Source: Bacteroidetes bacterium 43-16
Lineage (GTDB): Bacteria > Bacteroidota > Bacteroidia > Chitinophagales > Chitinophagaceae
NCBI GenBank assembly: GCA_001897525.1
Contig: MKTB01000007.1
Coordinates: 62,001-126,000 of the forward strand
DNA length: 64,000 nt
Reading direction: 5' to 3'
The position numbers and the translations under genes are program-made. This document shows positions 1-64,000 of this stretch, piece by piece. Each line of letters starts with the position of its first letter. The first letter of the stretch is position 1. The notes below the pieces were generated by a model. That model made no database searches. It saw nothing but the letters and a program-made list of their open reading frames with translations, and was not told the origin of the DNA.

Positions 1-432
1 GGCAAAGCGGATACAATTGCCCGCCATTTCAAGATTCACCAGGCTCTCCAGGATAGGGATATGGTTAATATTACCCAGGGCGATCTGCTCCAGCAGAAAC
101 TGGCTAAATATCATCACCTCATCTTTGAACTGGAAATTGCTTTTGGGATAGTAAGCCCAGAATTGACGGGTGTACTCCCGCGTACGCTCACCCAGGATAT
201 TGCAGGTATAAGGCATAAGGTCATACAAAGGGGTAAAGCGGTTGATCTGGTACAACATACAGCTGGTACCTATACCCCTGCTCTGCTGCAATAAGAATAT
301 AATCCTGTCTTTTTCAAGCGATGTAAGAACATACTTTTCATCCAGCAACTCCGGATTTTGTTTAACGGCTCTGCAAAAGTCTCCATTCGCTACAAGGTCA
401 GCAAAAGCCTGTTGAAATTCCTTTAAGGACAT
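1..432 (-). CDS. MNIO partner protein (DUF2063/HvfC-like or ChrI-like), partial
   Basis: This minus-strand frame starts at an ATG at 432 and stays open for 144 codons to the window edge, so the C-terminus is missing. The N-terminus (MSLKEFQQAFADLVANGDFCRAVK) resembles the start of DUF2063-type proteins, which sit next to DUF692 enzymes and are thought to bind the peptide substrate. It is rich in aromatic residues (YTRQFWAYYPKSNF) and looks mainly helical. The start codon overlaps the end of the DUF692 gene by 10 bases, which suggests translational coupling and a joint complex. The family assignment rests on position, the N-terminal pattern and helical character. It is not certain whether it belongs to the HvfC, ChrI or another partner class. 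Confidence 0.6.
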   Translation of the reverse strand, partial: MSLKEFQQAFADLVANGDFCRAVKQNPELLDEKYVLTSLEKDRIIFLLQQSRGIGTSCMLYQINRFTPLYDLMPYTCNILGERTREYTRQFWAYYPKSNFQFKDEVMIFSQFLLEQIALGNINHIPILESLVNLEMAGNCIRFA

Positions 433-1313
433 ACGATGTTTTTTGATTTCAGACAGATCGCTCTGGCGTGTTCCAATTGTTCTAAGATACCTTCATTACC
501 CATAGTGTTGAAATAGGATTCATGAAACTCAAACGTGACACCCCTGAGATTGGGACAATTAGGCACCACATAATCCAGCAGCTCCCATACTTCATCATTG
601 CATCTCCCGGAATGAGAATCCAGGTACATTTCGCCGATCACATTACCTCCGGCAATATGAATCTCTACCACATCTTTCAGGTCCAGGCTATCGATAAACT
701 GTTTACGGTCAAAATTAAAATTAGTGGCATTGGCATGCACATTATGCAGATCCAGTAATAAACCGCAACCGCTTCTGTTGCACAGTTCGGCTAAGAATGC
801 GCCCTCTTCATACTTTTCCTCATTAAATTTTACGAAATAAACATTGTTCTCCATCAGGAAAGGGGTGTCTACTTTTTCCTTTATCTGCCCTATCTTGCCG
901 GTAAGCATTTCCATCACCTCTTCATCAAAGGTAAGGGGCAAAGCCAGGCAGGTACTGTATTCTGTAACTTCCTCATCATGTACCTTGCTGTAAGAAAGAT
1001 GATCACTGTTCCATAAAAATCCGAACTGCTCCTGCAGGCGGATCACATTGTCTAAATATGCTTCATCAAAATAACCGGCAGTACCCAGCGAAAAGCCCAC
1101 ATGATGCGCTACGAGCGGCCAGCGCTGTCCCAGTTCCAAAATGCGCTTTTCATAAGCAGGAAACATATCAAAACGACCCGCTGCACCTACACCTTTATCT
1201 GAAAACCAGGTATCAGGTATAATCTCTATATAATCTACAGCATCTGGTACGGTGTCCAACAGGGTATCAAGCGACCTGTTGTACAGTATCCCAACACCTA
1301 CAAAATCATTCAT
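423..1313 (-). CDS. DUF692 family multinuclear non-heme iron oxidative enzyme (MNIO)
   Basis: A 296-residue protein, the normal length for DUF692 TIM-barrel enzymes. These bind two or three iron ions and oxidatively modify cysteine or other residues of ribosomal peptides (MbnB, TglH and ChrH are family members). Likely metal and active-site residues are visible: His70/His71 in AHHVGFSLG, Asp104-His105 in NSDHLS, Glu155 in MENNV, Asp188/His190/His193 in DLHNVHANATN, His219 in EIHIAGG, Asp232/His234 in DSHSGRC and Glu262/His264 in FEFH. All look intact, so the enzyme should be active. It lies 89 bases downstream of a small cysteine-repeat peptide gene and overlaps the partner gene. Together these make a three-gene RiPP-type cluster. 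The reaction carried out here cannot be read from the sequence. Confidence 0.9.
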   Translation of the reverse strand: MNDFVGVGILYNRSLDTLLDTVPDAVDYIEIIPDTWFSDKGVGAAGRFDMFPAYEKRILELGQRWPLVAHHVGFSLGTAGYFDEAYLDNVIRLQEQFGFLWNSDHLSYSKVHDEEVTEYSTCLALPLTFDEEVMEMLTGKIGQIKEKVDTPFLMENNVYFVKFNEEKYEEGAFLAELCNRSGCGLLLDLHNVHANATNFNFDRKQFIDSLDLKDVVEIHIAGGNVIGEMYLDSHSGRCNDEVWELLDYVVPNCPNLRGVTFEFHESYFNTMGNEGILEQLEHARAICLKSKNIVCP

Positions 1314-1332
1314 AAGTCTATGTTTTAAATAA

Positions 1333-1379
1333 AAAATAGATATAACAATACATTTGTTAATGTCCGTTATATCTATTTT
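1333..1379 (-). terminator. terminator/attenuator hairpin between peptide gene and MNIO gene
   Basis: A perfect 14-base inverted repeat (1333-1346 with 1366-1379) encloses a loop that itself folds as ACATT/AATGT around AACA. Read on the minus strand, the 3' arm ends in a T-rich run. It starts 23 bases after the peptide stop codon. It fits a partial terminator or mRNA-stabilising 3' end that lets the precursor be made in excess over its enzymes. Confidence 0.75.
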
Positions 1380-1402
1380 CTCAGGAAATTAAAATAAGCT
1401 GC

Positions 1403-1618
1403 TTAAATTTTTTCGGAGAATACGCCAACATAGTCAGCAATTTTTCCACCGGTAAATCCAGATCTGCAAGTTGGGCAGGTTGGCGGAATGCCGGTAAATC
1501 CGGAACGACATTCAGGACATAAAGGATCAAATCCAGGAATATCTTCTTCTCTGAAATTAGTCTGAACAGGCCTGTTAGATAATGTGGTTACTTCTGATTG
1601 GTTTGTTTGATTTTTCAT
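1403..1618 (-). CDS. candidate MNIO-modified RiPP precursor peptide with two CPxCRSGFTG units
   Basis: A 71-residue peptide directly upstream of the DUF692 enzyme on the same strand. The first 33 residues are polar and cysteine-free, like a leader. Residues 34-43 (CPECRSGFTG) and 48-57 (CPTCRSGFTG) form two near-identical units with a 14-residue period. The four cysteines are 34, 37, 48 and 51. A GG at 57-58 precedes a 13-residue tail with Tyr and Phe. There is no signal peptide or membrane segment. The encoding DNA of the two units differs at six synonymous codons, so the peptide, not just the DNA, is conserved. Alternative: a tiny four-cysteine zinc ribbon (CxxC-x10-CxxC). The DUF692 neighbour and the duplicated core favour a modified peptide. 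The product is unknown. Confidence 0.75.
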   Translation of the reverse strand: MKNQTNQSEVTTLSNRPVQTNFREEDIPGFDPLCPECRSGFTGIPPTCPTCRSGFTGGKIADYVGVFSEKI

Positions 1619-2508
1619 TTCTTTTCTAAGTTTAGATGTCTCCTACTCTATAAGCTTTTCGGAATACGCTTGTATTGTGTACATTAAAAATAATCCATTT
1701 AGATAATAAAAAAAAATATTTTTCTGGCACCGTATTATAACAGGCAATACAAATATTCGGAAATAGCCTATTACAACATAATTAAAAACCATGTAACGAT
1801 GTCTCCACCTGTCTCATAAAGAAGATAAGCGTACTTCCGTTATATTTTGTCGTTTAAACACAAACTAAAGTAATCATCAATGCAGACTTATCTGCAAAAA
1901 AATAATTACGGTTAATAAGAACCCGCTCCTGACAAGGATTACAAAAAAACAGCCTGTATGAATTAATCATTTTTTTTGCGGAAATTAAGCGTCCTCAAAC
2001 AAAGTCTGCTTTTAGCAAAAAAAACATATTTAAAATCTGATTTCTTTTTTATACTTTGTGCAAAATATCTCAAATTTGCAAACTTGTTATAATCCTTTTG
2101 CTATTTAAATAACAAGTACTGCTACAGACAGATACTTACATTGAATTATCTTTTTTGTTTCATACTACGGGTCCTCCTTTAGCATGCTCTCATGCATAAA
2201 AGGCAGGGCCTTTTCTTTTGACTACCCTGTCAACATTTCCTATTACCAAGCTTAAAAAAAATAAGTGTCTTTTTTGATGACAATATCAAGAAGCAGGCTG
2301 CTTATGCTTTGCCTTGAAGCACCTTTCTTCTGCCATTCAAATAGCTGCATTAAGCGACATAAAAAAGCTGCAACATTTCAGGAAAAAAAATATTGCCGGT
2401 CAATAAGGGTATTCCTGTAGTACCTCGTCTAAAATGAGTTAACCGATTCAAAGTAATATTATAGCTAAGCAGGACGGCTGTCACCGGGCCTTATTGATCT
2501 CTATTAAA
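1619..2508. other. 890-base AT-rich non-coding region
   Basis: No convincing gene is seen on either strand. The left end must hold the promoter of the cysteine-repeat peptide gene (minus), though no clean TTTG/TAnnTTTG pair is visible there. The right end must hold the promoter or leader of the glycosylation cassette (plus). A strong plus-strand terminator-like hairpin sits at 2170-2219 with no plus-strand gene before it. Confidence 0.6.
2170..2219 (+). terminator. orphan intrinsic terminator (possible small RNA end or leader attenuator)
   Basis: An inner stem GCATG/CATGC (2182-2186, 2191-2195) with a CTCT loop sits on an outer GC-rich stem (2170-2180 with 2198-2210, with two bulged bases) and is followed by TTTTCTTTT. 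No plus-strand gene lies upstream within the window. It may end a small RNA or act in the leader of the gene starting at 2509, about 290 bases away. Confidence 0.6.
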
Positions 2509-3081
2509 ATGAAACAAAACAAAACAAAAAGCAGTGTAGCCACCCCTCCTAAACCGCTTCAAAGAACGGTGCGCCAGGAACACCATAAGCAAGCGGCTAT
2601 ACGTATCCCCGCCATCGTAGTGAACCTGATCGCAGGTATAATATTCCTTGCCGTGATCACCTTCGTAAAAAACAATAACAGGGGATATAACTGGATGTGG
2701 GAAGGTCTTATAAAGGGTAACATAGCCACAATGGAACAATACGCTGAGGCCACCAATGACCAGAAAAACCAGGAGCGGCATGGCAACTTCTTTACGTTCA
2801 TGGACTACATCAATAAAAAAACCCCCGAAAATGCCATCATATTAATGCCCGGAGATAGTATCCTCAATCAGCTCAATCCAAAACTAAAATTATCCGGGTT
2901 AAAGAACAGGAATATGGTCACTTTCTTCATCTACCCAAGAAAAGCAGTTTACTCGGATAGTGAATACGACAAAAAAGAACTGTCCAAAGCCAATTATGTA
3001 GCGCTTGTCAATCTTAACACAGCACAGTCAAAGAATGACCCTAATCCAAAACAAGCCTTTTCCGTTCAACCCTTACCTTAA
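2509..3081 (+). CDS. membrane-anchored protein of unknown function, glycosylation cassette
   Basis: About 190 residues. The ATG at 2509 is preferred over an in-frame TTG at 2494. A basic cytoplasmic N-terminus is followed by one membrane segment at about residues 36-54 (VVNLIAGIIFLAVITFV), and the remaining 135 residues are probably extracytoplasmic. The outer part includes a stretch NAIILMPGDSILNQL that resembles the soluble ends of some GT-C sugar transferases. No named family is recognised. It is followed after 12 bases by a polytopic GT-C-like protein and then a GT2 enzyme. The likely role is an accessory or acceptor-binding subunit of that glycosyltransferase, inferred only from position. 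Confidence 0.6.
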   Translation: MKQNKTKSSVATPPKPLQRTVRQEHHKQAAIRIPAIVVNLIAGIIFLAVITFVKNNNRGYNWMWEGLIKGNIATMEQYAEATNDQKNQERHGNFFTFMDYINKKTPENAIILMPGDSILNQLNPKLKLSGLKNRNMVTFFIYPRKAVYSDSEYDKKELSKANYVALVNLNTAQSKNDPNPKQAFSVQPLP

Positions 3082-3093
3082 ACCCTTGTCATC

Positions 3094-4488
3094 ATGTTAA
3101 TTATTGGTACCGTCCTTACTATTTTACTTGGATTTATCATCGTGCAATGTATACTAAAGCAATCAGATCTTTTAGTGGCACTAGGCTTATCTGGAATGGT
3201 GGGACTAGGCATTCAGACGCTCTATATGTTCGTGTCAAACGCAATGGGTTTACCGATTACGGCCATCTCCACAGTAATATTCTCTGTAGTTGCTTTAATT
3301 TTTTTTGGGGCAGGTTATTATTACCAGACCGCCACCATTCCTTTTGGTAAAAAATACTTCGCAGGATTTAGTTTCTCTAAAGATATAGGCTCCGTTAATG
3401 TGATATGGCTGCTCTCCTTTGCGTTCACGGTTTATATTGTCTACATTATATCTCTTAAATCCCTTTTTTGGCCTACCTATGCCCATGATGCCCTTACCTC
3501 CTTTGACCTGTTTGCCAAAGGTATTGCCCGGGAAGAAACGCTGTTAAACAGCCTCATCATGGAAAAACGAGTAGGTCCGGGAGCCGCTTACCCACCCTTT
3601 TACAGTTTAGGTGTGGCCTATTTTTACCAGATAGGATATGAAAATGCAAATACCATTTCTGTCCTGTTCCTCGTTTTCTTTACCATTTCGTTTTATGCAG
3701 TAAGCAGAGTATTGTTACATAATTCAACCAGCGCTGCATTTTTCACCTTTATGGCGATCAGTATCCCGGAATTTATCGGGCAATCGGCGATCAATATTAC
3801 CAGTTGCCCCCAAGCCATGATGGTCTCCTTATCCATTGCCTGCTTCATGATCTGGTTTAATCAGCGAGCGCGCATCAATTACCTTAACCTTTCCGCAGTG
3901 TTAATGGGATTAGCAGGTTTTTTAAGAAGTGAAACAGTAGTTTATATGTTACCCGTCTTTACTCTGCTAGCCGGCTTATTCCTGTTCAAAAAAGGCATTA
4001 AGCCCGCAGCAGTCGCCCGGTTTATTATCCTAGCGGTACTACCCCTTGCTTTATGGCAAATCTTCTTAAAACTGAATGCCGGGATAATGGAAAAATTTGT
4101 TCAGATTGAATTCTCCCATTCCTTCGACAGCCAGCAATTGGCCACATCCGGTCGCCTGATGTCCGGCATTATTTTCAGCGCCCAGTTTTTTGGCATTACC
4201 CCATACATAGGTATCCTTAGCTTGATCCTTTCTTTAATCGCTTTAAAATGGGGCAAGAAAGATCTCCTGTTTTTTTCACTTATCTGCATCACATTCGCAC
4301 TTTATTTACTACTGGTCAATCAAATGAAATTAAAATTTGATTCCATGGAAAACATCATCCAGTTTTCAGGCAAACGTTTTCTGTTCGGCATGGCCATTTT
4401 AATCTGGCTCAGCCTGGCCAGCAACCGTTATATATCATTACTCTTCGACAAACTACACCGGTCCCTTAGCCGCAAAAAAACACTTTAA
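3094..4488 (+). CDS. polytopic membrane protein, candidate GT-C type glycosyltransferase
   Basis: 464 residues with about 11-12 hydrophobic segments. After the third or fourth segment an extracytoplasmic loop contains WPTYAHDALTSFDLFAKG and later AAYPPFYSLGVAYFYQ. The acidic residue in the first loop and the PPFYSL motif before the next helix match the layout of GT-C enzymes (PMT and ArnT relatives), which use polyprenyl-phosphate sugars as donors. The next gene encodes a GT2 enzyme of the type that makes such donors, so the two may form a donor-synthesis and transfer pair. The acceptor is unknown. The assignment is by topology and context, and sequence similarity to characterised members looks low. 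Confidence 0.6.
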   Translation: MLIIGTVLTILLGFIIVQCILKQSDLLVALGLSGMVGLGIQTLYMFVSNAMGLPITAISTVIFSVVALIFFGAGYYYQTATIPFGKKYFAGFSFSKDIGSVNVIWLLSFAFTVYIVYIISLKSLFWPTYAHDALTSFDLFAKGIAREETLLNSLIMEKRVGPGAAYPPFYSLGVAYFYQIGYENANTISVLFLVFFTISFYAVSRVLLHNSTSAAFFTFMAISIPEFIGQSAINITSCPQAMMVSLSIACFMIWFNQRARINYLNLSAVLMGLAGFLRSETVVYMLPVFTLLAGLFLFKKGIKPAAVARFIILAVLPLALWQIFLKLNAGIMEKFVQIEFSHSFDSQQLATSGRLMSGIIFSAQFFGITPYIGILSLILSLIALKWGKKDLLFFSLICITFALYLLLVNQMKLKFDSMENIIQFSGKRFLFGMAILIWLSLASNRYISLLFDKLHRSLSRKKTL

Positions 4489-4509
4489 TTGATCTCAACT
4501 CATTTTCGC

Positions 4510-5190
4510 ATGAAGCTATCTGTAATTATCCCGACCTATAATGAAGCCAAAACCCTTGCACAATTGATTAAAAAAACACTTGCCGTTCCCATCAACAAAG
4601 AGATCATTGTGGTGGACGACGGGTCTACAGACGATACGCAAAGCGTGCTGAAGGAATTTGAAAACATGGACGATGTGATCCTGCTGTCTCATGGCTACAA
4701 CCGGGGCAAAGGACGTGCCATACGCACCGGGCGGGAAAAAACATCAGGAGATATTACCATTATCCAGGATGCAGATTTAGAAACAAATCCTAATGACTAT
4801 TTACACCTGGTAGAGCCTATTATACAAAAAAGCACCAAGGTTGTTTACGGCTCCCGTTTATTAAATCAATCCGCTGATCACAACTGGAAATACTATTATG
4901 GCGGCCGGTTCATTACTTTCATCGCCAACCTGCTTTATCGCCAAAATATTACAGATGAACCCACCTGTTACAAAGTATTTGATACCGCATTCTTTAAAAG
5001 CATTCCTTTGGAATGCGAGCGGTTTGAATTTTGCCCGGAGATCACAGCGAAGGTTAGCAAGAGAGGGATCAAAATTGTAGAATTACCCATGGAATATTTC
5101 CCCAGGAAAGCCTCTGAAGGTAAAAAACTAAAAATGAAGGACGGTTTCAAAGCCCTCTGGGTACTCCTGAAATACCGGTTTAAAAATTAA
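4510..5190 (+). CDS. family 2 glycosyltransferase, polyprenyl-phosphate-sugar synthase type (DPM1-like)
   Basis: 226 residues, the length of a catalytic-domain-only DPM1-like enzyme. The ATG at 4510 is chosen because IIPTYNE then falls at residues 6-12, as usual. An in-frame TTG at 4489 would add seven odd residues. Visible motifs are VVDDGSTDD (34-42, nucleotide binding), HGYNRGKGRAIRTG (61-74) and QDADLE (86-91, metal-binding DxD). No C-terminal membrane helices follow, so the enzyme is likely peripheral and makes an undecaprenyl-phosphate sugar on the cytoplasmic face. The gene is last in a three-gene unit with the preceding GT-C-like protein and ends at a strong terminator. The sugar cannot be deduced. 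Confidence 0.85.
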   Translation: MKLSVIIPTYNEAKTLAQLIKKTLAVPINKEIIVVDDGSTDDTQSVLKEFENMDDVILLSHGYNRGKGRAIRTGREKTSGDITIIQDADLETNPNDYLHLVEPIIQKSTKVVYGSRLLNQSADHNWKYYYGGRFITFIANLLYRQNITDEPTCYKVFDTAFFKSIPLECERFEFCPEITAKVSKRGIKIVELPMEYFPRKASEGKKLKMKDGFKALWVLLKYRFKN

Positions 5191-5583
5191 CCCCTGTCCC
5201 CCGATTTGTGCTGGCCGTTTACCCCATCAATAACACTACCCCGGCACAAGCACTTATATTCAATCCCTTTTGCTGTATGCTAAGGCTTCTTCTTTAAATG
5301 TGCATAGGCACAACTCAAAGGAGGAGCCTTTCTTATTAAATATAAGCAATGCGCTCAAATATATCTTACTAAGGCCCCATCCTTAAAACGCTTGCACTGT
5401 GTTTACCCTACAGCAGTATAGAAAAAACCGTATAAAACCCCGGGTATCAAAAAAGAAAAATCCAGGATTAACTTAATTCCTATAATTTTATTTTTTCAAT
5501 GAAAGGAACCGAATTCCACTCCCGAAAATAATTCAATCATTCAAGCTAAAAGTAAACAACACAACCATTAAACATCAGGACAT
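5191..5583. other. 393-base intergenic region
   Basis: It contains the terminator of the glycosylation cassette at 5282-5334 and presumably the promoter of the antiporter gene near its right end. The remainder is AT-rich and no further gene or repeat is seen. Confidence 0.6.
5282..5334 (+). terminator. intrinsic terminator of the glycosylation cassette
   Basis: A 14-base outer stem (5282-5295 with 5317-5330) includes two G-U pairs that form only in plus-strand RNA. The inner stem is TGTGC/GCACA with an ATAG loop, and TTTCTT follows. The two-storey architecture is like that of the orphan hairpin at 2170-2219. Confidence 0.8.
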
Positions 5584-7197
5584 ATGCACCATACCATACT
5601 CCTTATCCTTGGTCTTTTATTTGCCGCAATGCTACTCGTATTGCTGGCCAAAAGAATGAAGATCGCTTACCCGATTTTCCTGGTCATTGCAGGCTTAGGG
5701 ATCAGCTTTATACCCGGCGTTCCTATACTGCATCTCGATCCGGATATGATCTTCCTGGTCTTCCTGCCACCGCTGCTCTATGAAGCAGCCTGGTACACCT
5801 CCTGGAATGATTTCTGGAAGTGGAAACGACCCATTTCCCTGCTGGCATTTGGCCTGGTATTTTTCACTTCCACTATTGTGGCCTATTCCACCACTGCACT
5901 CATTCCCGGCTTTACTCTAGCCCTCGGTTTCCTGCTGGGTGGCATCGTGTCACCACCAGATGCCGTAGCAGCGGCCACTGTACTCAAAGGCATGAGCGTA
6001 CCGAAACGGATCATGACCATACTGGAAGGCGAAAGCCTGGTCAATGATGCCTCTTCACTCATCGTATTTAAGTTTGCACTCCTGGCGGTACTTACGGGCA
6101 CCTTTTCCATACAGGAAGCCTCCGGCCAGTTTTTCATGGTCGCAGGTATGGGTATCGTCGTAGGTCTGGCAGGAGCACATATTATGTATGCCGTACATCG
6201 TTTCCTCCCCACCACACCTGCAATAGATGCCGCCCTCACCGTCATGACCCCCTATCTCCTGTACCTTGCTGCCGAGCAGTTCCATTACTCCGGGGTGATG
6301 GCCGTAGTCAGCGGGGGTTTATTCATGTCCTACCGCTCCCATGAAGTCTTCCAGACCGGGAGCACCCGTATCAATATGCTGGGCGTATGGACCACCATGA
6401 TCTTTGTGATGAACGCCTTGGTATTTGTGCTCATCGGGCTGGAACTGCCCGAGATCGTTGCAGGTTTAGGCGAGTATTCAATAGCAGACGGGATCAAATA
6501 CGGCCTTATCGTGAGTGGCATCATCATTGCCTTACGCTTTCTCTGGGTCTATCCAGCCGCCCATATTCCACGCTGGCTGAGCGCCAGGGTAAGAAAAGAC
6601 CCTTCTCCCGGCTGGAAAGGGCCATTGATCATCAGCTGGGCAGGCATGAGAGGGGTTGTATCCCTGGCAACGGCCCTATCTATACCCGTTTTAATGGACG
6701 ATAAGACCACCCAGTTCCCGCAACGCAACCTCATTATTTTCATCACCTTCGTCGTGATCTTCATCACACTGGTCTTCCAGGGCCTCACCCTGCCACTGAT
6801 CATTAAACTGGCTAAAGTGAAAGAAATAGACAACATCCTCCCGGAAGAAGAACAAATGGCCGGCATACAATTACGCTTAGAAAATGTAGCCTTAAAACTG
6901 GTCAGCGAAAAGTACCAGGAACAAATGCAGCGCAACGAACTGATCCGTATTTATAAAGCCAACCTGGAAAATGATATCAGCAGCACCACGCAGCGACTGG
7001 AATCTATGGCCTGTGATGCCAGCCAGCTCAAAGAGGTAAAATCCTACCATAAACTCCTCCTTGACATTTATGCCCTGCAACGCAAAGAGCTGTTCCTGCT
7101 CCGCAAAGAAAAGTTCTTCAGCGATGAAGAGATCCGGAAAGCAGAAATGCAGCTGGACCTGGACGAATTGAAAATCACCAATAACATGCACCTCTAA
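5584..7197 (+). CDS. CPA1-family Na+/H+ antiporter
   Basis: 537 residues. The first 420 or so form about 12 membrane segments with family hallmarks: FLPPLLYEAAW (early helix), GGIVSPPDAVAAA, EGESLVNDASSL (the ND pair used for ion exchange) and SWAGMRGVVSLATALSIP. The last 110 residues are a hydrophilic, helix-rich cytoplasmic tail, as in other bacterial NhaP/YjcE-type members. The role is exchange of cytoplasmic sodium for protons in pH and salt balance. It is transcribed alone, with a perfect-stem terminator 60 bases after its stop. A second, shorter CPA1 member lies at 46042-47283. Ion preference is not readable from sequence. Confidence 0.93.
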   Translation: MHHTILLILGLLFAAMLLVLLAKRMKIAYPIFLVIAGLGISFIPGVPILHLDPDMIFLVFLPPLLYEAAWYTSWNDFWKWKRPISLLAFGLVFFTSTIVAYSTTALIPGFTLALGFLLGGIVSPPDAVAAATVLKGMSVPKRIMTILEGESLVNDASSLIVFKFALLAVLTGTFSIQEASGQFFMVAGMGIVVGLAGAHIMYAVHRFLPTTPAIDAALTVMTPYLLYLAAEQFHYSGVMAVVSGGLFMSYRSHEVFQTGSTRINMLGVWTTMIFVMNALVFVLIGLELPEIVAGLGEYSIADGIKYGLIVSGIIIALRFLWVYPAAHIPRWLSARVRKDPSPGWKGPLIISWAGMRGVVSLATALSIPVLMDDKTTQFPQRNLIIFITFVVIFITLVFQGLTLPLIIKLAKVKEIDNILPEEEQMAGIQLRLENVALKLVSEKYQEQMQRNELIRIYKANLENDISSTTQRLESMACDASQLKEVKSYHKLLLDIYALQRKELFLLRKEKFFSDEEIRKAEMQLDLDELKITNNMHL

Positions 7198-7257
7198 TAT
7201 TTCACCGGGGAACAACACATTATACTAAAAATAAATACTTAACATAAGAGCTTACGT

Positions 7258-7293
7258 AAAACAGGTCTTTTCCCAAGACCTGTTTTAACCTTT
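7258..7293 (+). terminator. intrinsic terminator after antiporter gene
   Basis: A perfect 12-base stem (7258-7269 with 7275-7286) with loop TTCCC starts and ends in A and T runs. Confidence 0.85.
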
Positions 7294-7340
7294 TGTTTTA
7301 CATAAGCCTAACAATTTAAACCATTAGAGAAAATATTATA

Positions 7341-7364
7341 GCGTAAAAATTCCTATTTTTACGC
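7341..7364. promoter_or_regulatory. 10-base-arm palindrome upstream of ECF sigma gene
   Basis: GCGTAAAAAT and ATTTTTACGC flank a 4-base centre, 25 bases before the sigma-factor start codon. It is symmetric and could be an operator or a leader hairpin. TATTTTTACG in its right arm also resembles a promoter -7 element. Confidence 0.55.
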
Positions 7365-7388
7365 CCAAACCAACAAAACAAAAAAACT

Positions 7389-7955
7389 TTGTCTAACACT
7401 TCTTACAGAAACCTTTTGGATGAAGAGCTGTTCTACCGGATTGCGCAACGCAAAGACCAGGAAGCGATGAATATGCTCTATAAGCGCTATGCCCACTTGG
7501 CAATGGGTGTAGGCTTAAAGTATTTACCTCATGAAGATGCCAAAGACATCGTACAGATCGTATTTGTAAAGATCTGGACCGATGCGGCTCAATATAAAGT
7601 TAAAAGTTTCAAGCCCTGGCTCTATACAGTGGTGAAAAACCAGTGCCTGATGCAGTTAAGAAAAACCGACCATACCGTCGAGCTTCAGGATAATGGCTTC
7701 GACTTTATGGAATATGAAGACTTATCGCATCATAAAATGGAACAGGAACAAATTCTGAGGATATTGGAATCTTGTCTGGAAAAACTGCAGGCACCCCAGA
7801 AAAACTGTATCGAACTGTTCTACAGGGGCATGAAAACATATGGCGAAATTGCTACCTTACAGCAACTCTCCGACAAACAAGTGAAGACCTACCTGCAAAA
7901 CGGACGCCGTAACCTGAAAATTTGTTTTAGTCAACATAAAAACACCAATTTATAG
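7389..7955 (+). CDS. ECF (sigma-70 family) RNA polymerase sigma factor
   Basis: 188 residues. The TTG start at 7389 is preferred because the next ATG (residue 28) would remove the start of region 2 (MLYKRYAHLAMG). Region 2 includes DAKDIVQIVFVKIW (-10 recognition helix area) and KPWLYTVVKNQCLMQLRK. Region 4 spans roughly residues 125-180 with the helix-turn-helix YGEIATLQQLSDKQVKTYL. Region 4 is less canonical than usual, with TLQQLSDKQV in place of the typical EIA-x8-VK spacing. The gene ends 5 bases before a zinc-finger membrane protein, the expected partner anti-sigma factor. A 10-base-arm palindrome precedes the gene. Confidence 0.9.
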   Translation: MSNTSYRNLLDEELFYRIAQRKDQEAMNMLYKRYAHLAMGVGLKYLPHEDAKDIVQIVFVKIWTDAAQYKVKSFKPWLYTVVKNQCLMQLRKTDHTVELQDNGFDFMEYEDLSHHKMEQEQILRILESCLEKLQAPQKNCIELFYRGMKTYGEIATLQQLSDKQVKTYLQNGRRNLKICFSQHKNTNL

Positions 7956-7960
7956 CAGCC

Positions 7961-9223
7961 ATGTACAGTAGAGACCGATTGATAAAAGCTATAGACAATA
8001 GTGCCTGTCTCACCCGCAGACAGATTGATGACTATTTGCAACATAAATTGTTTCCCGAAGAGCTTTACGTAGTAGAAATGCATTTAAATGAATGCCCTTT
8101 CTGCAACGATGCGGTGGAGGGCTATACCAAATCCGGGAATGCCAACCAGCTATTGAGCACAGTGGAAACTTTTTCTTTTACAGAAGTTCCGCCACAGGAA
8201 ACCGTTCCGGTACAAAAGCAAGCCCCGGCTAAAGCTCCCGAGCACAAAGTTCCGGAAAAGAAAGCAGCGCCTGTAGCCCCGGAAAAAGTAAAAGAAACCA
8301 TTAAAGCCCCTCAGCCGGAGCCCACTAAAAAAGTGGTTTTCGAAAAAGAGAAAAAATCCAGGAAACTGATCCCTATAGGCATTGCAGCAGTATTAGCTTT
8401 GGGCATCTGGGGCATCACAAAAATAGGCAGCGACAAAGACCCTAACCAAATACTGGCCGAAAACGGCAACCTTGCAGCCAATGAAAGCACGGAAGACGGT
8501 ATGTTCAATGAATCATCCATCAACCGGAAAGAAGATTCTGCCATGAATGCCAAATTCGGCTTCCAGAACCAGCAACCGATCAGCTCTGGACACTACAGCG
8601 CAAGACAGGCCTCCCCGACAGGTGACGGACAAGCAGCTGATTCCGTATCCCTCGCTATGGCAGATGCCACAGAGCAGGCCAGCCCGGCAATCGCCAAAGC
8701 AGAAGAACGCCCCGGCAGATTTGTAGGACCTGTGCTGCCCAAAGAAGAAGAGCAAAGAAGAACAGCTAGTGCCCCGGCCAATGCAGACAAATCGAAACTG
8801 GCGACTGCAACAACTTCTGCGGCTAAAGCAAAAACAGCAGAACAGGCACGAGCAGACAACAAAACAGTAGCCGCCAACAGCAAGGATGCCGCCAAAAATA
8901 AAACGGCAGCTACAGCAGCATCTGCCCCGGCTCCGGCCAATGCCCGTACTGCCGCAATGGCAAAAGAGACGGCTAAATCTTCAGAAAACAAAGCTGCCAC
9001 CGCTCCTAACCAGGCCCTGGCACAGGCAGATAAAGATTATAAAAAAGGCCTGGAGCTGTATAATAAAAAACAATACTCCGCTTCGATCATGTATTTCCAG
9101 TCTGCAGCTAAAGTGAAAGACTACCCCAACAGGAGCAAAGCCGAAAGCTATATAAAACTGGCTAAAAGCGAAGTAGTGAATGCGGAGCGCAAGAAAAACA
9201 GCGAAAAGAATAATGACAAATAA
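7961..9223 (+). CDS. membrane anti-sigma factor-like protein with zinc-finger motif and TPR-like end
   Basis: 420 residues. Residues 41-48 carry the HxxxCxxC zinc motif (HLNECPFC) of zf-HC2 anti-sigma domains. One membrane helix lies at about 136-155 (LIPIGIAAVLALGIWGITKIG). A long Ala/Lys/Pro-rich, low-complexity extracytoplasmic region follows, and residues of about 350-410 form a TPR-like pair of helices (DYKKGLELYNKKQYSASIMYFQSAAK). The role is to hold the sigma factor encoded 5 bases upstream and release it on an envelope signal. The Ala-rich stretch makes the reverse strand look open, but no gene is there. Confidence 0.85.
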   Translation: MYSRDRLIKAIDNSACLTRRQIDDYLQHKLFPEELYVVEMHLNECPFCNDAVEGYTKSGNANQLLSTVETFSFTEVPPQETVPVQKQAPAKAPEHKVPEKKAAPVAPEKVKETIKAPQPEPTKKVVFEKEKKSRKLIPIGIAAVLALGIWGITKIGSDKDPNQILAENGNLAANESTEDGMFNESSINRKEDSAMNAKFGFQNQQPISSGHYSARQASPTGDGQAADSVSLAMADATEQASPAIAKAEERPGRFVGPVLPKEEEQRRTASAPANADKSKLATATTSAAKAKTAEQARADNKTVAANSKDAAKNKTAATAASAPAPANARTAAMAKETAKSSENKAATAPNQALAQADKDYKKGLELYNKKQYSASIMYFQSAAKVKDYPNRSKAESYIKLAKSEVVNAERKKNSEKNNDK

Positions 9224-9264
9224 CAGGACCCTCCTTACCCTTCATTGAAGGAATACATTAACGT

Positions 9265-10521
9265 ATGCTTGAATCCTACATAACTAACATTGATCGTTAT
9301 ATACGTGAAAATTTCCCTGCAGAAATCAGGGAAATTTCTGTTTTGGCCTACAAGACCATCAGCTTAATTATCCTCTTTGTCACCCTGGCCTATCTCCTCA
9401 AAAAAATATTTCTTCCCGTCATCAGGTGGGCGGTCAACAAGCTGGACCGGCCCCTCTACAAGGCGCTATATGAGCGCAAGGTATTCCGGGCATTCCTGAA
9501 TTTTGTACCGCTTATCTTCTGCTACTTCCTCATCGAAGAAGTCTTTTACCGGAGCAAAAGATACCTGCCCTATGTAGACATGGTCTTCAACTGGCTCATC
9601 GTTACCATCATCGGGCAGATCCTCTACCGCACCACCAAAGCCGTAGAAGACCATACCACCTACCAGACCGCCGATTACAATACCACCAGCTTCAAAGCCG
9701 TGGGCCAGTCCATCAGGATTGCCGGCTCGCTGATCTATGTTATCATCTCCCTGTCCATTTTCCTGAGGGTATCTCCGGGCAGTATCCTCGCCGGGCTGGG
9801 TGCCATGACGGCATTAGTATTGCTCATGTTCCGGGACAGTATCCTGGGCTTTATTTCCGGCATCCATGTAGCCACCTCCAAGCTCTTCAAGGTCGGCGAC
9901 TGGATCAATCTTACCAAGTACAAACTGGAAGGCACCGTCATAGAAATTAACCTGCTGACCACCAAAATAAAAAATTTCGACAACACCATTTCCTCTGTAC
10001 CCACCTATGATCTCATCTCCAGCGAAGTGCGCAACGCGCAGGTCCTGATCGACCGGAACTCAAGGAGGATCAAAAGATCGGTGTATTTCAACATCAAATC
10101 CTTCCGCTTCATCGACTACAGCCTCTTCCAGCGCTTACAAAAAATAGATTTATTAAAAGAATACTTCCTCACCGTAAAAAATGAGATCCGTAGATTGGAA
10201 AATATGCAACAGGGCGAGGCAGAAGAAGACCTGATCAACGGCAAGCAATTGACCAATATAGGCACCTTCAGGATGTATGTGCTGGAATACCTGAAACACC
10301 ATGAGAAAATAGACGAAACGCAGACCATAATGGTGCGCCAGCTGGAGATCACCCCGCAAGGTATGCCCCTGGAGATCTATTGCTTTACCAAACTGGGCAT
10401 CTGGGGCGATTTTGAGAACCTGCAATCAGACATCTTTGACCATATCCTGGTAGCGGCCAAGGAATTTAACCTCGACATCACCCAGTCAGTGATTGCACCT
10501 TCCAATCCTAATAACCACTAA
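9265..10521 (+). CDS. MscS-family mechanosensitive ion channel
   Basis: 418 residues. Membrane segments lie near 31-50, 77-92, 103-122 and 149-168. The pore-lining helix at about 171-200 (PGSILAGLGAMTALVLLMF then ILGFISGIHVAT) has the small-residue-rich pattern of MscS TM3. The beta domain follows (KVGDWINL, LEGTVIEINLLTTKIKNFDN, SVPTYDLIS). The extra N-terminal helices and long C-terminal domain are closer to the YbdG/miniconductance group than to small MscS. The function is release of solutes on hypo-osmotic shock. Its stop codon overlaps that of the convergent rarA gene by three bases. Confidence 0.9.
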   Translation: MLESYITNIDRYIRENFPAEIREISVLAYKTISLIILFVTLAYLLKKIFLPVIRWAVNKLDRPLYKALYERKVFRAFLNFVPLIFCYFLIEEVFYRSKRYLPYVDMVFNWLIVTIIGQILYRTTKAVEDHTTYQTADYNTTSFKAVGQSIRIAGSLIYVIISLSIFLRVSPGSILAGLGAMTALVLLMFRDSILGFISGIHVATSKLFKVGDWINLTKYKLEGTVIEINLLTTKIKNFDNTISSVPTYDLISSEVRNAQVLIDRNSRRIKRSVYFNIKSFRFIDYSLFQRLQKIDLLKEYFLTVKNEIRRLENMQQGEAEEDLINGKQLTNIGTFRMYVLEYLKHHEKIDETQTIMVRQLEITPQGMPLEIYCFTKLGIWGDFENLQSDIFDHILVAAKEFNLDITQSVIAPSNPNNH

Positions 10522-11780
10522 TAGCCATACTTATCTTTCCATCTTTGCTTTAAGAAAGCCCTTATTTTATCTTCCGAAGGATTATCCCCGGGATCATAAA
10601 AGGCCGTACCGGAAAGCATATCCGGTAAAAATTCCTGTTCCACAAAGTTGTTTTCGTAGTCATGGGCATATTTATAATTATTCCCATAACCCAGTTCCTT
10701 CATCAATTTGGTAGGCGCATTCCTGATATGGAGCGGTACCGGCAGGTCGCCCGTTTGCCGCACGGCCGACTGCGCCTTATGGATAGCCAGGTAAGAAGCA
10801 TTACTTTTCAGGGAACTCGCCAGGTAAGTCACCGTTTGTGACAATATGATCCGGCATTCCGGGTAACCTATATTCTCCACCGCCTGGAAGCAGGCATTGG
10901 CCAGCAACAAAGCATTGGGATTGGCATTGCCGATGTCCTCACTGGAAAATATGATCATGCGCCGGGCAATAAATTTAGGGTCTTCTCCACCCTCTATCAT
11001 GCGCGCCAGGTAGTAAACCGCGGCATTGGGATCGCTGCCGCGCATCGATTTGATAAAAGCAGAAATAATATCATAATGCTGCTCACCCGACTTATCATAC
11101 AAAGCCATTTTCTGCTGCACCACGTGCTGCACATAGGCATTATTAATATGATGCTCCCCTTCCGGAAGCGTCTCTGCCAGCAATTCCAGTAAATTCAGCA
11201 ATTTGCGGCCATCACCGCCACTGCGCATCAGCAAAAGCTCCCATTCATCAATGACCAGTTGCTTTGACCGGATGTATTCATCTTCGTTCATCGCCCTCAG
11301 CGCCATATTCTTCAGGTCATCTGCAGCAAAAGGATGCAGCGTGTACACCTGTGAGCGGCTCAGCAAGGCGCTGATCACTTCAAAAGAAGGGTTTTCTGTA
11401 GTAGCGCCGATGAGTACGATATAGCCCTTCTCCACTGCCGCCAGCAGGCTGTCCTGCTGCGATTTATTAAACCGGTGGATCTCATCAATAAACAATACGG
11501 CCTTGCCCGACTTCCGCGACAGCTCAATCACCTGCCGCACCTCTTTCACCCCCGACTCTACCGCACTTAAACTAAAAAAAGGCAATCCCGACTCTGAAGC
11601 GATGATCTGGGCCAGCGTAGTCTTGCCGATACCGGGAGGCCCCCAGAATATCATAGAGTGCAGCCTGCCGCTTTCCACCATCTGCCTCAGTATCCCATTA
11701 GGCCCCACCAGGTGCTCCTGCCCTACCACATCATTCAATGTTTCCGGGCGCATTCTTTCCGCAAGAGGTTTCTGGTTCAT
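10518..11780 (-). CDS. rarA: replication-associated recombination protein A (RarA/MgsA AAA+ ATPase)
   Basis: 420 residues. Walker A is GPPGIGKTT, Walker B is AVLFIDEIHRFNKSQQD, sensor 1 is IGATTENPSF, and the C-terminal half holds the tetramerisation domain with MRGSDPNAAVYYLARMIEGGEDP and RMIIFSSEDIGNANP, all typical of RarA. It acts at stalled replication forks and is related to clamp loaders. The N-terminus (QKPLAERMRPETLNDVVGQEHL) confirms the start. The gene is convergent with the MscS gene, and the two stop codons overlap. Confidence 0.96.
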   Translation of the reverse strand: MNQKPLAERMRPETLNDVVGQEHLVGPNGILRQMVESGRLHSMIFWGPPGIGKTTLAQIIASESGLPFFSLSAVESGVKEVRQVIELSRKSGKAVLFIDEIHRFNKSQQDSLLAAVEKGYIVLIGATTENPSFEVISALLSRSQVYTLHPFAADDLKNMALRAMNEDEYIRSKQLVIDEWELLLMRSGGDGRKLLNLLELLAETLPEGEHHINNAYVQHVVQQKMALYDKSGEQHYDIISAFIKSMRGSDPNAAVYYLARMIEGGEDPKFIARRMIIFSSEDIGNANPNALLLANACFQAVENIGYPECRIILSQTVTYLASSLKSNASYLAIHKAQSAVRQTGDLPVPLHIRNAPTKLMKELGYGNNYKYAHDYENNFVEQEFLPDMLSGTAFYDPGDNPSEDKIRAFLKQRWKDKYGY

Positions 11781-11830
11781 TCTGATATCAAGATTAAAAT
11801 TTACTTAACTTAGCGCAAATTTAAGTGTTT

Positions 11831-12382
11831 ATGCGCGGTTTTTATTTGATTTTCACATTAGTGCTCCTTTGCCATACAGAGGTTTTCAGCCAGGCAAAGG
11901 ACCTGAGTAAAGAATATAATTACAAAATGCCCGGGGCCAACATACCTCCCTTTGAAGTAAAGACCTTAAAGGGTGCCCTGGTGAGCAATAAAGATGTGGC
12001 AGCTTATGACAAAGTAATGCTGATCCTCTTCAATCCCAGTTGCGGGCACTGCCAGGACCTGGCGAAGGATATTGTAAAAGAATATAAAGGACTGGAAAAT
12101 GTAGCGATCATCTATATCGGTGGTAAAGGTGTAGACGAGCATATTCCAAGGTTTATTGAAGAGACCGGCCTGGATAAAATACTGGATCAGAAAAATGTGT
12201 ATATCGGTACTGATAACACCAAAAAGTCCGATACGCAATACGAGATCTCCGAATTCCTGTACAACCTGTTTGAGTTCCGGCTACCACAGGTCAACATTTA
12301 TGACCAAAAAAGGACCATGATCTACAAAAGCCTGGGTACAGCAGACATAAACGCTATACTCGAAAAAGTAAATACAAAGTAA
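11831..12382 (+). CDS. secreted thioredoxin-like protein
   Basis: 183 residues from the ATG at 11831 (a GTG two codons upstream is less likely). A signal peptide ends at EVFS with Gln as the next residue. The mature part has a thioredoxin-like fold with LILFNPSCGHCQDLAKD, where CGHC is the redox motif, and a cis-proline region RLPQVNIYD. It is probably a periplasmic thiol-disulfide or redox-sensing protein. The gene stands alone between the divergent rarA gene and a bidirectional terminator. The partner is unknown. Confidence 0.8.
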   Translation: MRGFYLIFTLVLLCHTEVFSQAKDLSKEYNYKMPGANIPPFEVKTLKGALVSNKDVAAYDKVMLILFNPSCGHCQDLAKDIVKEYKGLENVAIIYIGGKGVDEHIPRFIEETGLDKILDQKNVYIGTDNTKKSDTQYEISEFLYNLFEFRLPQVNIYDQKRTMIYKSLGTADINAILEKVNTK

Positions 12383-12416
12383 ACACCCTGATTGTAGGAT
12401 AGTATCCATGCAATAT

Positions 12417-12456
12417 ATAATAATAAAGGTCGTCCACGGACGACCTTTATTATTAT
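12417..12456. terminator. bidirectional intrinsic terminator
   Basis: An 18-base stem (12417-12434 with 12439-12456) has GGTCGTC/GACGACC at the top and A/T-rich arms. It serves the thioredoxin-like gene (plus) and the SPFH/ribbon-helix-helix unit (minus). Confidence 0.85.
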
Positions 12457-12462
12457 ATCATT

Positions 12463-12648
12463 TTAATCATTCTTTTTAACACCCGGTTTCTGTTCCGGTT
12501 TGGGCAACCTGCCTTTCTCTTTCAGCGCATTATTCAATAAATATTCTATCTGTCCATTCACGCTTCTAAAGTCATCGGCAGCCCACTTTTCCAGCGCTTT
12601 ATACATTTCTGCATTCAGCCTCAACACGAAATTTTTCTTATCTGCCAT
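12463..12648 (-). CDS. Arc-like ribbon-helix-helix small protein
   Basis: 61 residues from the ATG at 12648 (an ATG three codons upstream is possible). The pattern NFVLRLNAEMYKALEKWAADDFRSVNGQIEYLLNNAL is a ribbon-helix-helix fold: a short strand, then two helices with the usual SVNGQIEYLL second helix. It ends in a Lys/Pro-rich tail. It follows the SPFH gene after 13 bases and shares its terminator, a pairing common in bacteria. It is likely a DNA-binding regulator, possibly of its own operon, whose promoter carries a palindrome at 13566-13586. Confidence 0.75.
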   Translation of the reverse strand: MADKKNFVLRLNAEMYKALEKWAADDFRSVNGQIEYLLNNALKEKGRLPKPEQKPGVKKND

Positions 12649-12661
12649 AATTTTCAATGCT

Positions 12662-13540
12662 TTATTGGTACAAAGTACCTGTATTCAAAACAGGCGCAGC
12701 AGCCTTCTCTCCACATAGCACCACCATCAGGTTGCTCACCATAGCCGCTTTCTTTTCATTGTCCAGCACTACGATGTCTTTTTCTGACAACTTGTGCAAA
12801 GCCATTTCTACCATGCCTACCGCACCTTCCACGATCTTGGCCCGGGCAGCAACGATCGCTGTAGCCTGCTGACGTTGCAGCATAGCGCCCGCTATCTCTG
12901 AAGCATAAGCCAGGTGACTGATCCTTGCTTCCCTGATCACCACACCTGCCGGTGCCAGTCTTTCTGCCAACTCTTTTTCCAATATTTGGTTCACAGACTC
13001 TCCACCTTCTCTCAATGTGAGCATAGCGCCTTCATCTTCCAGGTTATCATAAGGGAAGCTACCTGCCAGGTGGCGCACGGCCGCTTCACTTTGCGTTTTT
13101 ACATAAGACACATAATTACTCACCTCGTAAGCTGCTTTATAAGTATCCCCTACCTGCCACACGATCACCGCACCTATCTCTATAGGATTACCCATCTTAT
13201 CGTTCACCTTTAACGTCTGTCCCTGCAGGTTATCTGCACGGAGGCTCACTCTTAAAGAAGTGTACAGGGGATTAACAAAGAACAAGCCATTATCCTTAAC
13301 CGTACCCACGTATTTCCCGAAGAAATTGAGGACACGGGAGTGATTGGGATTAATGATCATCAAACCTTTAAGCAGGAAAATAAAAGCCAGCACCAAAATG
13401 ATACCTAAAGTAATATACAAGGGATTATTCGTACCATCGGCAGATTCAACATTTGTAAAGCAAATTACCGACAAAACGGCACAGGCTAAGGCGATGACAA
13501 GCGCCAGGTAGCCGGACATGGGTTTAATGATCTTTTCCAT
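12662..13540 (-). CDS. SPFH/Band 7 domain membrane protein
   Basis: 292 residues. Two hydrophobic segments lie at about 11-28 and 41-62, followed by the SPFH domain (NPNHSRVLNFFGKYVGTVKDNGLFFVNP) and a helical Ala/Glu-rich region (AEIAGAMLQRQQATAIVAARAKIVEGAVGMVEMAL) that normally mediates oligomerisation. These proteins form large membrane-associated cages or scaffolds linked to lipid microdomains and proteolysis. It is the first gene of a two-gene unit with a ribbon-helix-helix protein and is divergent from topA. Confidence 0.88.
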   Translation of the reverse strand: MEKIIKPMSGYLALVIALACAVLSVICFTNVESADGTNNPLYITLGIILVLAFIFLLKGLMIINPNHSRVLNFFGKYVGTVKDNGLFFVNPLYTSLRVSLRADNLQGQTLKVNDKMGNPIEIGAVIVWQVGDTYKAAYEVSNYVSYVKTQSEAAVRHLAGSFPYDNLEDEGAMLTLREGGESVNQILEKELAERLAPAGVVIREARISHLAYASEIAGAMLQRQQATAIVAARAKIVEGAVGMVEMALHKLSEKDIVVLDNEKKAAMVSNLMVVLCGEKAAAPVLNTGTLYQ

Positions 13541-13565
13541 ACACTAAAATTTATCTGTTATTGTT

Positions 13566-13586
13566 ATGATATCAAAATTATATCAT
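13566..13586. promoter_or_regulatory. palindrome in the SPFH operon promoter
   Basis: ATGATAT and ATATCAT arms are separated by 7 bases, 26 bases upstream of the SPFH start codon. This is a candidate operator for the ribbon-helix-helix protein of the same operon (inference). Confidence 0.4.
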
Positions 13587-13646
13587 TTTGACTACAAAAC
13601 CAAATACTATTTATGAAAAACAATTGATAAGTATTTTTCAAGTTTT

Positions 13647-13676
13647 TTTGCTTTTTCAATTTAAAATATACCTTTG
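13647..13676 (+). promoter_or_regulatory. Bacteroidota-type promoter of topA
   Basis: TTTG at 13647-13650, an 18-base spacer, then TACCTTTG at 13669-13676. The topA ATG follows 20 bases later. Confidence 0.75.
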
Positions 13677-13696
13677 CCAACTACATAAGTGTATCT

Positions 13697-16318
13697 ATGG
13701 CGAAAAATTTGTTGATTGTAGAGTCGCCTGCAAAGGCTAAAACAATAGAAAAAATACTGGGAAAAGACTTCGAGGTGAAGTCGAGTTTCGGTCATATCCG
13801 CGACCTGGAAAAAGAGGGCATGGGTATTGATATCGACAATGGCTTTATTCCTAAATATATAGTATCGGAAGATAAGATCAGGGTGGTGAAAGAACTGAAA
13901 TCCTTAGCCAAAAAAGCACAGGAAGTATGGCTGGCAACGGATGAGGACCGCGAAGGAGAAGCCATTTCCTGGCACCTTTGCGAAGAACTGGGCTTAAATC
14001 CTGCTACTACAAAACGTATTGTATTCCACGAGATCACTAAACCGGCCATACAGAAAGCCGTACAAAGCCCCAGGACCGTAAATATGGACCTGGTGAACGC
14101 CCAGCAGGCACGCCGTGTACTGGACCGTATCGTAGGTTTTGAGATCTCCCCGGTATTGTGGCGCAAGCTGAGCGGCAAAAGCCTGTCGGCAGGCCGTGTA
14201 CAGTCTGTAGCCGTTAAACTGATCGTTGAGCGCGAGAGAGAGATCAATAAATTTAATACAGAAAGCAGCTACAAAGTAGAAGCTCTTTTTGAAGCGAAAG
14301 ACATCAACAGCCGTACGGTTACCTTTAAAGCTGAAGGCAAAAGGATCAAACAACTGGCTGATGCCAATACCTTCCTGGAAAAATGTATCGGGGCCAGCTA
14401 TGCCGTTGATAATGTAGAAGTAAAGCCGGGAAAGAAAACTCCTTCTGCCCCTTTTACCACCTCTACCCTGCAACAGGAGGCCAGCCGTAAACTGGGCTAT
14501 TCGGTGAGCCGCACCATGCGTGTGGCGCAGACCTTATACGAAAACGGGTACATTACCTATATGCGTACCGATAGTGTTAACCTCAGCGAAACCGCGCTGC
14601 ATAATGCAGAAGATGCGATCAAGCAGCAATGGGGTGCCCAGTACCATAAAAGAAGACAATACCAGACCAAAAACCAATCAGCACAGGAAGCCCACGAAGC
14701 CATCCGCCCGACCAATATGATGGTCAGCCAGATAGACTTCCCGGACGGTCAACGCTTGTATGACCTGATCTGGAAACGTACGATTGCCAGCCAGATGGCC
14801 GATGCTGCTACAGAAAAGACCATAGCCACTATTAATATTTCTACGCAGCCGGACAGTCAATTGACGGCAAGCGGAGAGGTCATTAAGTTTGACGGCTTCT
14901 TAAAAGTGTACCTGGAAGGAAAAGATGATGATGAAGAGGACGACCAGGAAGGCTTATTGCCTCCTTTGCAAAGAGGACAGGCATTACCCCTGGTACAGAT
15001 GCAGGCCATAGAGCGCTTCACACGCCCTGCACCAAGATATACAGAGGCGAGCCTGGTAAAGAAATTAGAAGAATTAGGCATTGGCCGCCCGTCGACCTAT
15101 GCGCCTACGATAAGTACGATACAGCAAAGAAACTACGTGGAAAAGGCCAATAAAGACGGCCTGGTGCGCAACTACCAGGTGCTGACTTTAAAAAATGACC
15201 AGATTGCCCAAAAGCAGGATTCCGAAATTACCGGTGCAGAGAAGAACAAGATGTTCCCTACAGACCTGGGTATGGTAGTGACCGACTTCTTATCGGAGCA
15301 CTTCCCGGATATCATGAATTACAGCTTTACGGCCAACATCGAAACAGAGTTTGACGAAATAGCTGCCGGGAAAAAGAAATGGAACCAGATGATCGGTAGT
15401 TTCTATACCCCATTCCACTCCAAAGTGAATGATACCCTGGAGAATGCAGAACGTGCCGTAGGCGAAAGGATCATTGGCGTAGACCCGGAAAGCGGTAAAA
15501 ATATAATTGCCCGTTTAGGCCGCTTTGGACCTATGGTACAGATCGGTAGCTCTGACGACGAAAATGAGAAACCAAGATTTGCCTCCCTCAAGCGCGACCA
15601 GAGCATTGAAACGATTAACCTGGAGCAGGCCCTGGACCTCTTCAAGTTACCCTTCAATCTTGAAGATTATGAAGGTAAAGAGGTAATGGTAGGTATAGGC
15701 CGTTTTGGCCCCTATGTGAAATGGGGCGAAGCCTTCATCTCCGTACCTAAAAATATTGATCCGCTCACGATTGATTTAGATAAAGCGATTGAGATCATTA
15801 AAGAAAAACAGGCTGCAGATGCACCCGTAGGTACTTATAAAGGCATTCCTGTCACGAAAGGAACCGGCCGCTTCGGTCCTTTTATCAAATACAATGACCT
15901 GTACATCAATGTGCCTAAAGCCTATAACTTTGAGCAGTTGAGCCAGGGCGATATTGAAGAACTGGTGAGCAAGAAACTGGAAAAAGAAGCGAACCGCTAT
16001 ATACAACAATGGCCGGAAGAAAAGATCGCGATTGAAAACGGCCGCTGGGGACCTTTCATCCGCTTTGGTAAAGATATGCTGAAACTGGGAAGGAAAGCAG
16101 ATGGCAGTAAGTATGAAGCAGCCGACCTTTCCGATGTATCCCTGGAAGAGGTGAAGAAGATGATCATCAGCATCAATCCTCAGGCTTTCGAAAAGAAAAC
16201 GAAAAAAGCGGCCACTAAGAAGACCGCCACTAAAAAAACGGCCACCAAGAAGACGGCTACTAAAAAAGCGGCAGCCCCGAAGAAAACAGCAGTCAAGAAA
16301 TCTGCACCCAAAAAGTAA
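13697..16318 (+). CDS. topA: DNA topoisomerase I with basic C-terminal tail
   Basis: 873 residues. The N-terminal Toprim domain begins NLLIVESPAKAKTIEKIL and includes ATDEDREGEAISWHL. The catalytic tyrosine is about residue 288 in ITYMRTDS. Instead of the zinc ribbons of the E. coli enzyme, the C-terminus has several GRFGPFIKYND-type repeats. The last 45 residues are a Lys/Ala/Thr tail built on KKTAT repeats, resembling histone H1 tails and probably binding DNA nonspecifically. It relaxes negative supercoils. The promoter and terminator are both clear, so it is its own transcription unit. Confidence 0.98.
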   Translation: MAKNLLIVESPAKAKTIEKILGKDFEVKSSFGHIRDLEKEGMGIDIDNGFIPKYIVSEDKIRVVKELKSLAKKAQEVWLATDEDREGEAISWHLCEELGLNPATTKRIVFHEITKPAIQKAVQSPRTVNMDLVNAQQARRVLDRIVGFEISPVLWRKLSGKSLSAGRVQSVAVKLIVEREREINKFNTESSYKVEALFEAKDINSRTVTFKAEGKRIKQLADANTFLEKCIGASYAVDNVEVKPGKKTPSAPFTTSTLQQEASRKLGYSVSRTMRVAQTLYENGYITYMRTDSVNLSETALHNAEDAIKQQWGAQYHKRRQYQTKNQSAQEAHEAIRPTNMMVSQIDFPDGQRLYDLIWKRTIASQMADAATEKTIATINISTQPDSQLTASGEVIKFDGFLKVYLEGKDDDEEDDQEGLLPPLQRGQALPLVQMQAIERFTRPAPRYTEASLVKKLEELGIGRPSTYAPTISTIQQRNYVEKANKDGLVRNYQVLTLKNDQIAQKQDSEITGAEKNKMFPTDLGMVVTDFLSEHFPDIMNYSFTANIETEFDEIAAGKKKWNQMIGSFYTPFHSKVNDTLENAERAVGERIIGVDPESGKNIIARLGRFGPMVQIGSSDDENEKPRFASLKRDQSIETINLEQALDLFKLPFNLEDYEGKEVMVGIGRFGPYVKWGEAFISVPKNIDPLTIDLDKAIEIIKEKQAADAPVGTYKGIPVTKGTGRFGPFIKYNDLYINVPKAYNFEQLSQGDIEELVSKKLEKEANRYIQQWPEEKIAIENGRWGPFIRFGKDMLKLGRKADGSKYEAADLSDVSLEEVKKMIISINPQAFEKKTKKAATKKTATKKTATKKTATKKAAAPKKTAVKKSAPKK

Positions 16319-16348
16319 GGAATTCTGCTAAAAATATATCAAAACACA

Positions 16349-16391
16349 AAAGATACGATTGCCTGGTAAAGCTGCAATCGTATCTTTGTTT
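16349..16391 (+). terminator. topA terminator, whose 3' arm is also a promoter -7 box
   Basis: A perfect 14-base stem (16349-16362 with 16374-16387) is followed by TTTGTTT. The 3' arm ends in TATCTTTG (16381-16388), a perfect TAnnTTTG element, with TTG at 16359-16361 in the 5' arm 19 bases upstream. The same DNA may therefore end topA and start the next unit. Confidence 0.8.
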
Positions 16392-16417
16392 ATAGCAACC
16401 CTAACAAGTTCCCGGCA

Positions 16418-17011
16418 GTGACCATACATCCCTTTAAAATACCGCTACTGATCCTCTTTACTTTTGTATTGAGCTCATTTCAGACCCCTCCTAAAGCGAT
16501 TGTGAACAAGACAGAAGCACAGGAGGCCTTTCAATACCTCAACGAGATAAGGACCAACCCCGAAAAATTCCAGGACAAATTCACCTTCCTCTCCAGGCAG
16601 CCTGTCACCAGGACAAAGCTGGTATGGAATGAAACCCTGGCCAAAGTCGCAGAGACTAAAGCTCTGGATATGGCTAACCGGAATTATTTTGCCCATGTGG
16701 ACCCTGATGGCTATGGCATCAACCATTTTATCCATAAAGCGGGCTACAAGCTGAATAAAGACTGGCTGGGCAATAAAAGTGACAACAACTTCGAATCACT
16801 GGCCTATGGTTTACAAAACGGCAAAGCAGCCATTACCTGCCTCATCATTGACCACGGAGAACCCACACTGGGCCACCGGAAACACCTGCTGGGCATCGGG
16901 GAATGGAATGATTCCCTGGTGGACATCGGCATAGGATTTGTCACCATTGACCGGAATGAAGGATATTTAAACACGTACATTTGTGTCATTATAGCAAAAC
17001 ACGACTGGTAA
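16418..17011 (+). CDS. CAP-superfamily (SCP/PR1) secreted protein
   Basis: 197 residues from a GTG start at 16418. No ATG occurs before the conserved core, so GTG is preferred. An N-terminal hydrophobic segment (IPLLILFTFVLSSF) is a signal peptide. The CAP core is visible: EAFQYLNEIRTNP, LVWNETLAKVAETKALDMANRNYFAHVDPDG and GHRKHLLGIGEW. CAP proteins in bacteria are secreted and of mostly unknown function, with some binding lipids or acting on the cell wall. An ABC ATPase gene follows after 7 bases, so the two may be co-transcribed. Confidence 0.83.
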   Translation: MTIHPFKIPLLILFTFVLSSFQTPPKAIVNKTEAQEAFQYLNEIRTNPEKFQDKFTFLSRQPVTRTKLVWNETLAKVAETKALDMANRNYFAHVDPDGYGINHFIHKAGYKLNKDWLGNKSDNNFESLAYGLQNGKAAITCLIIDHGEPTLGHRKHLLGIGEWNDSLVDIGIGFVTIDRNEGYLNTYICVIIAKHDW

Positions 17012-17018
17012 GCATATT

Positions 17019-17780
17019 ATGGGAAACAGCATCATAAAAGTAGCAGAGTTGGTAAAGAAATACGATAACTTTACTGCCGTTAAGGGCATAAGCTTCGAAG
17101 TGCAGCAGGGAGAGATCTTTGGCTTGCTTGGTCCTAATGGCGCAGGTAAGACCACAACCCTGGAGATCATAGAGACACTACGGCCCAAAACATCCGGTAA
17201 AGTATGGGTAGACCAGATGGACCTGGACAAGCAGGCCCAGGACATCAAGAAGATCATAGGAGTACAATTACAGGCCGCAGGCTTCTACCCCAACCTGAAC
17301 CTCAAAGAGATCATAGAACTGTTTGGCGGTCTTTATAATGCTACCATAGATCCACTGGCTTTACTGCAAAGTGTGCAGCTGGAAGATAAAGCAAAAAGTA
17401 AATTCAAGCACCTGTCCGGCGGACAAAAACAGCGGTTTTCCATCGCCACCACTTTGATCAACCAGCCCAAGATCATCTTCCTGGATGAGCCCACAACCGG
17501 CCTGGATCCGCAGGCAAGGCGCAACCTTTGGGAATTGATCAAAAGCCTGAAAGAAAAAGGAACCACAGTGGTCATTACCACCCACTATATGGACGAGGCC
17601 GAGATCTTATGTGACCGGGTCGCTGTGGTAGATGCCGGCACTATCATCAAACAGGGCAGTCCCGATCAATTGATCGACGAGCTGCTGGCCGGGGGCTTTA
17701 CCCGTACTAAAAAAGTAAAAGAGGCCAATCTCGAAGATGTCTTCTTAAGCCTTACGGGTAAAGAATTAAGAGAGCTGTAA
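17019..17780 (+). CDS. ABC transporter ATP-binding protein (ABC-2 exporter type), no adjacent permease
   Basis: 253 residues, complete. Walker A is GLLGPNGAGKTTT, the signature is LSGGQKQR, Walker B is IIFLDEPTTGLDPQ and the H-loop is VVITTHYMDEAE. This is the pattern of DrrA/CcmA-like subunits that work with ABC-2 permeases. The C-terminal EANLEDVFLSLTGKELREL is also standard. No permease gene is on either side: a CAP protein precedes it and a flavin monooxygenase follows. Its membrane partner must be elsewhere. Confidence 0.92.
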   Translation: MGNSIIKVAELVKKYDNFTAVKGISFEVQQGEIFGLLGPNGAGKTTTLEIIETLRPKTSGKVWVDQMDLDKQAQDIKKIIGVQLQAAGFYPNLNLKEIIELFGGLYNATIDPLALLQSVQLEDKAKSKFKHLSGGQKQRFSIATTLINQPKIIFLDEPTTGLDPQARRNLWELIKSLKEKGTTVVITTHYMDEAEILCDRVAVVDAGTIIKQGSPDQLIDELLAGGFTRTKKVKEANLEDVFLSLTGKELREL

Positions 17781-17809
17781 ACTGATTTCCTCATTAAACA
17801 CCCGGTCTC

Positions 17810-18937
17810 ATGTCACAGGAAGTTGCTATCATAGGCGCAGGTATCGGTGGCCTCACCCTGGCCTTATATTTACAAAGACAGGGTATCAGGCCTGTGATCT
17901 ATGAAAGCGCGGCTACACTGGAACCCCTGGGAGCAGGCATCATGATGGCTTATAATGCCATGCAGGTATTTGAGGACCTGGGGCTTGCCGCCCTCATCGA
18001 GGCTGCAGGCAACCGGGTACTGGGCATTGATATAGCAGATCAGCAGGAAAAACACATCACGGCCACTGCACTAGACCAGGCCGACCTGCAAAAAGGCATT
18101 TACAATGTAGCCATCCACCGGGCAAAGCTGCAGGAGATCCTGGCAGAAGCTGTAGGGATGGAACATATACAACTTTCCCGGCGCTTAACATCGATCCGGG
18201 AAGGTGAAAAAACTAACCTGATATTTGAAGGAGGACACCAGGCGCATTGCGATGTCTTGTTCGGTGCAGACGGCATCAGGTCGGTAGTCAGGCAGCACAT
18301 AGCACCCGGAAGCAGCCTCCGGGATACGGGGCAGGTTTGCTGGCGCGGCATCTGTGCACATCAATTCCCGGAACTCAAAACCGACCTGGGTGTAGAACTA
18401 TGGGGGAATGGCGACCGTTTCGGTTACGTGGTGCTGAACCCTCAGCAGGCCTATTGGTATGCGGTCAGCAAAAGTAAATATGCACCTGGTCCGCAGATTC
18501 CCGAACGCATCCTGTCCTTTAACCCGCTGGCCCGGCAATTCATAGCGGCCACTCCTGCTGCAAAGATCATTTACAGCCCCCTGGCCGATCTGGCACCTTT
18601 GGCACATTGGCACAGCCACAACATATGCCTCATTGGGGATGCGGCCCATGCCACTACGCCCAACATGGGCCAGGGCGGCTGCCAGGCCATCGAAGATGCT
18701 TATACCATCGGTAAACTGCTGGAAAGAGGACATCCGCTGCAAGCAACTTTCCCCTTATTGCAGCAGATCAGGACAAAAAAAGTCAATAAAATAGTGCAGC
18801 AAAGCAGGTTATTAGGCCGTTTATCCCAGCTTGAAAATAAATATGCCGCATCTTTACGTAATTTTGCGCTGCGCCTCACGGCTGCTACCGTAGCCAGGAA
18901 GCAATTAAACTTCCTCATTGATATCCATTATATTTAA
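17810..18937 (+). CDS. FAD-dependent monooxygenase (PHBH/UbiH-like)
   Basis: 375 residues. The N-terminal GAGIGGLTLALYLQRQG is the FAD-binding GxGxxG. VLFGADGIRSVVR is the DG motif, and LIGDAAHATTPNMGQGGCQAIEDA is the GD motif of group A flavoprotein hydroxylases. It probably hydroxylates or epoxidises a small hydrophobic or aromatic substrate using NAD(P)H and oxygen. Neighbours give no clue to the substrate. It lies 29 bases after the ABC ATPase gene and 32 before tsaE, all on the same strand. Confidence 0.88.
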   Translation: MSQEVAIIGAGIGGLTLALYLQRQGIRPVIYESAATLEPLGAGIMMAYNAMQVFEDLGLAALIEAAGNRVLGIDIADQQEKHITATALDQADLQKGIYNVAIHRAKLQEILAEAVGMEHIQLSRRLTSIREGEKTNLIFEGGHQAHCDVLFGADGIRSVVRQHIAPGSSLRDTGQVCWRGICAHQFPELKTDLGVELWGNGDRFGYVVLNPQQAYWYAVSKSKYAPGPQIPERILSFNPLARQFIAATPAAKIIYSPLADLAPLAHWHSHNICLIGDAAHATTPNMGQGGCQAIEDAYTIGKLLERGHPLQATFPLLQQIRTKKVNKIVQQSRLLGRLSQLENKYAASLRNFALRLTAATVARKQLNFLIDIHYI

Positions 18938-18969
18938 TCAACACCGGCCCTAAGGGGCTGAAACATACT

Positions 18970-19404
18970 ATGGCTTTAATTTTTGAAACTGATTTTGAAC
19001 TGACCGACATAGCGGCAACGGCAAAAGCATTCTTATCTATTGCAAAAGCTTATGACACCTGGGCTTTAAGCGGTCAACTTGGTGCCGGGAAGACCACGTT
19101 TACGGCCGCCCTGCTCAAAGAACTGGGCAGTAAGGACAGCGTAAGCAGCCCTACCTTTTCCATTATTAACCAATATATTGCTGCAGAACAAACGATCTAC
19201 CACAGCGACTGGTACCGGATCGGGGATGAAGAAGAGGCCATTGCCAGCGGTCTGGAAGATATGCTGCAACAAGCCGGCATCAAGATCATAGAATGGTGGG
19301 AAAAGGCCCCGGGCCTCTTAGCTCCCGGTACACTTTATTGCTACCTGACCACGCTGGATGAGTCCCGGCGCAGCTTAAAATGCTTTGATCAGCCAATTCT
19401 TTAA
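18970..19404 (+). CDS. tsaE: tRNA threonylcarbamoyladenosine biosynthesis ATPase TsaE
   Basis: 144 residues, normal length. SGQLGAGKTTF is the Walker A motif. SSPTFSIINQY and YHSDWYRIGDEEEAIASGLEDML are the TsaE-specific segments, and IKIIEWWEKAP matches the conserved WxE region. It supports TsaBD in making t6A37 on ANN-decoding tRNAs. It is the last gene before the tRNA-Trp/secE/nusG unit. Confidence 0.95.
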   Translation: MALIFETDFELTDIAATAKAFLSIAKAYDTWALSGQLGAGKTTFTAALLKELGSKDSVSSPTFSIINQYIAAEQTIYHSDWYRIGDEEEAIASGLEDMLQQAGIKIIEWWEKAPGLLAPGTLYCYLTTLDESRRSLKCFDQPIL

Positions 19405-19410
19405 AAATAA

Positions 19411-19441
19411 TTTGTTCAGGAAAAATAAAACCCTATCTTTG
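19411..19441 (+). promoter_or_regulatory. Bacteroidota consensus promoter of the tRNA-Trp/secE/nusG unit
   Basis: TTTG (19411-19414), an exact 19-base spacer and TATCTTTG (19434-19441) form a complete consensus match, 65 bases before the tRNA. Confidence 0.88.
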
Positions 19442-19506
19442 CAATCCTGTCAACGGGGAATATGATGGTTTAAGGACGCTTAAATCATTTATTTTGAAAT
19501 ACTAAT

Positions 19507-19577
19507 ACGGGCATGGTGCAATGGTAGCATGCGGGTCTCCAAAACCTTCGATCTGGGTTCGAATCCTAGTGCCCGTG
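19507..19577 (+). tRNA. tRNA-Trp (anticodon CCA)
   Basis: 71 bases, with the 3' CCA not encoded. The acceptor stem ACGGGCA/TGCCCGT pairs perfectly. The D stem is GTGC/GCAT with loop AATGGTA. The anticodon loop CTCCAAA gives CCA. The T stem CTGGG/CCTAG encloses TTCGAAT. The anticodon stem has a mismatch at its outermost pair (C27 with T43) next to a G-T pair. The tRNA-Trp/secE/nusG order is common in Bacteroidota. Confidence 0.93.
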
Positions 19578-19585
19578 CAAAACAT

Positions 19586-19607
19586 AGCCCCCAAAAGGGC
19601 TTTTTTA
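19586..19607 (+). terminator. short hairpin with T tract between tRNA-Trp and secE
   Basis: AGCCC (19586-19590) pairs with GGGCT (19597-19601) around CCAAAA, followed by TTTTTATTTTT. It is probably a partial terminator that also defines the tRNA precursor end. Confidence 0.6.
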
Positions 19608-19632
19608 TTTTTAACTCAACACAGTAAGTATT

Positions 19633-19827
19633 ATGGCTAAATTTGGCACTTACGTTCAGGAAGCATATGACGAGTTGGTTCATAAAGTGAGCTGGCCTTC
19701 ATGGTCTGAGCTTCAGAAAACTACATGGGTAGTTTTATTGGGTATCCTTTTCATTACTTTCGTGGTTTTAGGAATGGATGCAGCTTGTGAAGCTCTGATG
19801 AAGTTAATCTACAGTTTTGCTTCCTAA
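19633..19827 (+). CDS. secE: preprotein translocase subunit SecE
   Basis: 64 residues, the size of single-helix SecE. The amphipathic cytoplasmic helix with YVQEAYDELVHKVSWPSWSELQKTTWVVL is the conserved SecE signature, followed by one membrane helix (LLGILFITFVVLGMDAACEALM). It clamps SecY in the Sec translocon. nusG starts 23 bases downstream. Confidence 0.96.
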   Translation: MAKFGTYVQEAYDELVHKVSWPSWSELQKTTWVVLLGILFITFVVLGMDAACEALMKLIYSFAS

Positions 19828-19850
19828 TAAAATTAATCTGAAACAACACA

Positions 19851-20423
19851 ATGAGTGATACTTTGCAAACACAACCGGTACAAGATACTAAATGGTATGT
19901 ATTACGTGTGGTTAGTGGAAAAGAAAGAAAAGTAAAAGAACATTTAGATAAAGAAATCCGCATCAGCGGCTGGAGCAATGCGATCATCCAGATCCTTTGC
20001 CCAATGGAAAAAGTGTTTAAGGTCCAGAACGGGAAGAAAGCATTAAGAGAAAAAATCCTTTTCCCGGGCTACCTGATGATCGAAGCGGTAGATGGTAAAT
20101 TCAATGATACCATGTTGCAAACTATCGTTGCGGTAACGGGCGTTATCCACTTCTTAGGAAAAGAAAACCCTACCCCATTACGTAAATCTGAAGTAAACAA
20201 AATGTTTGGTAACCTGGATGAGGTTATGGAGCAAGGTATTACTATGGCAGAACCGTTTATACTGGGCGAAACCATTAAAGTAATTGACGGTCCGTTCAAC
20301 GATTTCAACGGTACTATTGAAGAAGTAAGTGAGGAAAAACGTAAGTTGAAAGTCAGTGTTAAGATCTTTGGTCGCGCACAGATTGTTGAACTTAACTTCA
20401 CACAAGTTGAAAAAATATCTTAG
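19851..20423 (+). CDS. nusG: transcription termination/antitermination protein NusG
   Basis: 190 residues. The N-terminal NGN domain begins TKWYVLRVVSGKERKVKEHLDKEI and contains LFPGYLMIEA and VIHFLGKENPTPL. The C-terminal KOW domain is GETIKVIDGPFNDFNGTIEEVSEEKRKLKVSVKIFGR. It couples RNA polymerase to ribosomes and affects pausing and termination. A strong terminator follows, and the ribosomal protein genes rplK-rplA do not come next. Confidence 0.97.
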   Translation: MSDTLQTQPVQDTKWYVLRVVSGKERKVKEHLDKEIRISGWSNAIIQILCPMEKVFKVQNGKKALREKILFPGYLMIEAVDGKFNDTMLQTIVAVTGVIHFLGKENPTPLRKSEVNKMFGNLDEVMEQGITMAEPFILGETIKVIDGPFNDFNGTIEEVSEEKRKLKVSVKIFGRAQIVELNFTQVEKIS

Positions 20424-20444
20424 TCAACAATGTTCACATTGTAT

Positions 20445-20484
20445 AAAAAATAAGCAGCAATATTTAATTGCTGCTTATTTTTTT
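20445..20484 (+). terminator. terminator after nusG
   Basis: A 16-base perfect stem (20445-20460 with 20468-20483) with loop TATTTAA. The 5' arm is A-rich and the 3' arm ends in TTTTTT. Confidence 0.88.
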
Positions 20485-20555
20485 ATGCCCCAGGCGATGC
20501 TGCTGATCCGGGTGATATCGCAGAAGCGATATGATTCGCCCCTGCTCTTTTTGTC

Positions 20556-21845
20556 TTAAGGATTTAAGGACACATTCACACCCAGGCCTACGGATGTATT
20601 TTTAATTTTCTTGCCCACATCATCGGCCATATAGTTGACCAGTCCCTGGCGGTATTGGGCCACAACAGCCACGTAATCGGACACGCGATACCTTATCTGA
20701 GCCCTGGCTCCTGCATCCCATACATTGATCCATTTTAAAGGATTTACCGTATTCTTCAGGGTAGTTCCTTTTACCAGGGGATTATCATCTTCCAGTACCA
20801 GCTTGTTATTAAAATTACGGTACATATCGGCACCTACTGCCACAGATATATTATTGGTCACATTATAACCGGCCATAGCAGCCAGTCCTACACCTATCAC
20901 ATGATTGCCATAAGTATTTGTGGTGCTGCCACTTGCAGCGGTCAAAGAATTACTTAAATTATCTCCCAGGTTGGTAAAGGAGCCATTATCATTCTTCCGG
21001 TAATAAAGGGCTTTTTTATAGCGCACATCGGTGTAAGACACATCCAGGTTAGCTTCGGTATACATCCGCTTATTCCAGTCGCGCTTCACCGTCATCCCGG
21101 CATTGAACTGCATCAGTCCCACCGTAGGCAAGCCTCCTTTTACAGAAAGACCATAGATAAACGGATCTTCGAATGTTGCGTTATGCTCGGGGTTATCCGA
21201 CCAGTCGGAAGCACTATAGAGCTTAGAGCCCATATCTTCTGCTATTTTGAATCGCTCATTTCTTTCGGCCACTGCACTTACCGGGGCTAAGGCACTACGC
21301 ATTTCCGGCAGGGAGCCGGCAGTACTGCTCATCACAGGGCTTATGGTCGTAGCTAACAGTCCGCCCCCTATACGTTCCGTAAACGTATGTTGCAGGCTTG
21401 CAGCGGTATAGTCTGAGGATATATTCACGGTAGTACTGCGAGCACCCGAACCTTGTACCATTAACGGCCGTTGAGGCTGCAGGCTGGCTGTATTATTTTC
21501 AGCAGCAGGGGGCACTGCCTGTGCTATAACTTTATGGCTCGGGGCAGATGGTGATGTATTGTTCTCCTTGTTCACCAATTGGCCGGGACTATTGACCTCT
21601 GTTTGATTTACATAGAGCAGGAGCGCTGCGGTAGCCACCACACCGATACAGGCAGCGGCAACAGAGCGGCTGATGGACCAGAAGGGCACCTTTTTAGCAG
21701 TATTACTGCTCTTTCCCGGCGCAAAAGTTGCATTATTCCCCTCTTTAAGGGCCTGCTGCATTTTTTGCCAGGAAGCTTCAGATGGCCTGTAATCAACCTC
21801 CTCTAAGACTTTTCTAATATCTCTTTCAAACGCATCCGGTTTCAT
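20556..21845 (-). CDS. anti-sigma-like protein fused to an outer-membrane-type beta-barrel domain
   Basis: 429 residues. The cytoplasmic N-terminus (FERDIRKVLEEVDYRPSEASWQKMQQAL) resembles the short sigma-binding regions of Bacteroidota anti-sigma proteins. One membrane helix lies at about 59-79. A disordered stretch of about 130 residues is followed, at about 220-429, by a porin-like repeat of amphipathic strands (MYTEANLDVSYTDVRYKKALYY, GLAAMAGYNVTNNISVAVGADMY) ending in a phenylalanine-free GLGVNVSLNP. The gene overlaps the sigma-factor gene by 4 bases. How an inner-membrane helix and a barrel-like domain coexist is unclear, and the C-terminal part may be a periplasmic beta domain. A signal-sensing role is inferred. 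Confidence 0.72.
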   Translation of the reverse strand: MKPDAFERDIRKVLEEVDYRPSEASWQKMQQALKEGNNATFAPGKSSNTAKKVPFWSISRSVAAACIGVVATAALLLYVNQTEVNSPGQLVNKENNTSPSAPSHKVIAQAVPPAAENNTASLQPQRPLMVQGSGARSTTVNISSDYTAASLQHTFTERIGGGLLATTISPVMSSTAGSLPEMRSALAPVSAVAERNERFKIAEDMGSKLYSASDWSDNPEHNATFEDPFIYGLSVKGGLPTVGLMQFNAGMTVKRDWNKRMYTEANLDVSYTDVRYKKALYYRKNDNGSFTNLGDNLSNSLTAASGSTTNTYGNHVIGVGLAAMAGYNVTNNISVAVGADMYRNFNNKLVLEDDNPLVKGTTLKNTVNPLKWINVWDAGARAQIRYRVSDYVAVVAQYRQGLVNYMADDVGKKIKNTSVGLGVNVSLNP

Positions 21846-22420
21846 AACTCTATTTTTGAATTTGTGGTAATAATTGATTTTAATTGCTTTTTTGCCTGGT
21901 GCAAGAGCCAGTGGGAATGATTTTCGGTAATGTTCAATTCCTGCGCGATCTCTTTATGGTTATACTCTTCAAAGACGTAAAGATTGAACACGGTCCTTTG
22001 CTTATCCGGCAATTTTCGCATAATGTTAAGGACCTCATCTGCAGAAATGCGTTCCTGTACCTGATTTAAAACGCCCAGACTGTTGGCTGCAGTATTATCC
22101 TCAATGTTAAAGTAAGTATTCTTCTCTACTTCATTCTTTTTGGCATTAAGGCTCCTGAGGTTATCCAGGCAGACCCTCGTGGTCACTTTGCGCACCCAGC
22201 CTTCAAATGATCCCTGGAAGCCGAACTGGCCCAGGTTATGGTACACTTTCATAAAACCGTCATGCACCCACTGCTCCGCATCTTCGGTATTGGGTGCATA
22301 CCGTACACATACTTTCATCATGACCGGATAAAAAGTAAAATAAAACTCCTTTTGCCTGAGCGGATCTCCCGCCAGGCAGCCCTCAACTAAGCCTTGAAGT
22401 TTATCTAAACTAATATCCAT
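21842..22420 (-). CDS. ECF (sigma-70 family) RNA polymerase sigma factor
   Basis: 192 residues. Region 2: FYFTFYPVMMKVCVRYAPNTEDAEQWVHDGFMKVYHNL and FEGWVRKVTTRVCLDNLRS. Region 4: LPDKQRTVFNLYVFEEYNHKEIAQELNITENHSHWLLHQAKKQL, with a clear helix-turn-helix. It overlaps the following anti-sigma/barrel gene by 4 bases (ATGA), a sign of translational coupling. A Kunitz-like lipoprotein gene precedes it by 27 bases on the same strand, so the three may form one operon. Confidence 0.95.
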   Translation of the reverse strand: MDISLDKLQGLVEGCLAGDPLRQKEFYFTFYPVMMKVCVRYAPNTEDAEQWVHDGFMKVYHNLGQFGFQGSFEGWVRKVTTRVCLDNLRSLNAKKNEVEKNTYFNIEDNTAANSLGVLNQVQERISADEVLNIMRKLPDKQRTVFNLYVFEEYNHKEIAQELNITENHSHWLLHQAKKQLKSIITTNSKIEL

Positions 22421-22447
22421 TAATCTATTCAGCTATACGTACGTATT

Positions 22448-22702
22448 TTATTTTTTACAGGCACAGGCATTACACTCTGCTTCGCTCTTGAATCCTACAT
22501 CGGAGCAACCGGTATAAGGCACCAGGGTACATTGATTGGACTCCGCATCATAAAACCAGCGGCTGAAAGCTGCCTGGCAAGCCTCATTCACCGGAGGTTT
22601 CTGTAAGCACTTTGCATCTACTGCCTGGCAGTCGGATAGTTTGGCACAAGAGCCAAAACCAAGGGCTATCACTATTGCAGCTAAGCCTAAGTAACACTTC
22701 AT
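22448..22702 (-). CDS. Kunitz/BPTI-like domain lipoprotein
   Basis: 84 residues. A signal peptide ends at a lipobox (GFGSC, Cys19 lipidated). The mature part matches Kunitz inhibitors: Cys32, 42, 58, 66, 77 and 80/82, with C42-x15-C58-x7-C66 exactly as in BPTI (14-30-38). It has SRWFYDAESNQC for RYFYNAKAGLC, PYTGC for YGGC and FKSEAEC for FKSAEDC. Two residues are missing before FKSEAEC, and the position equivalent to the reactive P1 Lys15 is Gln43, so trypsin inhibition is doubtful. It is anchored in the outer or inner membrane facing the periplasm or surface. It heads a unit with an ECF sigma factor and its anti-sigma. Confidence 0.8.
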   Translation of the reverse strand: MKCYLGLAAIVIALGFGSCAKLSDCQAVDAKCLQKPPVNEACQAAFSRWFYDAESNQCTLVPYTGCSDVGFKSEAECNACACKK

Positions 22703-22832
22703 TTATTGATTATTTTTATTTTATACTATAAAGTTAATGAAAAGATATAGTCCTCAAAAATGCACAACCCGGGTGCTGAAAACTACATATGGACCTTTCT
22801 TTTAAAAACAGACGTAAAAACGGTGGAGTTAC

Positions 22833-22872
22833 TTAGAAAAAAGGTCAGCAAAATTGCCGACCTTTTTTCTAA
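22833..22872 (-). terminator. terminator downstream of small lipoprotein gene
   Basis: A perfect 14-base stem (22833-22846 with 22859-22872) with A/T-rich ends, beginning 22 bases past the stop of the gene at 22895-23329. Confidence 0.82.
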
Positions 22873-22894
22873 ATAAATACTATCTGTATCTCTA

Positions 22895-23329
22895 TTAATA
22901 ATTGATTCTTAAAAACACATCATCATAAGGACCTTTCGGAAAATCCTGGTAGCGGAGATGAAGGGTTTTCGTGGTTTTTTCAATCACCATCCAGTTCTTA
23001 TTCAGGCCGTTAAACGGTCTTGTATTGTCAAACTGTAATTTAAGACTGGCTGTAGATCCTACGGTATCTGTGTACATCGTATCCTTCCAGCTACCATTGA
23101 ATACCACACCATCCCGGATGGCATGTACCGTTCCGTCATTATTAAAGGTGAAAGAATAACCGGTAAAGCTCACTAATCTGTCATTTCCATCGTCATAATA
23201 ACCAGTCATCCGCCAGTTTTTTTGCTGCAGGATCTCTCCTGCTTTTTTATCTGTTGACTCTCCGTCTACTTTCTGGCAGCTAACTGCGGCAAATGCAACT
23301 CCAAGGGCTAAAGTTGTAATTTTTTTCAT
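22895..23329 (-). CDS. small lipoprotein, lipocalin-like, unknown function
   Basis: 144 residues from the ATG at 23329. The lipobox is AAVSC, followed by QKVDGES. The mature protein is mostly short beta strands (NWRMTGYYDDGND, YSFTFNNDGTVHAIRDGVVFNGSWK, TKTLHLRYQDF), similar in style to lipocalin-like or META-type lipoproteins of Bacteroidota that begin with a W-x-M-T-G motif. No precise family is recognised. It is monocistronic, with its own terminator, next to metK. Confidence 0.7.
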   Translation of the reverse strand: MKKITTLALGVAFAAVSCQKVDGESTDKKAGEILQQKNWRMTGYYDDGNDRLVSFTGYSFTFNNDGTVHAIRDGVVFNGSWKDTMYTDTVGSTASLKLQFDNTRPFNGLNKNWMVIEKTTKTLHLRYQDFPKGPYDDVFLRINY

Positions 23330-23377
23330 GAACAAATGCTATTTTGACAATGATTAATAGGATGTAATATAATAATT

Positions 23378-24634
23378 TTATTTTATTCCGAATGACTTTT
23401 TCACCTTGCTTACGAAATCCAGTTTCTCCCAGGTAAACAATTCCACTTTCACTTTTTTAGGCTTTTTGGTTGTATAGTCCATAAAGCTTAACTCTTTCAC
23501 CTCAGACTCACGGCCCATGTGCCCGTAAGCAGCGGTAGGTCCGTAGATCGGGTTCCTTAATTTCAAACGGGTCTCAATAGCATAAGGTCTCATATCGAAG
23601 ATCTCGCTTACTTTTTGAGCAATTTCACCATCGGTAAGGTCCACTTTTGCAGTACCCTTGGTGTCTACAAATATACCCATAGGCTGTGCTACACCAATCG
23701 CATAGGACACCTGTACCAGGATCTCGTCACATACCCCTGCAGCCACCATATTTTTGGCAATATGCCGGGTAGCATAGGCAGCACTTCTGTCTACTTTACT
23801 AGGATCTTTACCACTGAAAGCACCACCACCGTGTGCACCTTTACCACCGTAAGTATCTACGATGATCTTTCTGCCCGTCAGCCCGGTATCACCATGTGGT
23901 CCGCCGATAACGAATTTACCGGTAGGATTAATATGATATTTGATCGCGCTGTTGAAGTATTTTTTATACTCAGGATATTTTTTGATCACACGCGGGATCA
24001 GGATATCTCTAATGTCTTTATCGATCTTTTGCAACATGGCTGCTTCCTCTCCGAAATCATCATGCTGGGTAGAGATAACGATCGCATCAATACGCATAGG
24101 TTTATGATCATCATTATACTCAAGCGTTACCTGGCTTTTGGCATCAGGTCTCAGGTATTTGATCTGCTTATTTTCCCTGCGCAGTTCTGCTAATTCTATC
24201 AGTAATTTATTGGCCAGATCCAGTGCAAGCGGCATGTAATTGGTGGTCTCGTTGGTGGCGTAACCAAACATCATTCCCTGGTCACCGGCACCCTGATCTT
24301 CTTTATTTTTACGCTCTACACCCTGGTTGATATCAGGAGATTGTTCGTGGATAGCAGAGAGTATACCACAACTGTTCGCCTCGAACATATACTCACTTTT
24401 AGTGTACCCGATCTTACGGATCACCGAACGTGCGATTTCCTGTACATCAAGGTAAGCACTTGACTTTACTTCACCAGCAAGAATCACCTGCCCTGTAGTA
24501 ACCAGGGTTTCACAGGCAACTTTACTTTCTTTATCAAATGCTAGAAAATTATCAATAAGAGCATCAGAGATCTGATCTGCGATTTTATCCGGATGTCCTT
24601 CAGAAACTGATTCGGACGTGAAATAATATGGCAT
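23378..24634 (-). CDS. metK: S-adenosylmethionine synthase
   Basis: 418 residues. It starts [28 protein letters not shown] and contains [16 protein letters not shown] (methionine/ATP loop), [21 protein letters not shown] and [19 protein letters not shown], the phosphate-binding motif. All catalytic elements look intact. It makes S-adenosylmethionine from ATP and methionine. Compared with E. coli it carries insertions, as is usual in this phylum. It is transcribed alone. Confidence 0.98.
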
Positions 24635-24710
24635 TAAAAAAATATATTATTTGGGTTAAAATTTAAATAGGTTCAAAAGTACAAAAAGATATTAATAATG
24701 GTGTATCAAA

Positions 24711-25196
24711 TTACTGGCTTGCAGAAGAATCTACCATTAATTGTTCATCGGGCTCTTCGCCCGGTAACATGATCTCCTGGATGGTGGAATCGGACTGCAT
24801 ATACTCAAAACTATTGAAGTCTATTTTCCAGCGCACATTACCTTCCAGGTTTTTTTCCGCGACCAGGTTAAGCTGTGTAAAAGGGAACAGTTCCGGGCTG
24901 GTAGAGAATTCCACTGTATACATGGTATCATTGACTTTGGTTTCATTGATAATCTTTACCTTGAAATTATCAATATAAATTTCCTTCTGCTCATCGGTCA
25001 GGTCTTTGGTCTCTTTTTCCAGCACTTTCAGGAAGCTCCAGGTCTGGCGTGTAGAGTAGTTCTTAGCGGTATGCATATCCAGCCTGGCCACGCTGACCAG
25101 GAAGGTCTCTGTTACTGCTTTCGGCGAGTTGGTGCTTTTACAGGCGCAGAGTATCAGGGAAAAAATAAAGAGTGCAACTACTTTACCAGGGTTCAT
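24711..25196 (-). CDS. lipoprotein, DUF4878/NTF2-like
   Basis: 161 residues from the ATG at 25196, chosen because it puts MNPGKVV directly before the hydrophobic core. The lipobox is LILCAC. The mature part begins STNSPKAVTETFLVSVARLDMHTAKNYST, the pattern of DUF4878/NTF2-like lipoproteins (one helix, then a curved sheet with WKIDF near the end). An acidic tail follows. The function is unknown. Confidence 0.72.
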   Translation of the reverse strand: MNPGKVVALFIFSLILCACKSTNSPKAVTETFLVSVARLDMHTAKNYSTRQTWSFLKVLEKETKDLTDEQKEIYIDNFKVKIINETKVNDTMYTVEFSTSPELFPFTQLNLVAEKNLEGNVRWKIDFNSFEYMQSDSTIQEIMLPGEEPDEQLMVDSSASQ

Positions 25197-25265
25197 CGAA
25201 GTATAAAATTTAGGCAAAAATACAAAAATGCAGCTCAGGTTTCATCAAAAGAATAAAACGTGTAA

Positions 25266-25496
25266 TTACTTACCAGTCTTCATTTTCCGGATCGGGTCCA
25301 GCAGGTAGCTTAAGCCGTTTAACTTGATCTCGTACATGGTCTGCAGCAGTATCCCGATCTTCCCGGCAGGAAAGCCAGTCCTTGAAAACCACAGGATATA
25401 ATGCTCCGGCAAATCCCCGATAAGAGTGCCGTTATATTTTCCAAAAGGCATTTTAACTTCAAATAGTTCTGTAAGTAGTTGCGCGTTAGGTTCCAT
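25266..25496 (-). CDS. DUF3820 family protein
   Basis: 76 residues. MPFGKYNGTLIGDLPEHYILWFSRTGFPAGKIGILLQTMYEIKLNGL is the DUF3820 signature, with MPFGKYKGT, LPEHYL-WF and the C-terminal EIK-NGL. The molecular function of the family is unknown. It is a small cytoplasmic protein in its own short unit. Confidence 0.9.
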   Translation of the reverse strand: MEPNAQLLTELFEVKMPFGKYNGTLIGDLPEHYILWFSRTGFPAGKIGILLQTMYEIKLNGLSYLLDPIRKMKTGK

Positions 25497-25560
25497 TAAT
25501 AAGATTTATTTAAGATTTTGAGGCTAAAATTATGGCAAATAAATTTCTATTTTTGTGCCT

Positions 25561-26214
25561 ATGACTATAATATATTGTTATGATGCATACTGTGGCTGGT
25601 GCTATGGCTTCAGTAATGTAATAAAGAAGATTACAGAAGAGTATAAAGATAAGTTCCAATTTGAGGTATTAAGCGGTGGCATGATATTACCCGAAACACC
25701 ACAGCCGGTCAGCCTGATCGCGCCCTATATACAGGAGGTTTACAAAACCGTGGAAGAGCGTACCGGTATTAAGTTTGGTGAAGATTTTCTTTTTCATATC
25801 AACCGGCCTGAAGACAGCGATTGGTTCCCTAATTCTGAAAAACCGGCTATTGCTTTGTGTATTTTCAAAGAAATATATCCTGAAAGGGCGATTGAATTCG
25901 CTTCTGACCTGCAATATGCCCTAAACTTTGAAGGACGCGACCTTACAGATGATGAGGCGTACCGCCATTTACTGGAAAAATATGACCTTGAGCCGGATGA
26001 ATTTTATGCAAAATTACAGGACCCGGTTTATAAAGAGAAGGCCTACTACGAGTTTCAACTGGTGAAGCAACTCAAAGTAGACAGTTTTCCCCAGGTACTG
26101 CTGCAGATATCAGAGTCCAAATTCTATTTGATTGCCAAAGGATACACGGATTATGAGACTTTGAAAAACACATTAGAAAGCATCTTGATCCAGATACAAT
26201 CTGTACAGAATTAA
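25561..26214 (+). CDS. DsbA-family (FrnE-like) thioredoxin-fold protein
   Basis: 217 residues from the ATG at 25561. A GTG two codons upstream overlaps a promoter-like TATTTTTG at 25548-25555, so the ATG is preferred. There is no signal peptide, so it is cytoplasmic. The redox motif CGWC is in DAYCGWCYGFSNVIKKI at the N-terminus. A helical insert follows, then SFPQVLL with the cis-proline. This layout matches FrnE-type DsbA relatives. It probably handles thiol-disulfide exchange in the cytoplasm, perhaps with bacillithiol (bshB1 is in the window, though far away). Confidence 0.87.
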   Translation: MTIIYCYDAYCGWCYGFSNVIKKITEEYKDKFQFEVLSGGMILPETPQPVSLIAPYIQEVYKTVEERTGIKFGEDFLFHINRPEDSDWFPNSEKPAIALCIFKEIYPERAIEFASDLQYALNFEGRDLTDDEAYRHLLEKYDLEPDEFYAKLQDPVYKEKAYYEFQLVKQLKVDSFPQVLLQISESKFYLIAKGYTDYETLKNTLESILIQIQSVQN

Positions 26215-26220
26215 TCAGCT

Positions 26221-26266
26221 TATAAATAATAAAGTCATTCATGATTGAACGACTTTATTATTTATA
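26221..26266. terminator. bidirectional terminator between DsbA-like gene and rpe
   Basis: A perfect 16-base outer stem (26221-26236 with 26251-26266) plus a TTCA/TGAA inner stem. Confidence 0.85.
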
Positions 26267-26290
26267 CCAGGATATTATTGAAATCGTCTT

Positions 26291-26938
26291 CTAGCATTTC
26301 TTTAATGCGGCGATCATGGCTACCGGGTCCGGCGCGCTGAACACCGTATTACCGGCCACCAGTACATCTGCGCCTGCGGTAATGATCTCCGAAGCATTTT
26401 CGTAAGTCACACCGCCATCGATCTCGATCAGGGCATGGCTTCCTTTGGCCACAATCATTTGCTTCAATTGCTGGATTTTGTTCAAAGTATTAGGGATGAA
26501 TTTTTGTCCGCCAAAACCCGGGTTCACGCTCATCATACACACCAGGTCTATATCTGCGATCACATCTTCCAGTTGCTGTATGGAAGTATGCGGGTTAATG
26601 GCTACACCGGCCTTCATACCTTCTGCCTTGATCATCTGGATCACGCGGTGCAAGTGGGTACAGGCTTCGATATGAACGCTCAGGTTGTGGGCACCTGCAC
26701 GGGCAAAATCTGCTACATATTTTTCAGGTTCCAGGATCATCAGGTGCACATCTAAAGTTTTTTTGGCCTCTTTAGAGATCGCCTGGATAATACCCATGCC
26801 AAAACTGATATTCGGCACAAAACGACCATCCATGACATCCAGGTGGAACCAATCTGCTTCTGATTGGTTAATCATTTGAATATCATCCGATAGTTTTAAA
26901 AAATTTGCAGAGAGTACGGAAGGAGCAATAAGCGCCAT
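26291..26938 (-). CDS. rpe: ribulose-phosphate 3-epimerase
   Basis: 215 residues from the ATG at 26938. Upstream in-frame codons to 27028 cover the DnaA-box region and are not conserved in the family. IAPSVLSANFLKLSDDI, WFHLDVMDGRFVPNISFG, HLMI, CMMSVNPGFGGQKFIP and EIDGGV cover the metal-binding His/Asp residues. It interconverts ribulose-5-phosphate and xylulose-5-phosphate. It is divergent from dnaB. Confidence 0.96.
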   Translation of the reverse strand: MALIAPSVLSANFLKLSDDIQMINQSEADWFHLDVMDGRFVPNISFGMGIIQAISKEAKKTLDVHLMILEPEKYVADFARAGAHNLSVHIEACTHLHRVIQMIKAEGMKAGVAINPHTSIQQLEDVIADIDLVCMMSVNPGFGGQKFIPNTLNKIQQLKQMIVAKGSHALIEIDGGVTYENASEIITAGADVLVAGNTVFSAPDPVAMIAALKKC

Positions 26939-27279
26939 GGAAATTATATTTTTTGATTGGTTTACAAAGATATTCAAAATGTATGGATTAGCCGGAATGA
27001 ATTCGGGATAGCCCCGGGAATTATCCACAAGCTATTGTTAATAATAATTGCATAATGTGTAAAAATTTGTAAATGTGCACACTTATGTGAATAGCTGTTA
27101 AAAAAGGTAAGATTAAGTGAAAAAATCAAATTTACCTGTGAATAAGTGTAGCTTAGATGTTGATAAGCTGACAACAGCTTTTAATAATTAAGGTAAAGTA
27201 AAAGAACTTTTTCTTGAATCTTTAGGCTTAACTTCGCTCTCCCACTTAAGAACCGGATAGAAAATAACACAAAAGTAAT
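26939..27279. other. DnaA-box-like cluster between rpe and dnaB
   Basis: The stretch is AT-rich. TTATCCACA at 27021-27029 is a perfect DnaA box. On the other strand 27137-27145 (TTATTCACA) and 27158-27166 (TTATCAACA) have one mismatch each, and 27086-27094 has two. All lie within 146 bases. It is either part of a replication origin or a DnaA-controlled promoter for dnaB. No gene is seen. Confidence 0.5.
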
Positions 27280-28938
27280 ATGGACCTCAACGTAAAAAAG
27301 AATATTGGCTCTAACAGGAAACCCAAAGTCAGCGACCTAAGTTCAAATGTCTATGGCAAGGTTCCGCCACAGGCCAGAGAGATTGAAGAAGCGGTATTAG
27401 GTGCCATTCTGCTGGAGAAGGATAAGCTTTCTGACGTAATGGAGATCCTGCCTAAACCGGAGTGTTTTTACGTAAATGCACACCAGGTCATTTATGGTGC
27501 CATTCAAAGGCTCCAGGACCGGAAGATGGAGATTGACCTGCTTACGGTCATGGAAGAGCTCAGGAAGAGTGATGAACTGGAACAGGTGGGCGGTGCTTAT
27601 GCACTGACCAAGATCACACAATCTGTGATCACCTCTGCGCACGTGATCACCCACTCCAGGGTGGTGATGCAAAAGTATATTCAAAGGGAGCTCATCCGCA
27701 TCGGGGGCGAGATCGTGTCCGATTCTTTTGAAGATAAGACGGACGTATTTGAATTGCTGGATAAGGCGGAGCAGGACCTTTTTGAGATCGGCAACAGCTA
27801 CCTGAAGAAAGACTCGGAGTCTATTAAGGATATCCTGGTGCGCACCTTAGATGAGATTGAAGAGGCGCGTAAACAAAAAGATGACCTTACGGGTGTTCCC
27901 TCCGGCTTTGCAGCGCTGGATGCGATTACCGGCGGATGGCAGAAAACGGATCTGATCATCCTCGCGGCCCGTCCGGCTGTGGGTAAAACGGCCTTTGCCC
28001 TCAACCTGGCGGTAAATGCAGCCCTGAATCCCAAGAAACCTATGGGTGTGGCGGTATTCTCCTTAGAGATGGGTAGTACGCAATTGGTGAAACGTCTGCT
28101 GAGCATGGTTACCGAGGTGAAGCTGGAAGGCATCAGCCGGGGTAAGATGGAAGATCATGAAATGATCCAGTTAACAGAAAAAATGGACAGGCTGGTGAAC
28201 GCCCCTATTTACCTGGATGACCAGGCCGGTCTTAATATATTTGAATTGAGGGCCAAATGCCGCAGGCTTAAGGTGAAGTATGACATCCAGATGGTGATCA
28301 TCGATTACCTGCAACTGATGCATGGCGGTCCTGATAGTAAGAATGGTAACAGGGAGCAAGAGATCTCTAAAATTTCCCGGGAACTTAAAGGATTGGCCAA
28401 AGAGCTGAGTATTCCTATACTGGCGCTTTCCCAGTTGAGCCGTGCGGTAGAAACGCGCTCCGGCGACAAAGGCAAGATTCCTCAACTGAGTGACTTGAGG
28501 GAGTCCGGGGCCATTGAGCAGGATGCGGATATGGTTATGTTCATTTACCGTCCCGAGTACCACGGTATCAGTAATGATGAGAACGGGGAAAGCGTGAAAG
28601 GGGAAACACACATCAATATTGCAAAACACAGGAATGGTAGACTGGATACGGTAAAGCTGCAGGCTAAGCTGGAGATACAGAAGTTCGTGGAGCTGGAACC
28701 GGAAGATAACTGGAACAGCTTCTCCGGAGGAGGCAACAGCTTCGGCGGCATCAACCCTATGGACAACTTCAACAGCGGTAGCGGCAATAGTGGCATCTAC
28801 CTGCAGGATGGCGCAGATGCTCCGTTCAAGACCTTAGGGTCTAAGATGAATGACTTCAAAGATTTCGATGATGAAGATTTCAACCCGACTAAGGGATTCC
28901 CTAAAATGCCGGATGATGACGGAGATGTGCCTTTCTAA
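27280..28938 (+). CDS. dnaB: replicative DNA helicase DnaB with SSB-like C-terminal tip
   Basis: 552 residues, without intein. The N-terminal domain (about 28-135) has [18 protein letters not shown]. The RecA-like domain has [26 protein letters not shown] (Walker A near residue 235), [25 protein letters not shown] and [32 protein letters not shown]. After about residue 470 comes a Gly/Ser/Asn-rich linker and then an acidic tail ending PDDDGDVPF, which resembles the DDxxPF tip of single-stranded DNA-binding proteins. It unwinds DNA at the replication fork. The upstream region carries DnaA-box-like sites. Confidence 0.97.
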   Translation: [552 protein letters not shown]

Positions 28939-29316
28939 TGATGATGGGCAGTATGAAGGAAACCGTAAATAAGTTTATTATATTATAGCACGTAAAATGA
29001 TGCTTTCATTAAGAAGGCATCATTTTTTTCGTTTATGGCAATGCTTAACCGCTCTATTGCATATAATACATTGCACATACCTATAAAATAGTCCCTGGCC
29101 CAAATATTAAATTATTTTTAACTCCATATTTTGGAAACAAATCGAAAATCTTCCTCAATCGCATACATAGCTAAATTTTAGGTAATTTATCTAAGTATTT
29201 ATTACATCTCGACAAAACTACCTATCTGTAAATTCTTTCAATTCTTTTACCTTTGTAAGTAATAATAACTCCTTGTTTTGGAGGCATTTACTTTACCTTA
29301 AAGTACAGTTCCTATA
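28939..29316. other. 378-base intergenic region
   Basis: It holds the dnaB terminator at 28994-29029 and a promoter-like TACCTTTG at 29248-29255 before the dehydrogenase gene. The rest is AT-rich, and no gene is seen. Confidence 0.6.
28994..29029 (+). terminator. terminator after dnaB
   Basis: AAAATGATGC (28994-29003) pairs with GCATCATTTT (29017-29026), followed by TTT. Confidence 0.8.
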
Positions 29317-30534
29317 ATGAAGATTGGATTGATAAAAGAAGGAAAAATTCCTACAGATACCCGGGTGGCCCTTACTCCCGGGCAGTGCTTAAGTTTGTGT
29401 GAAAATTTCAATCAAGTAGAACTGGTTGTGCAACCCTCCCCTAACCGTAGCTACAATAATGAGGAATACCTGGAAGCAGGCATTCCTATGGACGATGATG
29501 TAAGTGACTGTGATGTATTGCTTGGTATCAAGGAAGTTCCGATTAAGGACCTGATTCCCAACAAAACTTATTTCTTCTTTTCTCATACCAAAAAGAAGCA
29601 AAGCTATAATCAGCAACTGATGCAGGCTTTAATAGACCGCAAGATCAGGATGATCGATTATGAAGCTCTGACTTATGACAATGGGAAGCGGATCATCGGT
29701 TTCGGTTTTTTTGCAGGAGTAGTAGGCGCACACAATGCCCTGCTTACCTTTGGTAAAAAGTTTGAACAATTTGATTTAAAACCTGCTTATCAATGTAAGG
29801 ATATGCTACAGATGGTAGCCCAATATCAAAACATTGAGATCCCTCCCGTTAAGATCGTAGTCACCGGGGACGGCCGCGTAGCACATGGTATCGTACATAT
29901 CATGAACGCGATGAACATCACAGAGGTAAGCCCTGAGGCATTTCTTAACACGACTTATGATGTCCCGGTATTCACCAAATTGAAAAACGAGCATTTATAT
30001 ATCAACAAGCGTACTCATGACTACTCCCGCGAAGAGTTTCATGCGCACCCGGAACTGTATGAATGCTTATTTGAACCTTACTGTAGTGCAGATATCCTGA
30101 TCAATGGTATTTACTGGGATACAAATATTCCCCGTCTTTTTGAAAAAGAAACGGTTAACAGTAAAGACTTCAAACTGTCTGTGATAGCAGATGTCACCTG
30201 CGACAAAGATGGCTCTGTACCGATCAACCTGGGTTCTTCTTCTATTCCTGACCCTGTTTACGGATACAATAAACAAACGGGCAGTATGGACGCTCCTTTT
30301 ATCAATAATTCTGACATTATCGATATCATGGCAGTAGACAACCTGCCTAATGAATTGCCGAGAGATGCTTCAAGGGTATTCGGAGAGCATATCCTGGAAT
30401 TTATTTTACCTGAATTATTGAAACCGGAGAGTGCGATACTCGAAAGAGCAACGATCTGTGCAAACGGGGAACTGGGTGCTCATTTTCAATACCTGGAAGA
30501 TTATGCTTTTCCCAGGCAAAACATAAATCACTGA
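29317..30534 (+). CDS. NAD(P)-dependent amino-acid dehydrogenase, alanine dehydrogenase/saccharopine dehydrogenase (LYS1-like) family
   Basis: 405 residues. The N-terminus MKIGLIKEGKIPTDTRVALTP is the alanine dehydrogenase/PNT N-terminal pattern, and SHTKKKQSYNQQLMQALIDRKIRMIDYEAL is typical of the saccharopine dehydrogenase branch. VKIVVTGDGRVAHGIVHIM is the nucleotide-binding loop, and VIADVTCDKDGSVPINLGSS matches the conserved DxxCDxxGSI of LYS1-like enzymes. The reaction is likely reversible reductive or oxidative deamination of an amino acid such as saccharopine. The substrate is not certain. Confidence 0.82.
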   Translation: MKIGLIKEGKIPTDTRVALTPGQCLSLCENFNQVELVVQPSPNRSYNNEEYLEAGIPMDDDVSDCDVLLGIKEVPIKDLIPNKTYFFFSHTKKKQSYNQQLMQALIDRKIRMIDYEALTYDNGKRIIGFGFFAGVVGAHNALLTFGKKFEQFDLKPAYQCKDMLQMVAQYQNIEIPPVKIVVTGDGRVAHGIVHIMNAMNITEVSPEAFLNTTYDVPVFTKLKNEHLYINKRTHDYSREEFHAHPELYECLFEPYCSADILINGIYWDTNIPRLFEKETVNSKDFKLSVIADVTCDKDGSVPINLGSSSIPDPVYGYNKQTGSMDAPFINNSDIIDIMAVDNLPNELPRDASRVFGEHILEFILPELLKPESAILERATICANGELGAHFQYLEDYAFPRQNINH

Positions 30535-30587
30535 GCTGAGCTCTGCTAATAATGCAGGCTACATTTTCGCCTGTGTCAATCGAATAC

Positions 30588-32495
30588 TTATTCCTGCTTT
30601 TGCGGGTCCAGGTATTCGATTTTTACTATTGCGCTCCCCCTTTCCTGCGATGGAGCGGTTGTATCCTTATTAAGGGCTTTCTTGGTCTCCCAATAAGTGA
30701 ACTGTACATAGTCTTCCCCAATGCCCATTTTATAAAAGCACTGCATCACTGCTTCTTTAAAAGTCCTCAATTGGGCAGAATCGCTCAACTCGTAATAACA
30801 ATCGACCTGGATGCCTACCATTTTCCCGGAATAAGGTTGCAATACCTCGTTGAGCTGCAGGCAGATACTATCTTCCTGTTCCGGACCATACTTATCAAAA
30901 CGAAAATTACCTACAACAGCCTCCTGCTGTACCGGTACGTAACCGTTCACGTATAAAGGGTATTGAATGGTATCAATGTCCTGCGCAGTGGAAACCGCCA
31001 GCGTATCGCTGATGGCCTGGAAATAGGCATGCTCAATATTGATCAGGTATTTGGTATTCCTGGGCAGGGCGATGTAAAAACTGCCATCTCCTTTATTACT
31101 CCAGAGCGTAGCATCAATGCCCTCAAGGCTCAGTGCATCCAGTTGTATAAATGCATTGGTGACTACATTTTGTGTTTCAAAATCAAACAGCTTACCGTAA
31201 ACGATGGTCATAGGCCTGGGCTGGAAGGGCTTCGGTATTTCTGCTTTATAAATATCCAATCCGCCATAGCCACCGGCCTTGTCGGAGGAGAAATACATCT
31301 TTTGCCCATCTAAATCCAGGGAGCCAGCAATTTCATCAAAAGAAGAGTTGACGGGATTGCCGAGGTTCACCGCAAGGGTCCAGCTGCTATCTGCCAGCAT
31401 CTTACTGGTATAGATATCATATCCGCCTAAGCCGGGCCTGCCATTAGAGGAAAAGAAAAGGCTCTTACCGTCTGCAGCAATATTGGGCGCTATTTCATCT
31501 CGTTCTGTATTGATGTTGGGGCCCAGGTTTTTGGGCACCTGCCACTTGCCATTCACAAAATGGCTAACCCATATGTCCTTCCCGCCATAGCCCCCGGGCC
31601 GGTCGCTGACGAAGTACAGTGCGGTTTCATCTGCACTCAGGCTGGGCATTCCTTCAAACGCAGTGGTGTTAATGGTATAGCCGAATGGGCGCGGTTCTGA
31701 CCATCCCTGCCGGGTGGCATAGGATAAATACAGGTCGCTTCCGCCACGTTCCCAGCCGTTGACACTCCTGTTGTCGCTTTTCTGATAAATCATATATTTA
31801 TCATTATAAGCCCTGTTCTGAAAGCTTTCGGGACTGGAAGAATTCAGGGGGAAACCCATATCTGCGGCTACTGACCAGAATAAACAGGTGTCCAGGTGTG
31901 ACACAAAGAAGTTCTCATCGATGCCATTTACTTTCCTTGTAAAAACAAGGTCCTGGTTCAATGGAGAAAAAGAGGGCGCATAATCGTCGTAGGCCGAATT
32001 GACGGCCATGCCCAGGTTCTCCACCTTTACATTATGGGTATTATAGGTAACTAATCTTGAAAACTCGATTGATTTTTGTAATTGCTGCACCTCTTGCAGC
32101 AGGAAAGCAGGCGTGGAAGCGCTTTTCCGGAACTCGCGCAGTGCGGCGGCGGCACGCTCCTGGATACCGGCCCTGTAATAAGCTTTGGCTAAAGGCAAGG
32201 CAAAGATCTGTTTACCATTGGCAACAGACTTACTGCCCATTTCAAAATAATATGCAGCATCCTGGAAACGGTTCTGGTCATAATAATGCCTGCCGATATT
32301 GCTGTAGATCTGTGGATTCCTGGGCGATGAGCTTACGAGCTCTTTGAATACACCATCTGCTTTTTTAATTTGCCCCTTGTGATAAAGTTGTGCGGCACGC
32401 CTGTACTTCCGGTCTGCAGCGCTTTCATTGAATTGCGCATAGCTGCTTAGGAAAGTCAGCAAAAAGCATATTGATGTAAAAAAGATTCTAAGCAA
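30588..32495 (-). CDS. PorE-like TPR/PD40 envelope protein with degenerate OmpA-like end
   Basis: 635 residues. The signal peptide ends at SSYA with Gln next. TPR-like repeats run at about 24-130. PD40/WD40-type repeats with FSSNGRPGLGGYDIYT and FSSDKAGGYGGLDIYK motifs occupy about 165-410. A carboxypeptidase-regulatory-like segment follows (IVYGKLFDFETQNVVTNAFIQLDAL). The last 100 residues look like a weak OmpA-like domain (ICLQLNEVLQPYSGKMVGIQVDCYYELSDS) without a clear peptidoglycan-binding motif. This domain order matches PorE of the type IX secretion system. The gene precedes the OmpA-less end by only 6 bases from proline dehydrogenase. Confidence 0.72.
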   Translation of the reverse strand: MLRIFFTSICFLLTFLSSYAQFNESAADRKYRRAAQLYHKGQIKKADGVFKELVSSSPRNPQIYSNIGRHYYDQNRFQDAAYYFEMGSKSVANGKQIFALPLAKAYYRAGIQERAAAALREFRKSASTPAFLLQEVQQLQKSIEFSRLVTYNTHNVKVENLGMAVNSAYDDYAPSFSPLNQDLVFTRKVNGIDENFFVSHLDTCLFWSVAADMGFPLNSSSPESFQNRAYNDKYMIYQKSDNRSVNGWERGGSDLYLSYATRQGWSEPRPFGYTINTTAFEGMPSLSADETALYFVSDRPGGYGGKDIWVSHFVNGKWQVPKNLGPNINTERDEIAPNIAADGKSLFFSSNGRPGLGGYDIYTSKMLADSSWTLAVNLGNPVNSSFDEIAGSLDLDGQKMYFSSDKAGGYGGLDIYKAEIPKPFQPRPMTIVYGKLFDFETQNVVTNAFIQLDALSLEGIDATLWSNKGDGSFYIALPRNTKYLINIEHAYFQAISDTLAVSTAQDIDTIQYPLYVNGYVPVQQEAVVGNFRFDKYGPEQEDSICLQLNEVLQPYSGKMVGIQVDCYYELSDSAQLRTFKEAVMQCFYKMGIGEDYVQFTYWETKKALNKDTTAPSQERGSAIVKIEYLDPQKQE

Positions 32496-32501
32496 AATGT
32501 T

Positions 32502-33668
32502 CTATAATTTTCTTCTTTTAAGCTCCTTCTTGATTAATGATAATTCCCTGCCTGTCTGTCCTTTCACCGAGGTATTCTCTCTCGCTCTGCGCATCAGGTA
32601 AGGAATCACATCTTTTACCGGGCCATAAGGTAAATATTTGGAAGCGTGATAGCCTTCATTGGCCAGGTTGAAAGTCATATTGTCACTCATCCCGAACAAT
32701 TGAGCAAAATACACTTTTTCAGTATCATTTGCAAGCCCCTGCTCTTTCATTAAGTTAGCTGCGATATAGCAACTGTCTTCATTATGGGTACCGATGAAAG
32801 TAGCCACGACATCGGCATGGGATAAACAAAAGCGCACGGCAGCGTTATAGTCCGTATCACAGGCATTCTTATCGGGCTGTATAGGGCTCTGGTAGCCCAT
32901 TTCAGCAGCTCTCGTTCTTTCTTTTTCCATATAAGCACCGCGCACGAGCTTTGCCCCTAAAATGTAACCCCGCTCTTTTGCCTTTTCGTAAGAGGCATGA
33001 ACAAATGCTAATTTTGCATGGCAGTACATCTGGAAGGTATTAAAGACCACGATCTTTCCGCGGTTATACTTTTCCATCATCTCATCTGCCAGGTCATCAA
33101 TAGGTTGCTGTATCCAGCTTTCTTCTGCATCTATAAGCACCATCAGCTTACAGTCGTTGGCTACGCTGCAGATCGCATCTATACGGTCTTTTACGCGCTC
33201 ATATTCTTTTACTTCAGGGGCTGACAAGCTGGTGCCGGAATGGAGCTTTTCCAATAGTCCGAAGCGGGCAAAGCCGGTCAGCTTGATGGGGATAAAGGGA
33301 ATGTTCTTTTGGGTAGCTGCATATTGTATGGCTTTAATGAACTCGGGCACTGCCGCATCAAAGTCGGCCTCCTCGCTTTTGCCCTCTACGCCATAATCGA
33401 GGCATACATCCACATTGTATTTTGCCAGCATAGCGGCAGTATTAGCCACTTCCTGCAGGGTTTCCCCACCACAGAATTGCTCAAAAATGGTTCTTTTAAT
33501 GATGCCTTCCACCGGCAGTTTTATTTTCAGGGCTACACTCGTAAAGCTAATGCCCAGTCTGGTAAGCATTGAAGAAGACATGGAGGAAAACAAAAAGTTT
33601 GCTTGCTTTAACTGCTTATTACTTTTATACTGAAAAGCAATCTGGGTATTATCAAAAGATAGAGACAT
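32502..33668 (-). CDS. proline dehydrogenase
   Basis: 388 residues, the single-domain PutA-type enzyme. Visible features include CLDYGVEGK, PFIPIKLTGFARFGLLEKLHSG, IDAEESWIQQPIDDLADEMM, LGAKLVRGAYMEKER, FIGTHNEDSCYIAANLM and YLPYGPVKDVIPYLMRRARENTSV, the FAD- and substrate-binding signatures. It oxidises proline to pyrroline-5-carboxylate. It is transcribed toward the PorE-like gene, whose start lies 6 bases downstream, so the two may be co-transcribed despite unrelated roles. Confidence 0.95.
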   Translation of the reverse strand: MSLSFDNTQIAFQYKSNKQLKQANFLFSSMSSSMLTRLGISFTSVALKIKLPVEGIIKRTIFEQFCGGETLQEVANTAAMLAKYNVDVCLDYGVEGKSEEADFDAAVPEFIKAIQYAATQKNIPFIPIKLTGFARFGLLEKLHSGTSLSAPEVKEYERVKDRIDAICSVANDCKLMVLIDAEESWIQQPIDDLADEMMEKYNRGKIVVFNTFQMYCHAKLAFVHASYEKAKERGYILGAKLVRGAYMEKERTRAAEMGYQSPIQPDKNACDTDYNAAVRFCLSHADVVATFIGTHNEDSCYIAANLMKEQGLANDTEKVYFAQLFGMSDNMTFNLANEGYHASKYLPYGPVKDVIPYLMRRARENTSVKGQTGRELSLIKKELKRRKL

Positions 33669-33818
33669 GAAAATATGTACTTAAAAATTTATGGAGCAAA
33701 GGTAAAAAAAGATATATCAGCTTAGCAATTTTTAAAGCAAGTTTTTAATTCGGATATTAGGGCCTTCTGCTTTACCTTTGTTAGCTTAATTACTTTTAGT
33801 GCACCCAAATAAGCAGGG

Positions 33819-34562
33819 ATGAATATTTTCAAAAGAATTTTAGGGCATATTTATTTTTTTTACGGCATGCTGCTGTTTACCGGCACCATGTTGATCGCCA
33901 TAATTCCTGCTGGTATCGCTTTAATGTTTCCCGAACCTAAAAGGGCACGCATCCTGCACCCGAGCTATAAAATATGGATGAGCATTTTCCTGCCCCTGGT
34001 TTTTATCCGGGTAAAAAGGAAGGGAAAAGAGAAGTTTGAAAAAGGACAGAATTATGTAGTGGTGGTTAATCACAATTCGCTGGTGGATATCCCGGTCTCT
34101 ATGCCCTGGGTTCCCGGCCCCAATAAAACCCTGGCAAAAGTAGAAATGGCAAAGATTCCTTTGTTTGGCCTTATTTATAAAGCTGGCTCTATCTTACTGG
34201 ACAGAAGCAGCCTGGAAAACCGCCAGCACAGTTCCACTGCCATGCAGGAAACCCTCAAAATGGGTTTGCATCTTACTTTATACCCGGAAGGTACGCGGAA
34301 TAAAACGGCCAAACCTCTACAAAGCTTTCATGTAGGCGCTTTTGCCAATGCTATTATGGCCCAGAAACCGGTCATGCCCGGCATCATATTCAATACTAAA
34401 AAGATCCTTCCTTCGAAACCAAAATTATGGGCCTGGCCTTATACTATAAGGTTTGACTTCCTGGACCCCATCAGCACAACAGGTATGCAACTGAACGAAA
34501 AGACCCAGCTCAAAGACAAGGTGTTCTCCTTGATGGAAGCCTATATCCTCAAAAATCAATAA
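33819..34562 (+). CDS. 1-acyl-sn-glycerol-3-phosphate acyltransferase
   Basis: 247 residues. The acyltransferase motifs are present: VNHNSLVD (HX4D, His85 and Asp90) and YPEGTRNK (155-162). The N-terminal 60 residues hold two membrane segments. It acylates lysophosphatidate to phosphatidate at the cytoplasmic membrane. The DUF2520 gene starts 3 bases after its stop, so they share a transcript. Confidence 0.93.
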   Translation: MNIFKRILGHIYFFYGMLLFTGTMLIAIIPAGIALMFPEPKRARILHPSYKIWMSIFLPLVFIRVKRKGKEKFEKGQNYVVVVNHNSLVDIPVSMPWVPGPNKTLAKVEMAKIPLFGLIYKAGSILLDRSSLENRQHSSTAMQETLKMGLHLTLYPEGTRNKTAKPLQSFHVGAFANAIMAQKPVMPGIIFNTKKILPSKPKLWAWPYTIRFDFLDPISTTGMQLNEKTQLKDKVFSLMEAYILKNQ

Positions 34563-34565
34563 GCG

Positions 34566-35342
34566 ATGAATATTGTTGTTTTAGGCGCCGGTAATCTCGC
34601 ACATTATTTTTGTACTGCTCTGGCAGCAAACAAGCAATTCAGGATATTACAGGTATATGCCCGTAACCCGGAGCAGGCGCAGTATTTTAATCAAACCTTC
34701 CAGATACCTGTAACGAGTGATCCTGATGCTATTATCCGCGATGCAACTATCTATCTTTTCGCGGTCAACGATGGCGCGGTAAGCGAGCTGGCCTCACTCA
34801 TACAGCGGCCGCAGGCGCTCAATATACACTGTGCAGGTTCTCAATCTACGCAGCTTACTGCAGCTTCGGGAAACAGGAACGCGGTGATCTGGCCGATCTA
34901 CTCTATTACCAAAACTACACAACCTTTAGAAAGTATTCCATTGATCGTTGATGGCAACAGCCCTGAAGCCATTGAGCTGGCTCAGCAACTGGCCCTGGCA
35001 GTTTCGGACAATGTGCGTACCTTAAATTTTGAACAGCGCAAATACCTGCACCTGAATGCGGTGCTGGTCAATAATTTTGCCAATCACCTGATGGCGATTG
35101 CCGAACAGGTAAGCCGGGAGCACCAGATCGATTTTGAGATCCTGATGCCGATCATTAACCAGACGGCGCAAAGAATAAAAGATCAGTCTCCGCAACAACT
35201 GCAGACCGGGCCTGCGAAGAGAAATGATACGGCAACGATGGCTGCTCACCTGGAACTATTGTCCGCACACCCTGAGTGGCAGGAGGTATACCAGAGCCTG
35301 AGCGCCTCTATAGCCGCCATGTACCGGCCGGAGCAGGCTTGA
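34566..35342 (+). CDS. DUF2520 Rossmann-fold protein
   Basis: 258 residues. The N-terminal Rossmann fold is MNIVVLGAGNLAHYFCTAL. The following segment (FAVNDGAVSELASL then IHCAGSQSTQLTAA) and the all-helical DUF2520 C-terminal domain (RKYLHLNAVLVNNFANHLMAIAEQV) match the family. It resembles 6-phosphogluconate or pyrroline-5-carboxylate reductase-type folds, but the reaction is unknown. It is co-transcribed with the acyltransferase gene. Confidence 0.9.
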   Translation: MNIVVLGAGNLAHYFCTALAANKQFRILQVYARNPEQAQYFNQTFQIPVTSDPDAIIRDATIYLFAVNDGAVSELASLIQRPQALNIHCAGSQSTQLTAASGNRNAVIWPIYSITKTTQPLESIPLIVDGNSPEAIELAQQLALAVSDNVRTLNFEQRKYLHLNAVLVNNFANHLMAIAEQVSREHQIDFEILMPIINQTAQRIKDQSPQQLQTGPAKRNDTATMAAHLELLSAHPEWQEVYQSLSASIAAMYRPEQA

Positions 35343-35412
35343 TGCTGCTGCTATTTTTGTACATTTGCGGATACAGCTATAAGATTAGCTAAGTAAAAAA
35401 CGGATTTAAATT

Positions 35413-35910
35413 ATGAATGTACTCTCCTTATTTGAACAAGTAAAAGTTTTTGTATTTGATATTGACGGGGTGCTTACGGATAGTATGCTCCATGTCCAGG
35501 AAACCGGGGAATTGCTCAGGAGAATGAACATTAAGGATGGCTATGCTTTGCAACTGGCCGTAAAGAAGGGCTATGAAGTCTGGATCATTTCCGGCGGGCA
35601 TTCCAATGCTTCCAAAAGAAGATTGAACAACCTGGGGGTGATGGACGTGTTCATCGGTGTAGAAAACAAACTGGAAAAACTTAAGGAGCTGCTGGCTGGA
35701 ACGGAGCTTAAAACAGAGCAGGTCTTGTTTATGGGAGATGATATGCCGGACATTCCAAGTATGAAGTTCTGCGGCCTGGCCACCTGCCCTAATGATGCTG
35801 CGGTAGAAGTCTGTAATATCTCGCACTACATCAGCCCTATAAAAGGTGGTATGGGATGTGTAAGGGATGTGATCGAGAAAGTACTTAAAATAAATAATGA
35901 CTGGGAGTAA
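35413..35910 (+). CDS. KdsC-like HAD phosphatase (3-deoxy-manno-octulosonate 8-phosphate phosphatase family)
   Basis: 165 residues, no cap domain. HAD motif I is FDIDGVLTD (catalytic Asp16 and Asp18), motif II is WIISGGHS and motif III/IV is ENKLEKL then MGDDMPDIPSM. This matches KdsC. It would release phosphate from KDO-8-phosphate for lipopolysaccharide core synthesis. It is the last gene before a long bidirectional terminator. Confidence 0.9.
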   Translation: MNVLSLFEQVKVFVFDIDGVLTDSMLHVQETGELLRRMNIKDGYALQLAVKKGYEVWIISGGHSNASKRRLNNLGVMDVFIGVENKLEKLKELLAGTELKTEQVLFMGDDMPDIPSMKFCGLATCPNDAAVEVCNISHYISPIKGGMGCVRDVIEKVLKINNDWE

Positions 35911-35917
35911 CTCAATA

Positions 35918-35976
35918 AAAAAATGAGCTGTCTCCTACATTTGCTCAATGCAAACATAGGAGACAGCTCATTTTTT
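35918..35976. terminator. long bidirectional terminator
   Basis: A 20-base perfect stem (35918-35937 with 35957-35976), plus an inner TTTGC/GCAAA pair, with A and T runs at both ends. It serves the KdsC-like and YkgJ-type genes. Confidence 0.88.
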
Positions 35977-36454
35977 ATTTTATCCCGGAATGGATCAGTT
36001 TTTCCATGACATAGTGCATGGCCGGGCAAATGGTCGCATTGACCAGGGTAAGATTAGGTTGTTTGATCAACACATCTTCATCGGTATAAGGATACCTGGC
36101 ACAATCTCTGGGCCGGTCCTCGTAGATCGAGCATTTATTATCTCCACCCAGGAAAGGACAGGGGCTCGACTTCACCACATAATCGCCGTCAGGGTCCAGG
36201 TTGAGATAGGTATCAATAAACTGGCTTTCTTTCATCCGGAACAGTTTGGCTATTCTTTTAATATCCGGCATTTTAAAACGCGGAGAATAGTTCCTGCAAC
36301 AGTTGGCACATTCCAGGCAATCGATCTTTGAAAAAGCTTCCTCATGTAATTCGGGCAGCTTTGCCAGCACTTTATTTTTATTGGCTTTTTTCAGAAAATT
36401 CCGGTATTTACCCTGGTTTTCTTTTGCCTCCTTCACAAATTCTGTATACAACAC
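35975..36454 (-). CDS. YkgJ-family cysteine-cluster protein
   Basis: 159 residues. CLECANCCRNYSPRFKMPDIKRIAKLF and SSPCPFLGGDNKCSIYEDRPRDCARYPY give the cysteine cluster characteristic of YkgJ/FliB-like proteins, which bind a zinc or iron-sulfur centre. The molecular function is unknown. Its stop lies in the shared terminator. The short asparaginase gene is 16 bases upstream, so the two may be one unit. Confidence 0.88.
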   Translation of the reverse strand: MLYTEFVKEAKENQGKYRNFLKKANKNKVLAKLPELHEEAFSKIDCLECANCCRNYSPRFKMPDIKRIAKLFRMKESQFIDTYLNLDPDGDYVVKSSPCPFLGGDNKCSIYEDRPRDCARYPYTDEDVLIKQPNLTLVNATICPAMHYVMEKLIHSGIK

Positions 36455-36470
36455 AAGCCTCTGTTTTTAG

Positions 36471-36959
36471 CTACTTAATGGTTTCAAAAAAACCGGTTTT
36501 CTTATTTTTCCTTACATTATCCCAGGTATAGTAACGGCCATTCATCACCACGTATACGCCTGCAGGCAATGTTTGTAAAAAAGCCAATGCGGAACCGAGG
36601 TTAAAAAATCCATCCGAACTCCCGAATTTGTAAGGGATCATAGCTCCGGTGAGTACAATGGTTTTACCCAGGTCTTTGGCAGCAAGATAGGCCGCAGTCT
36701 CGGGCATAGTATCAGTACCGTGGGTGATCAAAATCCTGTCTTCCTCGGCCTTCTGACAATTCAGCGCGATCACTTCTCTTTCTGTATCGGTCATTTCCAG
36801 GCTATCGATCATCATCAGGGTACGCACTTCCGTATCCACGGTACATCTGCCCAGGGAAAGCATCTCGGGCACATGAGTTTCTTCAAAATCAAGCTTCCCG
36901 TTGATCATATCATACTCTTTATCGAAAGTTCCGCCCGTAATTAATATTCTGATAGACAT
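36471..36959 (-). CDS. asparaginase-family protein reduced to the N-terminal domain
   Basis: 162 residues, about half the length of type I or II asparaginases. It keeps ITGGTFDKEYD (TGGT nucleophile loop) and ILITHGTDTMPETAAYL (HGTDT) but stops after TGAMIPYKFGSSDGFFNLGSALAFLQ. The C-terminal domain, which completes the active site in the dimer, is absent and the end is clean, with no frameshift visible. Short forms like this exist in other Bacteroidota. Whether it has amidase activity is unknown. Confidence 0.85.
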   Translation of the reverse strand: MSIRILITGGTFDKEYDMINGKLDFEETHVPEMLSLGRCTVDTEVRTLMMIDSLEMTDTEREVIALNCQKAEEDRILITHGTDTMPETAAYLAAKDLGKTIVLTGAMIPYKFGSSDGFFNLGSALAFLQTLPAGVYVVMNGRYYTWDNVRKNKKTGFFETIK

Positions 36960-37027
36960 GTTTTATTTTTTGGCAAAGTAAAAGAAAATTGTTTTGTTAA
37001 ACAATGTGGCTATGATCTATTTCAGGA

Positions 37028-37843
37028 TCAGCTGTATAAATAAAAGATAAAAAACAGGATCACCGGGAATATAAGGGATACCGCCCAGGTATTCTCTACC
37101 CTTTTCCGGGGTAGTTCAAAGACATCAATAATGAGCTTTTTATTGAGCAAGAATAAGGAATACAGACCTAGTGGTATCAAAACTACATAAAGCACGACCT
37201 GGTAGGTAAGTACCTCTCCAAAGCCGTCTCTGCTCTCCAGCAAATACAGGATGTAAAGGTAATTCCCCACATAGTAAGCAGTGTAGATCATCATGGCAGT
37301 CCAGGCATTTTTCTTGCGTTTCAGGAAAAAGAAAGGAATGGCTACTACAATACCTAAAGAGACCAGCAAAAGCAATAAATTGAAAAGTATACTTTGGTCA
37401 AATATCTCGAGCTGTATGGCTAAGAAAATAAGGGTAATAATAGCTATAAGAACAACTATAGCCTGTACCAATAAGGGCAGTAACAGCAGGAATACATAAC
37501 GTATCACACTGCGCTTTTGTTCCTGTGTAAATTCCGGGAGCTCATTTCCATCCTCCTCCTCTTCTTCAAAATCCCAATCCCGGGTCCGCTCAAAAAAAGT
37601 CTTTTCAAAGTACCGGCTCAGCTTAGAGTGTCCCGGTTGCTTTTTATGCTGCAGTGCGATGGCCACTTCATTTTGCCGTGCAGCTTTATGGTCCTCGATC
37701 TCCTGCCCGCTTACACCTCGCTCTGCCAATATTGCCAATGCGGCTTCCCTGGCACTTTGCTGCATTTTTTCCGGCAGGGCGACCATCTTGAGTAGCTCCG
37801 CAGTGTCCAGGCTCTTGTATTTGGTATAAAAATCGAATTCCAT
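37028..37843 (-). CDS. five-helix membrane protein, unknown function
   Basis: 271 residues. The N-terminal 110 are cytoplasmic, with a helical pair (SLDTAELLKMVALPEKMQQSAREAALAILAERG) and an acidic run of five glutamates near residue 95. Five membrane segments follow (about 115-144, 150-174, 180-203, 213-235 and 252-271). No family is recognised. It stands between the short asparaginase gene and plsX, both on the same strand. Confidence 0.75.
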   Translation of the reverse strand: MEFDFYTKYKSLDTAELLKMVALPEKMQQSAREAALAILAERGVSGQEIEDHKAARQNEVAIALQHKKQPGHSKLSRYFEKTFFERTRDWDFEEEEEDGNELPEFTQEQKRSVIRYVFLLLLPLLVQAIVVLIAIITLIFLAIQLEIFDQSILFNLLLLLVSLGIVVAIPFFFLKRKKNAWTAMMIYTAYYVGNYLYILYLLESRDGFGEVLTYQVVLYVVLIPLGLYSLFLLNKKLIIDVFELPRKRVENTWAVSLIFPVILFFIFYLYS

Positions 37844-37940
37844 GATATTAGCCGATGAGTATTTGGGGATTTATGATTGAAAAAAGGGCTAAACATCTTA
37901 CTGTTCAGCCCCCGATAAAATACTTTTACTATTTAAAACA

Positions 37941-38882
37941 TTACTTAATGGCAAATTGTTGCTTCATCGCATCGATCAGTCCGGTCTTGATCACTTTTGC
38001 AGCGCTGTGGATCATTGCTACAAAGGCTTTCGCGGTAGAGATGCCATGCCCGATAATTACAGGTGCATTGACACCAAGAACAGGTACACCACCATACATT
38101 TCATAATTAAGTTGTTCCAGGATAGGATCATCCTGGATCTTTTTATGAAACAGGTCATAAACAGATTCTGCCATTTTCAACACTACGTTCCCGGTAAAAC
38201 CATCGGTTACGATAACCCTGGCCTTGCCGTCAAACAGGTTTCTGCCTTCGACATTACCTACAAAATTGATGTGCGGATTGGATTTCAGTAAAGCATAAGT
38301 ACCCTGTGTGAGAATATTACCTTTCCCTTCCTCTTCTCCTAAATTCAACAAGCCGACTTCGGGGTTTTTATGGCCGAAAATATATTCTGCATATAAAGCG
38401 CCCAGTTGACCGAATTGTGCCAGATGCTCGGGCTTGCAATCTGCATTGGCACCGACATCCAATAATATGTTTACTTCGCCATCTTCCCGTGGTACGGTAG
38501 TGGCTATGGTAGGACGGGATACGCCTTCTATTGCTCCTACAGAATACATAGAGCCTACCAGCATGGCACCGGTGTTACCGGCACTGATGAAGGCATCTAT
38601 TTTACCCATTTTAAGCATTCCAAAGCCGATGGCGATACTGGAGCCTGGCTTTTCTTTCAATGCTTTAGTAGCATGTTCATGCATGGTGATCACATCATCA
38701 GCATGAACGAAGGTTAACCTGTCTTTAAATTTTTCTAAAATGGTAAGGTGCTCAACACAAGCGGATTGATTACCGATTAAAACCAAATTGCCTTCAGCAC
38801 TTTGCTCAAAATAAGCTAAAGCGCCTTTGATGGCTTCTTGAGGTCCGAGGTCTCCGCCCATTAAGTCAAATCCAATATTCAT
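37941..38882 (-). CDS. plsX: phosphate acyltransferase PlsX
   Basis: 313 residues, standard length. FDLMGGDLGPQEAIKGAL at the start, FISAGNTGAMLVGSMY, LLDVGANADCKPEHL, LLNLGEEEGKGN and VIVTDGFTGNVVLKMAES are PlsX hallmarks. It makes acyl-phosphate from acyl-ACP for phosphatidate synthesis. It follows rpmF in the usual yceD-rpmF-plsX order, but with a terminator-like hairpin in the 90-base gap. Confidence 0.97.
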   Translation of the reverse strand: MNIGFDLMGGDLGPQEAIKGALAYFEQSAEGNLVLIGNQSACVEHLTILEKFKDRLTFVHADDVITMHEHATKALKEKPGSSIAIGFGMLKMGKIDAFISAGNTGAMLVGSMYSVGAIEGVSRPTIATTVPREDGEVNILLDVGANADCKPEHLAQFGQLGALYAEYIFGHKNPEVGLLNLGEEEGKGNILTQGTYALLKSNPHINFVGNVEGRNLFDGKARVIVTDGFTGNVVLKMAESVYDLFHKKIQDDPILEQLNYEMYGGVPVLGVNAPVIIGHGISTAKAFVAMIHSAAKVIKTGLIDAMKQQFAIK

Positions 38883-38923
38883 ATTCAGCTTTAAACTATT
38901 GGGAATTAGGAAAGCGTAAAAGT

Positions 38924-38966
38924 AAAAAATGTTGGTAATTTCCTTATTAACTTACCAACATTTTTT
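38924..38966 (-). terminator. hairpin between rpmF and plsX
   Basis: A perfect 15-base stem (38924-38938 with 38952-38966) with TTTTTT on the minus strand begins 5 bases after the rpmF stop. It likely reduces transcription into plsX. Confidence 0.8.
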
Positions 38967-38971
38967 GAATA

Positions 38972-39184
38972 TTATTCAGCTGTTTCTGAAGGTTCTGTAG
39001 CTGTAGTATTATCGATTAATACTTTACCACGGTAGTACATTTTGCCTTCGCTCCAGTGAGCACGGTGGCGTAAATGTGTTTCTCCAGTAACTGCATCTGT
39101 ACTTAATGTTGCTGCTACAGCTTTGTAGTGCGTACGACGCTTAGCACCTCTTTGCGCAGAATGACGACGTTTAGGATTTGGCAT
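38972..39184 (-). CDS. rpmF: 50S ribosomal protein L32
   Basis: 70 residues. [22 protein letters not shown] is the L32 N-terminus. The zinc-binding cysteines of some L32 proteins are absent, as in the C-minus form. The acidic, Thr/Glu-rich C-terminal extension ([10 protein letters not shown]) is longer than in E. coli. It sits directly downstream of the yceD-type gene. Confidence 0.96.
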
Positions 39185-39208
39185 GACTGTTAGTTTTTAC
39201 TATTATTA

Positions 39209-39796
39209 TTAATTATTGTTATTTTTATCCCGGAAGGCATCTAAACCTTTCCAGATACTCTTTGTTTCTTCTTCTTTAGCTTTTTCTTCTTCTTCCAACG
39301 CCTGCTGCGTCAGCTTTTCCAATAAAGCCAGGTTTTCTTTATTACAAGTAGTGTTGCCTGCTGCGTCCAGTGGATGAATTTTTTGCATCGGCATACTCAG
39401 CAATAAAAATTCATAGATCCACTCGGACAAGTCAATGACGGTTTCATTTTTAGACAAGAAAACGATATCTCCATCGTCCTCAGTATCATCTTCTTCCTCT
39501 TCTCCTGTAGGCTCCTTCAACTTGATGATCAAATTGAACTCATCCCAGAGCGGAAGCGTGAACACATCGCCACATCTGTCGCAAGGTACAACTACTGTAC
39601 CATTGATCTCAAATTTAAGTTCAAAAAAATCAGGATGTTTATCAAAATGTACTACTACCTGCACATCTACGGATTCATATTCTGAACTATCGGCTTCTAC
39701 TAAGTCAAAAAACGGCTTCCCGATATTGTATGTGTATGTATGAGTACCATTCTTCAATCCAACATACGCTATCTCAAATTCTCTGCGGTATTTCAT
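39209..39796 (-). CDS. yceD: YceD/DUF177 family protein
   Basis: 195 residues. VPCDRCGDVFTLPLWDEFNLIIKL and IDLSEWIYEFLLLSMPMQKIH are the DUF177 signature, with the conserved CxRC. The C-terminus is a highly charged Glu/Lys stretch. The family is linked to 23S rRNA accumulation and is almost always beside rpmF, as here (24 bases upstream). Confidence 0.92.
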   Translation of the reverse strand: MKYRREFEIAYVGLKNGTHTYTYNIGKPFFDLVEADSSEYESVDVQVVVHFDKHPDFFELKFEINGTVVVPCDRCGDVFTLPLWDEFNLIIKLKEPTGEEEEDDTEDDGDIVFLSKNETVIDLSEWIYEFLLLSMPMQKIHPLDAAGNTTCNKENLALLEKLTQQALEEEEKAKEEETKSIWKGLDAFRDKNNNN

Positions 39797-39916
39797 CTCA
39801 AAATAAGTTTTAAACTTTAACCTACTACTCGACTATCACTGATAACGAGGCACTTACACCTCTCTTCAATTCATACGATAAAATTCGGCTTGCAAAGGTA
39901 TTTCTTTTTTTTCATT

Positions 39917-40819
39917 TTACATCAATTTATTTCTTCTTATTAAATATGATTGTAAAATGTGCTCCATATCCGTGTGTATATCACAGCGTATGAGGTCAAT
40001 ACCGAACTTTAAACACTGCTGTTCCAATCTTTTATGATAGGCATTTAAGGCCTCGAGGTACTGCACCTTGACCTCTGCCGGCTTCAGCCTGATCCGGGCC
40101 TGTGTTTCCAGATCTACAAATTCATAGGGCCTGTTTTCAAATTCAAAGTCCCACTCCTTTTTCCCATCGCCCACCTGGAAAATGATGACTTCCTGTTTAC
40201 TGAACTTAAGGTGTTGCAGGGCCGTATAAAAATCCTGCTCCCTGCTGATGTCGTCCATAAAATCACTGAACAGGATGACCAGGGACCTTTGCGGTGATGT
40301 TTCTGCAATTTCATGCAAGACATCCGGCAAATTGGTGTTACTGTGGGTCAAATCCTGTGCCAGCAAGCGCTCCATTTCCACGATCAGGCTCTTATGATGC
40401 CTTTCACTGGACTTAAGGGGCGAAGACCAATAGACCTTATCTGCAAACAAGCTAAGGCCTGCTGCATCCAATTGCTTACGCAAGAGCTGCATGATAGAGG
40501 CGGCACCAAGACAGGCAAACTGGATCTTGCTGATGCCGGTCTCCGGGAAACTCATCGACCTGGAAATGTCGATAGCAATACGACACCTCAGGTTAGTCTC
40601 TTCCTCAAATTTTTTAATGAACATCTTATCCCGCCTGGCAAAAACCTTCCAGTCTATATGGCGTAAATTATCCCCTGCATTATACACCCGGTGTTCTGCA
40701 AACTCTACAGAAAATCCATGAAAGGGGCTTTTGTGCAGGCCTATAATAAAGCCTTCTACCACCTGTTTTGCCAATAATTCCAAATTCCCGGTATCAAACC
40801 GGAGCGAAGATAATTGCAT
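39917..40819 (-). CDS. DUF58 domain protein
   Basis: 300 residues, all cytoplasmic here with no membrane helices. The DUF58 hallmark is VYNAGDNLRHIDWKVFARRDKMFIKKFEEE, followed by a VWA-like fold (IAIDISRSMSF with the MIDAS-type DxSxS). Such proteins usually pair with a MoxR AAA+ ATPase. None is adjacent here, so a partner would be elsewhere. A promoter-like TAGTTTTG (minus strand, 40866 to 40859) lies just upstream. Confidence 0.9.
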   Translation of the reverse strand: MQLSSLRFDTGNLELLAKQVVEGFIIGLHKSPFHGFSVEFAEHRVYNAGDNLRHIDWKVFARRDKMFIKKFEEETNLRCRIAIDISRSMSFPETGISKIQFACLGAASIMQLLRKQLDAAGLSLFADKVYWSSPLKSSERHHKSLIVEMERLLAQDLTHSNTNLPDVLHEIAETSPQRSLVILFSDFMDDISREQDFYTALQHLKFSKQEVIIFQVGDGKKEWDFEFENRPYEFVDLETQARIRLKPAEVKVQYLEALNAYHKRLEQQCLKFGIDLIRCDIHTDMEHILQSYLIRRNKLM

Positions 40820-41134
40820 GACCTAAAGGTAATTTATTTTAAGCATAATTATCCTGCTCAAAACTAAAAAGCATCCTACTTAAAGTAGAATGCTTTTCAG
40901 AGTTTCATGCTTTTTAATTAAATAAGTATACAACTCCGGATGTCAATCTCAATTATTTCATCATCATAAAACGCAACTAATATAAACATATAATAGCTTG
41001 CTTTCGAAAGACAAAGGAGGGCTTTAGTTCCGTTACATACTTGTTTTCACGATGCAAAGGTGCATATTTATAACCTTTTAATAACCTGTCAATTAGTAAA
41101 CTCTCCTGAAAAAATAAATAAGTGTATCGTTTTT
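40820..41134. other. 315-base intergenic region
   Basis: It holds a terminator-like hairpin at 40866-40897 (minus) and a TAGTTTTG promoter box overlapping its T-rich end. The remainder is AT-rich, and no gene is seen. Confidence 0.55.
40866..40897 (-). terminator. terminator after the LytTR gene
   Basis: AAAAGCAT/ATGCTTTT and CTACT/AGTAG stems, with single mismatches between them, are followed on the minus strand by a T-rich run. Confidence 0.65.
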
Positions 41135-41890
41135 TTAAAAATCTGTATTCCGGCCTTTGATCCAGTTCAACACATCGTCTTTCTTACGTACAGAAACGCC
41201 AATTGCCGTGTCGTCTACAAGGATGAGGTCCTGGTCCTTGGTAAATTTCTTCACATAATTCATGTTCACAATAGAGGAGTTATGCACGCGCACAAAATTT
41301 TCTGCCGGTAACATATTTTCATATTCTTTCAGGATCTTGGAGATCACTACGTGGCTGCCATCCGCTAAATAAAAGGTAGTATAGTTGCCGCTGGCAGAAC
41401 AATACAGTATATCTTTCAGCCAGATGATATGGTATCCGTCATGTGCATTAAGGGCTATCCGGTCCATCTTCCTGTGGTGATAATGATCTGCCACCAACTC
41501 TGCCTGCCCTTTAAACGTATGTCCTTCTGTTGCGAATACCTTTTCGATCATCTCCAGGAATTCATCTTCTGCTATAGGCTTCAATAAATACTCCATAGCC
41601 CCGGCCTTGATGGCACGCAAGGCAAATTGCTCATAAGCTGTGATAAAGACTACCTTGAAATCCCTGTTGGGAAATTTAAGTAAGAGGTCAAAACCGGTCT
41701 GTTTGCCCAGTTGAATATCCAGCAACACCACATCCGGGCTGCAGGCCTTGATCAATTCATAAGCCTGGTCTACCGTACTCGCCTCCCCCACCACCACTGC
41801 CTGCTCAATCTCTTCCAGGTAGGACGTACAGATCGAACGGACAGAGCTCTCATCATCTACCAATAAAAATCTTACTAATTTTTGTTTCAT
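41135..41890 (-). CDS. LytTR-family response regulator
   Basis: 251 residues from the ATG at 41890, 4 bases after the sensor gene. An upstream ATG would add 16 residues overlapping the sensor gene. The receiver domain has FLLVDDESSV and the phospho-acceptor Asp58 in VVLLDIQLG. The LytTR DNA-binding domain covers about 150-248 (IALNAHDGYHIIWLKDILYCSASGNYTTFYLADG, then FVRVHNSSIVNMNYVKKF). It forms a two-component system with the LytS-type kinase. Confidence 0.94.
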   Translation of the reverse strand: MKQKLVRFLLVDDESSVRSICTSYLEEIEQAVVVGEASTVDQAYELIKACSPDVVLLDIQLGKQTGFDLLLKFPNRDFKVVFITAYEQFALRAIKAGAMEYLLKPIAEDEFLEMIEKVFATEGHTFKGQAELVADHYHHRKMDRIALNAHDGYHIIWLKDILYCSASGNYTTFYLADGSHVVISKILKEYENMLPAENFVRVHNSSIVNMNYVKKFTKDQDLILVDDTAIGVSVRKKDDVLNWIKGRNTDF

Positions 41891-41894
41891 ACTT

Positions 41895-43733
41895 TTAAAA
41901 TATTTCAATAACGGGTAGTGTAATGGAGGCTTCCACACCGCTGGTGTCTTTACGGTTTTTTACCAGCAGCCGGGCATCCATTTTATGTTTTTTAGCAAGG
42001 TAGGTCAATCTTTTACGGATCAGGCTCATACTCACAGACACCTTGTCGGTACGCTTACCGGCAAGGCCAAGGCCCGGGCCGGAATCGGTCACAGTGCAGG
42101 TTAATATATTCCCGTCCTTTTGAATTCTTAAAGTGATCATGCCGCCATCCGAGGCTTTCCAGCCGTGCTCTACGGCATTTTCCAGCAAAGGCTGTACCAG
42201 CATGGGAGACACCAGGTCCTCATCTCCGCTGATGCCCTCATAAGCGATCACCTCGTAATCAAATTCTTCAAAACGGAATTTCTGCAACTCCAGGTAATTG
42301 ATCAGGTTTTTATACTCATTGGCCACTGAAATATATTCCTGCGTGGTAGAGGTGAGTATGCTTTGCATCAGTCGCCCGAAACGGGTGAGGTAGCGATTGG
42401 CCTTTTTGGTATTTTGTTGCAACACCTCTGCCTGTATCGCAGAAAGTGCATTGAATATAAAATGAGGATTGATCTGCGCGCTGAACAGCTTCTGCTCTAC
42501 CTCTATTCTTTGTGCATAGGCCTTTTGCTTGAGCAATTGCAGGTGCTGGTAGATACCAAAAGCCACCAGGATGCCGACCACAAATAAAACGAGGCCCAAT
42601 GAAGTGCGGAAAATCAGCTTGGAACGGGTCACCTCATTTTTAAGATCCAGTTCATTTATTTTGCTTTTCTGCTCATTGATCAGGTAATTCTCTGCCAGCT
42701 CCTTATTTCTTTTTACCTGCTCCTGGCTTATGATCACTTCTTTAATACTATCTAAAGTGTCATAGACCCTGACCAGGTTTTTATAATCACCCGTTCCCTT
42801 ATAGAGGTCCCGGTAATTTGTATATACTTCACGTCGCTCCTCGTTGCTGTTTTCCTGGTTGGCATAGAATAAGGCCGTGTCCAGGTAAGCTTTGGCCTCC
42901 TGAAACTTTTCCAGGTCGATCAGTCCTTGTGCCATCAGGGAATAGGCAAAAGCCTTGGGCATTTCGGCATCCCGCAACATATTGATATCGTCTTTTAAAA
43001 TGGCTACCGCATCTTCCGGCTTACCCATATCATAATAAGCACCCGCCAGGTTCAGGTCGGCCCAGCTGGCCTCCATGGTATCTCCTACTTCCAGGTATAT
43101 TTTCTTCGCTTTACCGATGTATATCATGGCGGAATCCAATTCTTTCCGGTAGATGAAATAATCTGAATAACCATGATACACCATAGCTTTCATGATCAGG
43201 TCGTTCCCGTTACGATAGGCCATAGCACTATCCAGGCAGGCTTTATACTCGGGCCAGGACTCATTCATCCGGTAGGCCTTCGCAAGATTATAAAGGCTAT
43301 TGTCCAGGTTACTGGAATCGCTGCCCGGCATCGCGTGAAGCTGTTTAGACACCTCTACTGCCCGCAGAACGGAGGACATAGCCTCTGCCCTGTTATTGAG
43401 TTTAAGGTATTGATTAAATAAGCGGTTGTACAGGACAGAAAGTGCTTTTGTGGGATAATTGGCAAAGCTGTCCGGCAGGTTTAAGACATCTTTATAGAAT
43501 ACGATTGCACTGCTGGGACTTTCTATCTTTTGCCCTTCGGCAAGGTGCACCCGCAATGCTGCATTCTTCCTGATCAATAATTCACGGTTCCGGTCGCCAC
43601 GATCATTGCAGGCATTTAAACCCATACATAAACACAAAAGCCACACTATAGTACATGCTATAGTGTGGCTTTTGAAAAAACGGCTTAGTCTGCTCAGCAT
43701 TTTCCGGTAATTACAGTTAAAAAAATCGGGCAT
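41895..43733 (-). CDS. LytS-type sensor histidine kinase with TPR periplasmic domain
   Basis: 612 residues. A signal or anchor segment (SHTIACTIVWLLCLCMGLN, with lipobox-like LNAC at 39-42) is followed by about six TPR-like repeats (60-340), one membrane helix (374-396), then the kinase core with His424 in NPHFIFNALSAIQAEVL and the ATPase motif ENAVEHGWKASDGG. The other possible ATG is at 43700. A 17-base perfect inverted repeat (43635-43674) falls inside the first coding segment. It overlaps, in function, the region just after the trhO gene. Confidence 0.9.
   Translation of the reverse strand: MPDFFNCNYRKMLSRLSRFFKSHTIACTIVWLLCLCMGLNACNDRGDRNRELLIRKNAALRVHLAEGQKIESPSSAIVFYKDVLNLPDSFANYPTKALSVLYNRLFNQYLKLNNRAEAMSSVLRAVEVSKQLHAMPGSDSSNLDNSLYNLAKAYRMNESWPEYKACLDSAMAYRNGNDLIMKAMVYHGYSDYFIYRKELDSAMIYIGKAKKIYLEVGDTMEASWADLNLAGAYYDMGKPEDAVAILKDDINMLRDAEMPKAFAYSLMAQGLIDLEKFQEAKAYLDTALFYANQENSNEERREVYTNYRDLYKGTGDYKNLVRVYDTLDSIKEVIISQEQVKRNKELAENYLINEQKSKINELDLKNEVTRSKLIFRTSLGLVLFVVGILVAFGIYQHLQLLKQKAYAQRIEVEQKLFSAQINPHFIFNALSAIQAEVLQQNTKKANRYLTRFGRLMQSILTSTTQEYISVANEYKNLINYLELQKFRFEEFDYEVIAYEGISGDEDLVSPMLVQPLLENAVEHGWKASDGGMITLRIQKDGNILTCTVTDSGPGLGLAGKRTDKVSVSMSLIRKRLTYLAKKHKMDARLLVKNRKDTSGVEASITLPVIEIF
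43635..43674 (-). terminator. perfect 17-base hairpin inside the start of the kinase gene
   Basis: The arms 43635-43651 and 43658-43674 are perfect complements around TACATG and lie in the codons for residues 20-33 of the kinase. On the minus strand a T-rich stretch follows. It is likely a terminator or attenuator for transcription coming from trhO (stop at 43744) and could control the kinase. Confidence 0.65.
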
Positions 43734-43743
43734 AGATTATGGG

Positions 43744-44811
43744 CTACTGGTCTGTTTTTCGTTCTTTCTCCCATTCCGACCGGTGTTTTCTTAAGGGATG
43801 GTCTTTGGATTTATTAAATATCTTGACCCCATTCTCCCTGCCGGCTCTCCTTTCTCTTTGCTCTTCCACCGGCAAATGATACTCAGCTGTACAGTCTTCA
43901 CTGCAACAGCCGTCATACTTCGCTTTACAGGAAGGACATTGGATAAACAATAAATGGCAGCCATCATTATTGCAATTGGTATGACTATCGCAAGGGGTAC
44001 CACATTGGTGGCACTCAGAGATGATATCTTCTGTGATACGCTCCCCCAGCCTTTCATCAAACACAAAGTTTTTACCTATAAATTTAGATTCCAGTCCCTG
44101 TTCTTTTGCCTTACGTGCATATTCAATAATGCCGCCTTCTACATGGAACACGTTCTTAAATCCCTGGTGCAGCATATAAGCGCTGGCCTTCTCGCATCGG
44201 ATGCCTCCGGTACAATACATCACAATATTCTTATCCCTCGCATCTTTCAGCATTTCTGCAGCCATAGGTAATTGCTCCCGGAATGTATCGGAAGGGACTT
44301 CTAGGGCATTTTCAAAATGACCTACTTCATATTCATAGTGATTGCGCATATCCACAAAGATGGTCTCTTTGTCTGCGGCAAACTGGTTCACCTCCTCTGC
44401 TTTAAGGTATTTTCCTACCTTTTCAAGGCTGAAGCTAGGGTCATCAATTCCGTCTGCAACGATCTTGTCCCGGGTTTTCATGCGCAGTACCCAGAAGGAT
44501 TTACCGTCATCGTCTACAGCTATATTTAAACGGATACCATCCAGTGCCGGATGGAAACGGTATAAAGTCTCTTTAAATGCTTCAAAATTTGGTGCAGGAA
44601 CAGATATCTGTGCATTGATTCCCTCTCTGGCTATATATATACGGCCAAATACTTTTAATGCTTCAAACTGCACATACAATTCATCACGGAACTGTTGCGG
44701 CGCATCAATTGTAAAATATTTATAGAAGGAAATGGTGGTACGAGGAGTCGTTTCGGCCAGCATAAGGGCCTTTAATTCCTCATTAGAAACTCTGTTGTGT
44801 AACACTGGCAT
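43744..44811 (-). CDS. trhO: tRNA uridine(34) hydroxylase TrhO (rhodanese-fold)
   Basis: 355 residues. The N-terminal acylphosphatase-like region ([16 protein letters not shown]) and the rhodanese domain with catalytic Cys200 in [13 protein letters not shown] are typical of TrhO/YceA. A cysteine-rich zinc-binding end ([37 protein letters not shown]) completes it. It makes 5-hydroxyuridine at position 34 of several tRNAs. The stop is 11 bases from the kinase gene. Confidence 0.95.
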
Positions 44812-44946
44812 GGTGAACGCTTTTGAGATTAATGAAAAGATAATTTATCGGGCGCAAAGTTACAAAATATATTAATATTCCTATTCCACTCATAAAATCT
44901 TAAATTTGCGCGATTCCCCGAAAAAATTAAAACAACTATTATTTAT

Positions 44947-45951
44947 ATGAAGTTTGTAAGCCATTTACAAGAAGGAAAAGAAAAAGCCGCTGTGCTCCAT
45001 AACGGCCAATTACTGAATACAGAAGACCTGAATATCAAATTGCCGGCAACTATGGCAGAGCTGTTGCAGGATTGGGCAACCAATGTCGCTATTGCCAAAG
45101 ATGCCCTGGGCGCGGTTGCTTCAGGAGATTTAAAAATTGAAGGTGTCGCTTTTGAACAGGCTGATTTATTAGCCCCGGTACCTAAACCAACTTCCTGCCG
45201 TGACGGGTACGCTTTCCGCCAGCACGTGGCCGCAGCACGCCGTAACCGTGGTGTGGAAATGATCGCAGAGTTTGACCAATACCCTATTTTCTACTTTACC
45301 AACCATAATGCCATCCAGGGACCGGGAGCCATTGATTGTATGCCGGACCATTTCGATAAATTAGATTTCGAGCTGGAAGTAGCCGTAGTAGTAGGTAAAA
45401 AAGGCAGAAACATTAAAGCAGAAGAAGCGGATGAATATATCGCAGGCTATTGTATCATGAATGATATGAGTGCACGTACTTTACAAATGGAGGAAATGCT
45501 ATTGAACCTGGGACCTGCCAAAGGAAAAGATTTCTCTACTGTGATCGGCCCGTGGATGATCACCCCGGATGAACTGGAAGCCTTCAAAATACCGGCCAAG
45601 CCTAACCATGTGGGAAATAACTACAACCTGAGAATGACCTGTACCGTAAATGGTGTAAAGGTAAGCGAAGGTAATATGGGCGATATGGACTGGACTTTTG
45701 CCGAGATCCTGGAACGTTGCGCTTATGGTGCAGACATCCTGCCCGGTGATGTGATCGGCAGCGGAACAGTGGGCACGGGTTGCTTCCTGGAACTGAACGG
45801 AACGGCAAAACTCAATAATCCAAATGCAGTGCCTCAATGGCTGCAGGCCAATGATGAAGTAGTCCTGGAAGTCGAGCAGATGGGCGTTTTGACCAACACG
45901 ATCAAAGCAGTGGATACGGACTTCTCGATCCTGAAGCTGAAGAAAAAATAA
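44947..45951 (+). CDS. fumarylacetoacetate hydrolase family protein
   Basis: 334 residues. PVPKPTSCRDGYAFRQHV, LDFELEVAVVVGKKGRNIKAEEADEYIAGY, MNDMSARTLQ, KGKDFSTVIGPWMITPDEL and DILPGDVIGSGTVGTGCFLEL are FAH hallmarks with the metal-binding Glu and Asp residues. It is close to fumarylacetoacetase or a decarboxylating/hydrolysing relative of aromatic degradation. The exact substrate is unclear. A TAAATTTG box lies at 44901-44908 before the start, and a terminator follows. Confidence 0.88.
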   Translation: MKFVSHLQEGKEKAAVLHNGQLLNTEDLNIKLPATMAELLQDWATNVAIAKDALGAVASGDLKIEGVAFEQADLLAPVPKPTSCRDGYAFRQHVAAARRNRGVEMIAEFDQYPIFYFTNHNAIQGPGAIDCMPDHFDKLDFELEVAVVVGKKGRNIKAEEADEYIAGYCIMNDMSARTLQMEEMLLNLGPAKGKDFSTVIGPWMITPDELEAFKIPAKPNHVGNNYNLRMTCTVNGVKVSEGNMGDMDWTFAEILERCAYGADILPGDVIGSGTVGTGCFLELNGTAKLNNPNAVPQWLQANDEVVLEVEQMGVLTNTIKAVDTDFSILKLKKK

Positions 45952-45966
45952 TCAATTGCTATTGTG

Positions 45967-45995
45967 AAAAGTCCTGCCCTGCGCAGGATTTTTTA
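45967..45995 (+). terminator. terminator after FAH-family gene
   Basis: TCCTGC (45972-45977) and GCAGGA (45983-45988) around CCTGC, with an A-rich 5' flank and TTTTTT after. Confidence 0.8.
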
Positions 45996-46041
45996 TTTAA
46001 ATGATCCCTCATTTCAGAACCTTAAAACGATTTAACCTTTA

Positions 46042-47283
46042 ATGGAATTATATTACACGTTTTCTTTTTTAATTGTACTTGCCGCTCTTTTCTCTTACTG
46101 GAACCTCAGATTTTTAAAACTCCCCTCTACCATTGGCGTTATGGTCATCGCAATGGTCACGAGCATCCTACTGGTCCTCTTCGGGAATCACCTGTTCCCC
46201 AACCAGGTCAATAAATTTACCAACATCATTGCCGAACTGGACTTTACGGAAATCCTCATGGGTGCCATGCTGAACTTCCTCCTGTTTGCCGGGGCCATAC
46301 ATATCAATGTGAATGACCTTAAACAGGAAAGAGGCTCCATCCTGGTATTCTCTACCGTAAGCGTGGTCATCAGTACCTTTATTGTAGGATATGCTTTATA
46401 TTACATTTTACCTTTTATCCATATAGAACTACCCCTGATCTATTGTATTCTTTTCGGGGCACTTATTTCGCCCACTGATCCGATCGCAGTATTGAGCATC
46501 CTGCAAAAGGCCAATGTTTCTAAATCACTGGAAACAAAAGTCGCCGGGGAATCTCTGTTCAACGATGGTATCGCGGTTGTGGTCTTTGTGATCATCCTGG
46601 CTATTGCACAGGGACATGATATAGACCTTACGGTAACCAATATAAGCTGGCTGGTGGCCAAAGAAGCCGGTGGCGGTGTATTGCTGGGGCTTATTTTAGG
46701 CTGGTCAGCAAGCAGGGCGATCTCCAGGATCGACGATTATAAGGTTTCCGTATTAGTGACATTGTCTGTTGTGATGGGAGGCTATTTAATCGCCCATGCC
46801 ATTCATATCTCCGGCCCTTTGACCATGGTATGTGCCGGTTTATTTATCGGGAATAAAAGCAAAAGCTCGATCATGTCCAGGGAAACCAAAGACTACCTCG
46901 ACAAGTTCTGGGAATTGATCGATGAGATCATGAATGCTATTCTATTCCTCTTAATGGGCTTCGAGTTATTGATTATTAAAGACCTGAACCATTATTATGC
47001 AGCAGGCCTCATCGCCATCGCTGTAGTATTACTGGCCAGGTTTATCGCCATCTGGTTACCTACCAAGATCGTTCCTTTCAAGCAAAAGTTCACTAAAAAC
47101 GTGATCAAGATCCTCGTCTGGGGTGGCTTAAGAGGCGGGGTATCTATTGCACTGGCACTCTCTGTAGAGAATGGCCCCTATAAAGAGGTCATTGTCGCTA
47201 CGACTTATATCGTCGTGGTCTTCTCTATTATTGTGCAGGGTCTGACTATTGGCAAAATGGCACAAAAATCCAAGCTGGAATAA
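46042..47283 (+). CDS. CPA1-family Na+/H+ antiporter (short form)
   Basis: 413 residues, about 12 membrane segments. FGALISPTDPIAVLSIL, VAGESLFNDGIAVVVF (ND pair) and LVWGGLRGGVSIALALS are CPA1 motifs. Unlike the antiporter at 5584-7197 it has no long cytoplasmic tail and follows the NhaP pattern more closely. It exchanges sodium or potassium for protons. A clear terminator follows its stop. Confidence 0.94.
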   Translation: MELYYTFSFLIVLAALFSYWNLRFLKLPSTIGVMVIAMVTSILLVLFGNHLFPNQVNKFTNIIAELDFTEILMGAMLNFLLFAGAIHINVNDLKQERGSILVFSTVSVVISTFIVGYALYYILPFIHIELPLIYCILFGALISPTDPIAVLSILQKANVSKSLETKVAGESLFNDGIAVVVFVIILAIAQGHDIDLTVTNISWLVAKEAGGGVLLGLILGWSASRAISRIDDYKVSVLVTLSVVMGGYLIAHAIHISGPLTMVCAGLFIGNKSKSSIMSRETKDYLDKFWELIDEIMNAILFLLMGFELLIIKDLNHYYAAGLIAIAVVLLARFIAIWLPTKIVPFKQKFTKNVIKILVWGGLRGGVSIALALSVENGPYKEVIVATTYIVVVFSIIVQGLTIGKMAQKSKLE

Positions 47284-47307
47284 ATTTCCGGCTTCATGTA
47301 TAACAAG

Positions 47308-47336
47308 GCTCCGGTACTTATACCGGGGCTTTTTTA
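47308..47336 (+). terminator. terminator after CPA1 gene
   Basis: GCTCCGGTA (47308-47316) pairs with TACCGGGGC (47321-47329) around CTTA, then TTTTTT. Confidence 0.85.
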
Positions 47337-47367
47337 TGGTCACACGCTACAAAAATCGGCCGGATAC

Positions 47368-47398
47368 TTGGGCATCTTGTGGCTTTCCGATAGATTTG
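47368..47398 (+). promoter_or_regulatory. promoter of the DUF3592 gene
   Basis: TTG (47368-47370), a 20-base spacer and TAGATTTG (47391-47398). It supports the ATG at 47431 as the start of the next gene. Confidence 0.72.
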
Positions 47399-47430
47399 AA
47401 GCACAAATACATCAATCAGTAATATCATTT

Positions 47431-48276
47431 ATGCATATCCACCCCGTCTACTCCTGGTCTTTTGTCCTCATTACGGTCCTGCTTACCTATTTCTTTGTCA
47501 AAAGAATGCAAAGAAAAGGCTGCATTACCTTTGCCTATGTAGGGGCCGTGATCTTCTGCATTAATCTTTTTGCAGTTTTCTCCTGGATGTTTATGGTCAG
47601 CAGCTCCCGGGACTTGTATAAAGCGGCCAGTTCCGGTAAATCCTACACCGCAAAAGTGATCAGCTTTACCTCCGAGGAGCATTACGATTCAGATAAAGGA
47701 AGGTATTATACCATGTACCAGCCCACGGTACAGTTCACCACAGAGTCCGGCCGTGTGGTAAACAAGGAGCTGGAATTCTCTACTTCTGACCTTGAACTGG
47801 GCGACACCTATAAGGTAAACTATAATGAAGCAAGCGGCAAGGTCATCACTTTAGGCTTTACCTTAATCATAAGACTCGTAGGAGCGTTCCTATTTTGCTT
47901 CCTGCTTACTTTCCTTGTAGCAGGACTGCTCCGTTATGTCCTGGGCTGGCCTATGGGCAATTACTATGCACTGATCTCCAAAATAGGTTTCCATTTCTTT
48001 GTACCCTTTTTAATGATCGGGTTTGATGCCCTGCTGATCTATGCTTTATTTTACGGCAATGAAGTGCCCGGCTGGGCGACTGCCCTGATCGTTTTTTTCA
48101 TCCTGGTCTTAAGCCTGGCCATAGTAGGTTACCTGAAAATGATCTTTACAAAAGGCAGGCCGGTCATGCGCCGCACAGGCCCTGGCCAATGGAGCGGAGA
48201 CTGGACAGACGACCATAAAACAAAGCCCCAAAAGAAGCAGAAGCCCTCCAGGAACACCGATCTTGACACATTATAA
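47431..48276 (+). CDS. DUF3592 membrane protein
   Basis: 281 residues from the ATG at 47431, which follows a clear terminator and promoter. An upstream ATG at 47296 would read through both. Membrane segments lie at about residues 6-24, 32-55 and 148-180, with another near 195-245. The central part (YTAKVISFTSEEHYDSDKGRYYTMYQPTVQFTTESGRVVNKELEFSTSDLELGDTYKVNYN) is the DUF3592 beta domain. The tail is basic. The function is unknown. Confidence 0.85.
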   Translation: MHIHPVYSWSFVLITVLLTYFFVKRMQRKGCITFAYVGAVIFCINLFAVFSWMFMVSSSRDLYKAASSGKSYTAKVISFTSEEHYDSDKGRYYTMYQPTVQFTTESGRVVNKELEFSTSDLELGDTYKVNYNEASGKVITLGFTLIIRLVGAFLFCFLLTFLVAGLLRYVLGWPMGNYYALISKIGFHFFVPFLMIGFDALLIYALFYGNEVPGWATALIVFFILVLSLAIVGYLKMIFTKGRPVMRRTGPGQWSGDWTDDHKTKPQKKQKPSRNTDLDTL

Positions 48277-48283
48277 TGCATCA

Positions 48284-48327
48284 ATAAAGCGTGTACCGAT
48301 TCAACCGGGACACGCTTTATCTTTATT
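48284..48327. terminator. terminator between DUF3592 and porin genes
   Basis: ATAAAGCGTGT (48284-48294) pairs with ACACGCTTTAT (48310-48320), followed by CTTTATTT. It acts for both convergent genes. Confidence 0.8.
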
Positions 48328-48343
48328 TACACAAAACACTTTG

Positions 48344-49690
48344 CTAAAAGCTGAACTGTGCCCTGCAGGTAAAATTATCATCCTTCAGGTCCTTATCCCA
48401 CCCGGCCAGGGCCGTCTTTTCATTCATCGGGTGCTCATACCAGAAGGTCATTTTAAAATTGGGAGATACATAATATACATAACCTGCACCAAAGGTATTG
48501 TAGCGTATATCCGCAGCCGTTACATTTTTCTTAGTACCTATATCCGTACCGGCAACTTTAGTATTCGGGTCATACCAGTCATATTTAAGCACAGCCTGGT
48601 GCTTGGCCGAGCCCAGGTGCTGCAGGAAATAAAAATAAGCCCCGTTAAAATCCCTTAAAGTCAAAGGTCCCGGGGTGCCCACCGGAGTGGTCGGGTACAC
48701 ACCCGGTGTCACAGAACTGCTCAAGGTCGATGTCTGCTGTCCCATGATATATTCGGCCCGGAACTCAGTAACCCCTTTTTTATTGGGGATCTGCAATTGC
48801 GCATCCGCACCATAATAGCGCCTTGGCATTATTTTACCGTTTACAGAAGCCGCGCTGTCTAATTGCATATAATCATTGGCATAATGATAATAAGTATTGC
48901 TCTGGCTGGCCAGGCCGCCATGCAGATAACTGAGACCCGCAGAGAAAAGCATTTTTGTGCCGGGAATGCCTATCTTCCGGAAAGACAATTTAGCGATCAG
49001 GTCTTTATAGCTATCAAAGTCCTGCGTACCCGTCAGGCCCTGCCCGTTATACAAACCCACATCCAGGCCCAGCCATTTAAATTTTGATTCCTTCTTCCTG
49101 GGTGCAAAAGAGATCATAGCCCCCAGGTCACGCTCTGTATTCATTAATATCTGCGACATCCTGCCCCGTTCCGGTGTTTCCCGGTTTACAGAAGAATACA
49201 ACAGTTCAAACCCGAAAGGGCGTGCCATGATACCGGCCGAAAAGTGAAAGAGTTCCAGTTTGTTTTCATAAAAACGGCCCCAGCAATCGCGCACATTCAT
49301 GCCCCTTTCCGTTCCGTCAAACTGGACCACGAAATAGGTCATAGGCTTACCGGTAGCGGTATAGCCCGTGTAATCCATACGGATACGGCCACGGCGCATC
49401 CGGAAACGACTGTTAGAATTAGGAGCAAAATCACCCCCGTTATAGCTTGTAGCACCCTTCTCCTGTATCCATTGATACTGAGGCTGTATATAGCCAGAGA
49501 AGCTGATATTACCGAACTTTGTAGCCACCGATAACATACGCTTACCCATAGCAGTAGAGGTATCGATCATATCGGTCAGCAACTCTGTGCTCATATTCCG
49601 TTTAGGTAGCGGGTCCAGCTTAGTTTCCTGGGCATATACCCTTAAAGAAGACAGGGAAGCCAGTAAAACGGCAAAGAACATTTTGTTCAT
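48344..49690 (-). CDS. OprP/OprO-like (phosphate-selective) outer membrane porin
   Basis: 448 residues. The signal peptide ends RVYA with Gln next. A short coiled stretch is followed by ISFSGYIQPQYQWIQEKGAT and FRMRRGRIRMDYTGYTATGKPMTYFVVQFDG, the OprP-family start, and alternating strands that end in FSF with C-terminal phenylalanine, as outer-membrane porins do. The name reflects family similarity and does not prove phosphate specificity. It is monocistronic. Confidence 0.87.
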   Translation of the reverse strand: MNKMFFAVLLASLSSLRVYAQETKLDPLPKRNMSTELLTDMIDTSTAMGKRMLSVATKFGNISFSGYIQPQYQWIQEKGATSYNGGDFAPNSNSRFRMRRGRIRMDYTGYTATGKPMTYFVVQFDGTERGMNVRDCWGRFYENKLELFHFSAGIMARPFGFELLYSSVNRETPERGRMSQILMNTERDLGAMISFAPRKKESKFKWLGLDVGLYNGQGLTGTQDFDSYKDLIAKLSFRKIGIPGTKMLFSAGLSYLHGGLASQSNTYYHYANDYMQLDSAASVNGKIMPRRYYGADAQLQIPNKKGVTEFRAEYIMGQQTSTLSSSVTPGVYPTTPVGTPGPLTLRDFNGAYFYFLQHLGSAKHQAVLKYDWYDPNTKVAGTDIGTKKNVTAADIRYNTFGAGYVYYVSPNFKMTFWYEHPMNEKTALAGWDKDLKDDNFTCRAQFSF

Positions 49691-49832
49691 AAAAACTTAA
49701 CTATTTTTTAAAAATAAATTTAAATTAAAGCACAAATGTATCACCAGCTTTTATCTCTTGATGCAATGCAACATTAAGTAATTATTAATTATAAGAATTT
49801 TTAGTTCAGCAGCTATAAAGTATCTTCGCCAG

Positions 49833-52637
49833 ATGAAAAAAGTATTCCTCTTAGATGCCTTTGCATTAATATTCCGGGCCTATTATGCCCTGATCAGAAA
49901 TCCAAGGATCACTTCTACAGGTAAAAATACCAATGCCCAATTCGGGTTTACCAATACATTGATCGACCTGATCAATAAGCAAAAGCCTACGCACATTGCC
50001 GTCTGCTTCGACACGCCCGGTGACACGGAACGCCATGTGGACTTTGCAGACTATAAAGCCAACCGGCAGGAAGCTCCGGAAGACTTGCTGGCATCCATCC
50101 CGGATATCAAAAAAATCATTGAAGGATTTAATATACCCATCATCGAAAGCCAGGGCTACGAGGCAGATGATGTGATAGGCACCCTTGCCTGGCAGGCCGC
50201 AGCCGAAGGCTTTGAAGTATATATGGTGACCCCTGATAAGGATTACGGACAACTCGTCTGCAAAGAGAATGTATTCATCTTCAAACCACCTGCTTTTGGC
50301 AACAAAGAAGAGATCATGGACGGAGCAAAAGTATGTGCCAAGTGGGACATACAACGCTGCGAGCAGGTGATCGACATCCTGGGACTGATGGGCGATGCCG
50401 TGGACAATATTCCCGGCATTGCAGGAGTAGGTGAAAAAACGGCGGCTAAGCTCCTTAAAGAGTATGATACTTTAGAAAACGTACTGGACAACGCAGAACA
50501 CATAAAAGGTGCTTTGGGCGAGAAGATCAGGGCAGGTAAAGAAAGTGCCCTACTCTCTAAAAAGCTGGCTACAATTATCACTGATGTACCTGGTGTGCAG
50601 TTCCATGAAGGAGATTTTGAATTAAGTCCTATCGATAATGATAAACTAAGCGAAATCTTCAATGAGCTGGAGTTCCGTACCATCGGGAAAAGGCTATTAG
50701 GAGAAAGTTTCAAAGTAAACAATAACGAAGCGGTACAAAAAGACCTCTTCGGCAATGATGTAGCCAGCGATAAGAAAGAAAGTGCCGGGCTTTCGGCTAC
50801 CCTTGAGTTCCCCGAATACCAAACAGCGGCCAGTACACCGCATGAATACAAGATCGTTGCTGCACTGGAAGAAATTGCACAATTACTGGAAGACCTCTCT
50901 CAATACAAGGAAATTTGTTTTGATACCGAAACTACAGGCATTGATCCCAACCAGGCAGAACTGGTCGGCATGAGCTTCAGCGTAGAAAAAGGAAAAGCTT
51001 ATTATGTGCCCGTACCGGCGCAAAAAGAAGAGGCTTATAAACTGGTACATGCTTTTGCTCCATTATTCGAAAACCCGGAAATTACCTGGATCGGGCAGAA
51101 TATCAAATATGATATCATCATGCTGAAGTGGTACAACCAGCACCTGGTTGGTCCAACCTTCGACACCATGGTGGCACACTATGTGGTAGAGCCCGAAGGC
51201 CGTCGTAATATGGACCTGCTGGCACAGCAGTACCTCAATTATGATCCCATCTCTATCACTACCCTGATCGGTAAAAAAGGCAAAGGACAACTCACCATGC
51301 GTGAAGCTCCCTTAGCCGATGTAGCCGAATATGCAGCTGAAGATGCAGATATAACACTTCAACTCAAACACAAATTCGAACCGATGCTCAAAGAGAAATC
51401 GGTAGAAAATGTGTTTTATAATGCCGACAATCCTTTGGTCAAAGTATTGGCCAATATGGAGTTTGAAGGCGTACGCATAGATGAAGGATTCCTGAACGAT
51501 TACTCTAAAGTACTGGAAGCGGATGCAAAGATCTTTGAAGAAAATGTGTATGAAGCCGCAGGCGTAAGGTTCAACCTGGCCTCCCCGAAACAACTGGGCG
51601 AAGTGCTTTTCGACAAATTAAAACTGGACCCTAAAGCCAAGAAAACCAAAACCGGGCAATATGCCACAGGAGAAGAAGTACTGGCCAAGCTCGCTTCGGA
51701 ACACAAGATAGTGGATGATATCCTCGGCTTCAGAGAACTGACCAAACTACGTAATACTTACCTGGATGCTCTGCCCACCATGGTCAATCCCAAAACAGGC
51801 AGGGTGCATACCTCTTACAGCCAGACGACAGCCGTTACCGGCAGGCTGGCGAGTAACAATCCCAACTTACAGAACATACCGGTACGCTCCGACAGGGGCC
51901 GCGAGATCAGGAAAGCATTCATTCCCAGGGATGAAAACCATATCCTGCTCAGTGCCGATTACTCCCAGATTGAGCTACGCATCGTGGCCGCCATCAGCGG
52001 AGATAAAAATATGTGTGAAGCCTTCCAGAACGGGCATGACATCCATACGGCCACTGCAGCCAAAGTATATGGCGTGGAGCTTTCTGATGTCACTAAAGAG
52101 CAACGCTATAAGGCCAAGAGTGTCAATTTTGGTATTATCTACGGGCAAGGTGCATTTGGACTGGCCGGCAACCTGGGCATCAGCAGAACAGAAGCCAAAG
52201 ACATCATCGATAGCTATAAAACCGAATTTTCGGGCATTACAGACTATATGAATGAACGGGTGCAGATGGCGCAGGAAAATGGCTTTGCAGAAACAATCCT
52301 GGGCCGGAAAATATGGCTTAAAGATATAAAATCAGCCAATGCAGTCGTTCGTGGCTATGCAGAGCGGGCCGCTATTAACGCACCTATACAGGGTTCTGCA
52401 GCGGATATGATCAAACTCGCCATGATCAATATAGATAAAGCGATGAAAGAGCAGCAATTCAAATCACGCATGATCTTGCAGGTACATGATGAATTGATCT
52501 TTGATGTCCGGAAAGAAGAACAGGAAGCCGTAAAAGCCCTGATCATTGACCTGATGAGCAATGCATTGATTTTGCCGAATAATGTACCCGTGATTGCAGA
52601 AGCAGGATTTGGGAACAATTGGTTAGAGGCACATTAG
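49833..52637 (+). CDS. polA: DNA polymerase I
   Basis: 934 residues with all three domains: the 5' nuclease (LLDAFALIFRAYYALI, VCFDTPGDTERH), an intact 3'-5' exonuclease (FDTETTGIDP near residue 363) and the polymerase (LSADYSQIELRIVAA near 706, QVHDEL near 882). It removes RNA primers and fills gaps. A perfect-stem terminator begins 18 bases past its stop. Confidence 0.98.
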   Translation: MKKVFLLDAFALIFRAYYALIRNPRITSTGKNTNAQFGFTNTLIDLINKQKPTHIAVCFDTPGDTERHVDFADYKANRQEAPEDLLASIPDIKKIIEGFNIPIIESQGYEADDVIGTLAWQAAAEGFEVYMVTPDKDYGQLVCKENVFIFKPPAFGNKEEIMDGAKVCAKWDIQRCEQVIDILGLMGDAVDNIPGIAGVGEKTAAKLLKEYDTLENVLDNAEHIKGALGEKIRAGKESALLSKKLATIITDVPGVQFHEGDFELSPIDNDKLSEIFNELEFRTIGKRLLGESFKVNNNEAVQKDLFGNDVASDKKESAGLSATLEFPEYQTAASTPHEYKIVAALEEIAQLLEDLSQYKEICFDTETTGIDPNQAELVGMSFSVEKGKAYYVPVPAQKEEAYKLVHAFAPLFENPEITWIGQNIKYDIIMLKWYNQHLVGPTFDTMVAHYVVEPEGRRNMDLLAQQYLNYDPISITTLIGKKGKGQLTMREAPLADVAEYAAEDADITLQLKHKFEPMLKEKSVENVFYNADNPLVKVLANMEFEGVRIDEGFLNDYSKVLEADAKIFEENVYEAAGVRFNLASPKQLGEVLFDKLKLDPKAKKTKTGQYATGEEVLAKLASEHKIVDDILGFRELTKLRNTYLDALPTMVNPKTGRVHTSYSQTTAVTGRLASNNPNLQNIPVRSDRGREIRKAFIPRDENHILLSADYSQIELRIVAAISGDKNMCEAFQNGHDIHTATAAKVYGVELSDVTKEQRYKAKSVNFGIIYGQGAFGLAGNLGISRTEAKDIIDSYKTEFSGITDYMNERVQMAQENGFAETILGRKIWLKDIKSANAVVRGYAERAAINAPIQGSAADMIKLAMINIDKAMKEQQFKSRMILQVHDELIFDVRKEEQEAVKALIIDLMSNALILPNNVPVIAEAGFGNNWLEAH

Positions 52638-52655
52638 ACCACAAAAAATCTATCC

Positions 52656-52699
52656 GACAGCGCTGAAGTAATGAATATTTACTTCAGCGCTGTCTTTTT
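52656..52699 (+). terminator. terminator after polA
   Basis: A perfect 16-base stem (52656-52671 with 52679-52694) followed by TTTTTA. Confidence 0.87.
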
Positions 52700-52826
52700 A
52701 TATAAAGAATTCCCAAATTTAAAAAATGACAATAGCCGAGTAAACTTAATGTTTACCTTTGCCTCTTCTCTATCAATTCAACCAATTGAGAAACATTATA
52801 TTTTAAATGGATTTAGCATACCGTTT

Positions 52827-53114
52827 ATGACACAGACAAGAATTAACCGCCCGGAAGACATAGACAGGATCAATACCTTCTATGCACGATTAAAAGACTT
52901 TGACAACCACACGCTTGTAGATGCGTACAATACGGAAAAACGCGTTGTGGGCGTTCATGCGCAAACACTTTATTTAATTGCCATGAACGAGGCCTTCTTA
53001 GATCGCTTTGGTAAAAGCCCGGTCAGTATTAACGAAGAACAACAAGTAAGTATAAGCGGACCGATCTATTACATCGACCACCTGCAAACCTTTGACTGGT
53101 TTAATAAGAACTAA
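52827..53114 (+). CDS. small conserved-looking protein, unknown function
   Basis: 95 residues from the ATG at 52827. Reading from the earlier ATG at 52671 would run through the polA terminator, and a TACCTTTG box lies at 52754-52761, so the later start is preferred. The sequence (RINRPEDIDRINTFYARLKDFDNHTLVDAYNTEKRVVGVHAQTLYLIAMNEAFLDRF) looks mainly helical and soluble, with no signal peptide or metal motif. No family is recognised. It is monocistronic, with a terminator after it. Confidence 0.68.
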   Translation: MTQTRINRPEDIDRINTFYARLKDFDNHTLVDAYNTEKRVVGVHAQTLYLIAMNEAFLDRFGKSPVSINEEQQVSISGPIYYIDHLQTFDWFNKN

Positions 53115-53127
53115 ATAAACCAACCGG

Positions 53128-53166
53128 ATTGGTGCCACATTGAGCTCATCTAAATGCGGCACCAAT
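53128..53166. terminator. bidirectional terminator
   Basis: ATTGGTGCC (53128-53136) pairs with GGCACCAAT (53158-53166), with a further CAT/ATG pair inside. Confidence 0.75.
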
Positions 53167-53181
53167 TTACAATGATCATGT

Positions 53182-54345
53182 TCACTTTATCATGCTCCCT
53201 ACCCAGGCACCGCTGGCAAAACAAGCCTGCAGCAAGTAACCGCCCGTAGGAGCATCCCAATCCATCATCTCCCCGCAACAATAAACAGCAGGAAACTGTT
53301 TCAGAGAAAGGTCATTATTTAATGCACTGAAAGGTACACCCCCAACCGTAGAGATAGCCTCATCAACAGGCCTTAAAGCTTCAATGGTAAAAGGAATGCG
53401 TTTAATAAATTGTCCCAGGAAGTGCCTGTCCAGGAATTCCTCTTTCCTCAGCTTATGCTTAATATAAGCCACCAGAGCTTTGGCAATTTTCAATTGCTTC
53501 AAGCCTTCTGTGGGATTTTTCGCCTGTTCCAGGATATGGATAATTTTTTCGAGGCTAAAGCCCGGCTTCGCATCCAGTAATAATGCTTTATTTCCCTGTC
53601 TGAATGCACCATTGAGGTAAAAAACAGGTGCCCCTTCAAAACCATATTGCGTAACTACCAGCTCTCCATACTTTTCCTTTTGTCCCAGGTAGCAGGCAAC
53701 ATGCTTTACAGGCTGCCCCTCGAATGCCCGCACCGCCTCCGGCAACGCGATCTCGAAACCGGCATTACTTGCCTCAAAAGGAACTACCTCTATACCTTTT
53801 CCCCGGAACAGTTCCAGCCACTTACCCGTAGCACCAGTCTTAGACCAGGAAGCACCTCCTAAAGCCAATACCAGTCTATCATAAGCTTTAGTTTCCTCGT
53901 TCCCCTCAACCAACAATGTAACCATATCTGCATCAAAATCGACCATCTGGCAGCCGAACAGGAACGTAGCCCCTAAGCGTTTAAGATAAGCCAGCCAGGC
54001 ATTTAAAACATCTATGGGCTTAATATGTACCTGTGGAAAAACCTTGCCGGAGGAGCCGATATAAGTGGGAATGCCAATCTTGTCCAGGAAAGCGACCAGG
54101 TCGTCTACATCAAATGCCCGGACCATCTCACGGATCTCCTCCCGGTCATACATCTCCAGGAAAGCAGGCTGATCGATACGGTTAGAAAGATTAAAACCAC
54201 CATGCCCGGCAACCAGGAATTTCCTTCCGGCAGCTTTCTTCTGTTCGTAAAAAGTCACGGCATGGCCGCGCTCAAGCAATAGAGTGCCCGCCATAAGCGC
54301 AGCAGGCCCCGTTCCGATGATGATTACCTGTTTAGCTGATTCCAA
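53182..54345 (-). CDS. HI0933-type flavoprotein (TIGR03862-like NAD(P)/FAD oxidoreductase)
   Basis: 387 residues. The FAD-binding start is VIIIGTGPAALMAGTLLLERGHAVTFYEQ. AGRKFLVAGHGGFNLSNR, GKVFPQVHIKPIDVLNAW and the C-terminal VYCCGEMMDWDAPTGGYLLQACFASGAWVG match this flavoprotein group. The reaction is unknown. It is the last gene of a minus-strand series that starts with a toxin-antitoxin pair. Confidence 0.88.
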   Translation of the reverse strand: MESAKQVIIIGTGPAALMAGTLLLERGHAVTFYEQKKAAGRKFLVAGHGGFNLSNRIDQPAFLEMYDREEIREMVRAFDVDDLVAFLDKIGIPTYIGSSGKVFPQVHIKPIDVLNAWLAYLKRLGATFLFGCQMVDFDADMVTLLVEGNEETKAYDRLVLALGGASWSKTGATGKWLELFRGKGIEVVPFEASNAGFEIALPEAVRAFEGQPVKHVACYLGQKEKYGELVVTQYGFEGAPVFYLNGAFRQGNKALLLDAKPGFSLEKIIHILEQAKNPTEGLKQLKIAKALVAYIKHKLRKEEFLDRHFLGQFIKRIPFTIEALRPVDEAISTVGGVPFSALNNDLSLKQFPAVYCCGEMMDWDAPTGGYLLQACFASGAWVGSMIK

Positions 54346-54368
54346 TATTATTTTCCTTACTATAGCAA

Positions 54369-54821
54369 TTACAATAAACGACTGTCCCAGATAAACAGCT
54401 CGGTTTCTTTTATCTTAATCTTATTTGAAAAATCAGGATGCCTGGTATTGATCACATAATTAGATTCCCTGGGCAATACTGCAGAAGGCACTTTGAGCAA
54501 TAAAGTTTTTTGAGACTGGTACCATTCAGAGCCCAGGGCCTGTAGTTCCGGGTAGCTTTGTATCGATTTCCAGTTGGCGGGCAACTGGTCCAGGTCAATC
54601 GTTGTGATATCCTTTGGTCCTACCTTCGCTTCAATGATCAGCAATTTATACGTCTGGTCAATCCGGATACCCGAGCGATGCACCACCAGTTCCAGCGTGG
54701 CTAATGAAGCCGACCCTCCGGTATAAATGACCATTTCTTCATTTTTATTCCAGCGGTTAGCTACGCCAGAGGCCACTAAAGCATTTGCGTACTGTTCCTT
54801 TCTTATATTATACAGCAGCAT
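54369..54821 (-). CDS. RES-domain toxin
   Basis: 150 residues. The RES motif residues are visible: Arg23 (NRWNKNEEM), Tyr33 (VIYTGG), Glu44 (SLATLELVVH) and Ser113 in KVPSAVLPRESNYVINTRHPDF. Family members degrade NAD+ and stop growth. The antitoxin gene is 5 bases upstream, the usual order for RES-Xre modules. All key residues seem present, so it should be active. Confidence 0.92.
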   Translation of the reverse strand: MLLYNIRKEQYANALVASGVANRWNKNEEMVIYTGGSASLATLELVVHRSGIRIDQTYKLLIIEAKVGPKDITTIDLDQLPANWKSIQSYPELQALGSEWYQSQKTLLLKVPSAVLPRESNYVINTRHPDFSNKIKIKETELFIWDSRLL

Positions 54822-54826
54822 AGTTC

Positions 54827-55264
54827 TTAAACATTTTCTCCATACTCCATAGCAGTAAGCCGGTTATCGATCAGGCTGATGCCCGATATCGTATCCATGA
54901 AATCCATGGGAGCCTTTTCGTCTAAAAAATAGTTGGGGGCAGCTAACCACTGCTCAAAAACAGCTGTAGTACCAAACACAGCAATACCATGTTTAAATAA
55001 AGATAAAATGGAAATGATGTGCTCTTTGGTATTGTCTTTTAGATTCGCCTCTTTAGAACGGTAGTTCCTGAGGGTACGCGGCGTAATATTCAGCCAGTTG
55101 GAAATAACTGTATCATTCAAGGTAACCAGCTCATCCATCAATTCTATGTAAGTATTATTTACATTGTTTTTGGAGAGATAAAAGTACACGCTGCCCGGCT
55201 CATTGACCGTAGGCAACTCTTTCATAATTTTATTGTATCCTTTATTAGGGGCTTCGCTTTTCAT
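54827..55264 (-). CDS. Xre/MbcA/ParS-type antitoxin
   Basis: 145 residues from the ATG at 55264. An ATG at 55222 (residue 15) is also possible. NDTVISNWLNITPRTLRNYRSKEANLKDNTKEHIISILSLF is the Xre-like helix-turn-helix and following helix. AVFEQWLAAPNYFLDEKAPMDFMDTISGISLIDNRLTAMEYG is the MbcA/ParS toxin-binding domain. It neutralises the RES toxin and likely represses the operon. Confidence 0.92.
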   Translation of the reverse strand: MKSEAPNKGYNKIMKELPTVNEPGSVYFYLSKNNVNNTYIELMDELVTLNDTVISNWLNITPRTLRNYRSKEANLKDNTKEHIISILSLFKHGIAVFGTTAVFEQWLAAPNYFLDEKAPMDFMDTISGISLIDNRLTAMEYGENV

Positions 55265-55345
55265 AACACCATCTTTACTACAAATATAACATTTTTCCGA
55301 ATCAAAAAGGACTTTTTTCCCAATTTTAACCAAACTAAAACATGG

Positions 55346-56413
55346 CTAATTCAACTTAACGCGAGGGTCGAGTTTTGTATAGAGGAGATCGGTAATGGTG
55401 CTGATCACTACAAAGATGGTGGCGGATACGAGGACCGCACCCATAACAACCGGGAAGTCAAATTTATCCAAAGCGTCCACCGTCAGTTTGCCCAGGCCTT
55501 TCCAGCTAAAGATAAACTCCACGAAGAAAGAACCCGCCAGCAACTCTGCAAACCAGCCTGAAATGGCGGTAACCACAGGATTGAGCGCATTAGGCAAAGC
55601 ATGCTTAAACACCACCCTGCTTTTAGAAAGCCCTTTAGCATAAGCCGTGCGTATATAATCCTGGGACAGCACATCTAGCATGGCGCTCCTGGTAAGCTGC
55701 GCGATAATGGCCAGCGGGCGAATGCCCAGGGTAATGGCAGGAAGTATTAAATGGCTGAGTGCTAAACGTCTTCCGCCAAAAGGATCATACTCCCACAAGC
55801 TACCTACCATTTGCAAGCCGGTAAAATCAGACAGCAGGTAGCCGAAGACATAAGCAATGATGAGCCCGGCAAAAAAGCTGGGTGCGGAAATACCGATCAC
55901 ACTGGAGAAAATAGCACTAAAATCCCAGAACGTATTTTGCCTTAAGGCAGCGAGGATACCCAGTAATATACCAAAAACCGTAGCAATGATCATGGCAGCA
56001 GTTGCCAGTACAAAAGTGCCCGGTAGCGAATCAGATAAAATATCCCAAACCAATCTTTTACTCTGGTAAGAACGGCCGAAATAGGGCTTTTTAGCCACCA
56101 GGTCATAATCATCCCCCAAAGCAACCAAAGACGAATATTGGTACTTCTTATGACTCACACTGTCCGAAGCATGTACCGTTAGCGGCAGCAGGTCATTCAG
56201 GTAATAGCCATACCGGGTTAACAGTGGCTTATCCAGGTTCAGCTCCTTACGCACATTTTCCAGGGAAGCGACATCCGATCTTTGCCCCATCGTCAACCTT
56301 GCCGGATCACCGGGCAAAGCATTGAACAACACAAACACCAGGGTGACCACGCCCCATAATACAGAAAGCGAATAAAAAATACGTTTTAAAACAAAGCTGA
56401 GTGTCATCGTCAA
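55346..56413 (-). CDS. DppB-type ABC transporter permease, no adjacent partners
   Basis: 355 residues. The N-terminal VLKRIFYSLSVLWGVVTLVFVLFNALPGDPARL is the DppB start. A large periplasmic loop (about 55-125) follows. YIRTAYAKGLSKSRVVFKHALPNALNPVVTAI is the EAA loop that contacts the ATPase. Normally such a gene sits with a second permease, one or two ATPases and a binding protein. Here the neighbours are a toxin-antitoxin pair and a peptidase, so the partners must be elsewhere. The substrate is probably a peptide. Confidence 0.9.
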   Translation of the reverse strand: MTMTLSFVLKRIFYSLSVLWGVVTLVFVLFNALPGDPARLTMGQRSDVASLENVRKELNLDKPLLTRYGYYLNDLLPLTVHASDSVSHKKYQYSSLVALGDDYDLVAKKPYFGRSYQSKRLVWDILSDSLPGTFVLATAAMIIATVFGILLGILAALRQNTFWDFSAIFSSVIGISAPSFFAGLIIAYVFGYLLSDFTGLQMVGSLWEYDPFGGRRLALSHLILPAITLGIRPLAIIAQLTRSAMLDVLSQDYIRTAYAKGLSKSRVVFKHALPNALNPVVTAISGWFAELLAGSFFVEFIFSWKGLGKLTVDALDKFDFPVVMGAVLVSATIFVVISTITDLLYTKLDPRVKLN

Positions 56414-56502
56414 TGGTTGCGTGGTATATGGAAATGCCTTAAAATTAAATACAAAATACTTAAATAACCGCTTTTTACCTTGCTAAAGCCATAAAAGCAG
56501 CT

Positions 56503-57477
56503 TTAAAGTAAATAAATATACTGCACTAACGTTTGCCCTACCGCCTTTAATGTTGCCGTATCAATATGGCGCATATCATCATCAGTGGTATACCAATAGT
56601 CCACAAAACCCGTACCGGAGTCTTTCGGCAGATCAATGATATCAATCGTAGGGATGCGGGCTATACTATTAATGAACACATGATCATCCGTGATCATGGC
56701 CTCTTCTTCTTGCACAAAATAAGCAGCGTAACCTGCCTGAGCCGCAGCATGCCACACCTCCTGCTGCAAACGCGGTGCATATTTTGCAGCATACCCCTCC
56801 AGGGCAAAACGGGCATTACGCCCACCCACCATGTCCAGCAAAATACCGCCAAATGCCCTGTATCGTGCTATATGCGGATGCTGTGCCCAATATTGTGCAC
56901 CCAGTCCATAAGACTCGGCCCCCCATTTCGCTTTTCCATAGTCCTCCACATCTGTAAACAAGATATCAATACCCAAAGTACTGTCCACACGATAAGCCTG
57001 CAGCAGGCGTGCCAATTCCAGCAATACCCCAACACCACTCGCACCGTCATTAGCACCAGGCACGGGTTTTGATTTTTTATTCCGGTCGGCCCAGGGCCTG
57101 CTGTCCCAATGTGCCAGCAGTAATAAACGCCTAGATGCTTTTGGATTAAAAGAACCGATAAGATTGATACAGCGCAGCTTTTTCTTGTCTTTAGCCGTTA
57201 AAGTGGTTTCCTGCCGGAAAACCGTATCGGCAAATTGAAGCAGGCATTGCTCCAGGTAAGCAGCACAAGCTTCCTGGGCTGCCGAGTTAGGCAGTCTCGG
57301 GCCGAAGGCCACCTGCTGCCCGATGTAGTCATAAGCATTCTGCGCATTAAAAACAGGGAGTTCCCGGTAGCTGCCCTTTGGATTATTGACTAAAGCATTT
57401 CCTTGTTCAAAGAAAAGCACCATTGCTATCAGCAGGACAATAGATTTGAGAGGCGACCGTTGTTGTATCATACGCAA
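56503..57477 (-). CDS. M28-family glutaminyl-peptide cyclotransferase-like enzyme
   Basis: 324 residues. A hydrophobic signal segment lies at about 11-29. FGPRLPNSAAQEACAAYLEQCL, LAHWDSRPWADRN, GANDGASGVGVLLELARLL (Asp144), DVEDYG (Glu178) and TDDHVFIN (His266) give the zinc-binding and catalytic pattern of M28 glutaminyl cyclases like the Porphyromonas enzyme. It would turn N-terminal glutamine of exported proteins into pyroglutamate. Several signal peptides in this window leave Gln at +1. An aminopeptidase role cannot be excluded. Confidence 0.82.
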   Translation of the reverse strand: MRMIQQRSPLKSIVLLIAMVLFFEQGNALVNNPKGSYRELPVFNAQNAYDYIGQQVAFGPRLPNSAAQEACAAYLEQCLLQFADTVFRQETTLTAKDKKKLRCINLIGSFNPKASRRLLLLAHWDSRPWADRNKKSKPVPGANDGASGVGVLLELARLLQAYRVDSTLGIDILFTDVEDYGKAKWGAESYGLGAQYWAQHPHIARYRAFGGILLDMVGGRNARFALEGYAAKYAPRLQQEVWHAAAQAGYAAYFVQEEEAMITDDHVFINSIARIPTIDIIDLPKDSGTGFVDYWYTTDDDMRHIDTATLKAVGQTLVQYIYLL

Positions 57478-57485
57478 AGCAGAGG

Positions 57486-59009
57486 CTATTTAAGAAACTT
57501 CCCGATGAGCGGCATCGTTTTCAGCTCAGATCGCTCTAAACGTAAGACCAGCAAACAAAACAGCCCAAACAATACACAACCGGAAGCAATACGGATAAGC
57601 ACATGATCCGGACCGGAGTACAGCTCCCCGATCTTATGCTGAACAAAATAAAGGACAACAATGGAGACTAGGTAAACCGCTATTCTCTTCACCGGATAAG
57701 GCACCGGGAAATAGCGCTGCCCTACCAGGTAGCAAACCACTACCATAGAGGCATAACAAGCTAAGGTGGTCCATGCCGCTGCCCACATTTCATATTTCGG
57801 AATAAAGAAATAATTACCGGCCAGCGTAATGGCTGCACCGAACATGGTGATGGCTACACCGATCCTCATTTTATTGGTCACCTTATACCAGGTTGATAAA
57901 TTATAGTAAATACCACTCAGTACATTGGCAAATAATAACACCGGCACGATATACAAACCGGAATGGTACGCTTTACCCAGGTAATTGATCCAGATATCTT
58001 CTAAAAATAAAGCCGTAGTAAGGAAGGCCAGGCAAACAGTGATCACAAACCATTTCATCACTTTGGCATACAGATCGGGCGCGCTTTTATCCTGTGCCCG
58101 GCTGAAGAAGAAAGGTTCTGCAGCCATCCGGAAAGCGGTAATGAACATCGTAACAACAATAGAAACCTTATAGCTGGCTGAATAAATACTCTGGATCGTT
58201 TTGGCATATTCCTCTGTATTATCAATATACCAGATCAACATCTGACGGTCGATCACCTCATTGGCCACACCGGCAAGGCCGATAAAGATCATAGGTGAAG
58301 CATAACCAAACATTCGCTGCCAGAGGCCCGGCTCAAACTTAAACCGGAACTGCTTCCATTCTGCAAACAGGGCCAGGAAGGTAAAAATGCTTTGCAATAA
58401 ATTGGCAAATAAAACCAAGCTGACAATATCATATTTACGGCTGATCCCGGCCCAGAAGCCATCCGGACTGGCAGCGATCAATTTAGGCATGATCACCAGG
58501 AAAAAGAACACGCCCAATATATTGATCACGATACCAAACACCTTGATAAAAGCATACTTCCGCGGTTTCTGCTCCTGTCGCAGGCGGGCAAAAGGAATCG
58601 TCTGCAGGGTATCAAAAAACAAGATCCCGATAGCCAGGTTAATATAATTGACATGATCGCTCAGCACAATAAAGTCGGCCACCGGCTGCCGGAAAAAATA
58701 CATGGTGGCACAAAGCAACAAGGTACTGATGATCAGGGAACCGAAAGCGGTATTATAAATATTGCGGGAATTGGTTCTTTCCAGGGAGCAAAAACGGAAG
58801 TAAGCCGTTTCCATTCCATAAGTAAAGATGACATTTAACAGGGCAAAATAGGAGTAGATCAGGCCTATACTACCATATTGGATCACTTCTCCGGGGTTAA
58901 CCAGGAAATAAGTCAACAGCGGTGTCATCAATGCATTCAGCATCTTAGCAGCGACCGCACTTGTGCCATACCAGATCGTTTGTCCGGCTAGTTTTTTTAC
59001 TTCTGACAA
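57486..59009 (-). CDS. polysaccharide/oligosaccharide flippase (MOP superfamily)
   Basis: 507 residues with about 14 membrane segments. The N-terminus LAGQTIWYGTSAVAAKMLNALMTPLLTYFLVNPGEVIQYG matches Wzx-like transporters. It moves lipid-linked glycans across the cytoplasmic membrane. It is encoded 8 bases before the M28 gene on the same strand, so the two are probably co-transcribed. No surrounding glycosyltransferase cluster is present. Confidence 0.9.
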   Translation of the reverse strand: MSEVKKLAGQTIWYGTSAVAAKMLNALMTPLLTYFLVNPGEVIQYGSIGLIYSYFALLNVIFTYGMETAYFRFCSLERTNSRNIYNTAFGSLIISTLLLCATMYFFRQPVADFIVLSDHVNYINLAIGILFFDTLQTIPFARLRQEQKPRKYAFIKVFGIVINILGVFFFLVIMPKLIAASPDGFWAGISRKYDIVSLVLFANLLQSIFTFLALFAEWKQFRFKFEPGLWQRMFGYASPMIFIGLAGVANEVIDRQMLIWYIDNTEEYAKTIQSIYSASYKVSIVVTMFITAFRMAAEPFFFSRAQDKSAPDLYAKVMKWFVITVCLAFLTTALFLEDIWINYLGKAYHSGLYIVPVLLFANVLSGIYYNLSTWYKVTNKMRIGVAITMFGAAITLAGNYFFIPKYEMWAAAWTTLACYASMVVVCYLVGQRYFPVPYPVKRIAVYLVSIVVLYFVQHKIGELYSGPDHVLIRIASGCVLFGLFCLLVLRLERSELKTMPLIGKFLK

Positions 59010-59167
59010 GGTTGTTTCATTTTAAACCACAAACTTAGGGCAATTTATAATAAGAGGCAGGAAAATGATGCGTGTGATATTACCTAATTATCAAGTGACT
59101 GAAATATGCCGAGGAGTATCCCGCAAAAATTCGTAAACTTGCGCATCTCAAAACAACAACAAAAGAA

Positions 59168-59944
59168 ATGTCCAGAACCCCAAGTATTCTCATCGTGAAC
59201 GATGATGGTATTACAGCACCCGGCATTGCACGCCTTATTGAAGCTGTTCAGCATTTAGGAACGATTACAGTAGTGGCACCGGATAGTCCCCAATCAGGAA
59301 TGGGACATGCCGTAACCATCGGCAATACACTGCGCCTGGAGCCTGTAGATATTTTTCATGAATTAGGGGTTGAGGCCTACCAGTGCAGCGGCACGCCGGT
59401 AGATTGCGTGAAGATAGCCCAGGACATCATCCTGAAACATAAACCCGATCTCTGTCTGAGCGGGATCAATCATGGCTCTAATGCCTCTATTAATGTCATC
59501 TATTCCGGCACTATGTCTGCAGCTATGGAAGCCGCTATTGACGGCATCCCCGCAGCAGGCTTCTCCCTCATGGACTTCAAATGGGATGCGGACTTTTCTG
59601 TAGCCCAGCAGGTAGCCCGTGAAGTGGCCGAAAGAATGCTGGCCTCCAGGCTTCCGGAGAATTTTCTCTTGAATGTAAATATTCCCCGTTGCCCGGCAGA
59701 AGAGTTCAAAGGCATCAAAGTGGCACGCCAGGCGATGGCGCAATGGAAAGAAAATTTTGAAAAACGAATTGACCCAAGGGGAAAAGATTATTACTGGATG
59801 ACGGGCAAATTTGTCAATTACGATGTAGGCCTGGACACCGACCTTGAAGTGCTGAAAGAAGGCTATGCCTCTGTGGTACCGGTAAAGTTTGACCTGACCG
59901 ACCAGGAGGTAAAATCATGGCTTAAAAGCAGCTGGAAGATATAA
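59168..59944 (+). CDS. surE: 5'/3'-nucleotidase SurE
   Basis: 258 residues. ILIVNDDGITAPGIARLIEAV carries the metal-binding Asp pair, followed by APDSPQSGMGHAVTIG, CSGTPVDCVKIAQ and LCLSGINHGSNASINVIYSGTMSAAMEAAIDGIPAAGFSL. All catalytic residues appear intact. It hydrolyses nucleoside monophosphates and short polyphosphates. It is monocistronic, with duplicated terminator sequences after the stop. Confidence 0.96.
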   Translation: MSRTPSILIVNDDGITAPGIARLIEAVQHLGTITVVAPDSPQSGMGHAVTIGNTLRLEPVDIFHELGVEAYQCSGTPVDCVKIAQDIILKHKPDLCLSGINHGSNASINVIYSGTMSAAMEAAIDGIPAAGFSLMDFKWDADFSVAQQVAREVAERMLASRLPENFLLNVNIPRCPAEEFKGIKVARQAMAQWKENFEKRIDPRGKDYYWMTGKFVNYDVGLDTDLEVLKEGYASVVPVKFDLTDQEVKSWLKSSWKI

Positions 59945-59966
59945 AAGTAGCTAAGCAGATTAGCGA

Positions 59967-60018
59967 AACCTATAAGGTTTTTAAAACCTTATAGGTTTTT
60001 AAAACCTTATAGGTTTTT
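59967..60018 (+). terminator. tandemly repeated terminator after surE
   Basis: CCTATAAGG and CCTTATAGG with TTTTTAAAA spacers occur as one 5' arm and two copies of the 3' arm (CCTTATAGG twice), ending in TTTTTTT. Two alternative hairpins are possible. Confidence 0.72.
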
Positions 60019-60060
60019 TTGCAGGATGGCCAAAACTCATACGGAACAACAATAAAGAAA

Positions 60061-60084
60061 AAGCCACTCTTTCCAGAGTGGCTT
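60061..60084 (-). terminator. terminator after PorP/SprF gene
   Basis: AAGCCACTCT (60061-60070) pairs with AGAGTGGCTT (60075-60084) around TTCC. On the minus strand TTTTTCTTTATTG follows. Confidence 0.85.
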
Positions 60085-60115
60085 AAATATTTGTACTTGT
60101 TTTGTCTAATAAGGA

Positions 60116-61162
60116 TTAGAACTTAGGACAAGAGAAGTTGTAGCGTTTTCTAACGATCTTATCAATTACACCGTTATAAATAGCAGACATTTCCAATGCA
60201 CCCTGTCCCTGGTTGATCTGGTTCATACCGGAAAGCGTTACATCATAGGCAAAGCCTAACTGCCATTTTCCCCATTCAAAACCTACATATGGCGCAATTG
60301 CATCACCATATCTGTACCAGGCACCTAAGTATAAAGTAGTATTGCTATGATCTTCGTCATTATAAGGGTTCAGGATAAATCCTACCGCACCACCAATCAA
60401 TAATTCATAAGCAGAACCTTGTTGTTGGTACATAGTGCTCAAATAAGCAACTGTATTAGGGTTTAAGTTCAACTGACCACCTATATAACCGTTAATACGG
60501 GAGTGAATACGTACATCAGCCGCAACGTTTTGCCCGGTGAACTTCTCAACAGGTCTGGTTAAGTGAAAGTAAGATACCCCTGCATAGACCATTGCATTCT
60601 CAGAAGCTTTACCGGAATACAACAAACCTGCGTTAAAATCAGGATAAGTAAGATCTGCATTCTGTAAATTTTCCTGTGTAGGCAGGTAAACATCAGGGCG
60701 GCTCAGATCGATCTGGTCACCGAATACCAGCTTAGAAAAATTCACTGATTTTTGAACTAAAGCAGCCTGAACACCTAAGGAAATATGGTGCTGTTTTTCC
60801 AGGCCCAATGCTTTATGATAAGCCAGGGAAACACCGGCATTAATACTTGTTAATGCACCTGTACCGGCTCTGTCATACAACAGGTTTAAACCGAATCCGA
60901 AACCATCACCTTCAGGCAACTTATCTCTCAGGATCTGCCTGTCGTAAGAGATAGAACCTGTCATATATGGATTATTAGAAACATTATACCATTGCGTTCT
61001 CGCAATAGCCGTCATCCTAAAATCTGTATTAATAAGGCCGGTGTGAGCCGGGTTTAAGTTTAATGGTGAGGAGAAATATTGAGTAAAGTGCGGATCTTGA
61101 GCAATAGCATCAGAACCAACACCCATCAAAGCGACTGTAGCACCTAATAAAATTTTCTTCAT
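60116..61162 (-). CDS. PorP/SprF-family type IX secretion membrane protein
   Basis: 348 residues from the ATG at 61162. Upstream codons to 61228 are unlikely because a signal peptide starts here (MKKILLGATVALMGVGSDAIA, then Gln). QDPHFTQYFSSPLNLNPAHTGL is the PorP/SprF signature, followed by about 14 beta strands. It anchors the gliding/secretion machinery in the outer membrane. It is a lone paralogue, so the usual PorK-N operon is elsewhere. Its terminator is at 60061. Confidence 0.93.
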   Translation of the reverse strand: MKKILLGATVALMGVGSDAIAQDPHFTQYFSSPLNLNPAHTGLINTDFRMTAIARTQWYNVSNNPYMTGSISYDRQILRDKLPEGDGFGFGLNLLYDRAGTGALTSINAGVSLAYHKALGLEKQHHISLGVQAALVQKSVNFSKLVFGDQIDLSRPDVYLPTQENLQNADLTYPDFNAGLLYSGKASENAMVYAGVSYFHLTRPVEKFTGQNVAADVRIHSRINGYIGGQLNLNPNTVAYLSTMYQQQGSAYELLIGGAVGFILNPYNDEDHSNTTLYLGAWYRYGDAIAPYVGFEWGKWQLGFAYDVTLSGMNQINQGQGALEMSAIYNGVIDKIVRKRYNFSCPKF

Positions 61163-61280
61163 TGATTTGAATAAATTTTGATGATTGTTCAGGGTAATAT
61201 TCTTGTCAAATATACTCCAAATATTCACATTCCTATAACTTTCTTAATTTTTTTTCTAAAATTTGAGCAATGGCCTCATT

Positions 61281-61934
61281 TTAAAACTGCAATTTGCTGC
61301 CGAAAGCCAGATCCCCGGCATCTCCCAGCCCGGGAACAATATACCCTTTAGCCGTCAATTCTTCATCAATATCGCCTGCCCAGATGTGCACTTCCGGGTA
61401 TTTGCGCAACACCGTTTCCAGGCCTTCTGTACAGGAAATCACCGTAACGATATGGATCTGTTCCGGTCTGCCAAATTCCAGCAATCCCTGTATGGCCAGT
61501 AATAAAGAAGCCCCGGTGGCAAGCATAGGATCGGCGATGATCAATATCCGCCCTTCCAGGTCCGGACAGGTGACATAGTTTTGCTCAATTTCAAAGGTCC
61601 CGTCATTTTTATTATGCTTCCTGTAAGCAGCTATAAAGGCTGCATCTGCATGATCAAAATAATTTAGCAAACCATGATGCAAGGGCACTCCTGCTCTTAA
61701 TATGGTCGCTAAAACAGGTTGTTTCTCTAAAACTTGTTGCTTTTTCAGTCCAAGTGGTGTTACCACCTCTACCTCTTTAAATGATAACATTTTACTGATC
61801 TCATAAGCAGCAATTTCGCCGATACGTTCCGTATTTCTTCTGAAACGCATCTTATCTTTTTGAACCTCAACACTTCTTATTTCCTGCATCCAATTGGATA
61901 CCAGCGAGTTTTGTGCGCTTAAATTTGTTATCAT
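61281..61934 (-). CDS. upp: uracil phosphoribosyltransferase
   Basis: 217 residues. ILRAGVPLHHGLLNYFDHADAAFIAAYRKHN, LIIADPMLATGASLLLAI (PRPP loop) and GDIDEELTAKGYIVPGLGDAGDLAFG are Upp hallmarks. It salvages uracil to UMP. A promoter-like TAATTTTG lies upstream at 61988-61995 on the minus strand. Confidence 0.96.
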   Translation of the reverse strand: MITNLSAQNSLVSNWMQEIRSVEVQKDKMRFRRNTERIGEIAAYEISKMLSFKEVEVVTPLGLKKQQVLEKQPVLATILRAGVPLHHGLLNYFDHADAAFIAAYRKHNKNDGTFEIEQNYVTCPDLEGRILIIADPMLATGASLLLAIQGLLEFGRPEQIHIVTVISCTEGLETVLRKYPEVHIWAGDIDEELTAKGYIVPGLGDAGDLAFGSKLQF

Positions 61935-62183
61935 TTTGTAAATAGCATTCGATTGGTATGCAAAATATGACTTTCTTTACTCCTATGCAAAATTAAGTGC
62001 TCCCATTTCACTGGCATTCATGGTGCTGCAACAAGTACCGGCATTAAACCGATTCAGGCCAAAACAGGCAAAAACCGGAGTATTTAAATTCAATTTAAAC
62101 CTAACAGTTTGTCAAATATCTAAGTACTTAAGTCAAATGATATAAATAAAATTTATTTTTGTAGTATCAAGTTTAAAACAAAC

Positions 62184-62873
62184 ATGAAAAACACGATGTT
62201 TAAACCCTTTTCACTGCTATTAACTATACTTTTCCTCGCTTGCTTTTTTTCAGCCGGTGCGCAGGACAAGAACAATAAATTTGGCATCAAGCAGGCCAAT
62301 GTAGGCCCTAATGATACCATCCTGGCCTATGGCAAAATATTCGAGGGCGACACCCTGCCCCACTGGTATCTGCAGGAAGTTTTTGTTGTAGAGAGTTACC
62401 TGGACAAGAACCGCAGTTCCCAGATGGCCCGTTTGCGTCGCAATGTGTACCTTGTTTACCCTTATGCTGTAGAGGCAGCCCGCATCTTAAACGAGCTGGA
62501 TAGCGAACTCAAGAAAGCAGATGGCAGAAGGGATAAAAAGAAATACCTGAAAGCCGTAGAAGCCCAATTAAACGAAAAATTCAAAGAACCCTTAAAAAAC
62601 CTGAGCACCACCCAGGGCTCTATCCTCGTTAAGCTGATCAACCGTCAAAGCGGCCGTGATGTCTATTCCATTATTAAAGAATTAAAGGGCGGACTTAATG
62701 CCCGGATCTCCCAGACAGCGTTCTACTTCTTTGACAATAACCTTAAAGCCCAGTATGATCCTTTTAACGCCGATAAAGACATTGAGGCCGTGGTGAGAGA
62801 GATCGAATCTAAAGCCTATTACAATTACCAGATCCAGAATACCCCGGTATTGAAAATTTCCGAAAAAAGATAA
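62184..62873 (+). CDS. DUF4294 secreted protein
   Basis: 229 residues. The signal peptide ends SAGA with Gln next. The conserved YLVYPYAVEAARILNELDSELKKADGRRDKKKYLKAVEAQLNEKFKEPLKNLSTTQGSILVKLINRQSGRDVYSIIKELKG is the DUF4294 domain. The function is unknown. A TATTTTTG promoter box lies at 62154-62161, and two nested hairpins follow the stop. Confidence 0.88.
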   Translation: MKNTMFKPFSLLLTILFLACFFSAGAQDKNNKFGIKQANVGPNDTILAYGKIFEGDTLPHWYLQEVFVVESYLDKNRSSQMARLRRNVYLVYPYAVEAARILNELDSELKKADGRRDKKKYLKAVEAQLNEKFKEPLKNLSTTQGSILVKLINRQSGRDVYSIIKELKGGLNARISQTAFYFFDNNLKAQYDPFNADKDIEAVVREIESKAYYNYQIQNTPVLKISEKR

Positions 62874-62879
62874 ATCCTG

Positions 62880-62950
62880 TTCCCGAACGGGAATGACCCA
62901 AAAGCCTCCGTATTGTCTATTGAGTTGACTCAACACACAATGCGGAGGCT
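62880..62950 (+). other. two adjacent hairpins after the DUF4294 gene
   Basis: TTCCCG-AA-CGGGAA (62880-62893) is followed by a nested structure with AGCCTCCG/CGGAGGCT (62903-62910, 62943-62950), ATTGT/ACAAT and TTGAGT/ACTCAA inside. There is no long T run, so the role as a terminator is uncertain. Confidence 0.6.
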
Positions 62951-63056
62951 AGATATTTATAGCATTCCGGCCGCCCCCTTAAGTCTTTTTGCCCTCCATC
63001 ATTTTAGCATATTCTTGTTTAAATTTAGGCTACTTTTGTGCCCTAAATTATCAGCA

Positions 63057-63791
63057 ATGAAGGTATTTTTAATGGCAATAGGAGCCCATCCCGACGATGT
63101 AGAGTTGGGCTGTGCAGGTACCATTTATAATCATATACGTAAAGGTCAGGAAGTAGCTATTGTAGACCTCACAGAAGGCGAGCTGGGCTCAAGAGGCAGT
63201 GTTGCCACCAGATATGCCGAGGCAGAAGCGGCAAGAAAAATATTACAGGTTGCTCATCGCTACAACCTGCAGATGGCAGACGGCTTCTTTGAACACAGCC
63301 GGGAAAATGTACTGAAACTGGTACAGATCATCCGGAAGCATAAACCTGATGTATTACTGGCTAATGCACCTACAGATCGCCACCCCGACCATGGACGTGC
63401 CGGGCAGCTGATCCGGGATGCGGCCTTTTTAAGCGGATTACGCAAAATTGAAACGGAACTGGATGGCGTAGCCCAGGAAGCCTGGCGGCCCAAAAGAGTG
63501 TTCAATTACATACAGGATAAATTCATAGAACCAGATTTCATTGTCGACATCAGCGAAAGTATGGATATCAAAATGCAATCTGTAGTGGCTTACGGCAGCC
63601 AGTTTTTCAGCAAAGAGCATGAAAGCGATCCGGTAACCTATATATCGACAGATGCTTATTTAAACAAAGTGCGTAACCGGGCAGAGCAATTGGGCAGCAG
63701 GATAGGTGTCGCTTATGGAGAAGGCTTTATTTCAGAATTTTCGATCGGGGTAAAAGACCTGGACCAGTTCCTCTACCCGAAACTCTCCTAA
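63057..63791 (+). CDS. bshB1: bacillithiol biosynthesis deacetylase BshB1
   Basis: 244 residues from the ATG at 63057. The earlier ATG at 62913 would pass through a hairpin and is not in the family. AIGAHPDDVELGCAGTI is the zinc-binding AHPDD motif. TEGELGSRGSVATRYAEAEAARKIL and DRHPDHGRAGQLIRDAAFLSGL are specific to BshB1. It removes acetyl from GlcNAc-malate in bacillithiol synthesis. A TACTTTTG promoter box is at 63031-63038. Confidence 0.94.
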   Translation: MKVFLMAIGAHPDDVELGCAGTIYNHIRKGQEVAIVDLTEGELGSRGSVATRYAEAEAARKILQVAHRYNLQMADGFFEHSRENVLKLVQIIRKHKPDVLLANAPTDRHPDHGRAGQLIRDAAFLSGLRKIETELDGVAQEAWRPKRVFNYIQDKFIEPDFIVDISESMDIKMQSVVAYGSQFFSKEHESDPVTYISTDAYLNKVRNRAEQLGSRIGVAYGEGFISEFSIGVKDLDQFLYPKLS

Positions 63792-63837
63792 GCGGAGCAA
63801 AGAATTACAGACAAAAAACAATTAATTCAACAAAATA

Positions 63838-63869
63838 TTTGGACGATTAAAATAAAAGTTGCACCTTTG
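63838..63869 (+). promoter_or_regulatory. promoter of rpmB
   Basis: TTTG (63838-63841), a 20-base spacer and CACCTTTG (63862-63869), close to the consensus. The rpmB ATG is 31 bases later. Confidence 0.7.
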
Positions 63870-63900
63870 CAGTCCAAAAAAAATTAAAAATAGTAAGATA

Positions 63901-64000
63901 TGGCACGTGTATGTCAGGTAACCGGAAAAAAACCTATTACAGGTCACAAAGTATCTTTTTCTAACAAGAAATCTAAGCGTCGCTTTTTGCCAAATTTGCA
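63901..64000 (+). CDS. rpmB: 50S ribosomal protein L28, 3' end outside the window
   Basis: The first 33 residues, [32 protein letters not shown], are the L28 N-terminus. The rest lies past the window edge. Confidence 0.95.

Follow-up and report, generated by a model that had tools for sequence, protein, structure and literature searches.

The left end of the window, the 64,000-nucleotide stretch analysed here (positions 62001–126000 of one contig of a 4.73-Mb genome in 39 contigs), probably carries a minimal RiPP cassette of the MNIO type, composed of three genes, whose precursor core matches no curated family tested. The genes of the peptide, the MNIO and its partner were found there by direct reading, all on the minus strand (Table 1), and each lies where the first-pass annotation had placed it when describing a 71-residue peptide, a DUF692 enzyme and an overlapping partner on one strand. 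The partner gene starts inside the end of the MNIO gene, with an overlap of 10 bases (432 to 423); it reaches the left edge of the window, as had also been noted, and runs past it; in full, it encodes 241 aa (L003:13707-14432). The interpretation of these genes as an MNIO RiPP cluster is upheld at the sequence level by the PF05114 match of the enzyme, by the presence of a partner at all seven loci of its clade, and by the lack of a strong match of the peptide apart from the enzyme among 394 genomes.

Table 1. Positions of the cassette genes and associated elements in the window.
Feature	Position	Strand	Basis
DUF805b RNA element (RF02914)	1640..1672	-	cmscan 39.2 bits, E 1.3e-7
RiPP precursor (probable), 71 aa	1403..1618	-	Open frame, relatives' alignment, codon pattern
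First core unit CPECRSGFTG, residues 34-43	1490..1519	-	Direct reading
Second core unit CPTCRSGFTG, residues 48-57	1448..1477	-	Direct reading
C-terminal tail GKIADYVGVFSEKI, residues 58-71	1406..1447	-	Similar in L007 and L004
MNIO (DUF692, PF05114) enzyme, 296 aa	423..1313	-	PF05114 E 2.8e-53
MNIO partner, N-terminal 144 aa	1..432	-	Gene continues left of window

Precursor peptide and its core motif

The peptide gene appears to be a genuine coding gene, since third codon positions carry most of the differences from its two closest relatives, to which the peptide is 49% and 45% identical in residues: the differences at codon positions 1/2/3 number 22/20/47 and 25/23/38, and third positions are 1.5 to 2.4 times as variable as first or second ones (window, L007, L004). 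The peptides of L007 and L004 resemble that of the window in having two CPxCRSGF units and a C-terminal tail close to its own. In L008, L027, and L028, each peptide contains a single CCPxC[R/L]SG unit, together with other cysteines, and two precursors apiece are found in L008 and L027; the core of the L029 peptide is CQACLSG. In an alignment of eight peptides from six loci, with L029 left out, M1, C37, C48, P49, C51, S53, and G54 (window numbering) are invariant, and in another alignment of peptides so are C34 and G40.

No hydrophobic signal sequence was seen by eye in the window peptide, in agreement with the earlier reading. The peptide matched no NCBIfam model at E<=1 and nothing in Pfam above cut-off, the weak models below it being mostly zinc-finger-like, and no paper containing the motif in its various spellings was found in a literature search. 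On these grounds, the earlier remark that the core was not recognised as one of the characterised precursor families can be maintained, and the CPxCxSG family appears to be undescribed, judging from the literature searches and from part of the text of PMC12452194.

A profile built from the eight peptides gave 22 matches in 16 of the 394 genomes searched. Seven of these are strong (E<=5.3e-19; 5 genomes); every one of them had already entered the profile and is encoded immediately upstream of an MNIO; no new strong copy, with or without an MNIO, was found in the 394 genomes. The 15 weak matches (E>=9.6e-5) comprise four other GG-leader peptides, two instances of CP[RK]CRSG antisense to a tRNA-synthetase gene (one of them checked against Pfam), and others that contain no CPxCxSG. 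A match in L005 (Schlesneria) was judged to be due to chance, most of it lying on the strand opposite the end of a frame that resembles a carbohydrate kinase.

MNIO enzyme and partner protein

The enzyme matches PF05114 over residues 7–262 with 181.3 bits against a cut-off of 25 (E 2.8e-53). None of the four NCBIfam MNIO models that matched was passed; the scores against the respective cut-offs were 158.3/310 bits for BufB, the best model, 134/360 for HvfB, the second best, 99/400 for ApyH, and 65/600 for ChrH. Profile comparison with known structures retrieved 3bww (E 3e-31), the DUF692 protein of 8hci/8hi7/8hi8 (TglH; E 7e-29), and MbnB (7dz9; E 3.3e-7). Nine candidate iron-site residues, H70, H105, E155, D188, N191, H219, D232, H234, and E262, are invariant in the four of the seven clade enzymes that were aligned, and several of them are common to TglH, 3bww, and MbnB in the printed alignments. 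Asp242 and His244 of HvfB, as given in PMC13419390, align via 3bww with D232 and H234 of the window enzyme, if an offset of one residue is assumed in the printed alignment. The identity between the window enzyme and its counterpart in the sister species is 73%. A structure model of the enzyme obtained from a two-sequence alignment is poor (pLDDT 54.9), and no claim made here rests on it. In viral contigs scanned with the enzyme and partner profiles no relative was found.

The full-length partner has no Pfam match at E<=0.1, including DUF2063 (PF09836), which is matched by the partner of the bufferin-type locus L033, and its 144-aa part within the window has no NCBIfam match at E<=1. Its comparison with the DUF2063-type partners of bufferin loci gave an hhalign probability of only 2.9%, and it is not recognisably similar (8%) to the 174-182-aa partners of GCxxCGxxG loci. 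Profile-profile comparison (hhalign 90.8%, E 1.2e-6) shows the partner to be homologous to the additional C-terminal domain carried by fused MNIOs, which are proteins of 487-516 aa. Matches of the partner to PDB sequences (spindlin, SUMO; E>=0.015) were judged spurious, and its AlphaFold model from a two-sequence alignment (pLDDT 40.9) was unusable.

At all four of their loci (L021, L022, L030, L035), the fused MNIOs are encoded downstream of 71-92-aa peptides with CPACHSGF, CPTCYSGF, CPGCHSGF, or CKPCISGS, each with a single CxxC, while GCxxCGLxG-type peptides pair with three further loci (L031, L032, L034). Since the partner-fused MNIOs follow CPxC[H/Y]SG peptides, CPxCxSG looks like a wider MNIO substrate motif.

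Distribution and phylogeny of the cassette

At a profile threshold of E<=1e-100, MNIOs of this kind were found in six of 394 genomes of the family (G000, G003, G005, G524, G582, and G644), the window's own genome included, and in one of the 395 genomes drawn from the phylum, again the window's own. Within the genus, two of five genomes carry the cassette. A seventh locus, L004, is located on a contig of a Crocinitomix MAG; its enzyme groups with those of the window genus, which points to a transfer or to a contig wrongly placed in the MAG. The order of the cassette is repeated at six loci besides the window, and at all seven clade loci the MNIO gene is closely preceded by that of a peptide with a CxxC core and overlapped at its end by the partner gene. 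By these comparisons of sequences, the cassette is conserved, though rare.

A tree was constructed for 49 of the 61 MNIO loci, namely those with an assignable precursor motif (outside it are L009, L039, L045, L054, L055, L058, L062-L065, L070, and L077). Each of the six precursor-motif groups occupies one side of a branch, so that five motif changes, the minimum, are needed, against a mean of 28.3 after shuffling. Such close tracking of the precursor core by the enzyme phylogeny is what a role of the core as substrate would predict. The window clade, with support of 97/94, is separate from the bufferin and ChrH/DybH (CPACGMG) types. Long branches were flagged for L035, L034, L029, and L032.

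A DUF805b RNA element upstream of the precursor gene

A near-identical block upstream of the start codon in the window, L007, and L004 corresponds to the Rfam family DUF805b (RF02914). Against a gathering score of 35.6 bits, the window element reaches 39.2, that of L007 43.8, and the six copies of L004 42.3-46.4 bits; in the window, L007, and L004, the distance to the start codon is 21 nt. The element at 1640-1672 was absent from the earlier reading.

The search for DUF805b covered 54 of the 61 MNIO loci (all except L039, L055, L058, L062, L065, L070, and L077), of which 14 belong to the three motif groups that are neither bufferin nor ChrH. At gathering score, the element was detected upstream of the precursor at six of these 14 loci (window, L007, L004, L028, L022, and L034) and at none of the other 40 (26 bufferin-type, 9 CPACGMG-type, and 5 with an unassigned motif). 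The corresponding Fisher p value of 1.2e-4 is a guide rather than a probability, because the loci are related. Sub-threshold copies are present at L027 (29.2 bits) and L008 (27.8 bits), and no DUF805b was found at L021, L029, L030, L031, L032, or L035. The element of L022 shares bases with the first ATG of the open frame, and the next ATG in frame follows 20 nt after it; only with this later ATG as the start is the element upstream of the precursor. At L034, a second, similar block was seen by eye directly after the element.

DUF805b is not exclusive to MNIO peptides, since further copies occur in the window genome, with at least five matches over gathering score (150 of 2416 candidates scored), and in others: in 12 other genomes, the lower bounds range from at least zero to at least 12 matches each. 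Among the matches listed for 14 control genomes, none exceeded the gathering score. At 13 places in the window genome and 26 elsewhere, the genes downstream of the element, inspected by eye, encode GG-leader peptides, small secreted proteins, and large exported proteins, and a few places have no clear gene downstream. One of the 13 places, L108, is only a match to the pattern, with three mismatches.

The window element can be folded into a hairpin with a proposed pairing between the loop and the 3' end (UCC with GGA). Across 24 aligned rows (the window, seven copies of L007 and L004, five from other MNIO loci, and 11 others of the window genome; L116, L008, L022, L027, L028, and L034 are in the set, and several copies are below the gathering score), 91.5% of cells pair, versus a mean of 66.6% after shuffling, and two-sided changes are seen in six of seven pairs (23 distinct copies). 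Two of these six covarying pairs belong to the proposed loop/3'-end pseudoknot, which is outside the structure printed by Rfam: the first is G-C in 13 and U-A in 8 copies, and the second is C-G in 20 and U-A in 3 copies. The U-A form of the first pair, seen in the window, L007, L004, and L028, may represent a single event, because these are all of one clade.

The entry for DUF805b in the Rfam library reads Cis-reg only. Our literature search found no paper mentioning DUF805b, nor one combining DUF805 with 'RNA motif', and the titles of the DUF805 papers retrieved were not related to RNA; as far as this search reaches, the link of DUF805b to MNIO precursors is new. The DUF805b RNA, also found in these genomes ahead of other exported-peptide and surface-protein genes, probably controls expression of the precursor.

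Possible product and relation to known MNIO systems

In the maturation route that we propose, the partner would bind the peptide by its N-terminal leader, and the iron centre of the MNIO, together with O2, would probably oxidise one cysteine per CPxCxSG unit by four electrons, with a change of −4 Da for each modified unit. A four-electron oxidation to a thiooxazole or an oxazolone-thioamide is expected to cost four hydrogens. The product could be a macrocycle with a hydantoin like that of ChrH/DybH, a thiooxazole or oxazolone-thioamide, or a new structure; since −4 Da is expected for both of the former types, mass alone cannot separate them.

Among the known chemistries, that of the bufferin side, by which the cysteine of each unit would become a copper-binding 5-thiooxazole or oxazolone-thioamide (the conversions of cysteine described in PMC12636315 and PMC13419390), is a tentative possibility. 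The order precursor–MNIO–partner is that of BufBC and HvfBC systems, BufB followed by HvfB are the best curated matches of the enzyme, and a small protein with a heavy-metal-associated domain (PF00403) is encoded about 8 kb from the cassette in L018, a similar one being found at about 5 kb in L079; both are candidate associations only. By clade, model scores, and partner, the window enzyme leans toward the bufferin side rather than the ChrH side. Bufferin systems are distinguished by a signal peptide, their motif, a BufB-type enzyme, and a DUF2063 partner, whereas in the window the peptide has no signal sequence by eye and a different cysteine motif (neither EGKCG nor CMGLNACKGHD), the enzyme is at 158.3 of the 310 bits required by BufB and in a separate clade, and the partner is without DUF2063 (PF09836), which also marks PME-type 1 partners. 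Visual inspection of the 14 kb beyond the left edge of the window revealed no recognisable copper gene.

The characterised substrate motif nearest to that of the window is, to our knowledge, CPACGMG of ChrA/DybA. According to PMC10214503 and PMC12636315, this motif is converted into a macrocycle with a hydantoin; the DybH product shows −4 Da, and DybH requires the seven-residue motif alone, with no partner (PMC12636315). Conversion of each CPxCRSG unit into such a thioether macrocycle with a hydantoin is conceivable, although we consider it unlikely. The two systems share the MNIO superfamily, their occurrence in Bacteroidota, and a CPxC turn followed by xG, and CPxCGxG is the closest to CPxC[R/L]SG of the substrates known to us (PMC10214503, PMC12636315). 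However, CPACGMG of ChrA/DybA is C-terminal and the units of the window peptide are internal; the ChrA/DybA systems have a Sec or lipoprotein signal, a longer enzyme, and a separate clade, and DybH does not need a partner (PMC12636315), which the window enzyme has. The window genome itself offers a comparison, since it also holds a ChrH-type system, L002, in which CPACGMG forms the end of two lipoprotein-like precursors and the enzyme, of 379 aa, is itself below the ChrH cut-off (369 of 600 bits). The window MNIO is 83 residues shorter than this enzyme (296 vs 379 aa), falls outside the CPACGMG clade, and scores higher with the BufB than with the ChrH model (158 vs 65 bits). The cassette thus lacks both marks of chryseobasins, a C-terminal CPxCGxG and an enzyme of the ChrH clade.

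Similarity is also seen to the PME-type 2 systems of PMC12452194 (pearlins, aminopyruvatides, biphenomycin-like), which combine an MNIO with a partner without the DUF2063 signature, and to adjamnio-7 of the same paper, whose precursors have no signal peptide and contain a CxxC motif. PME-type 2 partners are marked by a DUF2063-like helical domain, with or without an RRE fold. Sections 17 and 18 of PMC12452194 name no CPxCxSG family, and its main text does not mention Bacteroidota; the comparison is one of text, and identity with one of its small clusters is possible.

MNIO enzymes are responsible for peptide modifications that rank among the most unusual known. With some hesitation, and as a conjecture that may well prove wrong, we suggest that CPxCxSG defines a separate class of MNIO substrates with a chemistry of its own and split or fused enzymes, and that DUF805b is a shared 5' control of such precursors and of other exported peptides in Bacteroidota. 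The occurrence in one genome of a ChrH-type enzyme (CPACGMG) and a distinct one presumably acting on CPxCRSG provides a natural pair for asking which of the two, substrate motif or enzyme clade, governs the chemistry. The link to DUF805b would give an orphan RNA defined target genes, those of the RiPP and of other exported peptides, for functional tests.

Leader, export, and flanking genes

A GG is present in the leaders of the L004, L007, L008, L027, and L028 peptides (VAGG in L028) but not in the window peptide. In the sister species (G003, L017), whose peptide has the GG, two genes on the strand opposite the cassette run toward it: first that of an ABC transporter with a C39 peptidase (PF03412, E 1.1e-31), then that of a 149-aa protein without a family match, which ends 30 bases from the partner gene. 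Among the seven clade loci, in the stretches read, L017 is the only one with an adjoining C39 exporter. No C39 gene was found on the window's contig; the only two C39 matches of the window genome are on other contigs, share about 65% of residues with the L017 exporter, and adjoin SPASM/ATP-grasp RiPP genes, the SPASM proteins scoring 266 and 347 bits with TIGR04193 (cut-off 175) and the ATP-grasp proteins 214 and 194 bits with TIGR04192, just under 230.

The frames of at least 90 aa in the 14 kb beyond the left edge of the window were inspected by eye and with four Pfam checks, and no peptide exporter or tailoring enzyme was recognised among them; the checks gave a CorA-like ion transporter, a HerA-like helicase, an IS1595 transposase, the gene of which is about 4.4 kb past that of the partner, and one frame with no match. 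The first-pass annotation had suggested a transporter or further tailoring gene past the window edge; this did not hold at the window locus, while an exporter does fit the cassette of the sister species. In the relatives, the leader would probably be cut after the GG and the product exported by the C39-peptidase ABC transporter. In the window species, the product may be released by another protease or kept inside, since the GG is missing.

The missing GG, together with the lack of a recognised peptide exporter in these 14 kb and the nearby transposase, could also mean that the cassette is decaying, the peptide being made but neither matured nor exported after loss of the GG site and the exporter. 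We regard this as improbable: the three frames are intact, the enzyme retains the identity to that of the sister species given above, and neither a CPxCRSGF unit nor the DUF805b element has been lost. That the peptide is instead a small zinc-ribbon protein, with two CPxC knuckles on one zinc and the enzyme acting elsewhere, is very improbable, for although its two CPxC are 14 residues apart and Zn_ribbon_19 is matched below its threshold (E 3.5e-4; 21.1 of the required 30.8 bits), the four zinc ligands are not conserved, since the L028, L008, and L027 peptides carry one CPxC[R/L]SG each and the fused-MNIO peptides a single CxxC, and a plain ribbon protein without DUF692 neighbours was looked for and no strong match of the peptide profile away from the enzyme came to light.

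With a MNIO RiPP cassette as the preferred reading, some further features of the relatives may be mentioned. In L018, the strand opposite the cassette encodes an ABC-2 ATPase/permease pair at a distance of about 2-4 kb, and look-alikes of this pair were seen by eye in L079 and L080. The class I lanthipeptide leader model NF038153 (cut-off 22) gives 16.1 bits with L008 and 15.3 bits with L028, and no match at E<=1 with the window peptide. In L004, the precursor gene is preceded by five tandem units of about 200 bases, each with a DUF805b element and a 42-aa peptide, the leader of which is nearly that of the precursor and the last 12 residues of which are of the type STALILDLIVSG, with no cysteine; these peptides look like leader-sharing companions of the MNIO precursor.

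DUF805b RNA upstream of MNIO precursors

The Rfam element DUF805b (RF02914) was found immediately upstream of six MNIO RiPP precursors, spanning three enzyme groups: that of the window and those of loci L007, L004, L028, L022, and L034. A count of base pairs over the aligned copies showed compensatory changes in the proposed pseudoknot. In L004, located on a Crocinitomix MAG contig, the tandemly encoded 42-aa peptides carry a core of the STALILDLIVSG type and have a leader in common with the MNIO precursor downstream of them.

In L034, a second DUF805b-like block was seen by eye just after position 2749 on the minus strand, abutting the first and lying ahead of the precursor start; a search at the gathering score returned no match for this block.

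Features of the window, its genome, and related loci
Feature	Location	Strand	Remarks
DUF805b RNA, orphan element	window 1640-1672	(-)	immediately upstream of MNIO RiPP precursor
Tandem units (n = 5), ~200 bp apiece	L004:3527-4510		each DUF805b + 42-aa GG-leader peptide
ChrH-type cluster, own genome C15	L002 / L084:8524-8799		precursor-like peptides, n = 3
SPASM/ATP-grasp (grasp-with-spasm type) RiPP clusters (n = 2)	L082 (own genome C33), L083 (own genome C17)
IS1595-family transposase	L003:8279-9274		~4.4 kb past partner gene

Other precursor types and RiPP clusters

In L021, L022, L030, and L035, a partner-like C-terminal domain is fused to the MNIO. The peptides preceding these enzymes have a V-x-V/L-P region, combined with CPxC[H/Y]SGF in L021, L022, and L030 (none of these three matched Pfam above the cut-off) and with CKPCISGS in L035. 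A further, unassigned precursor type is represented by the GCxxCGLxG peptides of L031, L032, and L034, accompanied by an MNIO and a partner of 174-182 aa.

In the window's own genome, the ChrH-type cluster peptides end in CPACGMG (two of three) or CITCGRG (one), a ChrA core variant also found in L012. Each grasp-with-spasm cluster contains a C39-peptidase exporter and an HlyD-like gene (Pfam-checked in L082).

Cassette surroundings

In L018 (genome G005) and L079 (G524), the cassette is flanked by a FUR-family regulator (PF01475) and an SRP54 gene, with Pfam identities taken from L018, and an HMA-domain protein is encoded 5-8 kb away. Few long reading frames surround the IS1595-family transposase, which lies to the left of the window.
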